Assembly: GCA_018889975.1 (NCBI GenBank)
Contig: CP076546.1
Coordinates: 3,596,001-3,660,000 of the forward strand
Source: Bacillus sp. NP157
Lineage (GTDB): Bacteria; Pseudomonadota; Gammaproteobacteria; Xanthomonadales; Rhodanobacteraceae
Length of the DNA: 64,000 nucleotides
Reading direction: 5' to 3'
The notes beneath the pieces are model-generated. The model was not told the DNA's origin. It was given only the letters and a program-made list of their open reading frames with translations, and did no database searches. Each line of letters starts with the position of its first letter. Position 1 is the stretch's first letter. Below are positions 1 through 64,000 of the stretch, piece after piece. Made by a program: the position numbers and the translations under genes.

Positions 1-819
1 CGCGCCGTTGTTGCCTGCGCCCATGGTCGTTTCGACCCAGGGAAACAGGTCGTTGCGGCAACCGCTGGGATTGGCGGCGGTGGCCGCCTTGGTGTCGCAA
101 TCGAGCTGCTGCCACATCTGGAAGAAGCGATGCACGGGGCTGTTGGCGTAGGCGTCGTAGCTGATCGACGCATGCATATCCACCGGCGCGTTGACGAGTT
201 TGGCCGGGAAGCGGGTATCGACGACGCCGTTGGGCAGGCCCGTGCCGCCGGCAGCAAGCATGTCGTAGGTGCCATCGGGAAGAGCCGGTTCGATCGCCTC
301 GGCCTGCGCCGCGGAAGCGAACGGTGCCGCGGTGGGTGCACCACCGGTGTTCATCTGCGGAAGCGTCTTGTACTTGCCGGCCTTCTTCGGCGACATGTCG
401 TACTTGCCGGTGCTCGAGGCCATGAACTGCGTGGCGAGGTCCACGTTCGGACCCGGCGTGCCGTCGGCATTGACGATGCCCTTGGACAGCAGGTTGTCCA
501 CCGACTGACCCTTCGGTGCGGTGTAGGTGCCATAAACGTGGTCGAACGTGCGGTTCTCGCCGATCAGCAGGATCACGTGCTTGATCGGGGTGGCGGTGTT
601 GTCGCTGTTGTCCTGGCCGTGGGGCGGCTTGTGCAATACGACGATGCCGCCGGGAGGGCCAGCCTGGGGCTTGAAGGGAGCCACGGGCACATTCTGGCGG
701 AACTGCGCATCATGGTCGGGTGGAGTGGTGTCCTGCGCGCTGACGACGCCACCGAGGCCGACGGAAAGCGCACCAATCAACAGCGGCGAAAGCCGCGTGC
801 GGCGCAACCAAGTAACCAT
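1..819 (-). CDS. Phosphoesterase family protein (phospholipase C / acid phosphatase type), 3' end cut by window
   Basis: 273 codons are visible from the ATG at 819; the frame stays open to base 1, so the C-terminus lies outside. The N-terminus is a Sec signal peptide ending SAQ near residue 28, so the product is exported. The segment IKHVILLIGENRTFDHVYGTY (about residues 97-117) is the hallmark start of the PF04185 phosphoesterase domain, in which E and N of the ENR(T/S)FDH motif bind the catalytic metals. Family members hydrolyse phosphate esters such as phospholipid headgroups or act as acid phosphatases; the substrate cannot be told from this fragment. About 180 bases without a gene separate its start from the 3' end of the multicopper oxidase, which is on the same strand. 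Confidence 0.88.
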   Translation of the reverse strand, partial: MVTWLRRTRLSPLLIGALSVGLGGVVSAQDTTPPDHDAQFRQNVPVAPFKPQAGPPGGIVVLHKPPHGQDNSDNTATPIKHVILLIGENRTFDHVYGTYTAPKGQSVDNLLSKGIVNADGTPGPNVDLATQFMASSTGKYDMSPKKAGKYKTLPQMNTGGAPTAAPFASAAQAEAIEPALPDGTYDMLAAGGTGLPNGVVDTRFPAKLVNAPVDMHASISYDAYANSPVHRFFQMWQQLDCDTKAATAANPSGCRNDLFPWVETTMGAGNNGA

Positions 820-998
820 TTGCGATTCTCCCTACGGAAGCCTTCCCCCTGATGCGTATCGACTGCGGTTGTGTGTGACCCGTCGATCGCAAGGAGCTTC
901 TGCTTCGCATGTGACGAATCGTTGGCATGGCGGCGACAATGCGCGAGGACGTGATGACATTCACGTGTCAACGCAAGATATTGCGAACAATCGTGTTT

Positions 999-2642
999 TC
1001 AGACGAGTTCGTAGGGACGCATCATTTCGTTGTCTTCGTGCTCCAGGTAATGGCAGTGCCAGACGTATTTGCCGGGCTCGCCGTCGAAGCGCGTGATGAT
1101 GCGGGTGACCATCCCGGGGTCGCAACGCACGGTGTCTTTCCAGCCGGCTTCGTGCGCGGCCGGTGGGATCGATGGTCCGGTGAATTTCAGTTCCTTGCGG
1201 GCGTTCCACGCGAAGAGATCGAACGGACGGCGCTCCAAGACCTGGAATCGCACGAGATGCAGGTGGATGGGATGCGCGTCACCCGTGACATTGACGAACG
1301 CCCAGGTTTCCACCGTGCCTTTCCTGGGTTTTTCACTGATGGGATCGCTCCACATCTTTCCATCGAGCAGCATCGTCATGGGATTGCCGCCGGAATCGTC
1401 CTGCTCGCCCAGTGCAAGCACGCGATCCTGCACCGCCGTGGAGGGATCGATGCGCTGGACCGGCCTCAGCGCGGCCGGTACCACCGACGTATCGCGGCGT
1501 CCTCTGGCGCGAACGCGGAACTCGACGATGCCGTCGGCCTGGTGGCGTAGCTGCACCGACTGGCCCGCGTATGCGCTGAAATCGACGATCACCTCGGCGC
1601 GTTCGGCCGGGTAGAGCTCGATGTTCAGTCGATCCGTGGGCGCTGCCAACAGCCCCTGGTCGCTGCCGATCTGCTGGAATGGCTTGCCGTGCGACAGCGA
1701 CAGGTTGAAGAAGCTGGTGTTGGCCACGTTGGTCAGCCGGAAGCGGTAACGGCGCGGCTCCACTTCAAGATACGGATACAGCTTGCCGTTGCACAGCACC
1801 GCGTCCCCGCGGCATTCGGACACCCAGGGGGCCTCGGGATCGTCCGACACCGGGTAATAAAGCGCGCCGCTCCTGGCGAGCAGGCGGTCGTAGAGCATCA
1901 ACGGGATATCGAATTCGCCCGAGGGCAGGCCCAGGGCCTGCTCATCGTCGTCGTGCACATGGAAGCTGCCGAACAGGCCTGCGTAGATGTTCAGCCGCGT
2001 GATGCCCATGGCGTGATCGTGGTACCACAGGGTGGTGGCATCCTGGTCGCCCGGGTAAAGGGCGGTCAGCGATTTGCCCGGCACGTACCAGTCTTCGGGC
2101 CAGCCGTCGTTTGGTGCGGAAACGCGCGCACCGTGTACATGGGTGATGGTGCGGACGTCGGGTTTCGATTTCTCCGCGCCATGGATAGCGTGATCGATAG
2201 GCAGGAAATGCCGCGTGGGAAGTTCGTTGGCCCATTCCACCAGCACAGGCTCGCCACGGCGCGTCACGATCGTGGGGCCCGGTGTTGACCCTGCGTAGCC
2301 CCATTGCGGTGTCGGTGGAAGATCCCGGTGCACCCTGGCACTGAATGCCTGCATCGGCATGCGGTAGAACGGCAACAGCCGGCTACCGAACGCGGCGTGG
2401 GCACGCGTTCCCGTGGGCAGGGCAATCTTCGGCACCGGCAGTGCGTCGACGAACCTTGCCATGGTCACCGGGTTCACCAACGGCACGTTCGGCGCGGCCA
2501 GGCCCGGCATGACCATCCGTTGCTTCATCGGCATGGCCATCGGCGCATCCATCGCCCGTGCCACGCGCAAGGTATCGACGAAGACGCATGCACCGGCAAA
2601 GCCGCCGGCGACGCCCAGGAAACGGCGTCGGGAATTATCCAT
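999..2642 (-). CDS. Tat-exported multicopper oxidase (CotA/bilirubin-oxidase-like)
   Basis: 547 aa from the ATG at 2642, chosen because the product then begins MDNSRRRFLG, a twin-arginine signal; a TTG ten codons upstream is the alternative. The copper ligands are easy to see: HVHGARV, WYHDHAMG, HPIHLHLVRFQVL and the C-terminal HCHYLEHEDNEMM, which together supply the type 1, 2 and 3 copper sites of laccase-like oxidases. The wording of these motifs (HDHAMG, HPIHLHLV) is closest to CotA laccase and bilirubin oxidase rather than CueO. A methionine-rich stretch (residues about 31-45, DAPMAMPMKQRMVMPG) follows the signal peptide and may bind copper. It should oxidise phenolic or metal substrates in the periplasm with oxygen. 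It appears to be a single gene; the TPR gene upstream diverges from it. Confidence 0.9.
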   Translation of the reverse strand: MDNSRRRFLGVAGGFAGACVFVDTLRVARAMDAPMAMPMKQRMVMPGLAAPNVPLVNPVTMARFVDALPVPKIALPTGTRAHAAFGSRLLPFYRMPMQAFSARVHRDLPPTPQWGYAGSTPGPTIVTRRGEPVLVEWANELPTRHFLPIDHAIHGAEKSKPDVRTITHVHGARVSAPNDGWPEDWYVPGKSLTALYPGDQDATTLWYHDHAMGITRLNIYAGLFGSFHVHDDDEQALGLPSGEFDIPLMLYDRLLARSGALYYPVSDDPEAPWVSECRGDAVLCNGKLYPYLEVEPRRYRFRLTNVANTSFFNLSLSHGKPFQQIGSDQGLLAAPTDRLNIELYPAERAEVIVDFSAYAGQSVQLRHQADGIVEFRVRARGRRDTSVVPAALRPVQRIDPSTAVQDRVLALGEQDDSGGNPMTMLLDGKMWSDPISEKPRKGTVETWAFVNVTGDAHPIHLHLVRFQVLERRPFDLFAWNARKELKFTGPSIPPAAHEAGWKDTVRCDPGMVTRIITRFDGEPGKYVWHCHYLEHEDNEMMRPYELV

Positions 2643-2770
2643 GGGATTGATCGCTCGTTGCCTGTCGAGCAATCGAACGTAGGTCGGCTGGATGACAAAA
2701 CCATGTCAAGCCAGGTGGCTACCGACCAGGGATCGGGTTAGCCTTATCAAAGCTATAGGGGGAGAGCGGA

Positions 2771-3568
2771 ATGAATCCAGGCGATGTTCTCGTTGGCCTT
2801 GGGGATGATGACTTATGGACCACCGTGAAAATCCTTGCGATCGACCCGTGGCCAGACGGCAGTGCGGTCTTTCACTGCCTGTTTTATGAGAAGTCGTCCC
2901 GACGCCCCACCCCCGAGACCGTCGAGTCCCTGAAAGTGGTGGCATGGCATTCGCCGATCGCTGCACAAGCCTATCAATCAGGCTGGGACGTGCTCTGCTC
3001 GACGCCGGTGCGCGATGCCGAACTCGTAGGATTTCACGAATACCTGAGGCTGACGGATTTCCCGCGGTACGTTGACGTGACGGGACGGGATGCGCGCGCC
3101 CTGGTATCACAAGCCAGCGAGCTGTATCGGCGCGCGTGCGCACTCGGCGAAGCGGGAGATCGGCACGGCGCCATCGGCCTCTACACCGACGCAATCGACA
3201 TCTTCCCCTTGTTCTACGAAGCAATCGATAACCGGGCTTTCACCTACATGGAGCTTGGCGACTACGCGTCCGCACTGAACGGATTTGAAGCTTCGCTTCA
3301 GGTCAAACCCACGGGACACGCGGCATTCTTTTCCCGGGGAGAATGCCTGATGAAGCTAGGTTTGCTGGACAAGGCCGTGGCTGTCTTCGAGGATGGCATG
3401 GTGCGTTTCCCCGAGCACAAGGATATCTATGAGCGCTTCCTCACCGAAGCAAGAACGAAGGCGCAGGAAGCGCGCTCTGGCGACGACGTGCCGGTTACAG
3501 AAGTGACAGACTCGACAAACAACATCCGTCGCCGAGCCAAACCATGGTGGCAATTCTGGCGAAGCTAA
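2771..3568 (+). CDS. TPR-repeat protein of unknown function
   Basis: 265 aa, cytoplasmic (no signal peptide or membrane segment). A purine-rich ribosome site (GGGGAGAG) sits 6-7 bases before the ATG. Residues about 1-100 form an uncharacterised N-terminal domain (VLVGLGDDDLWTTVKILAID). Residues about 112-235 hold three tetratricopeptide-like repeats, for example LYRRACALGEAGDRHGAIGL, YEAIDNRAFTYMELGDYASA and FFSRGECLMKLGLLDKAVAV. The C-terminus is basic and tryptophan-rich (RRRAKPWWQFWR). TPRs imply protein-protein contacts; no partner is evident from the neighbours. It diverges from the multicopper oxidase with about 130 bases between starts. Confidence 0.75.
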   Translation: MNPGDVLVGLGDDDLWTTVKILAIDPWPDGSAVFHCLFYEKSSRRPTPETVESLKVVAWHSPIAAQAYQSGWDVLCSTPVRDAELVGFHEYLRLTDFPRYVDVTGRDARALVSQASELYRRACALGEAGDRHGAIGLYTDAIDIFPLFYEAIDNRAFTYMELGDYASALNGFEASLQVKPTGHAAFFSRGECLMKLGLLDKAVAVFEDGMVRFPEHKDIYERFLTEARTKAQEARSGDDVPVTEVTDSTNNIRRRAKPWWQFWRS

Positions 3569-3574
3569 CTGTTA

Positions 3575-4000
3575 TCACTTGCGCGATTTCACGACGAGCA
3601 TCTTACTGTCCAATGGAATTTCGCGGACGTCGTCAAACGTCTTTGTCACGCTAATTGTTCCCGACAACACGGCGGGTCCATCGGATTCTCCGGGCGGATC
3701 CCGGAACATCCAACCGTGCTCGACTTCTGACGGCGAAAGTGCGGCCGCGCCTACTATGATCGCTCCAGAAATCTCTGTGTTTCCCGCGGGATCCGTTTCA
3801 ATCTTGAAACTCCAGCCGTTGGGGAAATGCACGACCTGGTCCAGGATCAGATTGGCCCCCTTGATGTCGAACCCCACCACCCGATCTCCAGGGTGAACAT
3901 CCATTCCCTTGAACGACAATTCATAGTTCTTGGCAGACGCGGTGGCAGTCGCGCCGAGTACGGCCAACAAAGCGACAGCATGAAGAGCGTTGCGCATCAT
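3575..4000 (-). CDS. Hypothetical exported protein
   Basis: 141 aa. The product starts MMRNALHAVALLAVLGATATASA, a typical Sec signal peptide, leaving a mature domain of about 118 residues rich in beta-strand-forming residues with no cysteines. I do not recognise the family. The second ATG (3997) would serve equally well as start. It converges on the TPR gene, with only six bases between the two stop codons, so neither has room for its own terminator hairpin. A periplasmic location is inferred from the signal peptide alone. Confidence 0.6.
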   Translation of the reverse strand: MMRNALHAVALLAVLGATATASAKNYELSFKGMDVHPGDRVVGFDIKGANLILDQVVHFPNGWSFKIETDPAGNTEISGAIIVGAAALSPSEVEHGWMFRDPPGESDGPAVLSGTISVTKTFDDVREIPLDSKMLVVKSRK

Positions 4001-4387
4001 TTATCGGTCCCCGGAGCACAGTGACGGTGACATCGTAGAAGCGACCCCGCTTCGTGTCGCCGACGAGTGCGCCTAAAGCGTCTCGCCCAGTTGAAAACTT
4101 GCGGCGAGCCTACAGCCTGTCCTATGTCAGTTTCAGCTGAAAGCGGTGTAGGGTTTCTCTGACACGACTGGCGCACACAGCGGAGCCGCAGACGCGCCCA
4201 CCAGCCCGAATGATGTATTCCAACAGGATTCGGATTAACCTGACCGAAGCTGCGGAGAGAGCTGACCGTTGGGCAAGGTCTGGCATTGGAGCCATTGCTA
4301 ACGGCTGGGTTGAACATGGGAGCGAGCGAGGCCCAATTCAGAGGCTACCCACCGCATGGGTGGCGACGTATCGCAAAGGAGTTTCAG
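4001..4387. other. Intergenic stretch between divergent small genes
   Basis: 387 bases without a supported gene. It contains a perfect 12-base palindrome TTTCAGCTGAAA (4131-4142), a plausible regulator site, and the ribosome site AAAGGAG (4375-4381) of the following gene. Open frames crossing it start without ribosome sites and have no recognisable product. Confidence 0.5.
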
Positions 4388-4693
4388 ATGCCCCATGTCG
4401 TCGCCTGGATGTCGATCGCACTGGTAATCGCCACGGGTACCACCTTGCTAGTCCTGCAGTTGCGGGCCTATCGGCTGACACGGCATCGAAGCTTGCTCGT
4501 CGCCGCCGCAAGCCAGGTCGCAGGGCTTGGTTACGCCGGCATGGTCGCCGTGCTGGACCTGAGGCAGGCGACGGCCGCGACGCAATGGACGATCTACTAC
4601 AGCGCACACGCCCTGCTGCTTGTGCAGTGCGTTGTCGGCGTCATCGGCGCGGCATGGCTATTCCGGGCGTTCGTATCGCTGAGCGCGCGTTGA
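4388..4693 (+). CDS. Small three-helix membrane protein, unknown function
   Basis: 101 aa. The start MPHVVAW at 4388 is chosen because AAAGGAG lies six bases upstream; longer in-frame starts at 4286 and 4316 have no such site. Three hydrophobic helices are visible: about residues 3-22 (VAWMSIALVIATGTTLLVLQ), 35-52 (LLVAAASQVAGLGYAGMV) and 70-92 (AHALLLVQCVVGVIGAAWLF). Short, basic loops between them suggest an inner-membrane protein with the positive loop in the cytoplasm. I do not recognise the family. The pentapeptide-repeat gene follows 30 bases downstream on the same strand and could be co-transcribed. Confidence 0.6.
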   Translation: MPHVVAWMSIALVIATGTTLLVLQLRAYRLTRHRSLLVAAASQVAGLGYAGMVAVLDLRQATAATQWTIYYSAHALLLVQCVVGVIGAAWLFRAFVSLSAR

Positions 4694-4723
4694 CGCGCTG
4701 GTGCCAGGCCTTACTTCCATAGA

Positions 4724-5257
4724 ATGAGTGACGCCATGAGCCGTGCGGATTACCAGACGTCCACCCAGCAAGCCCTCCCACATCACCTGGGGGAAGAACC
4801 TCCCTTGCTTCCGTCGCGCATGCCGCATCCGAATGACGATTATCCTTGGGGCTTGCGCATCTTTCGCACCGAAGTGGAACATGCTGAACTGAGCCACCTC
4901 ACCCTGCCGCGAACGTTCATCAGTCGATCCCTCGTTGCCAAGTCGCGCCTGGACGACACCGATCTCTCCGAGTCGTTCCTCTGCTGGAACGATTTTGAAC
5001 GCGTGTCCTTCCGCGCCGCCGTGTTGGCCAGATGCGATCTCCGCGCGTCCCACTTTATTTCCGTCGACTTCACCGACGCCGATCTTTCGGAATCCGACCT
5101 TCGGCACTCTGGTTTCGCCGGCTGCACGTTTGAAGGTGCCAACTTGTCCGGAGCCATCCTGTGCGAAGCACAGGCTCCAATGCTCGCGCTATCCACGTTA
5201 CAGCGCGACTCCATTTGCTGGACCAAAGACGATGGCGCCGAGCCGGACGGGGGCTAA
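4724..5257 (+). CDS. Pentapeptide-repeat protein
   Basis: 177 aa, no signal peptide. From about residue 68 to 155 the sequence follows the pentapeptide pattern A(D/N)LXX with some degeneracy: SLVAKSRLDDTDLSESFL, CDLRASHF, DFTDADLSESDLRHSGF and EGANLSGAIL. Such repeats fold into a right-handed quadrilateral beta-helix. Known members include DNA mimics that bind gyrase (Qnr, MfpA), but most have no assigned role, and this one has only about eight clear repeats. The first 65 residues are a non-repeat domain rich in histidine and proline. The ribosome site is weak; an internal ATG five codons in is an alternative start. Confidence 0.8.
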   Translation: MSDAMSRADYQTSTQQALPHHLGEEPPLLPSRMPHPNDDYPWGLRIFRTEVEHAELSHLTLPRTFISRSLVAKSRLDDTDLSESFLCWNDFERVSFRAAVLARCDLRASHFISVDFTDADLSESDLRHSGFAGCTFEGANLSGAILCEAQAPMLALSTLQRDSICWTKDDGAEPDGG

Positions 5258-5389
5258 CGGACTGCCTAAGCTGGCCTCGGCAACGCGTACTCGGGTGGGT
5301 TCTGGACAGCTTGTGAGAGCCTCTACCCTGCTTAAGCAAGATCAGTCATCGCCATGCCAGGAGGTCGAAGCACCTCCGGCAAAACTCCA

Positions 5390-6496
5390 TCAATCAAGCG
5401 TCTTCAGATTCCACTTCATCGCCTTGAGCCACGGTTTCAACCGCTTGATGTCGTCGAAGACCCGCAGGTCGTCCTCAAAGGCCTGGATGAGCGCGCGAAG
5501 GTCGGCGGTGTACTCGCTGAGCCTGCGCTTGATGATCTTCGGCGAGGTCGGGCCAACGGGGTACATCCCGCAACGCATCTGGAAATCCGAGTCCACTTCG
5601 ACCAGCTCGAGGTCGAGCCCGTGCAGCTGTTCTTTCAGCACCGCGTTCCAGTGCTTGAGGCGTTCGGCCCCCGTGCTATTGAGCGCGGCCTGGTCGATGT
5701 GCTCCAGTTCGAGCTGGAGCTCGAGTAGCTCCAGCAGGCTGCGGTTGGCGTAAGCCTTGTTGACCCGCTGCATCAGCACCGCCTTGCGCTCGCGTTCGAC
5801 CGGGTCGGCCTCGCGATCGGGATGCAGTGCACTCACCAGCTTGCGGTAGATCTCGCGAAGGGGCATGTGGATCTTCGCTTCTTCGGCGCGCGCACGTTCT
5901 TCGGCCTTCGCCTGCTCGGCCGCTCGCTTGCGCCGAGCCTGGTGCTGCTCGCCCGCCTTGCCGTGTTGCTCGTCGCGTTGCTCCTGTGCGTCGAGCTGGG
6001 CCTGGATGAAGCGCATGAGCTCGTCGGGCGAGCTCATGTCGATCCCCTCGGGGATGTCGAAGGCGAATTCCTCGCGCAGCGTATTCTTTATCTCCTCCCG
6101 CACCGCCGCTTCCGCCTCGGGGTCCGCAGGGTTGTAGCGTTCATGGATTTCCGCCACGACGGGATCGGGGCCGGACATCAACACCTGGTCGGCGATATGC
6201 ACGATGAGGTCCGCGACGATGCCGCGCTCGGCCTTGGTCAGCCCTTTCTGGTCATGCGACTGGTCGAGGCTGACGAGCAATTGCGTGCGGACTTCGTCCA
6301 GCTTGCGACGCAACGGGACGAACTCGCCGCTGTACTTCCGGTTGAACTCTTCGCCGTACGCCTCCCACTCGGCCAGCTTCGCGCGACGCGCCTTGATCTT
6401 CTCGACCAGCGCATGGAAGGTCTTCTGGCCGCGCGGTATCGGTGCCCGGGCTTCGGCAGGCAGCGAGTCAGTCGCAGTGAGGCTCTTGTCGACCAT
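5390..6496 (-). CDS. Coiled-coil protein with a C-terminal-half J domain (DnaJ-like)
   Basis: 368 aa from the ATG at 6496; an ATG at 6523 would add nine residues, and neither start has an ideal ribosome site. The first half is charged and helical; the stretch around residues 175-215 is almost pure A/E/K/R/Q and should form a coiled coil. At about residues 218-262 the sequence LREIYRKLVSALHPDREADP carries the HPD tripeptide of J domains, which stimulates the ATPase of DnaK. The remaining 100 residues are helical and leucine-rich. Zinc-finger and G/F regions of true DnaJ are missing, so this is a specialised co-chaperone that probably targets DnaK to one client. No partner is obvious nearby. 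Confidence 0.75.
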   Translation of the reverse strand: MVDKSLTATDSLPAEARAPIPRGQKTFHALVEKIKARRAKLAEWEAYGEEFNRKYSGEFVPLRRKLDEVRTQLLVSLDQSHDQKGLTKAERGIVADLIVHIADQVLMSGPDPVVAEIHERYNPADPEAEAAVREEIKNTLREEFAFDIPEGIDMSSPDELMRFIQAQLDAQEQRDEQHGKAGEQHQARRKRAAEQAKAEERARAEEAKIHMPLREIYRKLVSALHPDREADPVERERKAVLMQRVNKAYANRSLLELLELQLELEHIDQAALNSTGAERLKHWNAVLKEQLHGLDLELVEVDSDFQMRCGMYPVGPTSPKIIKRRLSEYTADLRALIQAFEDDLRVFDDIKRLKPWLKAMKWNLKTLD

Positions 6497-6685
6497 GGAA
6501 CAGACGCACCGGGTGTGAGGCATTGCCCTCGATTCTACACGGCGCCCCTGGGGTTCCATTCACCAGACCCGGGTCACATTTGTTGAATCCGGCGGCGATC
6601 TACGATAAGAACTCGACCTTCCTTCCTGGACCCGGGGCCTTCGTCCCGACCGCTTCCTGATCGCTCACCGGAGATCGCAGCGCGC

Positions 6686-8200
6686 ATGTCGGACGAACCC
6701 AAGATCACCCGCCGTAACTTCCTTGCCGGCTCGGCCATCGCCGCGACCGGACTGATGATCGTCCCTCGCCACGTGCTCGGCGGCGTCGGCCATACCGCCC
6801 CCAGCGATCGCCTGAACATCGCCGGCATCGGCGTTGGCGGCATGGGCGCGCAGAACATCCGCGCCCTGGCCAGCGAAAACATCGTCGCCCTGTGCGACGT
6901 CGATTGGGCCTACACAGACAAGGGCTTCCACAAGATGTTCGCCGAGCTCGGCCAGGCCCAGGCCAGGCTCGACAAGGCACCCAACGCGGCGAAGCGCCGG
7001 GAAATGCAGGACAAGATCGAGCAGGTGAAGCTGCTCTCGCGCAAGTACGACTCGATCAAGCGCTACACCGATTTCCGCCGGATGCTCGATGAGCGCAAGG
7101 ACATCGACGCGGTGGTCATCGCCACGCCCGACCACCTGCACGCGACGATCGCCAGCGCGGCCATGGCCCATGGCAAGCATGTCTACGTACAGAAACCGCT
7201 GAGCTGGTCGATCTTCGAAGCGCGCGAAATGGCGCGCAAGGCCCGGGAAAACCCGAAGATCGTCACCCAGATGGGCAACCAGGGCCATTCCACGGACGAC
7301 ACCCGCCTGATCCATGAGTACATCGATGCCGGTGCGATCGGTGAGGTGCGCGAGGTGCACGCGTGGACCAATCGCCCGCTTGGCTACTGGCCGCAAGGCA
7401 TCCCGCGCCCGCAATCGCGACCGGCGCCGTCGGACGCCAGCTGGGACATGGATGCCGTGATGGACCGGCTGGCCAACGCCATGGCCGGCAATTATCCCAA
7501 GCCGCAAGGCCTGGAATGGGACCTCTTCCTCGGCCCCGGCCCCGTCGTCGAGTACCACCCGCTCTATCACCCGTTCAACTGGCGCGGCTGGGTGGACTGG
7601 GGCGTCGGCGCCATCGGCGACATGGGCGCGCACCTGATCGATTCGCCGTTCTGGTCGCTCGACCTCGGCTTCCCGACCTCCGTGGAAACGGTCTCGACGC
7701 CGTTCAACAAGGAGTCGTACCCCACGGCGACGATGACGTATTACGACTTCCCGGCCCGCGGCAGCAAGCCGCCGGTGCGCCTGACCTGGTACGACGGTGC
7801 GTTGCTGCCGCCCGGCCTGGAAGCATTGGGTGCCGGCCAGATGCGGGACGGTGGCGTCCTCTACGTCGGCGACAAGGGCAAGCTGGTCCACGAGACCTAC
7901 GGCGACAATCCGCGCCTGCTGCCGGAATCCTTGCATGAGTCGGTCGGCACGCCGGCGCAGAAGTTCGCGCGCATCAAGACCTCGCACGAGATGAACTGGG
8001 TCGATGCCTGCAAGGGCAAGGGCGAAACCACCTCGCCGTTCTCGTATGCCGCGCGGCTGACCGAGGTGATGCTGCTGGGCGTCGTGTCGCTGCGTGCCGG
8101 TGGCCGCATCGACTACGACGCGCAGAACATGCGCATCACCAACCTGCCCGATGCCAACCAATTCCTGCGCCGCGAATACCGGCAGGGCTGGACGCTCTGA
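6686..8200 (+). CDS. Tat-exported Gfo/Idh/MocA family oxidoreductase
   Basis: 504 aa. [11 protein letters not shown] at residues 7-17 is a twin-arginine signal, so a folded, probably cofactor-loaded enzyme is exported. The Rossmann fold follows with [13 protein letters not shown] and, after a beta-strand, [16 protein letters not shown] and YVQKPLSWS match the second half of the NAD(P)-binding domain; the family's usual EKP is QKP here. [20 protein letters not shown] begins the C-terminal substrate domain. Family members oxidise or epimerise sugars and cyclitols, and exported relatives carry a tightly bound NAD(P). It lies outside the main downstream cluster, on the far side of the repressor gene, but belongs with it functionally. 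Confidence 0.88.
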
Positions 8201-8223
8201 ACCCCGAGGACCTGCAGCGCCTG

Positions 8224-8424
8224 GTGACGGTTGCCATGCCCTACGGCAAGTACAAAGGCCGCCTTATCGCCGACCTTCCGGGTGCCTACCTTGCCTGGTA
8301 CGCCCGGAAGGGCTTTCCGCCGGGGCAATTGGGCACCCTGCTCGCCTTGTCGCTCGAGCTCGACCACAACGGCCTGAAGGGACTTCTCGACCCATTGCGG
8401 AGCGGACGCTTGCCCGCCCGCTGA
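8224..8424 (+). CDS. DUF3820 family small protein
   Basis: 66 aa from GTG 8224. MPYGKYKGRLIADLPGAYLAW and the following GFPPGQLGTLLAL match the short DUF3820 family, found across Proteobacteria and of unknown biochemical role. The frame remains open upstream, and codons 8200-8223 encode NPEDLQRL, which resembles the usual N-terminus of this family. The true start may therefore be the CTG at 8197, which overlaps the stop codon of the preceding gene (CTGA) and has AGGG nine bases before it. No ATG, GTG or TTG exists in that stretch. It converges on the LacI-type regulator gene with 15 bases between them. Confidence 0.75.
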   Translation: MTVAMPYGKYKGRLIADLPGAYLAWYARKGFPPGQLGTLLALSLELDHNGLKGLLDPLRSGRLPAR

Positions 8425-8439
8425 AGCAGGCGGCCCCGG

Positions 8440-9513
8440 TCAGCGCGCTTGCGCTGGCCCGGTCGACCCGCGCACCACCAGCTCGGCCGACAGTACCCGC
8501 TTGCGCGGCGGCACCTCGGGGTCGTTGAGGATCTCGATCAGCATCGTCATCGCTTCGCGGCCCAGCGCGGTCTTCGGCTGGGAGACGGTGGTCAACGGCG
8601 GCGAGGTGTAGCGAGAGAAACGAATGTCGTCGAAGCCGACGACGGAGACATCCTCCGGGATGCGCCGTCCGTGCGAGGCCAGCGCGCGCATCGCACCGAT
8701 GGCCATCTCGTCGTTGGAGCAGAACACCGCGCTGAACGCCTTGCCCTGCATCAGCAGCATCTCGATCGCGCGTTCGCCCGCCTCGATGGAGAAGTCGCCG
8801 ACGGCGGTGAGTGCCGGGTCGAGGGCGATCTTGGCGCGCCGTAGCGCCAGGTGGTAACCCTGCTCGCGGTCGACGCAGATCGGACTCGACGAAGGCCCGG
8901 CGATGAAGGCGATCTCGCGGTGTCCCAGGGTAACGAGGTAGTCCACCGCCGACGCTGCCGCGGCGACGTTGTCGACATAGACGCTGGAGATCGCGCTGTC
9001 CTTGACGTATTCGCAGGCGTTGACCACGGGCAGCCGGCCCTGGAGGGGGATCGCCGGCACTCGGTGCGACATGGTGATGATGCCGTCGGCCTGGCGCGCC
9101 GCGACCATGTCGGCGTACGCCTGCTCACGCACGAGGTTGCTCTGCGTTTCGCCGAGCAACACCGAATAGCCCTTCTCGTAAGCGACCTGCTCGATGCCAC
9201 GGATCACTTCGGAGAAGAACGGGTTGGCGATGTCGGGCAGCAGCGCGACGATCAGCCGGGTCCGCGCCGTGCGCAGGTTGCGCGCCAGCGCGTTGGGCGT
9301 GTAGCCGAGGCGCTTGACCACCTCGTGGATGCGCAGGCGGGTTTCCTCGCTGACGATCTCCGGACGCTGCAGCGCACGCGAAACAGTTGCCACTGAAACT
9401 TTTGCGATGGCGGCAATCTCTTTCACCGTGTGTACGCGCGAAGGCTGCGGCGCAACATCGGCGCGCGCGCCCTTGCCGCCTTTTCGCTTTCGTCCTGATT
9501 CCTCGGTACTCAC
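8440..9513 (-). CDS. LacI-family transcriptional regulator of the sugar cluster
   Basis: 357 aa from GTG 9513, preceded by GGAAAA; an ATG at 9591 would add 26 residues but would run through the operator at 9592-9605. The helix-turn-helix is TVKEIAAIAKVSVATVSRAL near residues 29-48, followed by the hinge helix (PNALARNLRTARTR). The rest is a periplasmic-binding-protein-like ligand domain (LIVALLPDIANPFFSEVIRG through SVVGFDDIRFSRYTSPPLTT). Regulators of this type repress sugar genes until a sugar or derivative binds. It sits between the first oxidoreductase and the main catabolic run, divergent from the latter, with two palindromic sites in between, which makes it the likely local repressor. 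Confidence 0.92.
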   Translation of the reverse strand: MSTEESGRKRKGGKGARADVAPQPSRVHTVKEIAAIAKVSVATVSRALQRPEIVSEETRLRIHEVVKRLGYTPNALARNLRTARTRLIVALLPDIANPFFSEVIRGIEQVAYEKGYSVLLGETQSNLVREQAYADMVAARQADGIITMSHRVPAIPLQGRLPVVNACEYVKDSAISSVYVDNVAAAASAVDYLVTLGHREIAFIAGPSSSPICVDREQGYHLALRRAKIALDPALTAVGDFSIEAGERAIEMLLMQGKAFSAVFCSNDEMAIGAMRALASHGRRIPEDVSVVGFDDIRFSRYTSPPLTTVSQPKTALGREAMTMLIEILNDPEVPPRKRVLSAELVVRGSTGPAQAR

Positions 9514-9591
9514 GTGTTTTCCATCCCTTTGCCTGCCCGTGGCGCCCTGGGCGATGCCCGCTGGCGACGCCCTCCGAATGATGCACTGCAA

Positions 9592-9605
9592 TGTAATGGA
9601 TTACA
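9592..9605. promoter_or_regulatory. LacI-type operator 1
   Basis: TGTAATGGATTACA: perfect six-base arms (TGTAAT/ATTACA) around two bases, 79 bases upstream of the repressor start. The form matches the even, centre-CG-like palindromes typical of LacI-family operators. Binding by the neighbouring repressor is inferred. Confidence 0.7.
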
Positions 9606-9738
9606 TAAAATCGTTGCAGGTCTCTTCACCCATCTGATACATATCTTGGCATGTTCAGGGCGCCCTACCCGCAGGCCGCCCGGGGAAACTGCCCATTCCA
9701 CGCACATGGAAGGCCCTCCGGCCGATCCAGCGCGCGGA

Positions 9739-9752
9739 TGTAATCGAATACA
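9739..9752. promoter_or_regulatory. LacI-type operator 2
   Basis: TGTAATCGAATACA, an imperfect copy of the site at 9592-9605 with the same length and a CG centre. It lies 78 bases before the divergent oxidoreductase gene, 133 bases from the first site's end, a spacing that would allow looping between repressor dimers. Confidence 0.6.
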
Positions 9753-9829
9753 TTTTCGGTGGCATCGACGCCTCCGGGGGAAGACATGGCTAGCCAGTCG
9801 ATATCGACAAGCGCCAGGATCGCCGACCG

Positions 9830-11020
9830 ATGAGGCTCGGCATGGGACTCGTGGGCCCGGGCTTCATCGCCGCGCATCACCTGGATGCCGTGCGCCGGCT
9901 CGGCAACGTCGACATCGTCGGCATCGCCGGCTCCAGCCTCGAGTCCGCGACCCGGCGGGCCCGTGAGCTGAACGTCGACAAGGCCTACGCAGGCTACCGC
10001 GACCTCCTCGCCGACCCCGCGGTGCACGTCGTGCACAACACCACCCCGAACCACCTGCATCGCGAAGTGACCCTCGCGGCGCTGCGTGCCGGCAAGCACG
10101 TCATCTCCGACAAGCCGCTGGCGGCCACGATGGAGGAAGCGCGCGAACTCTACGAGGCCGCGCGCGAAGCGAACCTGGCCCATGTCGTGACCTTCAACTA
10201 CCGCGGCTATCCGCTCGTGCAACAGGCACGCGCGATGATCGCGAAGGGGAAGATCGGCAAGGGCGTGTTCGTGCACGGCTGTTACCTGCAGGACTGGCTC
10301 ACCGACGAGCACGCCTACACCTGGCGTCTCGACCCGGCGAAGGGCGGCGCCAGCTCCGCGCTCGGCGACATCGGCTCGCACTGGTGCGACCTGGCCGAAC
10401 ACGTGACCGGCGCGCGGATCACCGAAGTGCTGGCCGACCTGCATACCGTGGTGCCCGTGCGCGAAGCGGCCGACACCTCGGCGAAGGCCTTCGCCGGCAA
10501 GGGCAAGGGCGCCGGCAAGAAGCACAGGATCACCAGCGAAGACCTCGCCAGCGTGCTGCTTCGTTTCGACAATGGTGCGCGCGGCTGCGTCACCGTCGGC
10601 CAGGTGCTCCCCGGCCACAAGAACGACCTCCGGCTGGAGGTCAACGGGCGCGAAGGGTCGCTGGCATGGCGCCAGGAACAGCCCAACGAGCTCTGGCTGG
10701 GCCGCCACGACAAGGCGAACACGGTGATCACCCGTGACCCCGCCCAGCTGGATCCGTCCGCGCAGCCGTATGCCCACCTGCCCGCTGGCCATCCCGAAGC
10801 CTGGGCCGACGCCTTCCGCAACGTGATCGCCGACGCCTACGCGTGGATCCACGCGGGCGCGAAGCCGAAGGCGAAACCCATCGCACTACCCACGTTCGCC
10901 GACGGCTACCGGAACAGCCTGCTGGTCGACGCGATGCTCAAGAGCCATGCCGCCGGTGGCGCATGGCAGACGGTCGAGGATCCTCTCGAACCCACCCGAA
11001 CCAAGAGGAAACGCGGATGA
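9830..11020 (+). CDS. Gfo/Idh/MocA family sugar oxidoreductase, cytoplasmic
   Basis: 396 aa without signal peptide. The Rossmann motif is MGLVGPGFIAAHHLDAV at residues about 5-21; NTTPNHLH and ISDKPLAATMEEA complete the nucleotide-binding half, with DKP in place of EKP. LGDIGSHWCDLAEHV begins the C-terminal domain and carries the conserved D and H (DxxxHxxD-type pattern) of sugar and inositol dehydrogenases. It probably oxidises or reduces a keto-sugar intermediate with NAD(P). It is the first gene of the main operon; its stop codon overlaps the start of the symporter gene (ATGA at 11017-11020). Confidence 0.9.
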   Translation: MRLGMGLVGPGFIAAHHLDAVRRLGNVDIVGIAGSSLESATRRARELNVDKAYAGYRDLLADPAVHVVHNTTPNHLHREVTLAALRAGKHVISDKPLAATMEEARELYEAAREANLAHVVTFNYRGYPLVQQARAMIAKGKIGKGVFVHGCYLQDWLTDEHAYTWRLDPAKGGASSALGDIGSHWCDLAEHVTGARITEVLADLHTVVPVREAADTSAKAFAGKGKGAGKKHRITSEDLASVLLRFDNGARGCVTVGQVLPGHKNDLRLEVNGREGSLAWRQEQPNELWLGRHDKANTVITRDPAQLDPSAQPYAHLPAGHPEAWADAFRNVIADAYAWIHAGAKPKAKPIALPTFADGYRNSLLVDAMLKSHAAGGAWQTVEDPLEPTRTKRKRG

Positions 11021-12222
11021 AATGGCGCCTTAGAGTGATGATGCTGTTTGAGTTCGGGATCTGGGGCGCGTGGTACGTCACGGTCGGCACCTGGCTCGGC
11101 AAGACGCTGCATTTCACCGGCACCGAGATCGGTGCCGTCGCCGGCACCACCGCGATCGGCGCGATCATCTCGCCACTATTCGTGGGCCTGCTCGCCGATC
11201 GCCTGTTCGACACGCGCCGCGTGTTGACGCTGTTGCACCTGCTTGGCGCCGTCCTGCTGGCGGTCGCCGCGCAACAGACCACCTTCGCGATGGTCTATGC
11301 ACCGCTGCTGGCTTACAGCCTCTGCTACATGCCGACCCTGGCGCTTACGGCCTCGCTCGCCATGCGCCACATCAAGGATCCGCAGGAAGAATTCGGCGCC
11401 ATCCGCGTGTTCGGCAGCATCGGCTGGATCCTCGTCGGCCTGGTGGTCGGCGCGTGGGGCGTGGAAGCCTCTGCGTCGCCGCTGCTGCTGGCGGCCGGCC
11501 TGTCGGTCGTGATGGCCGGCTACTGCTTCACCCTGCCGCCGACGCCGCCGCTGGCGCGCAACACGCGCTTCGAGCTGCGCCATGCACTGCCGCTGGAATC
11601 GCTGCACCTGCTCCGTGAGCGCTCGATGGCCGTGTTCGCGCTGGCCTCGTTCCTGATCTGCATCCCGTTGCAGTTCTACTACGCGTTCACCAACCTGTTC
11701 CTCAACGAGGTGGGCGTGGTCAATGCCGCCGGCAAGATGACCGGCGGGCAAATGTCCGAGCTGTTCTTCATGCTGCTCATCCCCTGGTTCTTCCGCCGCC
11801 TCGGCGTGAAGTGGATGCTCGCCGTCGGCATGCTCGCCTGGGTGGTCCGCTACGGCATGTTCGCCTTCGGCGGCAGCACCGACCTGATGTGGATGCTCTG
11901 GCTCGGCATCGTGTTGCATGGCGTCTGCTTCGACTTCTTCTTCGTGGTGGGCCAGATCTACATCGACCGCGAGGCGCCGCCCGCGTTGCGCGCGGCCACG
12001 CAGGGGCTCATCACCTTCCTCACCTATGGCCTGGGCATGTTCGTTGGCTCGTGGCTCTCCGGCGTGGTGGTCGAGACCTATACGCGCAGCGACGGCACGC
12101 ACGACTGGCACGGCATCTGGACCGTCGCCGGGGCCTTCGCCGCCTTCGTCTTCGTCCTCTTCGTCGTCCTGTTCAAGGATCGCAGGGCCGCTGCCGCCAC
12201 TGCCGTCGCCGGCACCCACTGA
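11017..12222 (+). CDS. MFS transporter, nucleoside/sugar:H+ symporter (NupG-like) family
   Basis: 401 aa from the ATG at 11017, which overlaps the preceding stop and has AAGAGGAA upstream. About twelve hydrophobic helices are visible. The N-terminus (RVMMLFEFGIWGAWYVTVGTW) and the charged loop after helix 2 (LLADRLFDTRRVL) resemble the NupG/XapB-like nucleoside:H+ symporter group, whose environmental relatives are often found next to Gfo/Idh/MocA oxidoreductases and sugar isomerases. A role in bringing the glycoside or the 3-keto-sugar into the cytoplasm is inferred from context. Confidence 0.88.
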   Translation: MKWRLRVMMLFEFGIWGAWYVTVGTWLGKTLHFTGTEIGAVAGTTAIGAIISPLFVGLLADRLFDTRRVLTLLHLLGAVLLAVAAQQTTFAMVYAPLLAYSLCYMPTLALTASLAMRHIKDPQEEFGAIRVFGSIGWILVGLVVGAWGVEASASPLLLAAGLSVVMAGYCFTLPPTPPLARNTRFELRHALPLESLHLLRERSMAVFALASFLICIPLQFYYAFTNLFLNEVGVVNAAGKMTGGQMSELFFMLLIPWFFRRLGVKWMLAVGMLAWVVRYGMFAFGGSTDLMWMLWLGIVLHGVCFDFFFVVGQIYIDREAPPALRAATQGLITFLTYGLGMFVGSWLSGVVVETYTRSDGTHDWHGIWTVAGAFAAFVFVLFVVLFKDRRAAAATAVAGTH

Positions 12223-12240
12223 TTTACGGAACCACTGTCC

Positions 12241-13116
12241 ATGATGAATCGCAGGCAATTCCTCGCGCGCTCCGCGCTGTGTGGCACCGCGCTGGGGCTC
12301 GGCCTCGGCGCGCCGGGCAAGCTGCTGGCCGCCGCCACGAAGGGCAAGGGCATGGGCATCCAGCTCTACATGGTGCTCGACGCGTACAACGCCGATCCGA
12401 AGGGCACGCTCAAGACACTCAAGTCGATCGGTTATACGGAGATCGAGGCGATCATCACGAGTACGGCGGAGACCCTGCGCGATCAACTGAAGGAAGCCGG
12501 CCTGGCCTGCCCGAGCATGCACTTCGACAGCCTTGGCTTCGACGCCGGCATCGGTGCCGCGCACACGCTGGGCGCGAAGTACATCGTCAGCAGCATGCTG
12601 CCGGGGATCATGCAGAAGGAAGTGCACGGCTCGGGCGAGGTCACCTACACGCTCGACGACGCGAAGCGCACGGCCGCCTACGCCAACCGCCTCGGTGAGA
12701 AGGCCAGCAAGGCCGGCCTGCAGTACGCGTACCACAACCACCATGCCGAGTTCACCGACGTGGGTGGCGGCAAGACCTTCTACGACGTGCTGCTCGCGGA
12801 AACCGACCACAAGCTCGTGCAGTTCGAGCTCGACTGCGGCTGGGTCCACGCCGGCGGCAAGAACCCGGTCGACTACTTCAAGGCCAACCCGGGCCGCATC
12901 CCGCTGATGCATGCGAAGGATTTCCTGCCCGGCAACGCCGCGGATTATCCCGGCGCCGAACTCGGCCGCGGCACGCTCGACTACAAACCGATCATGGCGG
13001 CTGCCGATAGCTCCGGACTGAAGCACTGCTTCGTGGAGCAGGAAGGCCCGTACGCCCGCATGAGCCCGCTTGACGCCGCGCGCGTCGACTTCGACTACCT
13101 GCGCCCGCTGCGCTGA
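12241..13116 (+). CDS. Tat-exported sugar phosphate isomerase/epimerase-fold protein
   Basis: 291 aa; starts MMNRRQFLARSA, a twin-arginine signal ending near LLAAAT. The remainder is a xylose-isomerase-like TIM barrel (PF01261): IQLYMVLD, YTEIEAI, YAYHNHHAEF, FELDCGW and LMHAKDF are the strand ends that supply divalent-metal ligands in this fold (E, H, D, H). Family members include epimerases, isomerases and, in the keto-glycoside pathways, hydro-lyases that cleave 3-keto-glycosides. Its export matches that of the first oxidoreductase. It follows the symporter by 18 bases and is probably in the same transcript. Confidence 0.85.
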   Translation: MMNRRQFLARSALCGTALGLGLGAPGKLLAAATKGKGMGIQLYMVLDAYNADPKGTLKTLKSIGYTEIEAIITSTAETLRDQLKEAGLACPSMHFDSLGFDAGIGAAHTLGAKYIVSSMLPGIMQKEVHGSGEVTYTLDDAKRTAAYANRLGEKASKAGLQYAYHNHHAEFTDVGGGKTFYDVLLAETDHKLVQFELDCGWVHAGGKNPVDYFKANPGRIPLMHAKDFLPGNAADYPGAELGRGTLDYKPIMAAADSSGLKHCFVEQEGPYARMSPLDAARVDFDYLRPLR

Positions 13117-13126
13117 AGGGATAGGC

Positions 13127-14818
13127 ATGGAAACGAACACATACGATGCGATCGTCGTCGGCACCGGCGTCAGCGGTGGCTGGGCGGCCAAGGAACTCAC
13201 CGAGAAGGGGCTGAAGACCCTCGTGCTGGACCGCGGCCCGATGGTCAAGCACCTGGACTACCCCACCGCCATGAAGGCACCTTGGGAGCTTCCCTACGGC
13301 GATGCGCCCACCCAGGCCGACATCGCCCGCTGGCCGAAGCACACGCGCCCGTCGTTCTATGGCATCACCCAGTCGACCAAGCACTGGTTCGCCGACGACA
13401 TCGACAATCCCTACGAAGAAACCAAGCCCTTCGACTGGTTCCGCGGTTACCACGTCGGTGGCCGTTCGCTGATGTGGGGCCGGCAGAGCTATCGCCTGAG
13501 CGAGATGGATTTCGAAGCGAACGGCAAGGAAGGCGTCGGCGTGGACTGGCCGATCCGCTACGCGGACATCGCGCCGTGGTACGACAAGGTCGAGCATTTC
13601 ATCGGTGTCAGCGGCAATAACGATCACCTGGCCCAGTTGCCGGACGGCAACTACCTGCCGCCCATGGATCTGAACTGCGTCGAGAAGGACTTCCAGGGCA
13701 AGCTGGACAGCAAGTTCAACCGCAAGCTGATCATCGGCCGCACCGCCAATCTCTCGGCGCCGCTCAAGCACGACCAGAGCCCGCAGCGCGGCACCTGCCA
13801 GTATCGCAACCTGTGCATGCGCGGCTGTCCGTTCGGCGGCTACTTCAGCAGCAACTCGTCCACCCTGCCCTCGGCCGAGCGCACGGGCAACATGACGATG
13901 GTGACCAATGCCATCGTGTACGAACTGATCTATGACAACGACAAAGGCAAGGCCACCGGCGTTCGTGTGCTGGATGCCGAGACCGGCCACCAGACCGAGT
14001 ACTTCGCCAAGGTGATCTTCATGTGCGCGTCGACCTTCGGCACTGCGCACATCCTGATGAACTCCACCTCGACGCGCTTCCCGAACGGCTTCGGCAACGA
14101 CAGCGGCGAGCTCGGCCACAACATCATGGACCATACGTTCGGCACGGGCGCGCGCGCCATGGTCGAAGGCCACCTGGACCGTTACTACTCCGGCCGACGC
14201 CCCACCGGCTTCTATATCCCGCGTTACCGCAACGTCGGCACCGACAAGCAGAAGTACCTGCGCGGCTTCGGTTTCCAGGGTGGCGCAGGCCGCCAGGACT
14301 GGACCCGCCTGGTCGAACAGCATGCCCTCGGCGCGGAACTGAAGGAAGCGGCGCAGGAGCCGGGCCCCTGGTATGTCTCGATGATGGGCTTCGGCGAGAT
14401 GCTACCCTCGCACAAGAACTTCGTGAGCCTGGACCGCAACCACAAGGACAAGTACGGCATGCCCGTGCTGAACTTCGATGCCGCGCACCAGGAAAACGAA
14501 AAGATGATCGGCAAGGCGATCATCGAGGACGCCATGGAGATGCTGTCGGGCGCGGGCTATAGCGACGTCAGCTCCTTCACGATGAATGCCAACGTCGGCG
14601 CCGGCATCCATGAAATGGGTACCGCGCGCATGGGCCGCGACCCGAAGACCTCGGTGCTCAATGGCTTCAACCAGATGCATGCCTGCAAGAACGTCTTCGT
14701 GACCGACGGTTCGGCCATGGCATCGTCCGGCTGCCAGAACCCGTCCCTCACTTACATGGCACTGACCGCACGCGCGGCCAGCTACGCCGTGGAAGAACTC
14801 AAGCGCGGCAATATCTGA
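13127..14818 (+). CDS. GMC-family oxidoreductase (glucoside 3-dehydrogenase large-subunit type)
   Basis: 563 aa from ATG 13127, with a purine-rich site AAGGGATAGG just before it. The FAD-binding motif YDAIVVGTGVSGGWAAKEL lies at residues 5-23 and ends the first strand with LVLDRG. CMRGCPFGGY (about residue 229) is a cysteine-containing segment common in the multi-subunit gluconate/glucoside dehydrogenases. The C-terminal block HEMGTARMG, VFVTDGSAMASSGCQNPSL holds the usual catalytic His/Asn region. Together with the next gene this is the two-subunit dehydrogenase that oxidises the C3 hydroxyl of a glycoside; reduction of a quinone or cytochrome is inferred, as no cytochrome gene is present. 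Confidence 0.88.
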   Translation: METNTYDAIVVGTGVSGGWAAKELTEKGLKTLVLDRGPMVKHLDYPTAMKAPWELPYGDAPTQADIARWPKHTRPSFYGITQSTKHWFADDIDNPYEETKPFDWFRGYHVGGRSLMWGRQSYRLSEMDFEANGKEGVGVDWPIRYADIAPWYDKVEHFIGVSGNNDHLAQLPDGNYLPPMDLNCVEKDFQGKLDSKFNRKLIIGRTANLSAPLKHDQSPQRGTCQYRNLCMRGCPFGGYFSSNSSTLPSAERTGNMTMVTNAIVYELIYDNDKGKATGVRVLDAETGHQTEYFAKVIFMCASTFGTAHILMNSTSTRFPNGFGNDSGELGHNIMDHTFGTGARAMVEGHLDRYYSGRRPTGFYIPRYRNVGTDKQKYLRGFGFQGGAGRQDWTRLVEQHALGAELKEAAQEPGPWYVSMMGFGEMLPSHKNFVSLDRNHKDKYGMPVLNFDAAHQENEKMIGKAIIEDAMEMLSGAGYSDVSSFTMNANVGAGIHEMGTARMGRDPKTSVLNGFNQMHACKNVFVTDGSAMASSGCQNPSLTYMALTARAASYAVEELKRGNI

Positions 14819-14829
14819 GGATCGAAGCC

Positions 14830-15420
14830 ATGAATCGTCGCGAATGGTTGAAAAGCATGTCCGTGCTGGCCGTCGGTGCCCTCGCGGGCCCCTCGCTGCT
14901 GGCGGTGTTCGACGCGCACGCCGCCTCGCAGGCGCCGCAGGCCAAACCGGAATTCTTCCAGCCTGCGCAATACAGCCTGGTCGGCGCCGTATCGGACATC
15001 GTGATCCCGCGCACGGATACGCCGGGCGCGGTCGATGCGGGCGTTCCCCTGTTCATCGACCAGCTGTTCAAGGCCGCCTACACGAAGGAAGAGCAGACCC
15101 GTTACCTCACCGCCATGGCCGCGTTCGACAAGGCGGGCGGCAAGCCGTTCCTGCAGCTCGACAGTGCCCAGCAGAAAGCGCTGGTCGGCCGGCTGCATGC
15201 CGAGGCACTCGCCGTGCCCCATGGCGGCACCATGCCGCCGGCCGCCGACTTCGTGCTCATGAGCAAGAAGCTGACGATGCTGGGCTTCTTCCTGTCGCAG
15301 CCAGGCTGTACGCAGGTGCTGCAGTACGACCCCGTGCCCGCCGGATGGAAGGCCGATATCCCGCTGTCCAAGGCTGGCAATGGCCGTGCCTGGGCCGAAG
15401 AGGCTTCGCTGAAGATCTGA
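14830..15420 (+). CDS. Gluconate 2-dehydrogenase subunit 3 family protein
   Basis: 196 aa. The N-terminus NRREWLKSMSVLAVGALAGPSLL is a signal sequence with RR, consistent with Tat export of the complex formed with the GMC subunit. The body (SLVGAVSDIVIPRTDTPGAVDAGV, FIDQLFKAAY) is the hallmark of PF13618, the small chaperone-like subunit of membrane-associated gluconate and glucoside dehydrogenases. It is needed for maturation and export of the flavin subunit, which lacks its own signal. It lies 11 bases after the GMC gene and is followed one base later by the next isomerase gene, so co-transcription is nearly certain. Confidence 0.87.
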   Translation: MNRREWLKSMSVLAVGALAGPSLLAVFDAHAASQAPQAKPEFFQPAQYSLVGAVSDIVIPRTDTPGAVDAGVPLFIDQLFKAAYTKEEQTRYLTAMAAFDKAGGKPFLQLDSAQQKALVGRLHAEALAVPHGGTMPPAADFVLMSKKLTMLGFFLSQPGCTQVLQYDPVPAGWKADIPLSKAGNGRAWAEEASLKI

Positions 15421-15421
15421 C

Positions 15422-16473
15422 ATGAAGACACTCAAGGGTCCAGGCATCTTCCTCGCCCAGTTCGCATCGGACGAGGCGCCGTTCAACTCGCTGCCGGCCA
15501 TCGCCCGCTGGGCATCGTCGCTCGGCTTCGTCGGCATACAGATCCCGTCCAACGACCGTCGCCTGTTCGACCTCGAGCAGGCCGCGGCGAGCAAGGCGTA
15601 TTGCGACGACATCGCCGGCATGCTCGCCGAACACGGGCTGGCCGTGACCGAGCTGTCCACCCACTTGCAGGGACAGCTGGTCGCATCGCATCCCGCCTAC
15701 GACCGGCTGTTCGATGGCTTCGCACCGGAAGCCCTGCGCGGTCGTCCGCAGGAGCGCCAGGCCTGGGCGGTGGAGCAAGTCAAGCTGGGTGCGAAGGCGA
15801 GCCAGAACCTCGGCCTGTCGGCACACGCGACCTTCTCCGGCGCACTGGCCTGGCAACTGTTCTATCCGTGGCCGCAGCGCCCGGCAGGCCTGGTCGACGA
15901 AGCGTTCGCGGAACTCGGCCGGCGCTGGAAGCCGATCCTCGACGCGTTCGACGACGCCGGCGTGGACCTCTGCTACGAGTTGCACCCAGGCGAAGACCTG
16001 CACGACGGCGCCACTTTCGAGCGCTTCCTCGATGCGGTCGACCACCATCCGCGCGCGAACATCCTGTTCGATCCGAGCCACATGGTGTTGCAGCAGATGG
16101 ACTACCTGCAGTTCATCGACAACTACCACCAGCGCATCCGCGCCTTCCACGTGAAGGACGCCGAGTTCCGGCCCAATGGGCGTTCCGGCGTCTACGGCGG
16201 TTACCAGGACTGGATCGACCGCCCCGGCCGGTTCCGTTCGCTGGGCGACGGACAGATCGACTTCGGCGCGATCTTCAGCAAGCTTGCCCAGTACGACTAC
16301 CCAGGCTGGGCCGTGCTCGAATGGGAGTGCTGCATCAAGGATGCGCAACAGGGCGCTGCGGAAGGCGCGCCCTTCATCCGCGACCACATCATCAAGGTCA
16401 CTGGCCGTGCGTTCGACGATTTCGCGTCGACCGGCAGCGATCGCACGTTCAACCGCCAGGTACTGGGCCTCGA

Positions 16474-16477
<4 letters not shown>
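15422..16477 (+). CDS. Sugar phosphate isomerase/epimerase (TIM barrel), cytoplasmic
   Basis: 351 aa, no signal peptide. Xylose-isomerase-like barrel (PF01261) with metal-ligand strands CYELHPGED, ILFDPSHM, AFHVKDAEF and AVLEWECCIKD. It resembles the longer isomerase/epimerases that accompany Gfo/Idh/MocA dehydrogenases in glycoside clusters. It differs from its two neighbours of the same fold by being cytoplasmic and larger, so the three probably act on successive intermediates or in different compartments. Its stop codon overlaps the next start (ATGA, 16474-16477). Confidence 0.87.
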
Positions 16478-17394
<917 letters not shown>

Positions 17395-17413
17395 CCCCTA
17401 TCCAGGAATCCCC

Positions 17414-18184
17414 ATGAAGCACCTGACCTCCGCAGCCCTGCTCACCCTTGCGATCATCGGCCCGTCCTGCGCGTCGGCACAGGACGACCCGAAGGCGACC
17501 GAACAATGGGAGCCCGTACCGAAAATCGTCACGCCCGCGGCGAAGGACGGCGCACCGCCGTCCGATGCGGTCGTGCTTTTCGACGGTCGCGACCTGGCTG
17601 GATGGGAAGCGTCCAAGGATCATTCGCCCGCGTTGTGGAAAGTGCACGACGGCGTGGTCACGGTCGAGAAGACCGCGGGCAACATCCAGACCCGCCAGCA
17701 CTTCCGTAATTACCAGCTGCACCTGGAGTGGCAGATCCCGAAGGACATCACCGGCGAAGGCCAGGCGCGCGGCAACAGCGGCCTTTTCCTTGCATCCACC
17801 GGTCCCGGCGACGAAGGCTACGAAATCCAGATCATGGACTCGTTCGAGAACAAGACCTACGTCAATGGCCAGGCCGCCAGCATCTACAAGCAGGCGGCGC
17901 CGCTGGTGAATGCCGCGCGGCATCCGGGCGAATGGCAAACCTACGACGTCATCTGGACCGCACCGGTCTTTGCTGCCGATGGCTCGGTGAAGACCCCGGC
18001 CTATGTCACGCTGTTCCACAACGGCGTGCTCGTGCAGAACCACACCGAACTCACCGGCGAAACCTTCTACATCGGCAAGCCGAAGTACAAGGCCTACACC
18101 GATGCCCCGATCAAGCTGCAGGCGCACGGCGACCATTCGCAGCCGATTAGCTTCCGCAATATCTGGGTCCGGCCGCTGGGCTGA
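17414..18184 (+). CDS. DUF1080 secreted protein (3-keto-disaccharide hydrolase type)
   Basis: 256 aa with a clear Sec signal (AALLTLAIIGPSCASAQ). The DUF1080/PF06439 jelly-roll starts at VVLFDGRDLAGWEAS and includes GNSGLFLAS, YEIQIMDSFENKTY and FRNIWVRPL. Members of this family hydrolyse the glycosidic bond of 3-keto-glycosides such as 3-keto-trehalose and 3-keto-lactose, which is exactly the step expected after a GMC-type C3 dehydrogenase. It is the last gene of the cluster, 19 bases after the previous one with CAGGAA as ribosome site. Confidence 0.87.
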   Translation: MKHLTSAALLTLAIIGPSCASAQDDPKATEQWEPVPKIVTPAAKDGAPPSDAVVLFDGRDLAGWEASKDHSPALWKVHDGVVTVEKTAGNIQTRQHFRNYQLHLEWQIPKDITGEGQARGNSGLFLASTGPGDEGYEIQIMDSFENKTYVNGQAASIYKQAAPLVNAARHPGEWQTYDVIWTAPVFAADGSVKTPAYVTLFHNGVLVQNHTELTGETFYIGKPKYKAYTDAPIKLQAHGDHSQPISFRNIWVRPLG

Positions 18185-18186
18185 TC

Positions 18187-18204
18187 ATCTACTAAAGATG
18201 TAGT
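18187..18204. promoter_or_regulatory. BlaI-type operator box 1
   Basis: Contains ACTA-N6-TAGT (18191-18204) inside a longer imperfect dyad, overlapping the first base of the -35 hexamer of the following promoter. The TACTA/TAGTA core fits known BlaI/MecI boxes. Confidence 0.65.
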
Positions 18205-18232
18205 TGACAAGCGTGGCACCCCGGCCTATATC
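18204..18232 (+). promoter_or_regulatory. Sigma-70 promoter of the blaI-like operon
   Basis: TTGACA (18204-18209), 17-base spacer, TATATC (18227-18232): near-consensus and rare for this GC-rich window. It is flanked by the two BlaI-type boxes, so repressor binding would block the polymerase. Confidence 0.75.
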
Positions 18233-18251
18233 TACTACATCTCTAGTAGAT
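18230..18251. promoter_or_regulatory. BlaI-type operator box 2
   Basis: Perfect eight-base arms ATCTACTA (18230-18237) and TAGTAGAT (18244-18251) around six bases; the inner part is ACTA-N6-TAGT as in box 1. It covers the -10 element and the expected transcription start. Confidence 0.75.
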
Positions 18252-18269
18252 AGAAGCCGGGGTCCACCT

Positions 18270-18644
18270 ATGAAGATCTCGCTCACCGACCGCGAGGCGG
18301 ACATCATGCAGGTGCTGTGGGAACACGGCCCTTCGCTTGTCTCCGACGTCCGCGAACGCCTCACCGACAAGCTCGCGTACACGACCGTGCTTACCGTGCT
18401 GCGTACCCTGCAAGCGAAGGGCTACGTCGGCTACGAGGAAGAAGGGCGCGGGCATCGCTATTTCGCCAGCGTGAAGCAACAGGTGGCGCGCAAGAACGCC
18501 CTCCAGCACCTGACGGACAAGCTTTTCAAGGGTTCCACCGAGCTGCTGCTCACCCACCTGGTGTCGGAGCAGAAGCTCAGCAAAGAGCAGATCGCGCGCA
18601 TGCGCAGGTTGCTTTCCGAGGGGACCGGCAAGGAGAAGCCGTGA
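18270..18644 (+). CDS. blaI: BlaI/MecI-family repressor
   Basis: 124 aa from ATG 18270. ISLTDREADIMQVLWEHGPS and the winged helix VRERLTDKLAYTTVLTVLRT are characteristic of BlaI/MecI/CopY regulators, as is the C-terminal leucine-rich dimerisation half. These repressors are destroyed by a BlaR1-type protease upon signal, opening their own operon. The two dyads and the strong promoter just upstream support autoregulation. Its stop overlaps the next start (GTGATG). Confidence 0.92.
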   Translation: MKISLTDREADIMQVLWEHGPSLVSDVRERLTDKLAYTTVLTVLRTLQAKGYVGYEEEGRGHRYFASVKQQVARKNALQHLTDKLFKGSTELLLTHLVSEQKLSKEQIARMRRLLSEGTGKEKP

Positions 18645-20206
18645 TGCTCGCCTGGATGATCTACGCCTTGCTGGTCGCGCTCGCGATCAGTGCGGCGGCC
18701 CTCCTCGCCGAGCAGGCGGCCAAGGCCGGCCAGCGGCCCACGCGCTGGCCGTGGCTGGTGGCCAGCGCAGCCTCCCTGCTCCTTCCGGTGGTCATGGCCA
18801 CGGTGTCGATCGCGATTCCCGGACCGCACGGCTCCACGGCACCCAGCGCGCCACTCGCGTTGCGTGAGACGACCTCGATACCCCTCGCCTCGCGCGTGAT
18901 CGACTGGAGCGGCACGAAGGCGTACACGTCATCCACGACGGTCGACGCGATCCTCGCGGATACGTGGATGGCGAGTTCGTTCACCCTGCTGTTGTTCGTG
19001 GGCATGGGCACCGCGTTGTTCCAACGACGCAAGCGGCAGTGGACCCACGGGCAGCTGTGCGATGTCCCCGTACTGGTCTCCGATCGGGTGGGCCCGGCCG
19101 TCGTCGGCCTGATCCATTCGCGGATCGTCGTCCCGGCGTGGGTCATGCAGGAGTCGCCCGCCCAGCAACGCTACGTCATGGCGCACGAGCAGTCGCACCT
19201 GCAGGCACGGGATCCACTACTCGTCGTCGCGGCCCTGGCCTTGCTGGTGGCCATGCCATGGAATCCCTTGCTGTGGTGGCAGTTCCATCGCCTTCGCCGG
19301 GCGATCGAGGTGGACTGCGACGCCCGGGTGCTCAAAGGCGGCGGCGACCTGGGCGAATACTGCGAGACGCTGATCCAGGTCGGGCAAAACCAGTCCGAGT
19401 TCATCGGGTCGGTCACCGCCATGTCGGAGTCGAAGTCTTTTCTCGAACAGAGGATAAGGATCATGCTGATGAAACCGAAGAAGTTGGCTGGTGCGTTCGC
19501 TTTCGTCCTGGTCAGCGTCGCGCTCGGCATGGCGGTGTTCGCCGCGCAGGTCACGCCACCCGCCCGCGCTACCGCGGCGGCGAACGGCACGATGGCGATC
19601 GATCCTGCGCTGCTCGATGCCTACGCCGGCGAATACCAGCTCAGCGATTACTCGCTGGTGACCGTCGCACGAAAGGGCGATGGGCTGACCGTCACGCCGA
19701 TCGGCCAGTTCATGGCCCAGGGCACGATCGATGCGCCCACGCTCAGCGATAGCGAGTTCGCGATTCCGAGCCTCGACGCCCGGCTGAAGTTCAGCAAAGG
19801 CGCCAGTGGCCAGGGCAGCACCATGGACGTGTACATCCACAACTGGCCCGCGGCGACGGCACATCGCGTGGATGACGCGACCGCATCCCAGGTTCGCCGC
19901 GACCTGGCGGCAAGGGTCAAGGCCCAGGCCGCGTACCCCGATAGCGAACGTGCACTCCGCCAGGTCCTGTCCAATACCGACGACCCGTCGCTGACGTCGC
20001 CCTACTCGACGAGCCCGCCCGTCGACCATGCGTCGCTGCGCGGCTACTACGCCCAGCTTGGTCCGGTGGAGTCGTATCGCTTCGAGGGTGTCACGAACTA
20101 TGGCTGGGACATCTACGACGTGCAGCACGCGCACGGCGCGGAACAGGTGTTCATCCAGCTCGACAAGAAGGGCCTGATCGTCAGCTCGATCATGCGTCGC
20201 CAGTAG
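18644..20206 (+). CDS. BlaR1/MecR1-like M56 membrane metallopeptidase with atypical C-terminus
   Basis: 520 aa from the ATG at 18644, AAGGAGAAG before it. N-terminal membrane helices (MIYALLVALAISAAALLAE, LVASAASLLLPVVM, SSFTLLLFVGMGTALF) lead to the zinc-protease signature MAHEQSHLQARDP; HEQSH is residues 181-185. A further helix (about 272-300) passes the membrane. In BlaR1 the outer domain is a penicillin-binding transpeptidase fold with SxxK; here the last about 220 residues lack SxxK and instead open with LDAYAGEYQLSD and LTVTPIGQ, like the DUF3471 domain seen at the ends of serine hydrolases. It should sense something other than a covalent beta-lactam and cleave the BlaI-like repressor. 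Confidence 0.85.
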   Translation: MLAWMIYALLVALAISAAALLAEQAAKAGQRPTRWPWLVASAASLLLPVVMATVSIAIPGPHGSTAPSAPLALRETTSIPLASRVIDWSGTKAYTSSTTVDAILADTWMASSFTLLLFVGMGTALFQRRKRQWTHGQLCDVPVLVSDRVGPAVVGLIHSRIVVPAWVMQESPAQQRYVMAHEQSHLQARDPLLVVAALALLVAMPWNPLLWWQFHRLRRAIEVDCDARVLKGGGDLGEYCETLIQVGQNQSEFIGSVTAMSESKSFLEQRIRIMLMKPKKLAGAFAFVLVSVALGMAVFAAQVTPPARATAAANGTMAIDPALLDAYAGEYQLSDYSLVTVARKGDGLTVTPIGQFMAQGTIDAPTLSDSEFAIPSLDARLKFSKGASGQGSTMDVYIHNWPAATAHRVDDATASQVRRDLAARVKAQAAYPDSERALRQVLSNTDDPSLTSPYSTSPPVDHASLRGYYAQLGPVESYRFEGVTNYGWDIYDVQHAHGAEQVFIQLDKKGLIVSSIMRRQ

Positions 20207-20239
20207 CGCGGGCAAGCCATCAACCAGAGGGAACGACCG

Positions 20240-21751
20240 ATGCGAAGGATCAAACGATTCATTTTGCAGGGCACCGCCGTGCTCGTTGCCGGCGCGACCA
20301 TGCCGGTTTTCGCGCAGAAGGCGGGTTGCCCTGCGCCGGCCGAAACGGCAGGTGGCCCGAGCAATGCGCACACGCGCTATGTCGAGTCACATATGCTGCC
20401 GGCCGTGCTGGGCCACGGTGAGAAGCCGTCGACGCTGGCCGACCACATGCAGCGATACGGCGTGCCCGGCATCAGCGTGGCAGTGATCCACAAGGGCAAG
20501 CTGGATTGGGCCCGGGGATGGGGCGTGCGCGACGTCGCGACGTGTGCGCCGGTGACACCGGATACCGCGTTCCAGGCGGCATCGATCAGCAAGACCGTGA
20601 CGGCGCTGCTCGCCCTGCGGCTGGTCGAACAGGGCACGATCGGCCTGGACAAAGACATCAACGATGCGTTGCGCTCGTGGCAGCTGCCGAAGGATCCGAA
20701 GCTGGCACCCAACGGGGTCACCCTGCGCCAGCTGCTGAGCCACACCGCTGGGCTGGGCGTACATGGCTTCAACGGGTACCTGCCGGGTGTCCCGCTTCCT
20801 ACCACCGTGCAGATCCTCGATGGCGTGCCGCCGAGTACCAGCGGCCCCGTACGCAGCATCCTGCCGGCTGGCGCCCAGTTCGAATACTCCGGCGGCGGCT
20901 ACGTGGTGGCGCAACTAGCGCTCGCCGATGCGAGCGGCCAGCCGTTCGAGGCACTGGCCCAGCGCGAGGTGCTCGGCCCGCTCGGCATGACCCGCAGCGC
21001 GTTCGCCCAACCGCCGTCACCCGCCATCCTCGCCAACATGGCGTTCGGTTATGAAAACGGCGCCGCGATCCCGGGCAACTACGAAGTCGACCCCGAACTC
21101 GCGCCGGCGGGCTTATGGACCACCGCCAGCGACCTAGCCCGCGTGGTGATCGATATCCAGGCCGCGGCCGCGGGCGCGGCCGGGCATCGTATCTCGCCCG
21201 CCATGGCGCGGCAGATGCTGACCCCGGTGAAGGACAACTGGGGCCTGGGCGTCGCCCTGTACCCGGATGCGCCGACGCGCTTTACCCACGACGGCATCAA
21301 CCGCGGGTTCCGCACCCTGATGATCGGCTACGCGGGCAAGGGCGAAGGCATCGTCGTGCTGAGCAACACCAGCCAGGGCCGTGGACTGATGGATGAAGTG
21401 GTGCGGGCCGTCGCCACCGACTACGGCTGGACGGGCATGGCGGTACCGGCGGTCGAGCCGCAACACCTGTCGCTCGCCGAGCTTTCCAGGGCTGCCGGGC
21501 GCTTCGTGGGTGGCGGCCTGGACGTGACGATCGAGGCGCGCCCGGACGGCCTCTACGCCAGCGCCGGGGGCCCGTCCCCCGAGCACCTGGTCGCCCTGTC
21601 ACCCAGGCGCTTCCGTTCCGATTCCCTGGGCGTCACGGCGGAGTTCGCCCCTGATTTCTCGAGCATCGTCTTCGTCGAAGGCGGCCCGCCGATGAAGCTG
21701 GTCCGCGTCGCACCGGCGCCGCCTCAGCCGAAGGCAAGCTCGCCGCCGTAG
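20240..21751 (+). CDS. Beta-lactamase-fold serine hydrolase (class C / PBP4* type), exported
   Basis: 503 aa with an N-terminal signal (FILQGTAVLVAGATMPVFAQ). The catalytic S115-x-x-K118 is in FQAASISKTVTALLALRLVE; the second motif is YSGGGY where YSN or YAN is usual. HTAGLGVHGF and the closing FTHDGINRGFRTLMIGY fit the family. Such proteins are peptidases, esterases or beta-lactamases acting in the periplasm. It follows the BlaR1-like gene by 33 bases and is the presumed regulated target. The last 110 residues form a small beta domain resembling the C-terminal part of the BlaR1-like protein. The 3' end overlaps the convergent fusion gene by 28 bases. Confidence 0.87.
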   Translation: MRRIKRFILQGTAVLVAGATMPVFAQKAGCPAPAETAGGPSNAHTRYVESHMLPAVLGHGEKPSTLADHMQRYGVPGISVAVIHKGKLDWARGWGVRDVATCAPVTPDTAFQAASISKTVTALLALRLVEQGTIGLDKDINDALRSWQLPKDPKLAPNGVTLRQLLSHTAGLGVHGFNGYLPGVPLPTTVQILDGVPPSTSGPVRSILPAGAQFEYSGGGYVVAQLALADASGQPFEALAQREVLGPLGMTRSAFAQPPSPAILANMAFGYENGAAIPGNYEVDPELAPAGLWTTASDLARVVIDIQAAAAGAAGHRISPAMARQMLTPVKDNWGLGVALYPDAPTRFTHDGINRGFRTLMIGYAGKGEGIVVLSNTSQGRGLMDEVVRAVATDYGWTGMAVPAVEPQHLSLAELSRAAGRFVGGGLDVTIEARPDGLYASAGGPSPEHLVALSPRRFRSDSLGVTAEFAPDFSSIVFVEGGPPMKLVRVAPAPPQPKASSPP

Positions 21752-23259
21752 CCACAACTCACGCGACGACCATCACACAGCTCGGCAACATCGGTCACGA
21801 AGTTGCCGAGCACGTGCTCGTTGCGCAACACCATCGACGGGATGTGCCAGAGACGCAGCGCATTGTCCTCGCCACACGTGGCCAGGCTTCCATCGCGCAT
21901 GAAGCGAACCCGCCGCACGGCGGCGGAGTGGGCCTTGAACGCCCCCGCCAGCGACATCGCGCCGCCTTCCATGCGCCAGAGCGTCACGCCGCCGCTTTCG
22001 TCGCCGACGGCGACATCGTAATCGCCCGGTTTGCCCGGCTTCGGAACGGCGTGCACCGTCCGCAACGGATTTCCAAGTGTTCGCTGCGCGATGCACTCGC
22101 CGCTATCCAGGTCCCAGAGACGCAGCGAGCCATCCTCCGATGCGCTCGCCACCGCGTGGTCACCGAGGCTTGCCACGCCCCAGACCCATCCCTGGTGTCC
22201 AGCGAGCGTTCGCAAGCGATCGCCGGCAACGGACCAGAGCTGGACCCGGTGATCCGCCCCGCCCGTCGCCAACACCTGCGGCGTCACCCGCGCGATCGAC
22301 AGCGCGGCGGCCTCGTGCGCCACTTCCGTCCGGAGGCACCGGCCCGACTCGACATCCCATACGCGTAGCCTGCGATCGCGAGACACGGAAGCAAGCACGC
22401 CTGGCTGGGCCTCGCAGAGACCCAGCACGGACTGGTCGTGCCCAGCGAGCGTCGCCGAATGGGATCCGTCGCCATGCCACAGGCGAATACGCCCGTCGCG
22501 GCCGCCGCTGGCCAGCCGGCCGTCTTGGAGCGCGGCGAGCGTCCAGATGTAGCCCAGGTGGTGTGGTGTCACGCCCGGGCATTCGCCACTCGCCCCGGCC
22601 CGCTCGAAGAGCAGGTCGCTGCGCAGCACATGCTTCACGCCGCGCGTCAGTGCCTCACCCGCGTGCCAGATGCCATGGTCGAACAGGATCAGGCTGCCGA
22701 TCCGCGGACGAAGGCGCGCGACGACGTCCTGGCCGTTCGAGGGTCCGGCCGCATAGAACAGCGTATCGCCGCCCTCGAAGGCGTCGCCGTCCGTGAGGTA
22801 GACCATGAACGTGAGCATGGAGCGACAGCCGTGGCCACGGTGATGGACCCCGTCCTGATGGATCCGGAACTGCTGCCCGGGCCGGTACCGGCACAGGCGG
22901 AGCCTCTCGTTGATGCCCTTCAATCGCCAATTGTCCCGTATATCCTGCGGCAGCATCGGTTCGATCGCCCCGTCGGCCAGCTCAGCAAGCCGACGCATCA
23001 GCCATGCCGCCAGCTCGGGATCGTCGATGACCTGGCGGTCGTTGTTCCGGTAGGACGGTGGGTAATCACGCTCGGCCGATTCGAACCCGCGCGCTTCGGC
23101 CCTGGCGACCAGCGCGTCGCATTCGGCAGGCGAAAGAAACCCGTGGATGACCGCGCAGGCGCCCAGCGACCGGGGCAGCGGGTGCTCAATGGCACGCCGG
23201 GCTTCCTCGCGCGGCGTGTGCCCGAACGTCGGGATCGATGTTTCGCAACCTTCGTCCAT
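21724..23259 (-). CDS. Prolyl 4-hydroxylase (2OG-Fe(II) oxygenase) fused to a WD40 propeller
   Basis: 511 aa from ATG 23259, preceded by AGGAGGCGGC; the longer reading from 23289 lacks a ribosome site. Residues about 35-215 are a P4H-type 2-oxoglutarate oxygenase: iron ligands H134-x-D136 (FRIHQDG) and H199 (IWHAGEAL), with K209 of GVKHVLRSD positioned to bind 2-oxoglutarate. From about residue 225 to the end come six or seven WD40-like blades: LASGGRDGRIRLWHGDG, LASVSRDRRLRVWDVESG, LATGGADHRVQLWSV, VASASEDGSLRLWDLDSG and LATCGEDNALRLWHI. No signal peptide, so it is cytoplasmic. The propeller probably presents the protein substrate. It diverges from a TetR gene. Confidence 0.88.
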   Translation of the reverse strand: MDEGCETSIPTFGHTPREEARRAIEHPLPRSLGACAVIHGFLSPAECDALVARAEARGFESAERDYPPSYRNNDRQVIDDPELAAWLMRRLAELADGAIEPMLPQDIRDNWRLKGINERLRLCRYRPGQQFRIHQDGVHHRGHGCRSMLTFMVYLTDGDAFEGGDTLFYAAGPSNGQDVVARLRPRIGSLILFDHGIWHAGEALTRGVKHVLRSDLLFERAGASGECPGVTPHHLGYIWTLAALQDGRLASGGRDGRIRLWHGDGSHSATLAGHDQSVLGLCEAQPGVLASVSRDRRLRVWDVESGRCLRTEVAHEAAALSIARVTPQVLATGGADHRVQLWSVAGDRLRTLAGHQGWVWGVASLGDHAVASASEDGSLRLWDLDSGECIAQRTLGNPLRTVHAVPKPGKPGDYDVAVGDESGGVTLWRMEGGAMSLAGAFKAHSAAVRRVRFMRDGSLATCGEDNALRLWHIPSMVLRNEHVLGNFVTDVAELCDGRRVSCGYGGELAFG

Positions 23260-23273
23260 GCCGCCTCCTATTA

Positions 23274-23289
23274 TTGGTCGACCATCCAA
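23274..23289. promoter_or_regulatory. Putative TetR operator 1 (TTGG-N8-CCAA)
   Basis: Dyad TTGG-TCGACCAT-CCAA, extended by A/T on both sides (ATTGG...CCAAT), 15 bases before the start of the oxygenase-WD40 gene. The same pattern with the same spacing recurs at 23335-23350. Confidence 0.5.
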
Positions 23290-23334
23290 TTAATAGCGAA
23301 CCTACGCCTCTCCGGGCTGGCGAGCAAGCGTTAT

Positions 23335-23350
23335 TTGGGTGTATAACCAA
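23335..23350. promoter_or_regulatory. Putative TetR operator 2 (TTGG-N8-CCAA)
   Basis: TTGG-GTGTATAA-CCAA, 19 bases before the TetR start codon and just upstream of its ribosome site AAAGGAGG. The centres of the two dyads are 61 bases apart, about six helical turns. Confidence 0.5.
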
Positions 23351-23368
23351 TTTAAAGGAGGGCCAGCC

Positions 23369-24010
23369 ATGCCGCGTAAACCGAACACCGAGCTTCGCCG
23401 CCAGCAGATCGTCGACGGGCTGCTCAAGGCGATGGCCGCGCAGGGTTACACCGGCGCCACGATCCAGGCGATCGCGAAAGCCGCCGGGCTCGCGCCGGGG
23501 CTGGTCCACTACCACTTCCACGACAAGCGGGAGATCCTCGTCGCGCTGGTCGAGCAGCTGACCGCTTATGCGTCGACCCGCTTCCAGTCGCGCGCGATAA
23601 CGGCGGCCACCGCGCATGACCGCCTGCGCGCCTACATCGACGCCCGCCTTGCCTACGGTGCCGACGCCAACCCCGACGCCGTGGCAGCGTGGGTGATGAT
23701 CGGCGCGGAAGCCGTGCGCGACCCGGATGTGCGCGAGGTTTACCAGCGCGTCGCCACCGCCGAGCTTTCACTTATCCGCAAGTTGCTCAGGGCATGCCTC
23801 GTGGAACGCGCAAAGCGCGTGCGCAAGCTGGATGCATTCGCCGCGGCGTTGCTCGCCTTCATCGAAGGCGCGTTCGTCCTGGCGAGCAATGCCCGATCCG
23901 TCGTTCCCGCTGGATTCGCCGCCGACATGGCCAACGAACTGGTCGAGCGCTACATCGCTGGCGAAGCATCGACGGCTACCTTGCGCAAATCCCAGGAGAG
24001 CAGGCCATGA
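23369..24010 (+). CDS. TetR-family transcriptional regulator (BetI-like)
   Basis: 213 aa from ATG 23369, chosen for AAAGGAGGGCC just upstream; an earlier in-frame ATG at 23339 would lie inside the operator-like dyad. The helix-turn-helix is YTGATIQAIAKAAGLAPGLVHYHFHDKREIL at residues about 26-56, with the classic HYHF recognition-helix end. The C-terminal ligand domain is typical length and resembles BetI-type regulators (AWVMIGAEAVRDPDVREVY). The divergent gene arrangement and shared dyads suggest it represses itself and the oxygenase-WD40 gene. Confidence 0.9.
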   Translation: MPRKPNTELRRQQIVDGLLKAMAAQGYTGATIQAIAKAAGLAPGLVHYHFHDKREILVALVEQLTAYASTRFQSRAITAATAHDRLRAYIDARLAYGADANPDAVAAWVMIGAEAVRDPDVREVYQRVATAELSLIRKLLRACLVERAKRVRKLDAFAAALLAFIEGAFVLASNARSVVPAGFAADMANELVERYIAGEASTATLRKSQESRP

Positions 24011-24161
24011 CCCATCCGGATGGCGCGGTACGCGCGAACATCGCCTGGTCGCCAAGGGCAGCTCCGCGCACGGCGAATACGTGGCTTGCGACGATCCCCG
24101 GCCGCACCTAGAGTGCGCTGGTGCCGTGCCATCGGCCGGCCTTTCATTCGAGGGGAATCCC

Positions 24162-25079
24162 ATGAAGCATTCGTTCGCGTCGACGTGCCTTGCGGCCAGC
24201 CTGCTCCTGCTCACATCGGCCCTGCCGGCGCAGGCCCTTCCCGCAGCCGACGCACCGGCGAAGGCTGGCCTGCTCGCGCCGCCTGCGACGGCGAAGGCAT
24301 CGATGGAGAGCATGCAGATTCCCAGCCACGGCTCGCTGGTCAACGGCCTGGTCTACGTTGCCGCCGGCACGGGTCCGCACCCGACCGTGGTGCTGCTGCA
24401 CGGCTTCCCCGGTAACGAACGCAACCTCGACCTTGCGCAGGACATGCGCCGGGCCGGGTGGAACGTCATGTACTTCAACTACCGCGGCTCATGGGGCTCG
24501 CCGGGTGCCTTCTCATTTGCCAACAGCATCGACGACGTCGCCGCGGCGGTGGCATACCTGCGCCAGCCGGACAATGCGAAGCGCCTGCGCGTGGACACCT
24601 CGCGCATCGTCCTCGTCGGCCACAGCATGGGTGGCTTCATGGCCGTGCAGGGCGCCGCGGCGGATCCGGCGATCAAGGGCATCGCGATGATCTCGGCCGC
24701 CGACTTCGGCGGTATGTATGCGGCGATGCAGGCGAAGGGTTCGCGGACGGACGCGATCGGCAAGATGGCCGCGGGCCTGGCCAATGAAGGCATGGCACCC
24801 CTGGCCGGATGCACGCCGGCCAGCCTGGCGACGGAGCTCGCCGACCACGGCGCCGCGTGGGCCTTTCCCATGAAGGTGGCCGCGCTGAAGGATCGGCCGG
24901 CCTTCGTGATCACTTCCGACGACGGGCTTGGCGCCGCGGACGACGCGTTTGCAGATGCGCTGCGCAAGGCGGGTGACCGCCAGGTCACGACCCTGCACCT
25001 GCCCACCGATCACGCCTATTCCGACCAGCGCACCGAGCTGTCCCAGGCCCTGCTGCGCTGGCTGGCGACGTTCAAATAG
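24162..25079 (+). CDS. Exported alpha/beta hydrolase
   Basis: 305 aa with signal peptide (LAASLLLLTSALPAQALP). The fold is marked by TVVLLHGFPGNERNLDLA (oxyanion HG), a strand YFNYRGSWGSPG and the nucleophile elbow GHSMGG (S at about residue 153). Catalytic Asp and His are probably in ITSDDGLG and LPTDHAYSDQR. It resembles the small dienelactone-hydrolase/S9-like peptidase group; substrate unknown. GAGGGGAA provides a strong ribosome site. It is about 150 bases after the TetR gene and could be read from its own promoter. Its end overlaps the convergent GH30 gene by eight bases. Confidence 0.83.
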   Translation: MKHSFASTCLAASLLLLTSALPAQALPAADAPAKAGLLAPPATAKASMESMQIPSHGSLVNGLVYVAAGTGPHPTVVLLHGFPGNERNLDLAQDMRRAGWNVMYFNYRGSWGSPGAFSFANSIDDVAAAVAYLRQPDNAKRLRVDTSRIVLVGHSMGGFMAVQGAAADPAIKGIAMISAADFGGMYAAMQAKGSRTDAIGKMAAGLANEGMAPLAGCTPASLATELADHGAAWAFPMKVAALKDRPAFVITSDDGLGAADDAFADALRKAGDRQVTTLHLPTDHAYSDQRTELSQALLRWLATFK

Positions 25080-26631
25080 CCGGGCGCCGGCTGTCCAGCC
25101 AGTGCAGCGCACGGCGGATCCATGCCGCGGCCAGCGCGTCGTTCCAGACGAAGGTCGCCACGCTTTCCGGCGGCATGGTGTAGGTGAAACGGCGCGTGCC
25201 TTCCGCGACGGACACGTCGCGCGGCTCGGTGCGGATGTTCACCATCACCAGCACGACCGAGCCATCGATCGCGTTTTCGAAGGCGACGTTGGCGATGCCC
25301 TTGTCGGCATCCGTGTCCGTCGACTTGAGGCGATACGAACCGGGCGGGACGAAGCGGCTGAAATGGCCGAGCGCGTAATACTCATCGTTGCGGGTGACCT
25401 CGCCCGTCTGCGAGTCGATGGTGACCACGCCCTTGCATAGCGCACAGCCACCGAAATGCGGGCCGTGGTTCTCATCGAGCGCAACGTTCCAGTAGACGAC
25501 GCCGCGCGCCCACTGGCGGATGCCGGTCACCAGCAGGTTGCGCGAGAACCAGAGCAACTCGCCATTCATGCTGATCGGCCAGTCGCCTCCCGAGCACTCG
25601 GTGATGTACGTATCCTTCTGCGGATAGGCGCGATGCACGCGCCCCTGCTCGTACTGGCTGCCCTCGTAGCAATGCCAGGCGATGCCGTCGACGTAGGGCT
25701 CCGCCTTCGGGTCCGCCAGCACGTGCAACGGTTCCTCGGGATGGCTCCAGTTGTGGTCCCATTCGAGGATCTGCACGCGTGGCGTACGCTTCGCGAGGCG
25801 CGGGCCGAGGTAGCGGCCGATCACGCGGGCACGCGTCTCCGCCGTCATGATCATCGCCGGGTAGCTGATCGGCGTGAACCTCGGCTCGTTCTGCAGGGTC
25901 AGCGCGAACACCGGGATCCCGTGCTTCGCGTACACATCGACGAACCGGATCAGGTAGTCCGCGTAGGCACTCTCGAAATCCTCCAGCAGCTGGCCACCGA
26001 TGAAGTTCTCGCTGTCCTTCATCCATGCCGGTGCGCTCCACGGGGAGGCGATCACCAGCATGTCCGGATGGATCGCCATCACCTGGCGCATCATCGGGAT
26101 GACGTCGCGCAGGGCGACGCTCATGTTGAAGCGTTTCAGCGGCAGGTCGGTCTGGCCGAACGGGATGTCGTCCAGCGTGTAGAGGTTCAACGAGAAGTCC
26201 GATGCGCCGATCGTCACCCGGGTCATGTTGAAATCGAGGTTCGGCGGCGGCCCGTACAGTTCCTGCAACAGGGCTTGGCGTTGCCCGGCATCGAGCTTGT
26301 TGTGCAGCAGCCAGGCCGACGAGTCGGTCATGGCCGCACCGAAGCCCGTCATGGTCTGGTAGCGCGTATCGGTGTCGATGACGATGTCGGCGGGAGCCCC
26401 ATCGTTTTCCGCCATGGCCACGTCCGGCTGCGCGGCCAGCTTCAGCCGATGGTCCGCCGTGCTCAGCCAGAGCTCCACGCCGGGGACGAACGGTTGCACG
26501 ACCGGGCGCCCGACCGCCGCCTGGATCTGATCGGTATAGCGCGGGATAAGCAGCGCGACGATGGTCAGCAGGCCGATCACCGTCGCGAAAACGGCCAGGA
26601 TCTTCCGTGATGGCGAACGTGGTTCATCCAT
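25072..26631 (-). CDS. GH30-family glycoside hydrolase, membrane-anchored or secreted
   Basis: 519 aa from ATG 26631, with GAGGAG upstream; the frame is open further but without a ribosome site. A hydrophobic helix at residues 10-32 (KILAVFATVIGLLTIVALLIP) anchors or exports it. The catalytic barrel shows YQTMTGFGAAMTDSSAW, the acid/base E249 in ALTLQNEPRFTP, and the nucleophile E345 in ITECSGGDW. The trailing beta-sandwich (GSVVLVMVNIRTEPRDVSV) completes the GH30 architecture. Family activities include glucosylceramidase, beta-1,6-glucanase and xylanase; the Q-N-E-P form and lack of the glucuronate-binding arginine cluster leave the subfamily open. It diverges from the esterase gene. Confidence 0.87.
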   Translation of the reverse strand: MDEPRSPSRKILAVFATVIGLLTIVALLIPRYTDQIQAAVGRPVVQPFVPGVELWLSTADHRLKLAAQPDVAMAENDGAPADIVIDTDTRYQTMTGFGAAMTDSSAWLLHNKLDAGQRQALLQELYGPPPNLDFNMTRVTIGASDFSLNLYTLDDIPFGQTDLPLKRFNMSVALRDVIPMMRQVMAIHPDMLVIASPWSAPAWMKDSENFIGGQLLEDFESAYADYLIRFVDVYAKHGIPVFALTLQNEPRFTPISYPAMIMTAETRARVIGRYLGPRLAKRTPRVQILEWDHNWSHPEEPLHVLADPKAEPYVDGIAWHCYEGSQYEQGRVHRAYPQKDTYITECSGGDWPISMNGELLWFSRNLLVTGIRQWARGVVYWNVALDENHGPHFGGCALCKGVVTIDSQTGEVTRNDEYYALGHFSRFVPPGSYRLKSTDTDADKGIANVAFENAIDGSVVLVMVNIRTEPRDVSVAEGTRRFTYTMPPESVATFVWNDALAAAWIRRALHWLDSRRPAI

Positions 26632-26842
26632 GCAACCGGCGGCTCCTCGCGATCCTGCGGCCGGTGGTGGGGGGTGCGTGACGGTGCATGGCCTTATCTT
26701 CGCCGATGGGGCGGCTTGTGTCTCCCGTCGCCTCGCGAACTCTTGCGATGCGTGGCTGGGCCGGGGAAATGCGCGAAGATGTGCCGGGCCCGTCGCCACT
26801 CACGCGGCCGTGCACCCAGCCACGCCACCATCGGCAGCCAGC

Positions 26843-28492
26843 ATGGATACCCAAGCCCACAAGCCCGCGCGCATCCCCACGACCTGGATGGTGGTGGCAG
26901 CCATCCTGCTCGGCGTGGTCGTGCTCGCGGCGGCCGTGCGCGCGGCGCTGGTGTGGCAAGCCGAGCGCAAGCCGCCGATCTTCCACGTGAAGCTCGATGA
27001 GCCGGCGACGCGTCCCGTGTCCGGCCGCCTGCTCGTGTTCGTGACGCCCGCCGGCCAGGCCCGGGCGGAGGCGAAGGGCCGACGCGTGACCAGCGTCGAT
27101 GCCGATGCGTGGCATCCCAGCAAGGGCGGCGTCGCGGCCCGCGAGATCTCGCGCCTTGCGCCGGGTGCGCAGGTGGAGATCGACACCGATGCCCTCGCCT
27201 TCCCGACTGGCTTCTCGCACCTGCCGCCGGGCAAATACCTCGTCCAGGCCGTGCTCGACCAGGATCACAACTACAACTACAGCGGGCGCGACAGCGGCGA
27301 CCTGGTCAGCAAGGTCACCGAGGTGACGCTGCCGGCCATCACGCCGCCCGTGCTGAAGCTCACCAGCGTGCAGGCGGACAAGAGCCCCTGGGTGCTCGAC
27401 TGGGAAAGCGACGAGGTGCAGGCGGATGCCAGGCTCGCGCAACGCGACAGCATGAAACTCGAACGCCCCAGTGAAGCCCTGACCGACTTCTGGGGCCGGC
27501 CGATCAGCATGCGCGGATGGGTGTTGCTGCCACCGGGCTACCGCGACCATCCGGACGACTCCTATCCCACCGTGTACTTCACGCACATGTACGGCGGCGA
27601 CGAAGATTCGCTGGTGGATGACCTGGTCAACGTGCACCTGGCCATGCAGCAGGGCAGCATGCCACCGATGATCTGGGTCTTCCTCGACCAGTCCAGCCCC
27701 GCCGGCACGCATGAGTTCGCCGATTCGGTGAACAACGGACCGTGGGGCGAGGCGCTGACCACCGAGCTGATTCCGTGGCTGGAGGCGCACTACCGGATGG
27801 ATGGGCGCGCCAGCGGCCGCTTCCTGACCGGCCATTCGTCCGGTGGCTGGGCCACGCTGTGGCTACAGACCCACTACGCCGAAATGTTCGGCGGCACCTG
27901 GTCGACCTCGCCGGATCCGGTCGACTTCCACGACTTTTCCGGCGTGAACCTCTACGCGCCCAGCGTGAACATGTATCGCCGTCCCGACGGCACGCCGTGG
28001 CCGATTGATCGCGTGCATTTCGAAGAAGAGGGCTCGTTCGCCGATGCCGCGCGCCTCGAAGCCGTGCTTGGCCCGTACGGTGGCCAGCTCTCTTCCTACG
28101 AGTGGGTTTTCTCGCCACGCGGTCCGAATGGGTCGCCGATGCCGTTGTTCGATCGCTCCACCGGCGAGGTCAATCCGGTGGTACGCGACTACTGGGTGGA
28201 CAACTATGACATCGCCAGCTACGTCGCCTCGCACTGGGACCGGCTGAAACCGGTCCTCGACGGCAAGATCCACATCGCCGTCGGCACGGACGACACGTGG
28301 TACCTCGACGGTGCCGTGCATCGTTTCAAGGACACGCTCGACCGCCTGCAGGCGCACGCGGACGTGCGCTTCCTGCCGGGCAAGGCGCACATGGACCTCT
28401 ATACCGAAGGCGACGACCCGCATGCGCTGGCCAAGGCGATGGCTTGGCAGATGTACGCCGTTGCGCGACCGGGCAGCAAGAAAGAGCATTGA
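26843..28492 (+). CDS. Esterase of the feruloyl-esterase/esterase-D (CE1-like) type, membrane-anchored
   Basis: 549 aa from ATG 26843. A membrane helix at residues 11-35 (TTWMVVAAILLGVVVLAAAV) precedes an N-terminal beta-sandwich domain. The esterase domain begins around residue 215 (MRGWVLLPPGY, YPTVYFTHMYGGDE) and has the nucleophile elbow GHSSGGW. LPGKAHMDLY supplies the likely catalytic histidine. Relatives remove acyl or feruloyl groups from polysaccharides or transfer mycolyl groups. Divergence from the GH30 gene with 211 bases between starts suggests shared control and a role in hemicellulose or glucan breakdown. Confidence 0.8.
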   Translation: MDTQAHKPARIPTTWMVVAAILLGVVVLAAAVRAALVWQAERKPPIFHVKLDEPATRPVSGRLLVFVTPAGQARAEAKGRRVTSVDADAWHPSKGGVAAREISRLAPGAQVEIDTDALAFPTGFSHLPPGKYLVQAVLDQDHNYNYSGRDSGDLVSKVTEVTLPAITPPVLKLTSVQADKSPWVLDWESDEVQADARLAQRDSMKLERPSEALTDFWGRPISMRGWVLLPPGYRDHPDDSYPTVYFTHMYGGDEDSLVDDLVNVHLAMQQGSMPPMIWVFLDQSSPAGTHEFADSVNNGPWGEALTTELIPWLEAHYRMDGRASGRFLTGHSSGGWATLWLQTHYAEMFGGTWSTSPDPVDFHDFSGVNLYAPSVNMYRRPDGTPWPIDRVHFEEEGSFADAARLEAVLGPYGGQLSSYEWVFSPRGPNGSPMPLFDRSTGEVNPVVRDYWVDNYDIASYVASHWDRLKPVLDGKIHIAVGTDDTWYLDGAVHRFKDTLDRLQAHADVRFLPGKAHMDLYTEGDDPHALAKAMAWQMYAVARPGSKKEH

Positions 28493-28547
28493 AACACCGG
28501 GGCCGTCGCCACGCCGGGACCGGCCTGGCGACGACGTCCGGCATGGA

Positions 28548-29270
28548 TCAATGCGCGACGCCGCCGGATGGGGCGACCTGCAACGGCCCAACGGTCACGT
28601 GGCCGGTCCAGTCCTCGAACACGTTATTCGCCTGCTTGTCGACGAACTGCACCACCTGCTCCGTCGGCGGGCACGACGCAGGCATACGGCCTTCGGCCAG
28701 GTCGCGGAAGTCCTGCGATCCTGCCATGCAATAGCTTGCGCCGGCCTTGTCCTTCAGCGTGGCCATGCCGTCGCGGTAACGCATTTCGGCACGCGGCGCC
28801 GCCACGGCGTCCGCGTAGGTGCGCTTGAGCTGGTCGAGGTACGCTTCGGCGCGGCGTTGCTCTTCCGGCTTCAGCGTCGCCTTGAGTGCATCGTTCGGGC
28901 CGGTGAAACGCGGCGTGTGGCGTTCCGCGGCGAGGCTGAACCATGCAGCCGCCAGCGGTCGGTTCATCGGCTGGTGATCGCCGTTCAATGCCATCACGCC
29001 GAGGATGTACTGGGCGGGCTTGCTCGCCCAGCCCGCCGCCTGCTCGAAGAAACGCTGCGCGTCCTTGAACCGGTTGAGGCCGTAGCTCTGCGCGCCAAGG
29101 CAATAGAAGTAATCGCCCGGCAGGAACTTCTCCATGCCGATGGCGCATTTCGCATCGGCAAGCTGCTTGTCGGTCACGTGGTCGGTGGTGTCATCGGCAT
29201 GCGCGGCCGTGCCCACGAAGATCAGCGCGACCAGCATCGTCGCCTTCGCCACTCGCATCAGGTAGTGCAT
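28548..29270 (-). CDS. Exported repeat (Sel1/TPR-like) protein of unknown function
   Basis: 240 aa with a signal peptide (ATMLVALIFVGTAAHAD). The middle holds helical repeats of Sel1/TPR type: GLNRFKDAQRFFEQAAGW, AQYILGVMALNGDHQPMNRP, LAAAWFSLAAERH. Four cysteines are present (CAIGME, CLGAQS, CMAGS, CPPTEQ), possibly as disulfides in the periplasm. I do not recognise a specific family. It has no partner gene in the same direction nearby except the efflux operon ending about 100 bases upstream in transcription order. Confidence 0.7.
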   Translation of the reverse strand: MHYLMRVAKATMLVALIFVGTAAHADDTTDHVTDKQLADAKCAIGMEKFLPGDYFYCLGAQSYGLNRFKDAQRFFEQAAGWASKPAQYILGVMALNGDHQPMNRPLAAAWFSLAAERHTPRFTGPNDALKATLKPEEQRRAEAYLDQLKRTYADAVAAPRAEMRYRDGMATLKDKAGASYCMAGSQDFRDLAEGRMPASCPPTEQVVQFVDKQANNVFEDWTGHVTVGPLQVAPSGGVAH

Positions 29271-29378
29271 GGATCGTCTCGTTCCTTAAGTGATGCTGGC
29301 TCCCGGACCAGCGTCCCCCTCGTGCATAGATGTAGCACTTAGCGCACGCGGGCGAAACGACAATATCTTGCGACACCC

Positions 29379-30806
29379 TCAGCCATGCGCTTGCCAGCCG
29401 CCACCAAGGGCGAAGAACAGGCGGATGCGCGCATCGGACGCCGTGGACTCCGCATCGGTAAGCGCGGCCTCGGCCGCCACGCGCGTACGCTCCGCATCGA
29501 GCGCACTGAGGTAAGGCGTGCGGCCTGCATGGTAGAGGTCGGCCGCCTGCTTCGAAGCCACGCTGGCTTCCTGCAAGGCCTGGCGCAAGGTCTCTTCGCG
29601 GTCCAGCGCGTGCGCGTAGTCACTCAGTGCCGTCTGGGTTTCCTTCAACGCCGTGACCACCGCCTGGTCGAAGGCGGCGAGCGCCACGTCCGCACCCGCC
29701 TTCTCCACCTCGACGCGCTCGCGCGCCGAGCGCGTGGGCAGCGTCCAGCTGATCAGCGGACCGATCGACCAGTAACGCGCCGGAGCCTGTCCATAGTCGC
29801 CCAGCAGGCCATTGGTTCCCGCGCTCGCACCGAGCGAAACGCTCGGATAGAGCGCCGCGGTGGCGACGCCGATGCGCGCGGTCGCGGCGGCCAGCTTGCG
29901 TTCCGCCTCGCGGATATCCGGTCGGCGACGCAGCAGTGCCATGCCGTCGCCGACCGGAATGGGGGCGCCTGGCCGCGGCGCGGCCGTGCAGCCTTTCGCG
30001 GCCTCGGGGATATCGCCGGGCACACGGCCAAGCAGCGCGGCCAGTGCGTACTGCGACGCGTCGTGCCTGCGCTGCAAGGGCGGCAGCGCTGCACGGGCGA
30101 GGTCGACCTGCGCAGCGGCGCGGGTGACGTCCACGCGGTTGCCGAGCCCTGCATCGAACAGCCGGGTTGCCACGTCCGCCGCGCGTTGCTGCACCGCGAC
30201 CGTGCGGCTGGCGATGTCGATGTCGTGCGCGGATTCGCAGATGCCGACGTAACTGGCCGCCACCTGCGCGGCGACCGTAACGCGCACCACGTCGCGCGCG
30301 GCCTGGGCCGCCTCGGCATCGGCCGTGGCGGCTTCCACGCCGCGGCGTAGCTTGCCGAACAGGTCGAAGTCGTACGAGGCTTCGATGCCGGTCGTCGCCA
30401 CGTTGAAGGTCGGCAGCTTTTCTTCCTGCAGGTAGGACTCCGCGGAGATGAGCGCACGATCGGCCGATGCCGACGCCTTCGCTTCCACCTCGTGCTCCGC
30501 TTCCGCCGCAGCAAGCATCGCCCCGGCACGACGCAGGTTCGCGTCGGCCGCCCGCAGGCCGATGTTGGCCTTCAGCGCCTGCGTTTCCAGTGCGTCCAGC
30601 GTCGGGTCGTCGTAGAGCTTCCACCAATCGTCGCGGAGCGGCGCGTTCGCGTCGACGGCGGCGCCCGGGCTGCTTAGGAACGCTCCTTGCGCACGCTTGT
30701 CGTTGGCCATGGCATCGCTGGGCATCCTGTAATCCGGCCCCACGGAAGCACAACCAGCAAGCGCCAGCGCGGTGAGGAGCACGGGAAGCGCGCGGTAGCG
30801 GTTCAC
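29379..30806 (-). CDS. Outer-membrane efflux lipoprotein, NodT family
   Basis: 475 aa from GTG 30806, overlapping the stop of the adaptor gene (GTGA). The lipobox LALAGC places the acylated cysteine near residue 19. The TolC-like fold shows in two halves of long helices, with YDFDLFGKLRRGVEAA and SVSLGASAGTNGLLG as typical markers. It forms the outer-membrane channel of the tripartite pump encoded by the upstream genes and is the last gene of that operon. Confidence 0.92.
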   Translation of the reverse strand: MNRYRALPVLLTALALAGCASVGPDYRMPSDAMANDKRAQGAFLSSPGAAVDANAPLRDDWWKLYDDPTLDALETQALKANIGLRAADANLRRAGAMLAAAEAEHEVEAKASASADRALISAESYLQEEKLPTFNVATTGIEASYDFDLFGKLRRGVEAATADAEAAQAARDVVRVTVAAQVAASYVGICESAHDIDIASRTVAVQQRAADVATRLFDAGLGNRVDVTRAAAQVDLARAALPPLQRRHDASQYALAALLGRVPGDIPEAAKGCTAAPRPGAPIPVGDGMALLRRRPDIREAERKLAAATARIGVATAALYPSVSLGASAGTNGLLGDYGQAPARYWSIGPLISWTLPTRSARERVEVEKAGADVALAAFDQAVVTALKETQTALSDYAHALDREETLRQALQEASVASKQAADLYHAGRTPYLSALDAERTRVAAEAALTDAESTASDARIRLFFALGGGWQAHG

Positions 30807-31702
30807 GAGCGCACCACCGGCCTGGCCTTCGTCGCGGCATCGGTGCGAATGGTCACCGTCGCGGTGCGTCCGGCAACCAGCAACAGGTCGGGCGCCGCCT
30901 CGTCGATGCTGATGCGCACGGGGATGCGCTGTGCAAGCCGGACCCAGTTGAAGGTCGGGTTGATGTCCGGCAGCCCTTGCGTGCTCGCCGCGCGCTCGCG
31001 ATCGGCGATGCCGGCGGCGACGCTTTGCACCGTCCCGTGCAATATACCCTTCTCACCCATCACCTGGATCGTCACCGGCAGGCCGGGCTTCACCCCGTGC
31101 AGGCGGGTTTCCTCGAAGTAGCCGTCGACATGGAACGAATGCGCATCCACCATCGCGAACGGTGCGTGGCCCGCGCTCACGTAATCGCCGACCCGCACGA
31201 TGCGGTCGGTGAGTACACCATCGGCCGGGGCCTTGACCACCGTGCGGTCCAGGTCCAGCCGCGCGGTGTCGGCCGCGGTTTCGTCGGCATGCAGGCGGGC
31301 CTCGGCGGCGGCGAGCTTCGACGTCACCTGCTCGGCGGCCTCGCGCGCGACCAGGTCGCTGACGGCCTTGTTGCGCGCCGCTTCGCTGCGCAGCTCCGCC
31401 ACGATGGCGCGCTGTTCCTCCACGGCGGCCGCCGCACGGCGCACGGAAAGCTCGAAGCGTGCGCGATCCACCACGAACAGGGGCTGGCCCTGCTTCACCG
31501 CGTCGTTGTCATGCACGTACACCGCGGTGACCAGGCCCGACACATCGGGCGATACCTGCACGGCATCGGCACGGATGTGCGCGTCGCGCGTCCACGGCAG
31601 GTCGTCGTAGGCGTGCCAGGCGTGCACGCCGGCGCCGATCGCGACGGCGACGACGGCAAGGGTCACCACCCCGGGAAGCATCTTGCGGAGGAAGTCAGCC
31701 AC
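30803..31702 (-). CDS. HlyD-family membrane fusion protein (AaeA/EmrA-like)
   Basis: 299 aa from GTG 31702. A single N-terminal helix (VVTLAVVAVAIGAGVHAWHAY) anchors it. The biotinyl-lipoyl halves are HIRADAVQVSPDVSGLVTAV and VKAPADGVLTDRIVRVGDYV, flanking an alpha-hairpin of about 100 residues. The beta-barrel end contains MEKGILHG-like strands (VMGEKGILHGTVQSV). It links the inner-membrane FUSC pump to the outer channel. Its start lies within the end of the small DUF1656 gene. Confidence 0.92.
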   Translation of the reverse strand: MADFLRKMLPGVVTLAVVAVAIGAGVHAWHAYDDLPWTRDAHIRADAVQVSPDVSGLVTAVYVHDNDAVKQGQPLFVVDRARFELSVRRAAAAVEEQRAIVAELRSEAARNKAVSDLVAREAAEQVTSKLAAAEARLHADETAADTARLDLDRTVVKAPADGVLTDRIVRVGDYVSAGHAPFAMVDAHSFHVDGYFEETRLHGVKPGLPVTIQVMGEKGILHGTVQSVAAGIADRERAASTQGLPDINPTFNWVRLAQRIPVRISIDEAAPDLLLVAGRTATVTIRTDAATKARPVVRS

Positions 31703-31919
31703 GGGTTGCTCCCGGCAGAAGCGCGAGTACGCTGGCGAAGGCCAGCACGAAGACGGCGAGGTTGAACAGCGCCGGATGCCAGATCCATGCGTAGAAGTGG
31801 GTCTTGCCGAGGGCGAAGCGCACGACGCTCTTGATCAGGTAAGCCGCGGCCATCACGGCCAGCAGCGTCGGAATGTAGACGCCGTAGAGGCTGAACTCGC
31901 CGTAGAGAGGGATGTTCAC
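31695..31919 (-). CDS. DUF1656 small inner-membrane protein (AaeX-like)
   Basis: 74 aa from GTG 31919, which overlaps the stop of the FUSC gene (GTGA). The product NIPLYGEFSLYGVYIPTLL followed by two membrane helices (LLAVMAAAYLIKSVV, PALFNLAVFVLAFASVLALL) is the AaeX/YtcA-type DUF1656 protein found in all operons of this pump type. Its exact role is unknown. It is often missed in annotation because of its size and non-ATG start. Confidence 0.9.
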   Translation of the reverse strand: MNIPLYGEFSLYGVYIPTLLAVMAAAYLIKSVVRFALGKTHFYAWIWHPALFNLAVFVLAFASVLALLPGATRG

Positions 31920-33931
31920 TGGAATAGGGCTGGCTTGGATGAAGGGGCTGGGAGGGGTTCGCTGGACGCCGCCGGCGGCAGCGCAAGCAAGGCGAGGCGG
32001 TAGCGCAGCAAGGCCGCGGCGGCCGTGCCGGGCGTGGCAGCCAGCGCCGCCATGCCCGCGTCGATCGCCGCAAGCAGGTCGGCCGACGGCGGCAACGATG
32101 TGCGCGCAGCAAGGCAGCGCGAGAAATACGCAAGGCTCGCGTCGAGCACCGGGTCGAGCGCCGTTGCGTGGGCAGCACGCTGCCGGCGCAGGTCGATCAG
32201 CGCCACGCACACGCGCAGGTCACGCGCGGCATCCATCGGTGCCAGGGGCTCACCCGAGGTGAGCGCGAGCCGCGGCATCCACTGCGCCGTGCGGTCGACG
32301 ATCCGCGACAGCGACGCATGGCGATCGCTGCGCCGGTCGCGCCGTGACAGCGCCACCTGCTCGCGCCAGTTCGCGACGGCAAGCCGACTTGCGGCGATCT
32401 GCGCACCGAACGGGCGCGTGACCGCGCTCCATGCGGTGGCGAAGACCAGGCCCGCCAGCGCGGCGAGGCTGCCGTTTGCATAGTCATCGAAGCTCGCCGC
32501 CGAACTGTTGTGGAAGCCGGCGCCCGAGATCGTCTGCGAGGTCAGCAACAGCACGCCCATGTTGAAGGCAGGGCGGCCGGTCAGCGTGCCCACCAGGATC
32601 AGTGGTGGCGCCAGCGACAGCGCCGCGGCGGCGAAGGTCGTCACGTGCGGGAACACATAGAACAGGTAAACCAGCCCGGTGGCCACCGCGATGACCTGCC
32701 AGAGCAGGAACCGTCCTACGAGCGCGGCGGGCGCATCCGACGCGGCGAAGAAGGCGGTCGACACCGCGACCAGTACGACGCCCGACGCGCCACCGGGCCA
32801 GCCGCTATAGAGCCACGCCACGGCGGACACGACGAAGGCCAGCGCGGGCGACAGCGCCGCATGCAGCATCGTCACGTGATCGTAGTAACGGCGCCCGTCG
32901 TCCGGTATCCCGTCGCGATACAGCAGCGTCGGCGTGGTGGCCGCCCGGTCCGCGAACGAACGATGCAGCACGAGGCAGTCCTGCCACAGGTCAACGAGGT
33001 CACGCAGTCGCTCGGTGGCATGGGCGACCGGCAGCGTGGCGAGGGCGGGCGCACCCAGCGCGTCGTGCAACGCGGCGATCTCCGTGCGTAGCGCATCACC
33101 GCGGGCCGCCGCGCCGTCCGCGCCCTGCTGCAGCCAGGCGATGACCTCGGCGAGGATGGCATCGCAACGCCGGTCCGCCCCCGCCAGGGCATCGGCCAGC
33201 GAGGCCACCTGCGGGATCAGCATCGTCATCCGGTAGCGAACCTGGCGCGCTTCGACGGCTTCGTTGCGCCGGGTGGCGTCGTGCCCGAGGTGCGTGATCA
33301 GTGCATCGAGGGCGGCGATGTCGGTGAGCAGGTTGAAGCGGAGCGGCGGCGTCGCTCGCCGTGCCGGATCCGTGAGCCGGCGGACGGCCCAGGCCGAGGC
33401 ATCCTTCATCAACACGGCGACGCGCTCGTGGAATACCGGGGCCACGCGTGCCGGGAACAGCACGGTGCTGACCACGCTCGCGCAGACGATGCCGAGCAGG
33501 ATTTCTTCGGTGCGTGCCACCGCCGTGTCGAAGATCGCACCCGGCACGATGATCGCCGACACCGCGACCAGCGGCGTCGTATACGAGGCGAGCAGGAAAC
33601 CGTAGGCGCTCGGCGTGTTGTCGCGCAACGACAGGTACAGTGCCACGAGGATCCAGCCGCCCATGGCGAACACCAGGGTCAGCGGACTCTCGGCGAAACA
33701 GGCCACCAGCAGCACCGCCATCGCTGCGCCGAGCACGGTGCCGAACACGCGATAGGCCGCCTTCGACCGGGTCGCGCCCGAGAGTGGATGCGAGACGATG
33801 TAGACACTTGCGAATGCCCAATACGGATTGGGCAACGGGATCTCGACCGCGATGTAGAACGCGAGGATCGCGGCAAGGAAGGCCTTCCCCGAATAGATCC
33901 ATTCAGAGGCCGTGGGCAGGGCGATGCGCAT
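31916..33931 (-). CDS. FUSC-family inner-membrane efflux pump (AaeB-like)
   Basis: 671 aa. Two membrane blocks (residues about 15-165 and 360-520) each with several helices surround a soluble helical domain, as in AaeB and other aromatic-acid exporters. The opening WIYSGKAFLAAILAFYIAVE and PNPYWAFASVYIVSHPLSG are typical of the family. It should export aromatic carboxylic acids or related toxic compounds by proton exchange. It is the first structural gene after the MarR regulator, only three bases downstream of its stop codon. Confidence 0.9.
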   Translation of the reverse strand: MRIALPTASEWIYSGKAFLAAILAFYIAVEIPLPNPYWAFASVYIVSHPLSGATRSKAAYRVFGTVLGAAMAVLLVACFAESPLTLVFAMGGWILVALYLSLRDNTPSAYGFLLASYTTPLVAVSAIIVPGAIFDTAVARTEEILLGIVCASVVSTVLFPARVAPVFHERVAVLMKDASAWAVRRLTDPARRATPPLRFNLLTDIAALDALITHLGHDATRRNEAVEARQVRYRMTMLIPQVASLADALAGADRRCDAILAEVIAWLQQGADGAAARGDALRTEIAALHDALGAPALATLPVAHATERLRDLVDLWQDCLVLHRSFADRAATTPTLLYRDGIPDDGRRYYDHVTMLHAALSPALAFVVSAVAWLYSGWPGGASGVVLVAVSTAFFAASDAPAALVGRFLLWQVIAVATGLVYLFYVFPHVTTFAAAALSLAPPLILVGTLTGRPAFNMGVLLLTSQTISGAGFHNSSAASFDDYANGSLAALAGLVFATAWSAVTRPFGAQIAASRLAVANWREQVALSRRDRRSDRHASLSRIVDRTAQWMPRLALTSGEPLAPMDAARDLRVCVALIDLRRQRAAHATALDPVLDASLAYFSRCLAARTSLPPSADLLAAIDAGMAALAATPGTAAAALLRYRLALLALPPAASSEPLPAPSSKPALFQ

Positions 33932-33934
33932 GGC

Positions 33935-34396
33935 TCAGGCTTCCGCGTCGTCCTGGCCGTCGAATGCCATGGCCTGGGTCAGCGCCTCGTTCACCCGCAG
34001 CGCGGCGCGGATGTCGTCTTCGGAAACACCCGCGAAGATGGCCCGACGCATCTGCACCATGCGCGCCTCGACCTGCACGGCCAGGGCCTGGCCGGCATCG
34101 GTGAGCCAGAGCGTCTTCGCCCGGCGATCGACCTCGTCGGCTTCGCGCCGGACCAGCCCCAGCGACACCAGCTTGTCCAGCGTGCGGACCAGCGAGGGAC
34201 CGACCACGCCGACCTGTTCGGCCAGCGTGACCTGATTGATCCCGCCGCCGGAGCGGCCGATCAGCAGCATCGGGACGACGGTCGCCGAGGTGACCTCGAA
34301 CTCCGCCAGGCGCACGTCCAGCATCCGCAGGAAGCGGCGGCTGGTGGCGAGCGAAAGGGTGGTCATCTGCATGTGCAGACGGTCGAGGGGCGTCAT
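33935..34396 (-). CDS. MarR-family regulator of the efflux operon
   Basis: 153 aa. Winged helix: NQVTLAEQVGVVGPSLVRTLDKLVSLGLV (about residues 54-82) with the wing VDRRAKTLWLTDAG, the pattern of MarR/SlyA proteins that respond to phenolic ligands. It is the first gene of the operon and translationally close to the pump gene, so it is expected to repress itself and the pump. A ten-base perfect palindrome lies 11 bases upstream of its start. Confidence 0.9.
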   Translation of the reverse strand: MTPLDRLHMQMTTLSLATSRRFLRMLDVRLAEFEVTSATVVPMLLIGRSGGGINQVTLAEQVGVVGPSLVRTLDKLVSLGLVRREADEVDRRAKTLWLTDAGQALAVQVEARMVQMRRAIFAGVSEDDIRAALRVNEALTQAMAFDGQDDAEA

Positions 34397-34406
34397 GGGA
34401 TAAAGA

Positions 34407-34416
34407 TAGCATGCTA
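34407..34416. promoter_or_regulatory. Putative MarR operator
   Basis: TAGCATGCTA, a perfect palindrome within the slightly longer A/T-flanked dyad ATAGCATGCTAAT, located just upstream of the MarR start. Such TAGC-based dyads are common MarR/SlyA sites. Confidence 0.6.
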
Positions 34417-34545
34417 ATTATTGTGGCGACAACAAGGCCTGCGCCGGGCGCACCCAACTGAGCGCCGGCGCGCGCCCGGCCCGCCGAATTCCTTTATCCT
34501 GCCGAGTTGTTTCGCGGCCCCGCCGCCAGCCAGGAGCGCCGCCGG

Positions 34546-35580
34546 GTGCGAAGCGCAGCGACAACACGGATCCCGCGCATGGCCACCTTCGGGGCGGCCG
34601 TGCGGCTGTGGTCGGCGCTGGTCGTGCTTTCCGCCCTCGTCGTCCTGGCCTCGGTGCTGGTCGGGGGCGAAGGATCGACGCTGGCCGGGTCATGGCGCGG
34701 CCTCATGCATGCTGCCGACACGCCGATGCACTCCATCGTCCACGAGCTGCGCATCCCGCGCGCCCTGGCAGCCTACGGTGTGGGTGGCCTGCTCGCGCTG
34801 TCGGGCTGCCTGATGCAGGTGCTGGTGCGTAATCCGCTGGCCGACCCATACACGCTGGGCCTGTCCGGCGGTGCCGCAGTGGGCGCCCTGGGCGCCATGC
34901 TGGCCGGTGCCGGGGCGGTGGCTACGGCGGCAGGTGCGGCGATCGGTGCCCTGTTCGCCTGCGTGGCGGTCTTCGTCCTCGCCCACCGCGACCTGATCGC
35001 CCGGCGCCGCGGCGCCCATCGCGACGACGCCACCGACCTGATCCTGATCGGCGTGATGCTGGCCTCGGGCTTTGGCGCCATCGTCAGCATGATGCTGGTG
35101 CTGGCTCCCGACCGTAACCTGCGCGGCATGCTGTTCTGGATGATGGGCGACCTGAGCGGCGTCAGCACGCCGTGGCCGCCGCTCGTGGCCATGCTCGCGG
35201 GCCTGCTGCCGCTGATCCCGCTCGGCCGGCAGCTCAACCTGCTCGCCCGTGGCGAGGAATCGGCCAGTGCGCTGGGCGTCCGACCCCAGGCCGTGAAGTC
35301 GGCGATCTTCGCCATCGCCTCGCTGGCCACCGCCGTGGCGGTGACGACGGCCGGCACCGTGGGCTTCGTCGGCCTGGTGGTGCCGCACGCGCTGCGCCGC
35401 GTGGTCGGCAACGACCAACGCGTGCTGATACCGGCCAGCGCGTTGTGCGGCGGCATGCTGGTGGTGGTCGCCGATACGATTTCACGGATCGTGGCCGATC
35501 CGATCCAGCTTCCCGTGGGCGCGGTGATGGCGATCATCGGCGTGCCGACCTTCCTGTTCCTGCTGGTGAAGCGTCGTTGA
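34546..35580 (+). CDS. FecCD/BtuC-family ABC transporter permease
   Basis: 344 aa from GTG 34546, preceded by AGGAG at nine bases; ATG 34579 and TTG 34507 are alternatives without such a site. About ten membrane helices with family markers: RIPRALAAYGVGGLLALSGCLMQ, NPLADPYTLGLSGGAAVGAL, and the late block GTVGFVGLVVPHALRRVVG, which contacts the ATPase. Members import vitamin B12, heme or ferric siderophores across the inner membrane. The ATPase and binding protein genes follow with overlaps. Confidence 0.93.
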   Translation: MRSAATTRIPRMATFGAAVRLWSALVVLSALVVLASVLVGGEGSTLAGSWRGLMHAADTPMHSIVHELRIPRALAAYGVGGLLALSGCLMQVLVRNPLADPYTLGLSGGAAVGALGAMLAGAGAVATAAGAAIGALFACVAVFVLAHRDLIARRRGAHRDDATDLILIGVMLASGFGAIVSMMLVLAPDRNLRGMLFWMMGDLSGVSTPWPPLVAMLAGLLPLIPLGRQLNLLARGEESASALGVRPQAVKSAIFAIASLATAVAVTTAGTVGFVGLVVPHALRRVVGNDQRVLIPASALCGGMLVVVADTISRIVADPIQLPVGAVMAIIGVPTFLFLLVKRR

Positions 35581-36362
35581 GTGCGCCCCTCGCCACCGAG
35601 CGCCTGCGCCTCGCGGTGCGCGACCGGCAGCTGGTCCAGAGCCTGGACCTGCGCGTCGAGCCCGGCCAGGTCTGGTGCGTGCTGGGGCCCAACGGCGCCG
35701 GCAAGTCCACCCTGCTGCGCACGCTGGCCGGCCTGCGCGATGCGGACGGCGGCCGCGTACTGCTGCAGGGGCGCGACGTCGCCGATTGGAAACCGATCGA
35801 CCTGGCCCGCCAGCGCGGCTTCCTGCCGCAATCGGTCGTCGATGCGTTCAGCCTCTCGGTGCTCGAAGCGGTCGTGGCGGCGCGGCACCCACGCCTGCCG
35901 TTCTGGGCCTGGGGCGACGCCTCGATGGAGGCCGTGCGCGATGCGCTGGCCCGCTTCGAGCTGGATGAACTCGCCGAGCGCGACATCACCACGCTTTCCG
36001 GTGGCGAGCGCCAGCGGGTCAACATCGCGGCACTGTTCGCCCAGGACGTCGACGTGATGCTGCTCGACGAACCGCTGTCGTCGCTGGACCTGCACCACCA
36101 GATGAAGACGCTGCACGAGCTCGTACTCGCGGCGCGTGCGGGGCGCTCGATCGTCTTCACCGTGCACGACATCAACCTCGCCATGCAGCATGCGACGCAT
36201 GCGGTGCTGCTCGACGGCCACGGCAGCGCGCTGGCCGGCCCGAAGGATGCCGTGGTCACCAGCGAGCACCTCTCGGCCGCGTTCCACCACCCCATCCACG
36301 GCACGACCATCGACGGCGAGATTTTCTTCCGCGCCGAACGCCTCACGGACCGACGCCCATGA
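35577..36362 (+). CDS. ABC transporter ATPase (BtuD/FhuC-like)
   Basis: 261 aa from TTG 35577, which overlaps the stop of the permease gene (TTGA); no ATG or GTG exists in frame before the nucleotide-binding motifs. Walker A GPNGAGKST, Q-loop QSVVDAFSL, signature LSGGERQR and Walker B VMLLDEP are intact, followed by the D-loop SSLDLHHQ and switch HDINLAMQ. It powers the BtuC-type permease. Confidence 0.93.
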   Translation: MSAPLATERLRLAVRDRQLVQSLDLRVEPGQVWCVLGPNGAGKSTLLRTLAGLRDADGGRVLLQGRDVADWKPIDLARQRGFLPQSVVDAFSLSVLEAVVAARHPRLPFWAWGDASMEAVRDALARFELDELAERDITTLSGGERQRVNIAALFAQDVDVMLLDEPLSSLDLHHQMKTLHELVLAARAGRSIVFTVHDINLAMQHATHAVLLDGHGSALAGPKDAVVTSEHLSAAFHHPIHGTTIDGEIFFRAERLTDRRP

Positions 36363-37231
36363 TTCGCCCGCTCGCTTTGCTCTTCGCCCTTGTCATGGTC
36401 GCACCCGCGGCCATGGCCGCCGTCAGCGTCACCGACGATGCGGGCCGCAGCGTCACCCTGCCCGGCCCCGCCCGGCGCATCGTCAGCCTCGCACCGAACA
36501 TCACCGACACGCTCTACGCCGCCGGTGCGGGCAGCCACGTGGTGGGTACCTCGCGCTTCACCGAGCATCCCGAGGCAGCACGCAACGTGCCCGTCGTCGG
36601 CGATGCCACGATGCTGGACCTGGAACGCATCGTCGCGTTGAAGCCGGACCTGATCATGGTCTGGAAAAGCGGAACGCCTGCCGCCCAGGTCGAGAAACTG
36701 GCACGGCTCGGCATCCCGATTTATTACGCCGAGACGACCCGACTCGCGGATATCCCCGCGGCCGTGCGCCGATTCGGCCAGCTCGCCGGCACGGAAGCAG
36801 CGGCGACCACGAATGCCGACGCGTTCACCCATGCGCTGGACGGCCTGCGTCGCACCTACGCGGGGCGCAAGCGCATGAAGGTGTTTTTCCAGATCTGGGA
36901 TCGCCCCCTGATGACCGTCGGGCGCGCGCAGATCATCAGCGACGCCCTGGACACCTGCGGCGGCGACAACCTGTTCGACGACCTGGCCCAGGCGGCACCG
37001 ACCGTGAATCGCGAAGCCGTGCTTTCACGCAACCCGGACGTCGTCATGACGGCAGGCGGCGAAGGCGATTCGCTTGCCGCGTGGAAGACCACGAGCGCCC
37101 TGCCCGCGGCCGCGCACGGTAACGTTTTCGTCGTCGACGCACCGACGCTCGCCCTGCCTTCCCCCTCGATCCTGCCCAGCGTCCGTGCCCTGTGCGTCGC
37201 ACTGGACGAGGCCCGCCAACGCGTTCACTGA
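36359..37231 (+). CDS. Cobalamin/iron-complex ABC substrate-binding protein (BtuF-like)
   Basis: 290 aa starting inside the previous stop (ATGA). Signal peptide LLFALVMVAPAAMAA. The class III binding-protein fold shows VTDDAGRSVTLPGPARRIVSLAPNITD, LKPDLIMVWKSGT and the long linker helix after about residue 135. The wording of the first strand (PARRIVSLAPNITD, LYAAGAG) is closer to BtuF than to ferrichrome-binding FhuD. No TonB-dependent B12 receptor or B12 riboswitch is visible nearby, so substrate assignment is tentative. Confidence 0.85.
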   Translation: MIRPLALLFALVMVAPAAMAAVSVTDDAGRSVTLPGPARRIVSLAPNITDTLYAAGAGSHVVGTSRFTEHPEAARNVPVVGDATMLDLERIVALKPDLIMVWKSGTPAAQVEKLARLGIPIYYAETTRLADIPAAVRRFGQLAGTEAAATTNADAFTHALDGLRRTYAGRKRMKVFFQIWDRPLMTVGRAQIISDALDTCGGDNLFDDLAQAAPTVNREAVLSRNPDVVMTAGGEGDSLAAWKTTSALPAAAHGNVFVVDAPTLALPSPSILPSVRALCVALDEARQRVH

Positions 37232-37317
37232 ACCGCATGCGTTGCCGCGTGCGATGTTGCGAATGTCGTCACGCAAGCCGTGTTTACACTTTGGTCGTCA
37301 CCCCACCGGTGCCCTAG

Positions 37318-39942
37318 ATGACGGATCGTTCCACGCCGCAGACCACCACCGCTCCGTCCTGGCTACAGGGCGGTGGCGAAGTCGGCGCGCTCATACGCGC
37401 GTTCGACTGGGAAAGCACCGACCTGGGTCCGCTCGAACGCTGGCCGCAGAGCCTGCGCACGGCGACCAGCCTGCTGTTGCTGTCGCCGGTGCCGATCGTC
37501 CTGCTCTGGGGCGAGAAGGGCTTCATGATCTACAACGACGCCTACTCGGTGTTCGCCGGTGGCCGCCATCCGCAGCTGCTGGGCTCGGAGGTTCGCAAAG
37601 GCTGGGACGAGATCGCGGACTTCAACGACAACGTCATGCGCGTCGGCCTGGCCGGCGGCACCCTCGCCTACAAGGACCAGCAGCTGACCCTGCAACGCCG
37701 CGGCGTGCCCGAGCCCGTGTGGATGAACCTGGATTATTCGCCGGTGCTGGACGAGAGCGGCCGCCCCGGCGGCGTGATCGCCATCGTGGTCGAGACCACA
37801 GAGCGCGTCCGCGCCGAGGCGAGCGTGCGTGAAAGCGAAGGCCGTTTCCGCGCACTGGTGAACGCGACATCGGACATCGTCTATCGCATGGATCCCACGT
37901 GGTCGCGCATGGAACAACTCGCCGGGCGCGGCTTCATCGCGGACACCACCTCGCCTTCCGTGGACTGGCTCGCGGAATACGTACCGCCGACGGATCGGGA
38001 GCGCGTGCGCGAAGCCATCGACGACGCGGTGAGCGCCAAAGGCGTGTTCGAACTGGAACATCGCGTCATCCAGGTCGATGGCTCGACCGGCTGGGTGCAA
38101 TCGCGCGCCGTGCCGGTGCTGGATGAGCACGGCGAACTGATCGAGTGGTTCGGCGCCGCGGCCAACATCAGCGTCCGCAAGTCGGCCGAACACTCGCTGC
38201 GCGAGAACGAAGCCCGCCTGCGTTTCCTGGATGCGCTGAATGAGCAGACGGCGAAGCAAGCGAGCGCCGACGAGATCCTCTCGACCACCACGCGCATGGT
38301 CGGTGAATTCCTCGGTGTCGCCATCTGCGCGTATGCCGACATGGACGACGACGAAGACGGCTTCACCATCCGTGGTGACTGGACGCTGCCTGGCTATGCC
38401 AGCATCGTCGGCAGGTACCAGCTGCGCGACTTCGGTGAGCTGGCCGTCGAACGACTTCGCGACGGCAAGCCGCTGATCATCGAAGACAACCGGGTGGAGC
38501 TCACGGCCGATGCGTCGGCGACGTTCCAGGCGATGGGTATCACCGCGACCATTTGCGTACCGATGGTCAAGGGCCAGCGGCTTACGGCCCTGATGGCGAT
38601 CCATGATGGCGCACCGCGCCAGTGGCAGCTGCGCGAGCTCATGCTGATCGGCGAAGTGATGGAACGTTCCTGGGCGCATATCGCGCGCCTGCGCGCCGAG
38701 GCAGCCGTGCGCGAAAGCGAACGCCGCTTCCGCGAGGAACTGGAGCAGAAAGTCGTCGAGCGCACCGCCGCGCTCGAACGTAGCGAGGCCAACATCCGCA
38801 AGACAGAGCAGGCACTGATGCAGGTGCAGAAGATGGAGGCGCTGGGCAACCTCACCGGTGGCATCGCGCATGACTTCAATAACCTGCTGATGGCGATCCA
38901 GGGCAGCCTGGAACTGCTGCGTGAACGGCTTCCACAGGATTCGCTGCTACTACGCCTCGTCGACAACGCGCGCACGGGTGCGGATCGCGGCAGTGCGCTG
39001 ACCCGGCGCATGCTGGCTTTCGCGCGGCGCCAGGAACTCCGCTCCGACCGCATCGACCTGCGCATGCTGGTCGATGGCATGACCGAATTGCTCGAGCGCT
39101 CGCTCGGCCCTACGGTGACGGTGACGACACGGTTCGCCGACGACCTGCCCGCCGTGGAGGCGGACACCAATCAGCTCGAAGTCGCGCTGCTGAACCTCGC
39201 CGTGAATGCGCGCGATGCGATGGACGGCGTCGGCGCCATCGTGATCAGCACGAGCGTGGCCCACGTCATCGATCGCAACGCGAAGCTGGTGATGGGGGAA
39301 TACGTGCTGCTATCCCTCGAAGACTCGGGCAGCGGCATGGATGACGCGACGCTCAAGCGCGCGACCGAGCCGTTCTTCACCACCAAGGGCGTCGGCAAGG
39401 GCACCGGCCTGGGTCTGTCGATGGTGCATGGCCTCGCCGAGCAGCTGGGTGGCGAACTCGTGCTGCGCAGCATGCCGGATCGCGGCACCACTGCGGAAAT
39501 ATGGTTGCCTGCCGCGGCAGCGATGCCGGCCAGCCGGCCCGAACCCGTCCGCGAGCCCGCGTCGACGCCCGACTGCCGCAACGCCCGTAGCCTCCGCATC
39601 ATGACGGTGGACGACGACGACCTCGTCCGCGATACCACGGTGGAAATGCTCGAAGACCTCGGCCATGCCGTGGTCGCCGCGCGCTCCGGCGCCGAAGCCC
39701 TGCGCATGCTGGAAAACCACGCCGTCGACCTGGTCGTGACCGACCACGCGATGCCGCTGATGACTGGCGCACAGCTGGCGATGCAGCTGCGCGAGCGCTG
39801 GCCCACGCTGCCCGTGATCATGGCCACCGGATACGCCGAGCTCGCGCCGGGCGTGCAGCTGGACCTGCCGCGGCTGGCGAAACCTTACTCCCAGGCCTCT
39901 CTCGCCGACGCGATCGCACGCGCCCTGCCCTGCGACGGCTGA
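37318..39942 (+). CDS. Hybrid sensor histidine kinase (PAS-PAS-GAF-HisKA-HATPase-REC)
   Basis: 874 aa, cytoplasmic (no membrane helix). Two PAS domains (about residues 45-165 and 180-285), a GAF domain (about 315-455), a short coiled coil, then the HisKA helix with the phospho-acceptor H518 in GGIAHDFNNLLMAI. N-box LNLAVNARDAMD and G-boxes EDSGSGMD and GKGTGLGLSMVHG are intact. The C-terminal receiver has DDDD and the acceptor D809 in VTDHAMP. The HDFNN box belongs to the HWE-neighbouring HPK4 class used in soluble sensors. PAS and GAF domains point to a cytoplasmic redox, light or small-molecule signal. No response-regulator gene is adjacent. Confidence 0.92.
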   Translation: MTDRSTPQTTTAPSWLQGGGEVGALIRAFDWESTDLGPLERWPQSLRTATSLLLLSPVPIVLLWGEKGFMIYNDAYSVFAGGRHPQLLGSEVRKGWDEIADFNDNVMRVGLAGGTLAYKDQQLTLQRRGVPEPVWMNLDYSPVLDESGRPGGVIAIVVETTERVRAEASVRESEGRFRALVNATSDIVYRMDPTWSRMEQLAGRGFIADTTSPSVDWLAEYVPPTDRERVREAIDDAVSAKGVFELEHRVIQVDGSTGWVQSRAVPVLDEHGELIEWFGAAANISVRKSAEHSLRENEARLRFLDALNEQTAKQASADEILSTTTRMVGEFLGVAICAYADMDDDEDGFTIRGDWTLPGYASIVGRYQLRDFGELAVERLRDGKPLIIEDNRVELTADASATFQAMGITATICVPMVKGQRLTALMAIHDGAPRQWQLRELMLIGEVMERSWAHIARLRAEAAVRESERRFREELEQKVVERTAALERSEANIRKTEQALMQVQKMEALGNLTGGIAHDFNNLLMAIQGSLELLRERLPQDSLLLRLVDNARTGADRGSALTRRMLAFARRQELRSDRIDLRMLVDGMTELLERSLGPTVTVTTRFADDLPAVEADTNQLEVALLNLAVNARDAMDGVGAIVISTSVAHVIDRNAKLVMGEYVLLSLEDSGSGMDDATLKRATEPFFTTKGVGKGTGLGLSMVHGLAEQLGGELVLRSMPDRGTTAEIWLPAAAAMPASRPEPVREPASTPDCRNARSLRIMTVDDDDLVRDTTVEMLEDLGHAVVAARSGAEALRMLENHAVDLVVTDHAMPLMTGAQLAMQLRERWPTLPVIMATGYAELAPGVQLDLPRLAKPYSQASLADAIARALPCDG

Positions 39943-39945
39943 CCC

Positions 39946-40791
39946 TCAGGCCTTCGCGACGATCAGCCAGGCGGGCGCCCAGGCGTAGTCGTGCAACAAC
40001 GATGCGGAAGCGACGCGGTAGCCGGCCAGCGCAAGCTCGTCCTGCCACGCGGCGATCGGCTGTTCCCAGTTCGATGGCGTCGAGGCATTCAACTGGCCAA
40101 GCAACATCGGCGCAAGGAACCCGCCCGCCACCAGCGGCGCAGCGTCGCCATACTCCCGCGCAATCCTTTCGTAGCGCTGCGCCAGCGAGGCAAAGCGCTC
40201 GCGCGCATCGTTGAACACCGGCACGTCGAATTCCACGATCGCCAGGCGCGTCGCGTGGCGACGCAGCCTGCGCAGCGCATCCAGCCGCTCACCCGGCGGA
40301 ATCGACTGCAAGGCAAACGTCGACTGCACCAGGTCCCAGCGACGCTCCGGCGCCAGCTGCGCAAGGAACGCCTGCAAGGTCAGCTGCCAAGCCTTGCCCG
40401 CCGGCAGCCGCGGACGCAACGCATCCAGCAACGGCCCCGACGGCTCCACGACGTCGACTGTATTCGGCACGCGACGCGCCTGGCCCAACGCCGGCAACAG
40501 CGCCAGGCCATCGCCCGCCCCGACATCCAGCACGCAACGCGTCCCCAGCTGGTCATACAACCGCGCCAGCGCCGCGCTCACCGCGGCATACAACGACGGA
40601 TTACCACCCGCGCGAATGAACAGCTCGAACGCCCGTGGCGCATCGTAAGCACCCTGCTCCTCATCCAACGCGACAAGCCGCACCAGCGCCGCCGCCATCC
40701 CCGACCCCTCACCCGCCGCCCGCTCCAGCCAGGGCACGGCATTACCCCGTTCGGCTAGGAGACGCAGGGCATGGGCCAGGGTGTCGGTCAT
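39946..40791 (-). CDS. Class I SAM-dependent methyltransferase-fold protein
   Basis: 281 aa, no signal. Motif I is CVLDVGAGDGLALLPAL at about residues 90-106, followed by VDVVEPSGPLLDAL (motif II) and DLVQSTFALQSIPP (motif IV), fitting a class I methyltransferase. The N-terminal 70 residues form a helical domain. Substrate unknown. It converges on the histidine kinase gene with only three bases between the stops. Confidence 0.8.
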   Translation of the reverse strand: MTDTLAHALRLLAERGNAVPWLERAAGEGSGMAAALVRLVALDEEQGAYDAPRAFELFIRAGGNPSLYAAVSAALARLYDQLGTRCVLDVGAGDGLALLPALGQARRVPNTVDVVEPSGPLLDALRPRLPAGKAWQLTLQAFLAQLAPERRWDLVQSTFALQSIPPGERLDALRRLRRHATRLAIVEFDVPVFNDARERFASLAQRYERIAREYGDAAPLVAGGFLAPMLLGQLNASTPSNWEQPIAAWQDELALAGYRVASASLLHDYAWAPAWLIVAKA

Positions 40792-40993
40792 GCCCCCATT
40801 CTAGGGAGAGCCACCGTGCCACGCACCCCGGGACGCCATGCTGGCGCCAGCACTGCCCATAGCCGCCGCAATCCGGGTCGCGTGTCCGTTACCGATGTCG
40901 CCGCGCGGCGCCGTCACCTGGTCGCGACCAAGCCCGGGCAAGGGACGGCCGTTGCGTGTGCTGTCGATAAGGCGACCAAGACACGTACCGTCG

Positions 40994-41016
40994 GTCGCGC
41001 GCAGGCGCGCTCCTAC
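40994..41016 (-). repeat. REP sequence copy 1 (GTAG-headed)
   Basis: On the minus strand reads GTAGGAGCGCGCCTGCGCGC followed by GA, with an internal hairpin of GCGCGC arms. The GTAG head and form match the REP elements mobilised by RAYT-type transposases in Pseudomonas and Stenotrophomonas. Confidence 0.75.
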
Positions 41017-41066
41017 AAGAGCCGCCGCTGCGCCAGGCGGTCCAACCCAGCTTGCGGGAACGTGGA

Positions 41067-41315
41067 GGAAGAGCCCTCGGCGCCTACCCTCGAGGCGAGT
41101 TCGTGGCGGCGAGGGGGCCGGGCGGAAGAAGCCCGAAGGGGGCCGGCCACGATGGCCGGCCGTTCTTGCCGAGGCAGGATGCCGAGTCAAGAACCTCCGC
41201 CCGGCACCCGGTGCGCGGCCGTAGGCCCATAGATAAACGGGCTGCGGAGCAGCCCCTCCTTCTCGCACGCCAGAACGCTGTCTGAGCAGCGAGGGTAGGC
41301 GCCGAGGGCTCTTCC
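41067..41315. repeat. 249-base element bounded by 26-base perfect inverted repeats, with nested hairpins
   Basis: Left arm 41067-41092 is the exact reverse complement of the right arm 41290-41315 (26 of 26). Inside lie ten-base arms GCCGGGCGGA (41117-41126) / TCCGCCCGGC (41196-41205), a tight hairpin GGCCGGCCA-CGA-TGGCCGGCC (41141-41161), and GTTCTTG (41162-41168) / CAAGAAC (41188-41194). There is no coding potential. It could be a MITE-like insertion, a compound REP cluster, or a structured RNA. Confidence 0.7.
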
Positions 41316-41366
41316 CGCGACCACGTACGAACGCCGCGCGGAGATTGGATTTGACGGCACATCCAA

Positions 41367-41388
41367 TCGCGCGCAGGCGCGCTCCTAC
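41367..41388 (-). repeat. REP sequence copy 2 (GTAG-headed)
   Basis: Same 22-base core and orientation as the copy at 40994-41016, 13 bases past the stop codon of the LtaS-type sulfatase gene. As the first hairpin met after that gene it may act in transcription termination or mRNA end protection. Confidence 0.75.
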
Positions 41389-41401
41389 GGGGACGGTCGC
41401 C

Positions 41402-43330
41402 TCAGGGCTTCGGGGCGAGGCGGTAGCGCTGGTGGCTGTAGGCCCAGCTTGGCCACAGCGCGTGGGCCAGCACCACCTTCTCCAGCTGCGGATCCACCGC
41501 CTCCGGATCCAGCTTCTCGCCATCCACCGTGTAGTGGTATTGCGTAGGCTCCTGGTTCGGCCGCAACACCATCAGCGTGTCACCCTTCAGGTAACCGTAG
41601 TTATCCCCGTACTGCATGATCGCGCGATCCGGATAACGCTGGGTCAGGTCGGCACCGACCATCGGATGCTCGCTGCTGATGCCGATCAGCGACAGCAGGG
41701 TCGGCGCAAGGTCGACCTGGCTGACGATGTGCTCGTCCTTCTTCACCGGCACGCCGGCACCGAGGATCAGCGCCGGAATGTGGAAGTGGCGCACCGGCAC
41801 CAGGCTCGCGCCGAACACGCGCGCATCGTGGTCGGCCACGATGAGGAACACGGTGTGGTTCCAGTACGGCGAGGTCTTCGCCTTGGCGAAGAACTGGCCG
41901 ATCGACCAGTCGGCGTAACGCACGGCATTGGCATTGCTCGCCGCTTCGCCCTCGGCCTTGATCCGGCCGGCCGGGTATTCCCACGGCGTGTGGTTGGACA
42001 CCGAGAACGCCACGGTCAGCGTGGGCTTGTCGCCGTCGTCCAGCAGCCGCTGGTGCAGCTCCTTGAACATGTCCTCGTCCGACGCGCCCCACGAACCGAC
42101 GAAGCCCGGCTTGGTCTCGAAGTTGGCGCTGTCGACCACTTCGTTGAAGCCATTGCCGAAGAAGAACGAGCGCATGTTGTCGAAGTGCGCTTCGCCGCCG
42201 TAAACGAAGCGGGTGTGATAACCGAACGTGTCGAGCAGGGCGCCCAGCGTGAAGAAGTCGCGCTGGCTGCGCGGCAGCTTCAGCACGGCTTCCGCCGGGG
42301 TCGGCAGGAATCCGGTGGTGACCGCCTCGAGGCCACGCGCGCTACGCGTACCCGTCGCATAAGTGCGTTCCAGCCACCAGCCCTCGTTCGACAGCTTGTC
42401 CAGCTCGGGCGTGTAACCGGCACCGCCGAGGCTGCCGACGAACTGCGCGCCGAGGCTTTCCTCGAGGATGATCACCAGGTTCAGCGGCTTGTCGCCCTGC
42501 CGCGTGGCGACCTGCCTGTGCAACGACGGATAGTCCGCGTTGAGCGGTGCACCGCTGAAGCCCGCCGTTTCGCGGACGATGCCATTCATCTCGTCGTCGG
42601 CCATCTTGCCGTACACCGCCGACGCCGAACGCTCGTTGCCCAGCGCCAGCGCGGCGTTGAGCACGTTGTAGAGCGAGTTCAGCGGCAGCGTGTTGACCAT
42701 CGCATCGTTGGTGAAGGCCACCTGCGAGGCGTTGAGCGGGCGATGCTGCAAGGTGCCGCGGCCGGCCAGGAACAGCACGCAGAACACCAGCACCGTCGCG
42801 ACCGGGCGCATCCAGCCGCGCACGGCGCGGGCATCGGGGCGACGGGTGGGCAGCAGGCGGAAGCCCAGCCAGCCCAGCAGGATGAACACCACCAGGCCGA
42901 TGCCCACCGACAGCTTGTAGCCCTGCCACAGCATCGAGGCGACTTCGTGCGGACTGGTCAGGTATTCGAAGTACAGGCGGTTCGGCCGGGTGTCGTACTC
43001 GACGATGAACTGCGGGGTCGAGACCTCCAGCAGCACGTAGAGCAACCACCACAGGCGCAGCCACCAGGCCGCGATCCGCGTCGGCCACGCGCGGTGGCCC
43101 AGCCACGGCGAGAGCAGCGCCGGCCAGGCCACGACCATGGCGAGCAGGGACAGGTCGATGCGCCAGCCGCCCAGCAGCACGGGCCACAGGCCGCCGGCAT
43201 CATGGACGCGGCTCCACTGCCAGCCAGACAGCGCCAGGCGGGAGACGGTGAGGAAGACGAGGACGGCGACGATGAAACGCCAGGTAAGCTTGCGCACTTG
43301 GTTGGTCCGGGCTGGGCGCGGCACGGCCAC
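41402..43330 (-). CDS. LtaS-type membrane sulfatase/phosphoglycerol transferase family protein
   Basis: 642 aa from GTG 43330. Five N-terminal membrane helices (about residues 15-190) lead to an outer alkaline-phosphatase-fold domain. NLVIILEESLGAQF carries the metal-binding E, TYATGTRSARGLEAV the catalytic threonine, and VADHDARVFG with VPVRHFHIPALILG the C-terminal metal ligands. This architecture matches LtaS and the proteobacterial OpgB/Cvn-like enzymes that add phosphoglycerol or phosphoethanolamine groups to envelope glycans. Gram-negative hosts use such enzymes for osmoregulated glucans or lipid A. It diverges from the YrbL-like gene. Confidence 0.87.
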   Translation of the reverse strand: MAVPRPARTNQVRKLTWRFIVAVLVFLTVSRLALSGWQWSRVHDAGGLWPVLLGGWRIDLSLLAMVVAWPALLSPWLGHRAWPTRIAAWWLRLWWLLYVLLEVSTPQFIVEYDTRPNRLYFEYLTSPHEVASMLWQGYKLSVGIGLVVFILLGWLGFRLLPTRRPDARAVRGWMRPVATVLVFCVLFLAGRGTLQHRPLNASQVAFTNDAMVNTLPLNSLYNVLNAALALGNERSASAVYGKMADDEMNGIVRETAGFSGAPLNADYPSLHRQVATRQGDKPLNLVIILEESLGAQFVGSLGGAGYTPELDKLSNEGWWLERTYATGTRSARGLEAVTTGFLPTPAEAVLKLPRSQRDFFTLGALLDTFGYHTRFVYGGEAHFDNMRSFFFGNGFNEVVDSANFETKPGFVGSWGASDEDMFKELHQRLLDDGDKPTLTVAFSVSNHTPWEYPAGRIKAEGEAASNANAVRYADWSIGQFFAKAKTSPYWNHTVFLIVADHDARVFGASLVPVRHFHIPALILGAGVPVKKDEHIVSQVDLAPTLLSLIGISSEHPMVGADLTQRYPDRAIMQYGDNYGYLKGDTLMVLRPNQEPTQYHYTVDGEKLDPEAVDPQLEKVVLAHALWPSWAYSHQRYRLAPKP

Positions 43331-43420
43331 GCAGTGACGGGCATGTTACAGCTGGCTCACTTTACACTGTGCGCCCTGGCCGCATCTTACGGCGGCCTTT
43401 CAGGTTAGCGAGGATCCACG

Positions 43421-44041
43421 ATGTTCAGACTGGCTGATGCCACGCCGATCGCCACCGGCCATGTCCGCGAGGTGTACCAGCACCCGGATGACGAAACCCT
43501 GCTGGTCAAGGTCATCGCCAGCGCCTCCATCGAAGAGCGCTGGAACAAGGCCCCGTGGTACCGGCGCACGGCGCGCAGCGGCCCGTACAAGGATTTCGTG
43601 CGCGAGTTCCGCGAGTACGTCACCAGCATCTACACCGGCGGCTACGCCACCTCCCCGATCGCGCGGGTGGTCGGCCTGGAGATGACCGACATCGGCCTGG
43701 GCCAGGTGGTGGAGAAGGTCCGCACCGCCGACGGCCGGCTCGCCCCTACCCTGCACGACTGGGTCAAGGCCGAGGGTTTCACCGAACGCACCCGCGCCGA
43801 GCTCGAAGCGTTCCATGCCCGCCTGCTCAGCCACAACACCATCGCCGCCGACCTGCATGCATGGAACGTGGTGTACGGCGAAGATTCCCGCGGTGGGCAG
43901 CGTCTGGTGATGATCGACGGCTTCGGCGAAAAGAACATCATCCCGCACTGCTCGATGAACCGCGCGCACAACGCCTCGCGCACGAACAAGAAATACCAGC
44001 GCATGCTGAAGCGGACGATCGCCGAAGCCCCGCAGCGCTAG
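43421..44041 (+). CDS. yrbL: YrbL-like (PhoP regulatory network) protein
   Basis: 206 aa, cytoplasmic, GAGGATCC just before the ATG. The opening GHVREVYQHPDDETLLVKVI and the block YGGYATSPIARVVGLE (here YTGGYATSPIARVVG) with ADLHAWNVVYGED match the PF10707 YrbL family. These are small kinase-like folds seen next to envelope and LPS-modification genes; the DLHxxN element resembles a protein-kinase catalytic loop, though activity is unproven. It stands between the LtaS-type gene and an ArnT-like glycosyltransferase, a setting that fits envelope modification. Confidence 0.85.
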   Translation: MFRLADATPIATGHVREVYQHPDDETLLVKVIASASIEERWNKAPWYRRTARSGPYKDFVREFREYVTSIYTGGYATSPIARVVGLEMTDIGLGQVVEKVRTADGRLAPTLHDWVKAEGFTERTRAELEAFHARLLSHNTIAADLHAWNVVYGEDSRGGQRLVMIDGFGEKNIIPHCSMNRAHNASRTNKKYQRMLKRTIAEAPQR

Positions 44042-44060
44042 GCTTCGCGCGAGGCGGGCG

Positions 44061-45746
44061 CTACGTCGGCCCCGGCGTGCATCCCGGCTTGGTCGCATCC
44101 GCCGGCAGCAGTACGAAGGTCACCCGATTGGCGGTGCCCAGCGGCCGCACCTTGTCGGGCAGGACGCATTCGTCCAGCGCATCGTCGTTCGCGAAGATGA
44201 AGCGATGCGCGGGATCCGCCGCCTGCCACGCGCGCGCCGAGGCCATCTGTTCGGCGCCGCTACGTGCGAAACCGAACTCGGCCACGGGGCGCTTCGCCTG
44301 CAACAGGTTTTCTTCGCGCCATGCGACGAAACCGAGCTGCCCCTGCGAACCGATCGCCGCATCGGCATCGGCCATCACCGCCCGGGTGGACTGGTTGGCA
44401 TTGAGCAAGGGATAGGTGCCGATGGGCCAGATCATCCAGCCCAGCGCCATCCCGCAGAGCAAGGCGCCGATGCCACGCCGCGGCCGGAACAGCGCCGCCG
44501 CGACGAAGAACGCCACGCCAACGGCGATCACCCAGACCCACAACGCTTCGCCGTGGCCGGCCAGCTCGTAACCTTCGGCGATGCGCCGGGCGGCCTTGGG
44601 GGCGGACTTCAATGCCCAGGTGCCTGCCGCCGTGAAGACGACACCGCAGGCCACGGTGAACCAGAACCCCACGCGCTGCAGCCAGCGCGTCTTCAGCAAC
44701 TCGGCGACGTACGGTGCCATCGCCAGCGCCAGCATCGGCAACATCGGCAGGATGTAGACCTCGCGCTTGCCACGCGGGATCGAAAAGAACAGCAGCGTCA
44801 GCACGCACCACGCCAGCGGCATCCACACGCGCGCATCGCGCAGGCGCAGCGCGTCACGCCAGCGCGGCACCAGCAGCGGGATCAGCAGCCACGTCGGCAA
44901 CCACGAACGCACGATCACCACCAGGAAGAACCACGGCGCTTCCTCGTGCTGCCATGAGTTGGCGTAGCGCTCGGCGGTCTGGCGGAACAGGATGTCGTTG
45001 ACGTAGGCGAGGTATTCCGGGGTGCGCAGCCCATAGGCGGTGCCGAGCATCGGCACGAGCCACAGGGCGATGGCCACCAGGAAGGCCAGCGCACCCGCCG
45101 CCCAACGCCAGCCGTCGCGCTCGGTGCGAACCACGCCCGGCCAGCCACGCATGCGGCAGGCGACATAGGGGACCAGCATCAGCAGGGCGATCACGCCGAC
45201 GCCCTTGGTGATCACGCCGAGACCGGCGGCGAAGCAGCCGATCCAGTACCAGCGCCAGTCGGGTCCACGCAGGCAATGCAGCAGGATGCCGGCGTTGCCC
45301 ACGGTGATGAAAAACAGGCTGAGCGGGTCGATCTGCGCGTGGCGGATGACGTCCACGAACGGCATCGTGGCGAGCACGATGGTCGCGGCGACCAGGCCCG
45401 TCCGCGGGTCCCACAGCCGGCGACCCACGTGCCAGGTCACCGCGAGCGTACCGAGCCCCGCGAACAGGGAGGTCAGCAGGAAGGCACCGCGCCATCCACC
45501 GGTAAGCCACATCCATGCGGCCTCGGTCCACATCAGCATCGGCGGCTTGTCCGAGTACAGCTCGGCACCACGGTGCGGGAACAGCCACTGGCCGGATTCG
45601 AGCATCTGCCGGGCCACCAGCGCGAAGCGTGGCTCGTCGGGCGGCCACGGATCGCGCAGGCCGATGCCCGCGGCCAGGACCAACAGGGCTATCAACATGA
45701 ACCAGGCGAACGCGCGCCAGGATGTTCGGTCGTCGGTGACGTGCAT
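44061..45746 (-). CDS. ArnT/PMT-like membrane glycosyltransferase (GT39/GT83 type)
   Basis: 561 aa from ATG 45746; a TTG five codons upstream is less likely. About a dozen membrane helices. The first periplasmic loop GIGLRDPWPPDEPRFALVARQM holds the DEPR(Y/F) signature of ArnT and related polyprenyl-phosphate-dependent transferases, followed by YSDKPPMLMWTEA. The C-terminal 130 residues are a small periplasmic domain. Family members add aminoarabinose or other sugars to lipid A or other envelope acceptors. It converges on the YrbL gene with 19 bases between. Confidence 0.88.
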   Translation of the reverse strand: MHVTDDRTSWRAFAWFMLIALLVLAAGIGLRDPWPPDEPRFALVARQMLESGQWLFPHRGAELYSDKPPMLMWTEAAWMWLTGGWRGAFLLTSLFAGLGTLAVTWHVGRRLWDPRTGLVAATIVLATMPFVDVIRHAQIDPLSLFFITVGNAGILLHCLRGPDWRWYWIGCFAAGLGVITKGVGVIALLMLVPYVACRMRGWPGVVRTERDGWRWAAGALAFLVAIALWLVPMLGTAYGLRTPEYLAYVNDILFRQTAERYANSWQHEEAPWFFLVVIVRSWLPTWLLIPLLVPRWRDALRLRDARVWMPLAWCVLTLLFFSIPRGKREVYILPMLPMLALAMAPYVAELLKTRWLQRVGFWFTVACGVVFTAAGTWALKSAPKAARRIAEGYELAGHGEALWVWVIAVGVAFFVAAALFRPRRGIGALLCGMALGWMIWPIGTYPLLNANQSTRAVMADADAAIGSQGQLGFVAWREENLLQAKRPVAEFGFARSGAEQMASARAWQAADPAHRFIFANDDALDECVLPDKVRPLGTANRVTFVLLPADATKPGCTPGPT

Positions 45747-45835
45747 ACAGCGGCCGGACAAAGAGTCGTAGCCGCATGCTAGCCGACGAATGCTGTGTAG
45801 GTCCTTACGGTTTTGTGACGCTCAGGCGCAGGTGG

Positions 45836-47488
45836 TCACGCGGCTTCGGTGCGGAAAAATGCGACGCTATCGACCAGTGCGGCCGCGCGCGATTTCACGG
45901 CATCCGCCGCGGCCGCCGCTTCTTCCACCAGCGCCGAGTTGCTCTGGGTGACCTCGTCGATCTGCCGGACGGCCTCGTTCACCTGCAGGATGCCGCTGGC
46001 CTGGGTGTCGCTCAGGGTCGCGATCGTTCGCACGGCGTGGGTCACCCGATCGACGTCGCCGACCAGCATTGCCATGCGATCGCCGGCACGGCTGACCTGG
46101 CGCGAACCATCGTCGATCGTCTCGGACGACTCCTGCAGCAGGGCACGGATCTGCCCGGCCGCGGTCTTCGAATGCGACGCCAGCACGCGCACTTCGCCGG
46201 CGACGATGTTGAAGCCCTTGCCGGCGTCGCCGGCGCGCGCCGCTTCCACGGCAGCGTTCAGGGCAAGGATGTGGGTCTGCGACGCAATGCGTTCGATGGC
46301 TTCGGTGATCTCGGTGATGCGACCGGAGACGTTGGCGATGCGCTCCATCGCCACGACGGCATCGCGCATCGCCTGCTCACCTTCACGGGCACCGGCAAGC
46401 GACTGTTCCGCCGCCACGCGCGCTTCGCGCGCATTCGCCGCGTTCGCATGTACGCCGCTGGTGAATTCCTGCATGGACGATGCGGTTTCTTCCAACGCAG
46501 CAGCCTGTTCACTGGTACGCGAAGACAGATCGAGGTTGCCTTCGGCGATCTCGCCCGTGGACTGCGAGATTTCTTCCGCGCCCTGGCGGATGCTTGCGAC
46601 GACCTCGCGCAGCTTCGTATTCATCCGCGCCAGCGCGCGCAACAACTGGGCGGTCTCGTCGCGGCCTTCGGCCTCGACCACGCTCGACAGGTCGCCATCG
46701 GCGACCGCTCCCGCCACGGCCACGGCGTGGCCGATGGGACGCGTGATGCTCCGGGCGAGCAGAACCGTCACGATCGCGCCGAGTACGAGGGCGCCCAGGA
46801 CGACCCCCGCAAGCAACATCAGCACCTGCCGGTAGACCGCGGCGCTGGCTTCTTCGATCTGCCGCGCCGAGGCGGCCGATGCGGCGCGCACGTGCTCGAC
46901 GATGCCATCGATGGCGGCGGTCGGCGGCCGGTCGATGCCCTTGACCAGGCCGTCCACCACGTGGGCGCTGGTGACGTCGCTGGCCTTGTAGTGCTCCAAC
47001 GCGGCGAGGTAGGTGGTGCGCAAGCCGGCGTGGGTGGCCATCGCCGTGTCCACTTCGGCCACGGGCAGGCCCAGCGCCTGGACCTGGCCGCGCAGGCGGA
47101 CGAGGTCGCCGCGGACGGTGTCAGCCATGTGCACGAAGCCATCCCGGTGTTTGGCCAGCGCGGCGGGATCCGAGCCGCGCAGGAGCAGGTCCTTCCACTC
47201 CTGGACCTGGCGCTTGAAGTCGACCTGCGCCACGCGCGCGGTGTCGGCCGCGGCGGCATAGGCCTGGGAGGTTTGGGTCGAGCGGGCCTGGAACGCGTGC
47301 ATCCGGTCCAGCCCGCGCCAGCCCTCGGCGCCGACGATCAGGGTGGCGGCGAGCAGGAGCAGGCCGAGAGCCGCCAGGCGGGTGGCGATACGAAAACGGG
47401 AGAGGTACTTCACGATGCGACGGACCAAATGATTGACGCAGTCCGGTTGCATCGAAACGAAGGGGTGGGGAATACCCGTTATCGGCAT
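45836..47488 (-). CDS. Methyl-accepting chemotaxis protein
   Basis: 550 aa from ATG 47488, which has GGAGGTAAAGGAG upstream, although an internal GTG (47413) would give a start nearer the membrane helix. Membrane helices at about residues 36-55 and 205-228 enclose a four-helix periplasmic sensor of about 150 residues. A HAMP domain follows, then a long signalling coiled coil whose tip IASQTHILALNAAVEAARAG is the signature hairpin. The length of the cytoplasmic bundle suggests a 36-heptad class receptor. No che genes are in the window. It diverges from the sigma factor gene. Confidence 0.92.
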   Translation of the reverse strand: MPITGIPHPFVSMQPDCVNHLVRRIVKYLSRFRIATRLAALGLLLLAATLIVGAEGWRGLDRMHAFQARSTQTSQAYAAAADTARVAQVDFKRQVQEWKDLLLRGSDPAALAKHRDGFVHMADTVRGDLVRLRGQVQALGLPVAEVDTAMATHAGLRTTYLAALEHYKASDVTSAHVVDGLVKGIDRPPTAAIDGIVEHVRAASAASARQIEEASAAVYRQVLMLLAGVVLGALVLGAIVTVLLARSITRPIGHAVAVAGAVADGDLSSVVEAEGRDETAQLLRALARMNTKLREVVASIRQGAEEISQSTGEIAEGNLDLSSRTSEQAAALEETASSMQEFTSGVHANAANAREARVAAEQSLAGAREGEQAMRDAVVAMERIANVSGRITEITEAIERIASQTHILALNAAVEAARAGDAGKGFNIVAGEVRVLASHSKTAAGQIRALLQESSETIDDGSRQVSRAGDRMAMLVGDVDRVTHAVRTIATLSDTQASGILQVNEAVRQIDEVTQSNSALVEEAAAAADAVKSRAAALVDSVAFFRTEAA

Positions 47489-47640
47489 CTTCGCCCTCTC
47501 CTTTACCTCCGTCGGTCCCGGGCCATTTCAATTTTCCGGCTCCCGCACGTCTAGGGTGTTCGCCGGTGCGGAAACTGGCGTGCGTCCCTGCCCGTACGCA
47601 TGTCGGTTCCGCACCGTGCGACCCTATACCGGACACTTCC

Positions 47641-48204
47641 ATGAATGCGGTACCCCAGACGATGGACCCAACCGAGGCGACAGGCGCGCCCCGCGGACGC
47701 CGTGCCGACCAGGTGGTCGCCCTGTTCCGTGAGCACAATGCCGCCCTGGTCGCGTTCCTGCGCGCCCGGCTGAATTCGCTCGCCGATGCCCAGGAGGTCG
47801 CCCAGGAGGTGTACCTCAAGCTGCTGTCGCTGGACGACGCCACGAAAATCGACTCGCCGCGCGCCTTCCTGTTCCGCGCCGCGTCCAACCTCGCCGTGGA
47901 CCGTCTGCGCATGCGCAACGTCCGCGCGGCCGCCCCGGTGGACCCGGACCAGGACGACTGGCACGTGACGCCGCTGCCCGAGCAGCACGCCGCCGCCCTG
48001 CAGCAGTGGCGTGGCATGCGCGAGGCACTGGACGAACTGCCGGCGAAAACCAGCCGGGCGTTCGTGATGCACGTGATCGATGGCCGGGAGTTTTCCGCCA
48101 TCGCCAAGGATATGAACCTGAGCGAGCGCATGGTGCGCTACCACGTCGGTAATGCCCTGGCGCATTGCCGCGAACGCCGAGACCGAGCGGAGACACTTCG
48201 ATGA
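47641..48204 (+). CDS. ECF sigma factor, FecI-type
   Basis: 187 aa from ATG 47641; a second in-frame ATG at 47662 is possible. Region 2 is HNAALVAFLRARLNSLADAQ to AQEVYLKLLS and SPRAFLFRAASNLAVDRLR; region 4 is ALDELPAKTSRAFVMHVIDG and FSAIAKDMNLSERMVRYHV. These match iron-starvation sigma factors. Together with the next two genes it forms the cell-surface signalling set in which the loaded receptor activates the sigma factor through FecR. The FecR gene starts inside its stop (ATGA). Confidence 0.92.
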   Translation: MNAVPQTMDPTEATGAPRGRRADQVVALFREHNAALVAFLRARLNSLADAQEVAQEVYLKLLSLDDATKIDSPRAFLFRAASNLAVDRLRMRNVRAAAPVDPDQDDWHVTPLPEQHAAALQQWRGMREALDELPAKTSRAFVMHVIDGREFSAIAKDMNLSERMVRYHVGNALAHCRERRDRAETLR

Positions 48205-49220
48205 GCCTTTCGACCTTCGCCCCCGGCAAACGCATCGATCACGACGCCGCCGAATGGTGGGTGCGCCTGCGCGATCCCGCCCTGCCCGAGCAGGCCCTGG
48301 CCCAGTGGACCGACTGGCTGGAAGCCGATCCGCGGCATGCGGCCGCCTTTGAGCAGGCCTGCGTGCTGGCTGAACAGGCCGCGGCGCTGGGCAACGAACA
48401 GCGCGCCGACCTGCTCCGTCGCTTTGCGCCGGCGGCTGCCCCCGCCCGCCGCGCCCCGTCGCGCTTCGGCATGGCCCTGGCCGCCGGCCTGGCCGCCCTG
48501 ATGGTGCTGAGCGGTGGGCTCTACCTTGGCCTGCACCGCGCCGCGGACGCGCCGAAGGCCTACGCAAGCGAGCGTGCCGGCCATCGTGACATCGACCTGC
48601 CGGACGGCTCGAGCATCGAGCTGGGCGGCTCCACCTCGATCGTGGCCCGCTACGGCCACGACGTCCGCGCCGTCGACCTCGACGCGGGCGAGGCGTTCTT
48701 CCGCGTGGCCCACGCCGAGCGGCCGTTCGTGGTCAATGCCGGCCCGTTGCGCATCCGCGACCTGGGCACCGCCTTCAACGTGCGTCGCACCGGCGACCGC
48801 GTCACCGTGGCGGTGACCGAGGGGCGCGTCCGTGTGTCCCCGTCCAGCAACGACAGCGATGCCGGCACCGTCGAACTGGGCGCCGGGCGCGAAGTCTCAT
48901 TCGATCCCGAGACGCAGGCGATGCGCATCCTCGACATCGATCCCGCCGCGGCGACGGCCTGGCGCGGCCGCCGGCTGGAGTTCGTGAACGAGCCGCTGGC
49001 CTCGGTGGTGGAGAACGTGAACCGCTACAGCGCCCGCCCGATCCGCCTGTCCGACCCGGCGCTGGGCCGGATGACGTTTACCGGCACGGTCCAGGTCGAT
49101 ACCATCGACAGCTGGGTGGCGGCCCTGCCGCGCGTGTTCCCCCTCCGGGTGGATACCTTTGCCGACCACCTCGAGCTAGCGCGACAGACGTCCATGGCGC
49201 GGAGCCCAAAACCGCGCTGA
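48201..49220 (+). CDS. FecR-family anti-sigma/signal transducer
   Basis: 339 aa. The N-terminal cytoplasmic DUF4880 domain (DHDAAEWWVRLRDPALPEQ, WLEADPRHAAAFEQ) binds the sigma factor; one helix crosses the membrane (residues about 91-112, ALAAGLAALMVLSGGLYLGL); the periplasmic FecR domain contains DGSSIELGGSTSIVARYG and GEAFFRVAHAERPFVVNAG. A secretin-like STN end (ALPRVFPLRV) meets the receptor. It passes the substrate signal from the receptor to the FecI-type factor. Confidence 0.92.
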   Translation: MSLSTFAPGKRIDHDAAEWWVRLRDPALPEQALAQWTDWLEADPRHAAAFEQACVLAEQAAALGNEQRADLLRRFAPAAAPARRAPSRFGMALAAGLAALMVLSGGLYLGLHRAADAPKAYASERAGHRDIDLPDGSSIELGGSTSIVARYGHDVRAVDLDAGEAFFRVAHAERPFVVNAGPLRIRDLGTAFNVRRTGDRVTVAVTEGRVRVSPSSNDSDAGTVELGAGREVSFDPETQAMRILDIDPAAATAWRGRRLEFVNEPLASVVENVNRYSARPIRLSDPALGRMTFTGTVQVDTIDSWVAALPRVFPLRVDTFADHLELARQTSMARSPKPR

Positions 49221-49248
49221 CCCAATCCGACCCCTGGGGCCGCAGGTC

Positions 49249-51714
49249 TTGCAGTACTCCCTTCGCGGGCGCCGGCGCGTATCCACCGGCGCGCTCGCGT
49301 TTGCGCTGATGATGGCGCTGCGACCGGCGTGGGCCGGCGAAGGCTCCCCCGTCGGTGAAGCAGGCTCGCTGGTCGCGTTCACCATCGCGCCGCAGCCGTT
49401 GTCCACGGCGCTGCTGGCGTGGGGCAAGCAAGCCAACGTGCAGGTGCTCACCGCCTCGGGCAGCATCGCCAGCTGGCGGTCGTCAGGCGCACAGGGCATG
49501 TTGACCCCGGACGCGGCGCTGGATGAGCTGCTGCAGGGCACCGACCTCGAGAAGGAAGCCTACGACGCGCATACCGTCGTGGTTCGCCAGCGCCAGCGCC
49601 TCGGCAATGCCACGCCGGCGCCGGTGGATCCGCTGGTCGATTTCGATCCGCACAGCGTCACCCCGCTGGCCACCGTCGACGTGCGCGGCATCCTTGCCGA
49701 CGATACCTTCAAGGCGGACTCGTCGCGCACGGCCACGCGGACCGAAACCAGCCTGAGCGACGTGCCGCAGTCGGTCAGCGTGGTGACGCGTGAAGTCATC
49801 GCCTCGCAGCAGGCGGTGAGCATCGGCGATGTCGCCCGCTATGTCGCCGGCGTCCAGTATGTCGACGGCTACGGCGCGTCGCCGCTGTTCCTGATCCGCG
49901 GCTTCGATGCCGGCAACGGCATGACCGACGGCATGCCCAACGGCATCGCCCGCACGGACGACCTGCCGCCGCTGATCGGCATCGAGCGCGTGGAAGTGTT
50001 GCGCGGCCCGGAGGCGATCCTCGGCGACGCATCGCAGAACAACAATTTCGGCGGCTCCATCAACGTGGTGATGAAGCGCCCACAGGCCGAGCAGGTGCGG
50101 ACGCTCACGTGGTCGGCGGGCCAGTACGACGGTGCGCGCCTCGGCCTGGACATGGCCGGCACCGCGTCGAAAGACGGCGCATGGACCTACCGGCTGGTCG
50201 CCGCCGGGCAAGGAGCGCAAAGCACGCCGCAAGGCCACGGCAACGGTCGGGGCGCCTACCTTGCGCCGTCGATCGCCTGGCAGGATGGCGATACGCGCGT
50301 CATGGGCGGACTGGAATACGTGGACAACCGCGTGCCCGGCCCGGAGCACACCGTGTTGCTCGGCGCGTCGCTTTCGAGCGCCTCGCCCTACCGCGACCTG
50401 CCCGACGCGCCGGCCGACTACTCGACCTACCGCACCACGCGCGCCGTCTTCGAGTTCGACCATGACTTCGGCAACGACTGGAGCTTCCATAGCCAGGGCC
50501 AGTACGTGCGCCAGCGCAGCGACGGCCGCAACTGGTCGTACGTGGCGGGCGGCTATGGCGGCTACCTCACGCCGGTGGCGCGTAGCTTCCGCTACAAGGG
50601 CAGCTACTGGACCTGGCAGAACGACCTGCGCACGACGTTCGAGCAGGGAGACAGCGTGCACACCGTGCTGCTCGGCTTCGATGTCGCGCGCACGCATGCC
50701 GGCGACAGCGGCGTGGGCAGTGTCGAGGAAACCTTCAACACCAGCCTCGATCGCGGCGCGCAGATCGTGACGACGCCGATCGCCTTCGACCTGGCCACCG
50801 GCACGCGGATGTCCGAAAAGCTCGGTGCGCTGGTCACGCCGATCACCACTGTGCAGGACCTGGGCGGCTCGTGGCAGACCAATGCAGGCCTTTACCTGCA
50901 GGACCAGGTCGCGATCGGCGAGCAGTGGAACGTGCTGGCCGCCGTGCGCCGCACCACCTACCAGCTGGACACGCATTTCGAAGATGGCCTGCCACGCCGC
51001 CAGCGCAAGTCACGCTGGGTGCCGAAGCTCGGCGTGGTCTACAAGGTAAGCCCCGGCGTTGCGCTCTACGCCGACACGGCGGTCGGCTTCCAGCCCGACC
51101 CACTGCTCGGCAAGGATGGCCAGCCGCTACCGGCGGTCACCTCACGCCAGATCGAACTGGGCGGCAAGTTCGACCTGTTCGACCAGCGCGCGCGCCTGAC
51201 CGCGGCGCTGTATCGCATCCGCGTCGACCACAGCGTGGATCTGGTCTCGCCGGAACCGCCGTTCTTCGCGACGCCCGGCCCGGGGCAAACCAACCGCGGC
51301 TTCGAGATGGAGTTCACCGGCAACGTCGCCCCCGGCTTCGATGTGCTGGCCAGCCTGACCGAAACGCGCATCCATAACGAAGACGACACGCGCGCCACGG
51401 GTACGCCCAAGCACCAGGCCGCGATCTGGGCCAGCTATCGGCTCGGCAACGGCACGCTGCCATGGGGCATCGCCGCGGGCGTGATCGGGCGCAGCCGCAG
51501 CTACGGTCGCACCAGCACCGACGGCCAGTACTTCGGCATCCCCGGCCAGGCCAGCGTGGAAACGAACGTTACTCGCTATGGCGACCACTGGCGGGTTACC
51601 CTTGGCGTAAAAAACCTTTTCGCCCGCACGCTGTACGCCGTGAATTTCGACGACACCTTCGTGCCGATCCGGCAGGGCCGGACCGTGCTGCTGACCGGCT
51701 CTTACGACTTCTGA
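49249..51714 (+). CDS. TonB-dependent siderophore receptor with N-terminal signalling domain (FecA type)
   Basis: 821 aa from TTG 49249, with GGGGCCGCAGG as a weak ribosome site. Signal peptide ends near WAGEG. Residues about 40-115 are the STN signalling domain (FTIAPQPLSTALLAWGKQANV). The plug follows with SLSDVPQSVSVVTREVIASQQ and RVEVLRGPEAILGD, characteristic of siderophore receptors, and the 22-strand barrel ends in TGSYDF with terminal phenylalanine. It imports a ferric complex with TonB and signals to FecR/FecI. The siderophore is unknown; no biosynthesis genes are present. Confidence 0.92.
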   Translation: MQYSLRGRRRVSTGALAFALMMALRPAWAGEGSPVGEAGSLVAFTIAPQPLSTALLAWGKQANVQVLTASGSIASWRSSGAQGMLTPDAALDELLQGTDLEKEAYDAHTVVVRQRQRLGNATPAPVDPLVDFDPHSVTPLATVDVRGILADDTFKADSSRTATRTETSLSDVPQSVSVVTREVIASQQAVSIGDVARYVAGVQYVDGYGASPLFLIRGFDAGNGMTDGMPNGIARTDDLPPLIGIERVEVLRGPEAILGDASQNNNFGGSINVVMKRPQAEQVRTLTWSAGQYDGARLGLDMAGTASKDGAWTYRLVAAGQGAQSTPQGHGNGRGAYLAPSIAWQDGDTRVMGGLEYVDNRVPGPEHTVLLGASLSSASPYRDLPDAPADYSTYRTTRAVFEFDHDFGNDWSFHSQGQYVRQRSDGRNWSYVAGGYGGYLTPVARSFRYKGSYWTWQNDLRTTFEQGDSVHTVLLGFDVARTHAGDSGVGSVEETFNTSLDRGAQIVTTPIAFDLATGTRMSEKLGALVTPITTVQDLGGSWQTNAGLYLQDQVAIGEQWNVLAAVRRTTYQLDTHFEDGLPRRQRKSRWVPKLGVVYKVSPGVALYADTAVGFQPDPLLGKDGQPLPAVTSRQIELGGKFDLFDQRARLTAALYRIRVDHSVDLVSPEPPFFATPGPGQTNRGFEMEFTGNVAPGFDVLASLTETRIHNEDDTRATGTPKHQAAIWASYRLGNGTLPWGIAAGVIGRSRSYGRTSTDGQYFGIPGQASVETNVTRYGDHWRVTLGVKNLFARTLYAVNFDDTFVPIRQGRTVLLTGSYDF

Positions 51715-52625
51715 AAAGCCTTGAGCACCACGTCGCAGGCCTCGCGACGGAACGCGTCGCGCGCCGGCTTGCCGGTGGGCAGTTCCAGCACCGGCACGTC
51801 GTAGCAGCCACCCACGCCGGGCATGCCGCCATGCCGGCGCCAGAAGCGGTCATACGCCGTGACGCTGACGCCAGCGCGGCGATCTAGCGGGTGATCCGCG
51901 GCAGCGACGCCCCGGATCCGGTCGATGCCATAGTGGCCAGCCAGCGTGCGGACCACGGCGAGCAACAGCTCGCGCGGATGCAGGCCACCGGTCGCGCGGT
52001 TGAAGGCGGCGATGGCACCGCGGCCGAGATAGGCCCACGAGCCACGCATCGCCCCGAGCAGGATGCCCTCCGCACCGGCGAAGGTCACCGCGCAGGACGA
52101 AATCACTTCCTTGTCGGCGTTGAGCAAGAAAAGACCGAGCTCTCCGCACTGCTCGCTCTCGGGCGCGCGCGCATGCAGGTAAGCCACCTCGCCACTGCCG
52201 AGGGGTAGCGTGGCCAGGCGCACGTCATGGCCCTTGAGCAGGCGCAGGCGGAGTCGCTCGGGAAACTCGCGGGTGACGAAGCGGTAGTGCGACTCGATGA
52301 TCCGCGCCCGCGTGTCGAGGTCGAAACGCCGGGAGATGTAGTGCGGCTGCCAGCGCTCGTACAGCCGCGGATTGACCTCGGCGGCGGCGCGCATGTCGCG
52401 GGAGGTGCCGACGAGGCGTAGCCAGGCCGCCTGGCGCGACAGGCCACGCACGCTGCGCAGCAGGTAGCGCAGGCGACCTTCGGGCAAGGGAATCTGGTGG
52501 CGCTGCGCGGCGCGCCGGCGGAAGTGCTCGAACACCAGCCGGAGGCCGCCACTGGCGGGAGCCGGGGAGGCCCAGCCGAGGGGCAGGTCCGGGAGGGCGC
52601 GCGTGGCGTGGTAGCGGGACGACAT
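51702..52625 (-). CDS. VirK/YbjX (DUF535) family protein
   Basis: 307 aa, cytoplasmic. RYLLRSVRGLSRQAAWLRLV, PRLYERWQPHYISRRFD and GELGLFLLNADKEVISSCAV are typical of DUF535 proteins, which include VirK of Shigella and YbjX, linked to resistance to antimicrobial peptides and envelope stress; the biochemical role is unknown. The gene converges on the TonB receptor, overlapping it by 13 bases, and follows the SURF1 gene by about 60 bases on the same strand. Confidence 0.85.
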   Translation of the reverse strand: MSSRYHATRALPDLPLGWASPAPASGGLRLVFEHFRRRAAQRHQIPLPEGRLRYLLRSVRGLSRQAAWLRLVGTSRDMRAAAEVNPRLYERWQPHYISRRFDLDTRARIIESHYRFVTREFPERLRLRLLKGHDVRLATLPLGSGEVAYLHARAPESEQCGELGLFLLNADKEVISSCAVTFAGAEGILLGAMRGSWAYLGRGAIAAFNRATGGLHPRELLLAVVRTLAGHYGIDRIRGVAAADHPLDRRAGVSVTAYDRFWRRHGGMPGVGGCYDVPVLELPTGKPARDAFRREACDVVLKAFQKS

Positions 52626-52688
52626 ATCCCTAAGACGTGTCGGCCACCGAAAATTGAAATAGCGGCTGCCCGGACCACCCGGGCGCGG

Positions 52689-53471
52689 TTATTTGCGCTT
52701 GCGCTGGTCGCGCCAGACGACCCAGGCGCCGACCAGGGTCAGCAGCGCCAGCGCGTACCAGGTCAGGGCGTACTGCAGGTGGTTGTCGGGGAAGGCAATC
52801 ACGGTCAGGCCGCCGACCGGGCCCTGGCTGCCATCGGCACCGGGGCCGCCCGCCGTACCGGCATCCGCGTCGGCATCGACGAAGTAAGGCGCCGCATCCT
52901 GCAGCCCCTTGTCCCGGGCGATGGCCGCCACGTCGCGCGAAAACCAGCGGTCGGCCGCGGGATCGTTATCCTGCAGGAAGGCGCCCTTCGGTTCGCTGAT
53001 GCGCAGCAGGCCGGCCACGCTGGCCGGGCCCGCGGTACCGACCGCGCAGGTCGCCTTGCCAGCGCACCACGAGGGCAGCACGAAGCCGCGATTGACCAGC
53101 ACGACTTCGCCGTTGTCCTGGCGCAGCGGCGTCATCAGCCAGGAACCCAGCCCGAGCTCGGTGCTGGCACGCACGCGCACGCTCTTGTCCTGCAGGAAGG
53201 TGCCGCTGAGCTTCACCCGACGGTATTCGTCGTCCGCCGCGCTGATCGCCGGCCACTGCGCGCGACCGGGCGGATCCACCGCGGGCGCGTGCACGCGGGC
53301 ATCCACGCGCGCGATGAGTTCATGCTTCCACGCACGGCGATGCACCTGCCAGGTACCCAACGCCACGAACGCGGCGAAAAGACCCACCCCGCACAGTGCG
53401 AGCAGGCCCATTACGAAGACGCCGCGCGGAGGGCGCGGCGTCTCGTGGTCCCGGTGCGGCGACGTGCTCAA
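52689..53471 (-). CDS. SURF1-family oxidase assembly protein
   Basis: 260 aa from TTG 53471, overlapping the stop of cyoD (TTGA). Two membrane helices flank the periplasmic domain (residues about 18-41 and 233-253). LGTWQVHRRAWKHELIARVD and VLVNRGFVLP are signatures of the SURF1/Shy1 family, which helps insert heme into heme-copper oxidases. Its place as the last gene of the cyo operon supports a role in maturing this quinol oxidase. Confidence 0.9.
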   Translation of the reverse strand: MSTSPHRDHETPRPPRGVFVMGLLALCGVGLFAAFVALGTWQVHRRAWKHELIARVDARVHAPAVDPPGRAQWPAISAADDEYRRVKLSGTFLQDKSVRVRASTELGLGSWLMTPLRQDNGEVVLVNRGFVLPSWCAGKATCAVGTAGPASVAGLLRISEPKGAFLQDNDPAADRWFSRDVAAIARDKGLQDAAPYFVDADADAGTAGGPGADGSQGPVGGLTVIAFPDNHLQYALTWYALALLTLVGAWVVWRDQRKRK

Positions 53472-53872
53472 GGCAGGTTCTTGACCTGCTGGCTCATGTC
53501 ATGCGACATGCCAGGCATCATGTTGGCATTCATGTGGAACATGACCCAGATGGAACCGGTGAGCGTGATCACCACCAGCACCAGCGTGAAGATCAGCGCC
53601 AGCATGTTCCAGCCACCCTGCGACTTGGTATCCATGTGCAGGAAGTAAATCATGTGCACCACGATCTGGATGGCGGCGAAGGCCAGCAGCACCACCGACA
53701 GCGTGCGCGTATCCGGGATGACCTTGCCCATCACCAGCCAGAACGGAATCGCCGTCAGGATCACCGCGAGGAAAAACCCCATCGCGTAACCCTTGAGCGT
53801 GCTGTGGCTGACGACTTCGTCGTCGTGGTGGTCGTGATCGTGGTGATCGTGCGATTCAGCGTGCGCGCTCAC
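53468..53872 (-). CDS. cyoD: Cytochrome o ubiquinol oxidase subunit IV
   Basis: 134 aa from GTG 53872 with GGGAG before it, overlapping the stop of cyoC (GTGA). A histidine/aspartate-rich N-terminus ([12 protein letters not shown]) is longer than in E. coli CyoD and could hold metal. Three membrane helices follow; [20 protein letters not shown] and [10 protein letters not shown] are family markers. The last 15 residues are methionine-rich ([12 protein letters not shown]). Confidence 0.93.
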
Positions 53873-54504
53873 GGCAGCACTCCCATCAGGTAAACGAAGG
53901 TGAAGACGCCGATCCAGACCACGTCCAGGAAGTGCCAGAACATCGACAGGCACATGATGCGGCGCTTGTTGGCTGCCGTCAGGCCGTGCTTGCCGACCTG
54001 GAACAACAGCGTGGTCAGCCACACGATGCCGAAGGTCACGTGCAGGCCGTGGGTGCCGACCAGGGTGAAGAAGGACGAAAGGAACGCGCTGCGCTGCGGG
54101 CCGGCACCTTCATGGATCAGGTTGGCGAACTCGTACAGCTCGATGCCGAGGAACGTGGCGCCGAACAGGCCGGTGACGATGAGCCAGGCCATCATCGTGC
54201 CGCGGCGGTTCTTCTGCATCTCCAGCACGGCGAAGCCGTAGGTGATCGAAGACAGCAGCAGCATGGTGGTGTTGATCGCCACCAGCGGCAGTTCGAACAG
54301 GTCGGCGCCGGACGGACCGCCCGCGTAGCTCCGCCCCAGCACGCCGTAGCAGGCGAACAGGCAGGCGAAGATCAGGCAGTCGCTCATCAGGTAGATCCAG
54401 AACCCCAGCAGGGTTCCGTTCTCCGGATGGTGATCCTTGGTCATCCAGAACTGGTTTTCGGTCCCGGCCACGGCCGCGGACGGGTTGGCTTGGATATCAG
54501 ACAT
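53869..54504 (-). CDS. cyoC: Cytochrome o ubiquinol oxidase subunit III
   Basis: 211 aa from ATG 54504; the TTG three codons earlier is less likely. Five membrane helices with [19 protein letters not shown] and [16 protein letters not shown], characteristic of subunit III of quinol oxidases. It overlaps the end of cyoB by eight bases. Confidence 0.95.
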
Positions 54505-56497
54505 GGGCGGCAAGCTCTTCCGTGCGGGCGGTCTCGGTGCGCTCGACCACGTCGGCGGGGATGTAGTAATCGCGCTTGTAGTTGAACGTGTGCGTGATGG
54601 CGCTGACCAGGATGCCGAGGAACGACAGGCCAGCCACCAGGAACATGTGCCAGATCATCGCGAAACCGAACACGAAGGCGAACGCGGCGATGATGAAGCC
54701 GGCCGCGGTGTTCTTCGGCATGTGGATCGGCAGGTAACCTTCGGTGCGACGCGTCGCGTTGCGCTCCTTCATGTCCCACCACGCATCGTTGTCGTGGATC
54801 AGCGGGGTGAACGCGAAGTTGTATTCCGGCGGCGGCGACGAGGTGGCCCACTCCAGGGTACGGCCGTGCCACGGATCGCCGGTGACGTCGCGCAGCTTTT
54901 CCTTGTTCTTGATCGAAACGAAGATCTGGATCAGGAACGAGCCGATGCCCAGCGCGACCAGGCCGGCGCCGACGGCGGCGATCTGGAACCAGATCTGCAG
55001 CGACGGGTCCTCGAAGTGGTTCATGCGGCGGGTGACGCCCATGAAGCCGAGCACGTACAGCGGCATGAAGGCGACCCAGAAGCCGACCAGCCAGAACCAG
55101 AAGGAGCACTTGCCCCAGAACGGATCGAGGCGGAAGCCGAAGGCCTTCGGGAACCAGTAGTTGATGCCGGCGAACAGGCCGAAGATGACGCCGCCGATGA
55201 TCACGTTATGGAAATGCGCGATCAGGAACAGGCTGTTGTGCAGCAGGAAGTCGGCCGGCGGCACCGCGAGCATCACGCCGGTCATGCCACCGATGGTGAA
55301 GGTGACCATGAAGCCGACCGTCCACAGCATGGGCACGTCGAACTTGATGCGGCCGCGGTACATCGTGAACAACCAGTTGAACAGCTTCGCACCGGTCGGG
55401 ATCGAGATGATCATCGTGGTGATGCCGAAGAACGAGTTGACGCTGGCACCCGAACCCATGGTGAAGAAGTGGTGCAGCCACACCAGGTACGACAGCACGG
55501 TGATGACCACGGTGGCGTAGACCATCGAGGCGTAGCCGAACAGGCGCTTCTGGCTGAAGGTGGACACCACTTCCGAGAAGATGCCGAACACCGGCAGCAC
55601 CAGGATGTAGACCTCGGGGTGGCCCCAGATCCAGATCAGGTTCACGTACATCATGGCGTTGCCGCCGAAGTCGTTCGTGAAGAAGTTGGTGCCGACGTAA
55701 CGGTCGAGCGCCAGCAGCACCAGCACGGCCGTGAGGACCGGGAAGGCGGCGACGATCAGCACGTTGGTGCAGAGCGAGGTCCAGGTGAAGACGGGCATCT
55801 TCATCATGGTCATGCCCGGCGCGCGCATCTTGACGATGGTGGCGATCAGGTTGATGCCGGAGAGGGTCGTTCCCACGCCGGCCACCTGTAGCGACCATAT
55901 GTAGTAGTCGACACCCACGTCTGGACTCGCCGCCAGGCCGGACAGCGGCGGATAGGCCAGCCAGCCGGTGCGGGCGAACTCACCGACGAACAGCGACGCC
56001 ATCACCAGCAGCGCGCCGGAGACGGTCATCCAGAAGCTGAAGTTGTTGAGGAACGGGAAGGCCACGTCGCGCGCGCCGATCTGCAGCGGCACCACGTAGT
56101 TCATCAGGCCCGTGACCAGCGGCATCGCCACGAAGAAGATCATGATCACGCCGTGGGCGGTGAAGATCTGGTCGTAGTGGTGCGGTGGCAGGAAGCCCGG
56201 GTTGCCGTTGAAGGCGATGGCCTGCTGGAGGCGCATCATCAGGGCGTCGGCGAAGCCGCGCAGCAGCATCACGATGCCGAGCACCATGTACATGATGCCG
56301 ATCTTCTTGTGATCGATGCTGGTGAACCACTCTTTCCAGAGGTAGCCCCACAGCTTGTACTTGAAGAGCAGGCCCAGCACGACCGCGCCGCCGAGGGCGA
56401 CGCCCGCGAACGTGGCGAGCAGGATGGGCTCGTGATAAGGGATGGCCTCTATGGTGAGGCGTCCGAAGATCAGTTTTACTAGATCGGGCGTATTCAT
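54497..56497 (-). CDS. cyoB: Cytochrome o ubiquinol oxidase subunit I
   Basis: 666 aa, about fifteen membrane helices. Heme-copper ligands are visible: [15 protein letters not shown] (low-spin heme), [14 protein letters not shown] (the CuB histidine cross-linked to tyrosine), WLHHFFTMG (CuB pair) and [10 protein letters not shown] (high-spin and low-spin hemes). This is the catalytic subunit that reduces oxygen with ubiquinol and pumps protons. Length matches E. coli CyoB (663). Confidence 0.97.
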
Positions 56498-56536
56498 ACC
56501 GGACTCGGCAAGCGAAATTCGTTTGGGGGCGACCGC

Positions 56537-57613
56537 TTAGAGCGGGCGTCCGGCGGGCGTCATGGCTTCACCGGCGGTGCCGCGAGCGGCGCACAGGGCG
56601 CCTACGTAGCGGCGGCCGTCGTCGGGCAGGCCATTGCGCGAGCGGGTCGCGGCATCGAGCGAGGTCACGTTGTACGTGCCCACGATGCCCTGGCCGCCGG
56701 CCTTGTCCAGCGCCATCATGTCGCTGGAGCACATGCGGTTGGCTTCGACGCAGCGGTTGAGGATCTTGTTGTAGAGACCCTCCGCCACGGTGCCGTAGTA
56801 ATGCACCGGTTCGCGCTCGCTGGGCTGCTCGAGCTTGAGGTAATCGTCGCGGTCGAGGGCGTCGCCGCTGGCCTTGGCCTTGGCCACCCACGCGTCGAAG
56901 TCACCCTCGGACAGGCTGTGGAAGCGGAAGCGCATGTCGGAGAACCCGGCGCCGCTGTAGTTGGCCGAGATGCCCTCGAAGTCGCCGGTCTTGTTCATCA
57001 CGGCGTTGAGCTTGGTCTCCATGCCCGGCATGGCATAGATCATGCCCGCCATGGACGGCACGAAGAAGGCGTTCATCACGCTGGAGGCGGTGATGTGGAA
57101 TTCGATCGGACGGTCCACCGGGGCGGCCATCTCGTTGACCGTGGCGATGCCCTGTTCCGGGTAGAGGAACAGCCACTTCCAGTCCAGCGCCACGACCTCG
57201 ACCACCAGCGGCTTGACGCCAGCCGGGACGGGCCGGTTCTGCGCGACTTGGTCGAGCGGACGGTAGGGGTCCAGCTTGTGGGTGCTGGTCCAGGTGATGG
57301 CACCCAGTGCGATGATGATCATCAGCGGGGCCGACCAGACGATCAGCTCCAGCACGGTGGAGTGGTTCCAGTCCGGGGCGTAGTCTTCCTGGGCAGCCTT
57401 GCTGCCGGCCCGGTACTTCCAGGCGAACAGCAGGATCAGGAAGATCACCGGGATGATGATGATGAGCATCAGCACCACGGAAATGAAGATCAGGTCCCGT
57501 TGTTGGCGGGCGATGTCGCCGGAAGGCGAAAACAGTACGGCGTCGCAGCCCGACAAAAGCAGGGCCAGGGCGGGGATCATTAATCCGCGCAACATCTTCA
57601 TGGACATTCGCAT
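56537..57613 (-). CDS. cyoA: Cytochrome o ubiquinol oxidase subunit II
   Basis: 358 aa from the first ATG at 57613 (57607 and 57601 are also ATG; a TTG lies at 57637). Lipoprotein signal with box LLLSGC, then two membrane helices. The periplasmic cupredoxin domain has ANYSGAGFSDMRF but no Cys-x3-Cys, so there is no CuA site: this is a quinol rather than cytochrome c oxidase. First gene of the cyo operon. Confidence 0.95.
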   Translation of the reverse strand: MRMSMKMLRGLMIPALALLLSGCDAVLFSPSGDIARQQRDLIFISVVLMLIIIIPVIFLILLFAWKYRAGSKAAQEDYAPDWNHSTVLELIVWSAPLMIIIALGAITWTSTHKLDPYRPLDQVAQNRPVPAGVKPLVVEVVALDWKWLFLYPEQGIATVNEMAAPVDRPIEFHITASSVMNAFFVPSMAGMIYAMPGMETKLNAVMNKTGDFEGISANYSGAGFSDMRFRFHSLSEGDFDAWVAKAKASGDALDRDDYLKLEQPSEREPVHYYGTVAEGLYNKILNRCVEANRMCSSDMMALDKAGGQGIVGTYNVTSLDAATRSRNGLPDDGRRYVGALCAARGTAGEAMTPAGRPL

Positions 57614-57663
57614 GGTGGGAGCAACCTGGGGACTCAAAAAAATACGCTGAAATTCACGTCACG

Positions 57664-57694
57664 ACCATAGGACACTTTGTCCCATGGGATGCAA
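57664..57694 (-). promoter_or_regulatory. Possible cyo promoter overlapping an operator-like dyad
   Basis: On the minus strand TTGCAT (57694-57689) and TATGGT (57669-57664) are spaced by 19 bases, longer than optimal. The spacer contains the perfect dyad GGACA-CTT-TGTCC (57670-57682), extended with CAT/ATG outside a mismatch. It lies between cyoA and the divergent transporter gene. Confidence 0.35.
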
Positions 57695-57750
57695 GCCAGA
57701 AGCCCTGGCAATGGTTATGCTGTACCCAAGCACAGGAAGGGAGCCGTACG

Positions 57751-59103
57751 ATGTCGAGCATTTCACACGTCCCTCACAACGCCGCCGAGGTCGCCGAACG
57801 CGACGTCCGCCGGCAGCACCAGGAGAGCCACGCCGCCGTCGCGCCGAACGAGATCGCGGTGGGCGTCGTCATCGGCCGGGCCTCCGAATACTTTGATTTC
57901 TTTACGTATGGCATCGCTTCGGTCCTGGTCTTCCCGTCGGTGTTCTTCCCGTTCCTGAACCAGACTGACGGCATCCTGCTTGCCTTCACGATCTTCTCGT
58001 TCGCCTTCATCGCCCGGCCTATCGGTACCACGCTGTTCATGGCGATCCAGCGCCATTTCGGCCGGAGCACCAAGCTCACCGCCTCGCTGTTCCTGCTGGG
58101 CACCTCCACGGTGTGCATCGCCTTCCTGCCGGCGAACACCTCCGGGGGCTACACGGTCATCGTGATCCTGTCGCTACTACGGTTCTTGCAGGGCATTGCG
58201 CTGGGTGGCTCGTGGGATGGCCTGCCCTCCCTGCTGGCCCTTAACGCGCCCAAGGGCCGCCGCGGCTGGTTCGCCATGCTCGGCCAGCTGGGCGCGCCGG
58301 TGGGCTTCCTGATTGCCGGCTCGCTGTTCCTGTTCCTCAATACCCAGCTGTCCCACGAGGACTTCATGGGCTGGGGCTGGCGTTATCCGTTCTTCGTCGC
58401 CTTCGCCATCAACGTCGTGGCCCTGTTCGCCCGCCTCCGCCTGGTGGTGACCGAGGAATACACCCAGGCGATGGAGGAATCCCTGCTCGAGCCGATCGGC
58501 ACCATCGAGATGGTGCGGGCGCAGGGTTACAACCTGTTTATCGGCGCCTTCGCCGCCCTGGCCAGCTACGCCCTGTTCCACATCGTGACCGTGTTCCCGC
58601 TCAGCTGGATCGCCATCAACCGCTCGCAGGCCATCAATAACGTCTTGATCGTGCAGATTATTGGCGCCTTCGTCGCGGTCCTGGCCACGGTGGCGTCGGG
58701 CGTCATCGCCGATAAGTTCGGTCGCCGGAACACGCTGGGCACCATGGCGGTGCTGATCGGCCTGTTCGCGATCGCCGCGCCGTTCCTGCTCGATGGCGGC
58801 AAGGTCGCCCAGGACACCTTCCTGATCGTCGGCTTCGGCCTGCTCGGCCTGTCCTACGGCCAGGCGGCCGGCACGGTCACGTCGAACTTCGAAAAGCGCT
58901 TCCGCTACACCGGCGCGGCATTGACCACCGACTTCGCGTGGCTGGTCGGCGCGGCCTTCGCCCCGCTGGTGGCGCTGGGCCTGTCCACCCGCTTCGGCCT
59001 GGTCGCGGTGAGTGCCTACCTGCTCTCGGGCGTGGTCTGCACCCTGATCGCGCTGCGCATCAACAAATCGCTGGAAGCACCGCGAGCCAAGGCCGCGGCC
59101 TGA
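57751..59103 (+). CDS. MHS-family MFS transporter (metabolite:H+ symporter, ProP/KgtP-like)
   Basis: 450 aa with twelve membrane helices after a hydrophilic N-terminus of about 40 residues. GRASEYFDFFTYGIASVLVF, FIARPIGTTLFMAIQRHFGR and LRFLQGIALGGSWDGLPSLL are typical MHS signatures (the RP-x-G and G-R-x8-RR-type loops). Members import carboxylates, amino acids or osmolytes. It diverges from the cyo operon and ends in a strong terminator. Confidence 0.9.
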   Translation: MSSISHVPHNAAEVAERDVRRQHQESHAAVAPNEIAVGVVIGRASEYFDFFTYGIASVLVFPSVFFPFLNQTDGILLAFTIFSFAFIARPIGTTLFMAIQRHFGRSTKLTASLFLLGTSTVCIAFLPANTSGGYTVIVILSLLRFLQGIALGGSWDGLPSLLALNAPKGRRGWFAMLGQLGAPVGFLIAGSLFLFLNTQLSHEDFMGWGWRYPFFVAFAINVVALFARLRLVVTEEYTQAMEESLLEPIGTIEMVRAQGYNLFIGAFAALASYALFHIVTVFPLSWIAINRSQAINNVLIVQIIGAFVAVLATVASGVIADKFGRRNTLGTMAVLIGLFAIAAPFLLDGGKVAQDTFLIVGFGLLGLSYGQAAGTVTSNFEKRFRYTGAALTTDFAWLVGAAFAPLVALGLSTRFGLVAVSAYLLSGVVCTLIALRINKSLEAPRAKAAA

Positions 59104-59127
59104 GCAAAGGCGAAGTGACGAACGAAG

Positions 59128-59157
59128 GGGCCCCGTCTCGCGACGGGGCCCTTTTTT
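59128..59157 (+). terminator. Rho-independent terminator of the MHS transporter gene
   Basis: Perfect ten-base stem GGGCCCCGTC / GACGGGGCCC with loop TCGC, followed by six T. It lies 25 bases after the stop codon and only ten bases before the convergent epimerase stop; the opposite strand lacks the T run. Confidence 0.95.
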
Positions 59158-59166
59158 ATGCGTCAG

Positions 59167-60150
59167 CTAGGCGACCGGGTAGGGGCCGTCCGCGAAGACC
59201 TCGTCGTGATACCCCTTCCTGCCGACCGCCAGGGCCGCCGGGCTGCGGAAGTCTTCGCCCCGGCGCAGGCACGCGAGGACGTAGGCGAAGTCGCGCCGGG
59301 GGACCCAGCCGAGCTCGCGCATCGCCTTGTGGCTGTCGTAGACACGGTCCAGGCTCGGTAGCAGCTTCCAGCCTTTTTCGGCGTACAGGCTTGCAACGTC
59401 AGGGAAAAGACGCGCAACGACCGCAAGCGCGTCTTTGCGGAGCTCGGCGACATCGGCCCGGGTGAAGGGGGTCGGTGCCGATACGATGTACCGGCCGAAG
59501 CCGATCGACGGCGCTCTCTCCAGCGCAAGCAGGTGGGCGCCGACGATGTCCTCGATGTCGGCCCGCCGGTACAGCAGCTCGTTGGCCTGCATGTTTTCCG
59601 TGCCGTATTCCGCACGAACACCTGCGTTGTCATCATCTTCCGGGAAGAAGCGCGACGTTCGCAGCACGACCACCGGAAGATGGTCCTTGCGGGCGACCAG
59701 CTCGCACATCCCTTCCGCCGCGATCTTGGTCGCGCCGTAGATGTTCTTCGGCACCGGGACCACGTCCTCATCGATCCAGGCGGCCGGCTGCCCGGCCGCC
59801 GGCGACAACGCGGCGCCAAACGCGCTGGTCGTGCTGGTGAAGACAAAGCCGCGAACCCCCTCCGCGACGGCCGCCTCGAGCAGGGCGACCGTGCCGGCCA
59901 CGTTCGTATCGACGAACTGGCGCTTCGAATGGGTCGCCACGTGCGGCTTGTGTAGCGTCGCGGCGTGGACCACCCCGGTCGCGCCCGCCATCGCCCGGCG
60001 GACGAAGGCTTCGTCGGCGATCGAGCCGACTTCGTCGGTGAACGGCGACGGTTTGATGTCGATGCCGCGCACCTCGCGGCCCTGGGCGCGGAGTTCGCGC
60101 ACGAGCGCTTCGCCCAGGTGGCCCGCGCTGCCGGTAACCAGGATCGTCAC
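59167..60150 (-). CDS. NAD-dependent epimerase/dehydratase (extended SDR)
   Basis: 327 aa from GTG 60150, with AAGG upstream and ten bases from the stop of the preceding gene. Rossmann motif VTGSAGHLGEALVREL at residues 5-20; active-site YGATK with an upstream serine/threonine-rich strand (FTSTTSAFG). It resembles UDP-sugar epimerase-like SDRs of unknown substrate. Probably co-transcribed with the DUF2058 gene. Confidence 0.87.
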   Translation of the reverse strand: MTILVTGSAGHLGEALVRELRAQGREVRGIDIKPSPFTDEVGSIADEAFVRRAMAGATGVVHAATLHKPHVATHSKRQFVDTNVAGTVALLEAAVAEGVRGFVFTSTTSAFGAALSPAAGQPAAWIDEDVVPVPKNIYGATKIAAEGMCELVARKDHLPVVVLRTSRFFPEDDDNAGVRAEYGTENMQANELLYRRADIEDIVGAHLLALERAPSIGFGRYIVSAPTPFTRADVAELRKDALAVVARLFPDVASLYAEKGWKLLPSLDRVYDSHKAMRELGWVPRRDFAYVLACLRRGEDFRSPAALAVGRKGYHDEVFADGPYPVA

Positions 60151-60160
60151 GGCGGGAGCC

Positions 60161-60703
60161 TTACCAGACCAGGTCGTCCGGCACGACGAACTGCTTGTAG
60201 AAGTCGTCCTCGTCGTCGGGCGGCAGCGGATCGCCATCCTTGCGGCCGTGGTCGAGCACGATGAGCTCGGGCACACGGACATGGACCTGGTCGGCCGCCG
60301 CGCGCGGCAGCAGTTCAAAGCCCTCGCCATGGCGGACGATCGCCAGGGCGCCGGCGGCAAGCTGGCCGCGTTGCGCCTCGCTCACCAGCACGCTGGTGAT
60401 CCGCTCGCCATCGTTGAAGCGGTACGGATCCTCGCCTTCGCGCTTCACCTTCTTGGCCTCGACGATCTGTCGCACCTGCGCGCGCAGTTCCTTCGCCCTC
60501 GCCTCCGCGTTGCGCTCGGCAGCAATGGCGCGATCGCGCTCCGCCCGCTCGGCCTGCAGCTGGCGGGCATCGACCTTGTCCTCGTCCGCGGCCACCGGGG
60601 CCTTGCCCTGGCGCTGCTTCGCCTGGTCACGGACGATCTTGGCGGCCTTGTCCTTCTTGACGAGGCCGGCCTTGAGGAGCTGTTCCTGGAGGGGGTTGCG
60701 CAT
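60161..60703 (-). CDS. DUF2058 family protein (YaiL-like)
   Basis: 180 aa, soluble, very charged. The start NPLQEQLLKAGLVKKDKAAK is diagnostic for DUF2058; residues about 45-90 form an alanine/arginine-rich coiled coil; the rest is a small domain with YRFNDGERITSVLVS and AIVRHGEGFELLP. The family is annotated as nucleoprotein/polynucleotide-associated but its function is unproven. Confidence 0.9.
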   Translation of the reverse strand: MRNPLQEQLLKAGLVKKDKAAKIVRDQAKQRQGKAPVAADEDKVDARQLQAERAERDRAIAAERNAEARAKELRAQVRQIVEAKKVKREGEDPYRFNDGERITSVLVSEAQRGQLAAGALAIVRHGEGFELLPRAAADQVHVRVPELIVLDHGRKDGDPLPPDDEDDFYKQFVVPDDLVW

Positions 60704-60748
60704 GGTGCTACCACGGTGTCTCTGGAAAGACCCCTGATGATAGCCGCG

Positions 60749-61164
60749 TCAGAGGTATTCGACCTCAACCCGGATCGGCCGGCTGAAGGTGCCGCCCCGC
60801 ACGGTCGCCCGGGTTTCCCGCAGGCGGACGTGGAAGTCGTAGCGGTCGCCCGTGCCGAGCGCGCTGAGGTCGATGGGGATGCCCGGACTGATGTTCCGTC
60901 GCTCCTTCGTGCCGAGCTCCAGGGCAACGTTCGGCGGCCCGCCCGCTGATAGGGAAAACCACTCAGGATGGCCGGGTTCGGCGTCGCCCGCGGTGCCGAA
61001 GGTAAAGCGTGCGATGAGGCCCGCCGGGTCCGAGCAGTTCTCGACATGCAGGGCGAACGCTACACATAGCGCGTCGCGTTCATCACGACGCTGGCCGACG
61101 CGACCTGCGCGAACGGAACCACCGCGGCCAGCAGGGCCGCGCGGAGAATAAGGGGGCGAATCAT
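60749..61164 (-). pseudogene. Fimbrial locus remnant: chaperone N-terminus joined out of frame to a pilin C-terminus
   Basis: Reading from ATG 61164 gives 34 codons: MIRPLILRAALLAAVVPFAQ, then VASASVVMNATRYV and a TAG (61060-61062). Signal peptide plus ASVVMNATR is how PapD-like usher-pathway chaperones begin. In another frame, directly after, the sequence codes for VAFALHVENCSDPAGLIARF through NVALELGTKERRNISPG and RVEVEYL, ending at 60749, which is the C-terminal half of a fimbrial subunit (second cysteine, PG, alternating C-terminal strand). The rest of the chaperone, the usher and the pilin's N-terminus are missing, as expected for a deletion spanning them. Not expected to give a functional product. 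Confidence 0.75.
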
Positions 61165-61214
61165 GGGCGTCCTTTCGGATCGACCGCCGGCGCGCCGGCG
61201 GTCGACTCCTTGCC

Positions 61215-61763
61215 TTACGGTGCTTCGTAGTTGATGGTGTACTTGACCTGGCCGTTGGCCGTGCCCGCCACCATGTCATCGGTGCGCTCGAACGCTGCCG
61301 CGTGGAAAATCATCGCCATGTTGCCCTCGACGACCTTCGTCACGACCTTCTGGTCGGCCGACCAGGCGTTGATCTTGTCGCCGGTTTCGTTGAACAGGCG
61401 GATCTGCACACCCTTGGCGGTGCCGTTCACGCGCACCATGCCGGTGTTCGGGTCGACCAGGGCGCCGTCGGCATCGAAGGTCGCGTACACCCTCGTGCCG
61501 TTGGTGCACGAGTTCTCGCCGGTCTTGCCGATCTGGATGCGGAAACCGTGCATGCCCTGGTTGTCGCCGGGAGCCGCGAAGTCACCCGCGCTGACGCTGC
61601 CCAGGTCGACTTCGAAGTTCGGGCCGCCGCTACCTTCGCCGTCCACCGTGCAGGTGACGTTGCTGATAGCACCCTTGAAGGTGATGGTGCCGGTTTCGGC
61701 AAATGCCGACGGCGCGGCGAGGCCTGCGATAAGCAGGGCGGAGCTGAAAAGCTTGAGGTTCAT
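61215..61763 (-). CDS. Type 1 fimbrial major subunit-like protein
   Basis: 182 aa from ATG 61763 with AAAGG upstream. Sec signal (LLIAGLAAPSAFAE), then TGTITFKGAISNVTCTVDGE with the first cysteine, NSCTNGT with the second, and the terminal GQVKYTINYEAP beta-strand with the penultimate aromatic, all features of chaperone-usher pilins. It is intact, but the assembly genes next to it are destroyed, so it may be unassembled unless other chaperone-usher genes exist elsewhere. Confidence 0.87.
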   Translation of the reverse strand: MNLKLFSSALLIAGLAAPSAFAETGTITFKGAISNVTCTVDGEGSGGPNFEVDLGSVSAGDFAAPGDNQGMHGFRIQIGKTGENSCTNGTRVYATFDADGALVDPNTGMVRVNGTAKGVQIRLFNETGDKINAWSADQKVVTKVVEGNMAMIFHAAAFERTDDMVAGTANGQVKYTINYEAP

Positions 61764-61936
61764 CCGATTAACCTTTCTCTGAATGACGTAGTTCAACGGC
61801 CCACCATGGGCCGCCGGCCTATGGGGCGGCACGGGCCACCCCGCGCAGCAGCAGCCGGGCCCGACTACACGAGCGCTAGAGAAAGTTTGTGGGATTAGCC
61901 CTACAGAGGGATATGGAAGTTTCCTCAAAAATCCGA

Positions 61937-62554
61937 CTAATTTCGCGGACGCCTCCGGCTACCCCTCGCCAGCCACCCCACCACCACCGGCATCAGCACG
62001 AGCGGCAGGTTGCTCGGCCCGGGGATCCACAGGGCGAGCAGCAGCGACACCGTCGACATCGCCGGCAGGGCCAGGGTCCGCCGCCGCATCATGGCCACGT
62101 CGTCGGCCGTGATGTCCTCGCGCAGATAGGGCGCCTGAAGCACGGTGCGGACCAGTCGCCACTGCAACAGGCCGGCGACCAGCAGGTTCAGCGCGTAGAA
62201 GACCTCGGGTACGCGCTCGGTCGAATGGGCGCTCATCAGGGCCGAGGAGAACGGCATGAAGGCCACCGACATCAGCAGGGCGAGGTTTCGCCAGACGAGC
62301 GCCGGGTCGTAGCCGCGGACCATGCCGAAGACGCGGTGGTGGGCTGCCCATAGCGCGCCCACGACGATGAAGCTGAGCAGGAAGCCGAAGAAGTTCGGCA
62401 ACAGGTTGGCCAGGGCCTGCAGCCAGGCCATGTCGCCCGCCCCCTCGGGATGCGGCACGTGGATCTCGATGACCAGCAAGGTGATCGCGATGGCGAACAC
62501 GGCGTCCGAAAAAAACGTCAGCCGCTCCAGCTGCTGATCCTGCCCCTGCGACAT
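61937..62554 (-). CDS. TMEM175/DUF1211 family membrane protein (putative K+ channel)
   Basis: 205 aa from ATG 62554; an upstream in-frame start lacks a ribosome site. Six membrane helices are visible. The first bears ERLTFFSDAVFAIAITLLVIE, the FSD motif that lines the pore of bacterial and lysosomal TMEM175 potassium channels. A charged loop separates helices 2 and 3 (AAHHRVFGMVRGYDPALVWR). Ion selectivity is inferred from the family. Confidence 0.9.
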   Translation of the reverse strand: MSQGQDQQLERLTFFSDAVFAIAITLLVIEIHVPHPEGAGDMAWLQALANLLPNFFGFLLSFIVVGALWAAHHRVFGMVRGYDPALVWRNLALLMSVAFMPFSSALMSAHSTERVPEVFYALNLLVAGLLQWRLVRTVLQAPYLREDITADDVAMMRRRTLALPAMSTVSLLLALWIPGPSNLPLVLMPVVVGWLARGSRRRPRN

Positions 62555-62638
62555 GCGCGATCCCCCGATCGTGGTTGTTCCCCGATCATCGCCTTGCCGG
62601 CGGTGCCGAAGCAACCGCCGGCGGGGCTAAGGCCTTGT

Positions 62639-64000
62639 TTAGCGGCCGATCTCGCGCAGCTTCTTGCCAGCCATCAGGTTGCGCTCGATCTGCTCGAGGG
62701 TCACGCCCTTCGTCTCGGGGATCAGCCAGAAGGTCAGGCCGATGAAGACCGCGTTGAGCGCAGCGTAGAGCCAGAAGGTCTGCGCATTGCCGATGCCCGA
62801 CATCAGGCTGAGGAAGGTCACGCCGACCACGAAGTTGGTCGACCAGTTCATGCAGGTGGACGCGGCGATACCGAAATCACGGCCCTTCAGCGGCTGCACT
62901 TCCGAGCACAGGGTCCAGATCAGCGGACCGGCCGACATCGCGAAGCCGACGATGAAGAACAGCAACATGCCGACGGTGAACAGCTGTTCGGTGCGGCCAT
63001 GGATGCCGAGGAACATCATCGTGCCGACGACGCCGAGACCGATCGCCATCATGCTGAAACCCGCATAAAGGATCGGCTTGCGACCCAGCCGGTCGACCAG
63101 GCCGAACGCGATCAGGGTGGCGAGGACGTTGGTGAGGCCGACTGCCGCGGTGAACCACATCTGTGCTTTCGGGTCGTAACCCATTTCCTGGAAGATGCGC
63201 GGCGCGTAGTACATCACCACGTTCATGCCGGTGAACTGCTGCATCGCCTGCAGCAGCATGCCGAGGCCCACGGAACGACGGAAGTTGCGGTTCTCGCGGA
63301 ACATGCTCCAGCCGTGCTGCTTGGTCTTAAGCGACTCTTCGATGTCGGCGATTTCCTTGTCGACCAGCTTCTCGTCGCCACGCAGCCTGGCCAGGACGAT
63401 CTGCGCGTCCTCGCGGCGACCGCGCAGCAGGAGCCAGCGCGGGCTATCGGGCAGGAAGAACAGGCCGACGAGGAACAGGGCACCCGGGATGGCGATGATG
63501 CCGAGCATCCAGCGCCAGTTGCCGCTGCTGCTGAACGCCGTATCGGAGAGGAAGGCGACCAGGATGCCCGTGGTGATCATCAACTGGTAGGTCGAGATCA
63601 TGGCGCCACGGATACGCTCCGGCGCGACTTCGGCGAGGTACAGCGGTGCGGTAAAGGTGGCCACGCCGATGGCCAGGCCGAGCACGAAGCGGGCGGCGAC
63701 GAGGCTGCCGGTGCTCCACGCCATGGCGCAGAACAGCGAGCCGATCACGAACAGCACGCCGCCGAGCATCAGCGAGCGCTTGCGGCCGAGGGTGGCGGAC
63801 ATCCAGCCGGCGCCGAGCGCGCCAGCCGCGGCACCGAGGGTCATGACGCTGACGATCCATTCGATCGTCTTGTCCGTGGCCTGGAATTCCTTCTGGATGA
63901 ACTGCTGGGCACCCGAAATGACGCCGATGTCCAGGCCGAACATCAGGCCCGCGAGCGCGGCGAGGATACAGGTGGTGACGATGGCTGCCTTGGGATGGGC
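62639..64000 (-). CDS. Sugar porter (MFS, GalP/XylE-like), 5' end cut by window
   Basis: 453 residues visible; the reading frame is open to base 64000 and begins AHPKAAIVTTCILAALAGLM, so only a short N-terminus is missing. FGLDIGVISGAQQFIQ, GRKRSLMLGGVLF, PLYLAEVAPERIRGAMIS, QQFTGMNVVMYYAP and the terminal PETKGVTLEQIE are textbook sugar-porter signatures. It is a proton symporter for hexose or pentose sugars. Gene is on the minus strand with no partner visible. Confidence 0.93.
   Translation of the reverse strand, partial: AHPKAAIVTTCILAALAGLMFGLDIGVISGAQQFIQKEFQATDKTIEWIVSVMTLGAAAGALGAGWMSATLGRKRSLMLGGVLFVIGSLFCAMAWSTGSLVAARFVLGLAIGVATFTAPLYLAEVAPERIRGAMISTYQLMITTGILVAFLSDTAFSSSGNWRWMLGIIAIPGALFLVGLFFLPDSPRWLLLRGRREDAQIVLARLRGDEKLVDKEIADIEESLKTKQHGWSMFRENRNFRRSVGLGMLLQAMQQFTGMNVVMYYAPRIFQEMGYDPKAQMWFTAAVGLTNVLATLIAFGLVDRLGRKPILYAGFSMMAIGLGVVGTMMFLGIHGRTEQLFTVGMLLFFIVGFAMSAGPLIWTLCSEVQPLKGRDFGIAASTCMNWSTNFVVGVTFLSLMSGIGNAQTFWLYAALNAVFIGLTFWLIPETKGVTLEQIERNLMAGKKLREIGR

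Follow-up and report, generated by a model that had tools for sequence, protein, structure and literature searches.

A 2-oxoglutarate oxygenase fused to a WD40 propeller in a two-gene module with a TetR-type regulator

In the stretch of DNA analysed here (64,000 nucleotides, hereafter the window), a gene on the minus strand (21724..23259) encodes a 511-residue protein in which a 2-oxoglutarate (2OG)/Fe(II) oxygenase is joined to a WD40 propeller, and a divergent neighbouring gene encodes a TetR-type regulator. This is a new domain architecture made of known parts, and it lies in a self-contained two-gene module. We hypothesize, with slightly better than even confidence, that the module is autoregulated and that the propeller docks a specific partner and presents a peptide to the oxygenase.

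Structure and distribution of the fusion gene

The open reading frame of the fusion runs from an ATG at 23259 on the minus strand to a stop codon that ends at 21724, and a Shine-Dalgarno sequence (AGGAGG; 23264..23269, minus strand) lies a few bases 5' of the ATG. The first-pass annotation of this DNA had the coordinates right; reading frame and translation correct its strand to minus, and the plus strand across 21724-23259 is interrupted by a stop. Searches of about 1,700 genomes recovered eight further full-length copies (45-63% identical), which gave an alignment of nine full-length orthologues. Because eight further genomes encode the identical one-frame architecture, the fusion is neither a chance join nor an assembly join, and these independent copies exclude a frameshift artefact as well. 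They bear out the annotation's argument that the AGGAGG start and uninterrupted frame speak against assembly error. The survey of homologues that it had proposed found the fusion unsplit and the adjoining TetR gene kept in all nine full-length loci.

Full-length fusions were found in 6 of the 233 genomes of the family, spread over six genera (the window's own included), and outside the family in Chitinimonas taiwanensis and two relatives. No further full-length copy was found in evenly drawn samples of the class (369 genomes, with the oxygenase half as query) and of the phylum (398 genomes) or among 250 relatives of Chitinimonas, and the fusion was absent from 22 other sampled members of the window's genus. 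Another genome, of a genus that also contains a fusion-bearing species, carries only a decayed C-terminal relict of the fusion's last blades (G585; L061, 7020-7226) that contains a stop and has no TetR gene.

Several signs of acquisition were sought and none was seen. IMG/VR contigs held no relative of the fusion that would indicate a viral origin, and no plasmid record covered 80% of the query, the matches being generic WD40 proteins. Base composition gave no signal of recent foreign DNA (GC 0.681 for the fusion, 0.670 for TetR and 0.664 for the window), and the search for an empty site in sister species found the flanking genes in the genus far apart, with no clean site.

Across the copies, identities of the oxygenase and WD40 halves correlate (r = 0.88); the halves diverge in step, as expected if they were joined once and then kept together. 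Identities of the fusion and of TetR also correlate (r = 0.89). From these comparisons, the two halves, and the fusion with its TetR, appear to evolve as one unit.

A domain search, likewise proposed in the first-pass annotation, placed PF13640 over the oxygenase half and WD40 repeats (PF00400) over the second half, and both domains are present in the predicted structure; the fusion is thus real. AlphaFold2, run on the full-length protein with the nine orthologues as alignment, gave a mean pLDDT of 87 and a pTM of 0.82. In this model residues 1-19 form a disordered N-terminus and residues 225-231 are a low-confidence stretch. The linker between oxygenase and propeller is about 13 residues long.

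The oxygenase domain and the propeller

The oxygenase domain spans residues 25-220 (22600..23187, minus strand). PF13640 (2OG-Fe(II) oxygenase) matched residues 122-209 with 39.7 bits, above the superfamily cut-off of 27. The translation contains an HxD iron-ligand motif, H134-Q-D136 (22852..22860, minus strand), that aligns with that of a solved viral prolyl-4-hydroxylase (P4H), followed by the second iron-ligand histidine, H199 (22663..22665, minus strand). Ten residues past H199 is K209 (22633..22635, minus strand), which, from what is known of P4Hs, we take to be the residue that binds the 2OG carboxylate. All four residues had been read correctly in the first pass, and all are invariant in 13 proteins (i.e., the nine fusions and four single-domain relatives).

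For fold searches the oxygenase domain was folded alone (pLDDT 90.6). Foldseek matched this model to the PBCV-1 collagen prolyl hydroxylase, algal P4H, Bacillus anthracis P4H, PHD2 and Pseudomonas putida P4H, the last including its complex with EF-Tu. By VIA-align, algal P4H falls in one Z range (15-19) with a Shewanella oxygenase, PiuC and LH3. P4Hs match at Z 15-18 and the P4H and PHD structures together at Z 15-19, which places the model in the double-stranded beta-helix fold, and the best PDB matches are P4Hs of algal, viral and bacterial origin. The predicted fold is thus that of the peptidyl hydroxylases. Neighbours that act on peptides or proteins include the Chlamydomonas reinhardtii P4H with (Ser-Pro)5 and the P. 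putida P4H with EF-Tu; OGFOD1 and Tpa1 were also matched, and a phmmer search against known structures returned P4Hs only, weakly (E 0.0004-0.002). Because PiuC, LH3, PolD and PasI, oxygenases other than prolyl hydroxylases, stand beside P4Hs among the fold neighbours, the target residue does not follow from the fold by itself. The PKHD-type hydroxylases YbiX/PiuC (3dkq, 9qn4) share the fold at Z 18-19; membership in that family was rejected, as the NCBIfam equivalog scored 21 bits vs a cut-off of 143.

The closest solved P4Hs share with the fusion the double-stranded beta-helix fold, the HxD...H iron triad and a basic 2OG residue past the second histidine (P. putida PPHD, 4iw3; B. anthracis P4H, 3itq; C. 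reinhardtii P4H-1, 3gze; PBCV-1 vCPH, 5c5t). The solved structures of these four are of catalytic domains that have no propeller, whereas the fusion adds a C-terminal WD40 domain and a YPPSYR loop. The YPPSYR stretch (residues 66-71) is invariant in the fusion clade and directly precedes a conserved N73-x-R75, while the four aligned single-domain relatives lack it and have a longer, variable loop instead. P4Hs have a flexible finger loop that encloses the substrate (PMC6235002), and YPPSYR falls in the region of that loop and may be its equivalent.

As the first pass had expected of bacterial P4H-like enzymes, the nearest proteins to the oxygenase half outside the clade, among those with loci that we read, have a single domain. 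These PF13640 oxygenases (L065, L066, L067 and L006, with a conserved RNN motif) are 36-39% identical over the oxygenase domain and share the catalytic residues of the fusion; they have no propeller, no TetR partner was seen beside them, and their neighbourhoods vary. Two of them (L065, 7696-8271; L066, 5128-5685) gave sub-threshold matches to poxvirus C4/C10 (PF03336), a weak hint in the sequences of shared ancestry or fold.

The second half of the fusion (residues 234-511; 21727..22560, minus strand) is predicted to form a seven-bladed WD40 propeller. PF00400 matched four repeats above its cut-off (103 bits, E 4e-30), and the AlphaFold2 model contains 27 strands, i.e., six four-stranded blades and a last blade of three that lacks the fourth strand. 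The propeller expected from the first reading is therefore present, with seven blades rather than the five counted there. Structure prediction, which had been suggested as a check, yielded a complete propeller that matches seven-bladed WD40 structures at Z about 40; the best match was the WD40 domain of PkwA (5yzv; Z 40.3 over 274 residues, 1.7 A), and RACK1 was also matched.

In each blade of a WD40 protein, positions R1-2, R1 and D-1 are hotspots for contacts made by the top face (PMC3419727). We assigned these positions in the fusion from the blade pattern (in blade 5 a different turn leaves the D-1 slot ambiguous) and compared them with the 254 other propeller positions of the same nine proteins. 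Although the WD40 halves are only 35-61% identical across the nine fusions, 19 of the 21 top-face positions are identical in all of them, vs 40 of the 254 others (Fisher p = 2e-12). The ring is rich in aromatic residues (Y237, W239, W358, W360, F487 and Y504), four arginines (R254, R294, R400 and R449) and two glutamates (E375 and E464). This conservation indirectly supports a docking face for one specific partner. It is the strongest support for the docking idea, and conservation does not fix the identity of the binder; the same pattern could equally reflect self-assembly or a regulator that is not a substrate.

The TetR partner and the intergenic palindromes

The divergent gene (23369..24010, plus strand) encodes a TetR/BetI-type repressor of 213 residues with PF00440 and PF13977 matches above cut-off. 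The TetR_N helix-turn-helix scored 43.3 bits (cut-off 24), which assigns the protein to the TetR family, and it fell below the BetI equivalogs of NCBIfam (76.8 vs a cut-off of 201.3, and 76.6 vs 118). A separate search for the TetR orthologue across the 233 family genomes recovered it from exactly the six whose fusion is intact; the remaining 227 lack it.

Each locus contains two TTGG-N8-CCAA palindromes, one beside the start of each gene, with starts 57-62 bp apart. In the window these operator-like sites are O1 (TTGGTCGACCATCCAA; 23274..23289), which has an equivalent in all nine loci, and O2 (TTGGGTGTATAACCAA; 23335..23350), which is exact in eight of the nine and degenerate in L060 (CTGG...CCAA). 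A pattern fitting both sites has two matches in the 4.88 Mb genome, both here, vs three for a reversed control pattern; as it was drawn from O1 and O2 themselves, looser sites may lie elsewhere. A simple scan of the shared promoter region returned no sigma-70-like promoter. That the same gene pair recurs in nine loci and that the operator pattern is confined to this intergenic region agree with the first-pass proposal of a dedicated TetR. The arrangement of genes and palindromes suggests that TetR may repress the fusion gene and regulate its own.

A proposed mechanism and its alternatives

In the mechanism we favour, TetR would bind the two palindromes, each just upstream of one gene's ribosome-binding site, and keep its own gene and that of the fusion repressed until a ligand releases it. 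The fusion, whose catalytic half has the prolyl-4-hydroxylase fold, would then act as a 2OG/Fe(II) oxygenase, and the top face of the linked propeller would bind one partner, most likely the substrate protein or a complex carrying it. Docking would bring a peptide into the active site for hydroxylation, most likely at a prolyl residue. Catalytic activity, a protein substrate, a prolyl target and a docking role are each presumed in this scheme, as is the identity of the docked partner with the hydroxylated substrate.

Three other readings were weighed against this one. The fusion may instead oxidize a small molecule that TetR also senses, with the propeller serving to oligomerise or anchor the enzyme in a detoxification or catabolic switch. 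BetI-type TetR regulators usually sense small molecules, and the regulator here has a BetI-type ligand domain; PolD, PasI and PiuC, among the fold neighbours, are not prolyl hydroxylases, and the single-domain relatives lie in unrelated neighbourhoods, so that no protein partner gene stands out. We nevertheless regard this reading as unlikely, given that a seven-bladed WD40 domain with an almost invariant contact face exceeds the needs of simple oligomerisation and that no transporter or catabolic gene beside the pair is conserved in the nine loci. The substrate could also be a housekeeping protein (for example, EF-Tu or a protein of the ribosome), and the WD40 domain could dock on the translation machinery. 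This reading would fit the matches to OGFOD1 and Tpa1, whose substrate is a ribosomal protein, and the match of the propeller to RACK1, a ribosome-bound WD40 protein. It would also fit the P. putida P4H structures among the best fold matches, as that enzyme hydroxylates Pro54 of EF-Tu (PMC6235002). EF-Tu, however, is universal, and the module has a very patchy distribution (6 of the 233 genomes of the family). The matches of the propeller are those that the fold in general would give, and sequence features pointing to EF-Tu are absent; we consider a housekeeping target quite improbable.

The module might also form a closed loop in which the fusion docks and hydroxylates its own TetR, e.g., at Pro5, making repression dependent on oxygen, iron and 2-oxoglutarate. 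No gene other than that for TetR adjoins the fusion in every locus, the two proteins diverge in step, and Pro5 of the N-terminal arm is invariant in the nine TetRs. Co-divergence is, however, expected of any linked pair, and the proline may be conserved solely for contact with DNA, and to us this is the least credible of the readings, with very little probability. Docking of a specific partner by the propeller remains our preferred explanation.

To our knowledge, protein substrates are known for few bacterial prolyl-hydroxylase-like enzymes, and identifying them has long been difficult. With its putative docking domain attached covalently and showing a nearly invariant contact face, the fusion would offer a bait for isolating the partner, and a compact two-gene module with defined operators would make induction and substrate directly testable.

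WD40 proteins partner prolyl hydroxylases in animals, where SWAN-1 pairs with EGL-9 (PMC2928816) and MORG1/WDR83 with PHD3 (PMC8954370, PMC10377003). Those pairs consist of two separate proteins, whereas the fusion is one chain, and they are likened here by their folds alone. It is conceivable, though very doubtful, that the fusion is a one-chain bacterial counterpart of these hydroxylase/scaffold pairs, i.e., a mobile, self-regulating sensor of oxygen, iron or 2-oxoglutarate that docks and hydroxylates one dedicated protein and feeds back. If so, the sensor would be horizontally mobile, and the modified protein could be its own TetR, with modification feeding back on transcription.

Among prokaryotes, the fusions of enzymes to WD40 domains that have been described are mainly kinases, including PkwA of Thermomonospora; a systematic survey of prokaryotic WD40 proteins does not mention oxygenase or hydroxylase fusions (PMC6113231, PMC5587647). 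PkwA, like the protein described here, joins an enzyme to a bacterial seven-bladed WD40 domain, the one that is our best fold match. The open-licence literature that we searched held no description of a bacterial P4H-WD40 fusion, and the single-chain architecture together with its dedicated regulator appears to be new there.

Some neighbouring genes were also recorded. In one genome (G642), a single-domain oxygenase relative lies inside an NAD salvage cluster (L067, 3264-12596) with nicotinamidase-like, nicotinate phosphoribosyltransferase, NAD synthase and NMN adenylyltransferase/Nudix genes, as well as macro domain, RNA 2'-phosphotransferase, ADP-ribosylglycohydrolase-like and Nudix-like genes. 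In another (G639), genes for NrtR and an ADP-ribosylglycohydrolase (L063, 4169-6736) are found about 3 kb or less from the fusion, and relatives of these two genes occur near the oxygenase of L067. A link to NAD or ADP-ribosylation was rejected, as it was seen at L067 and L063 and was absent from four further single-domain loci.

In four of the nine loci the fusion adjoins a gene for a small protein that carries HYH...HL and HD motifs (L057, 9209-9877; L063, 6107-6736; L064, 8006-8659; and L003, 3125-4477, in the second half of the frame). Judged by motif only, it is apparently an HD-type metal phosphohydrolase; the copy tested had no Pfam or NCBIfam match. It was rejected as an obligate third part of the module, as it is present in 4 of 9 loci and the window's genome has no homologue. 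In the window, immediately downstream of the gene for the fusion, genes on the plus strand (18204-21751) encode a BlaI/MecI-like repressor and a BlaR1/M56-like protease, both called from reading the open reading frames, and then a serine beta-lactamase-family protein (PF00144); together they form a possible antibiotic-sensing cassette.
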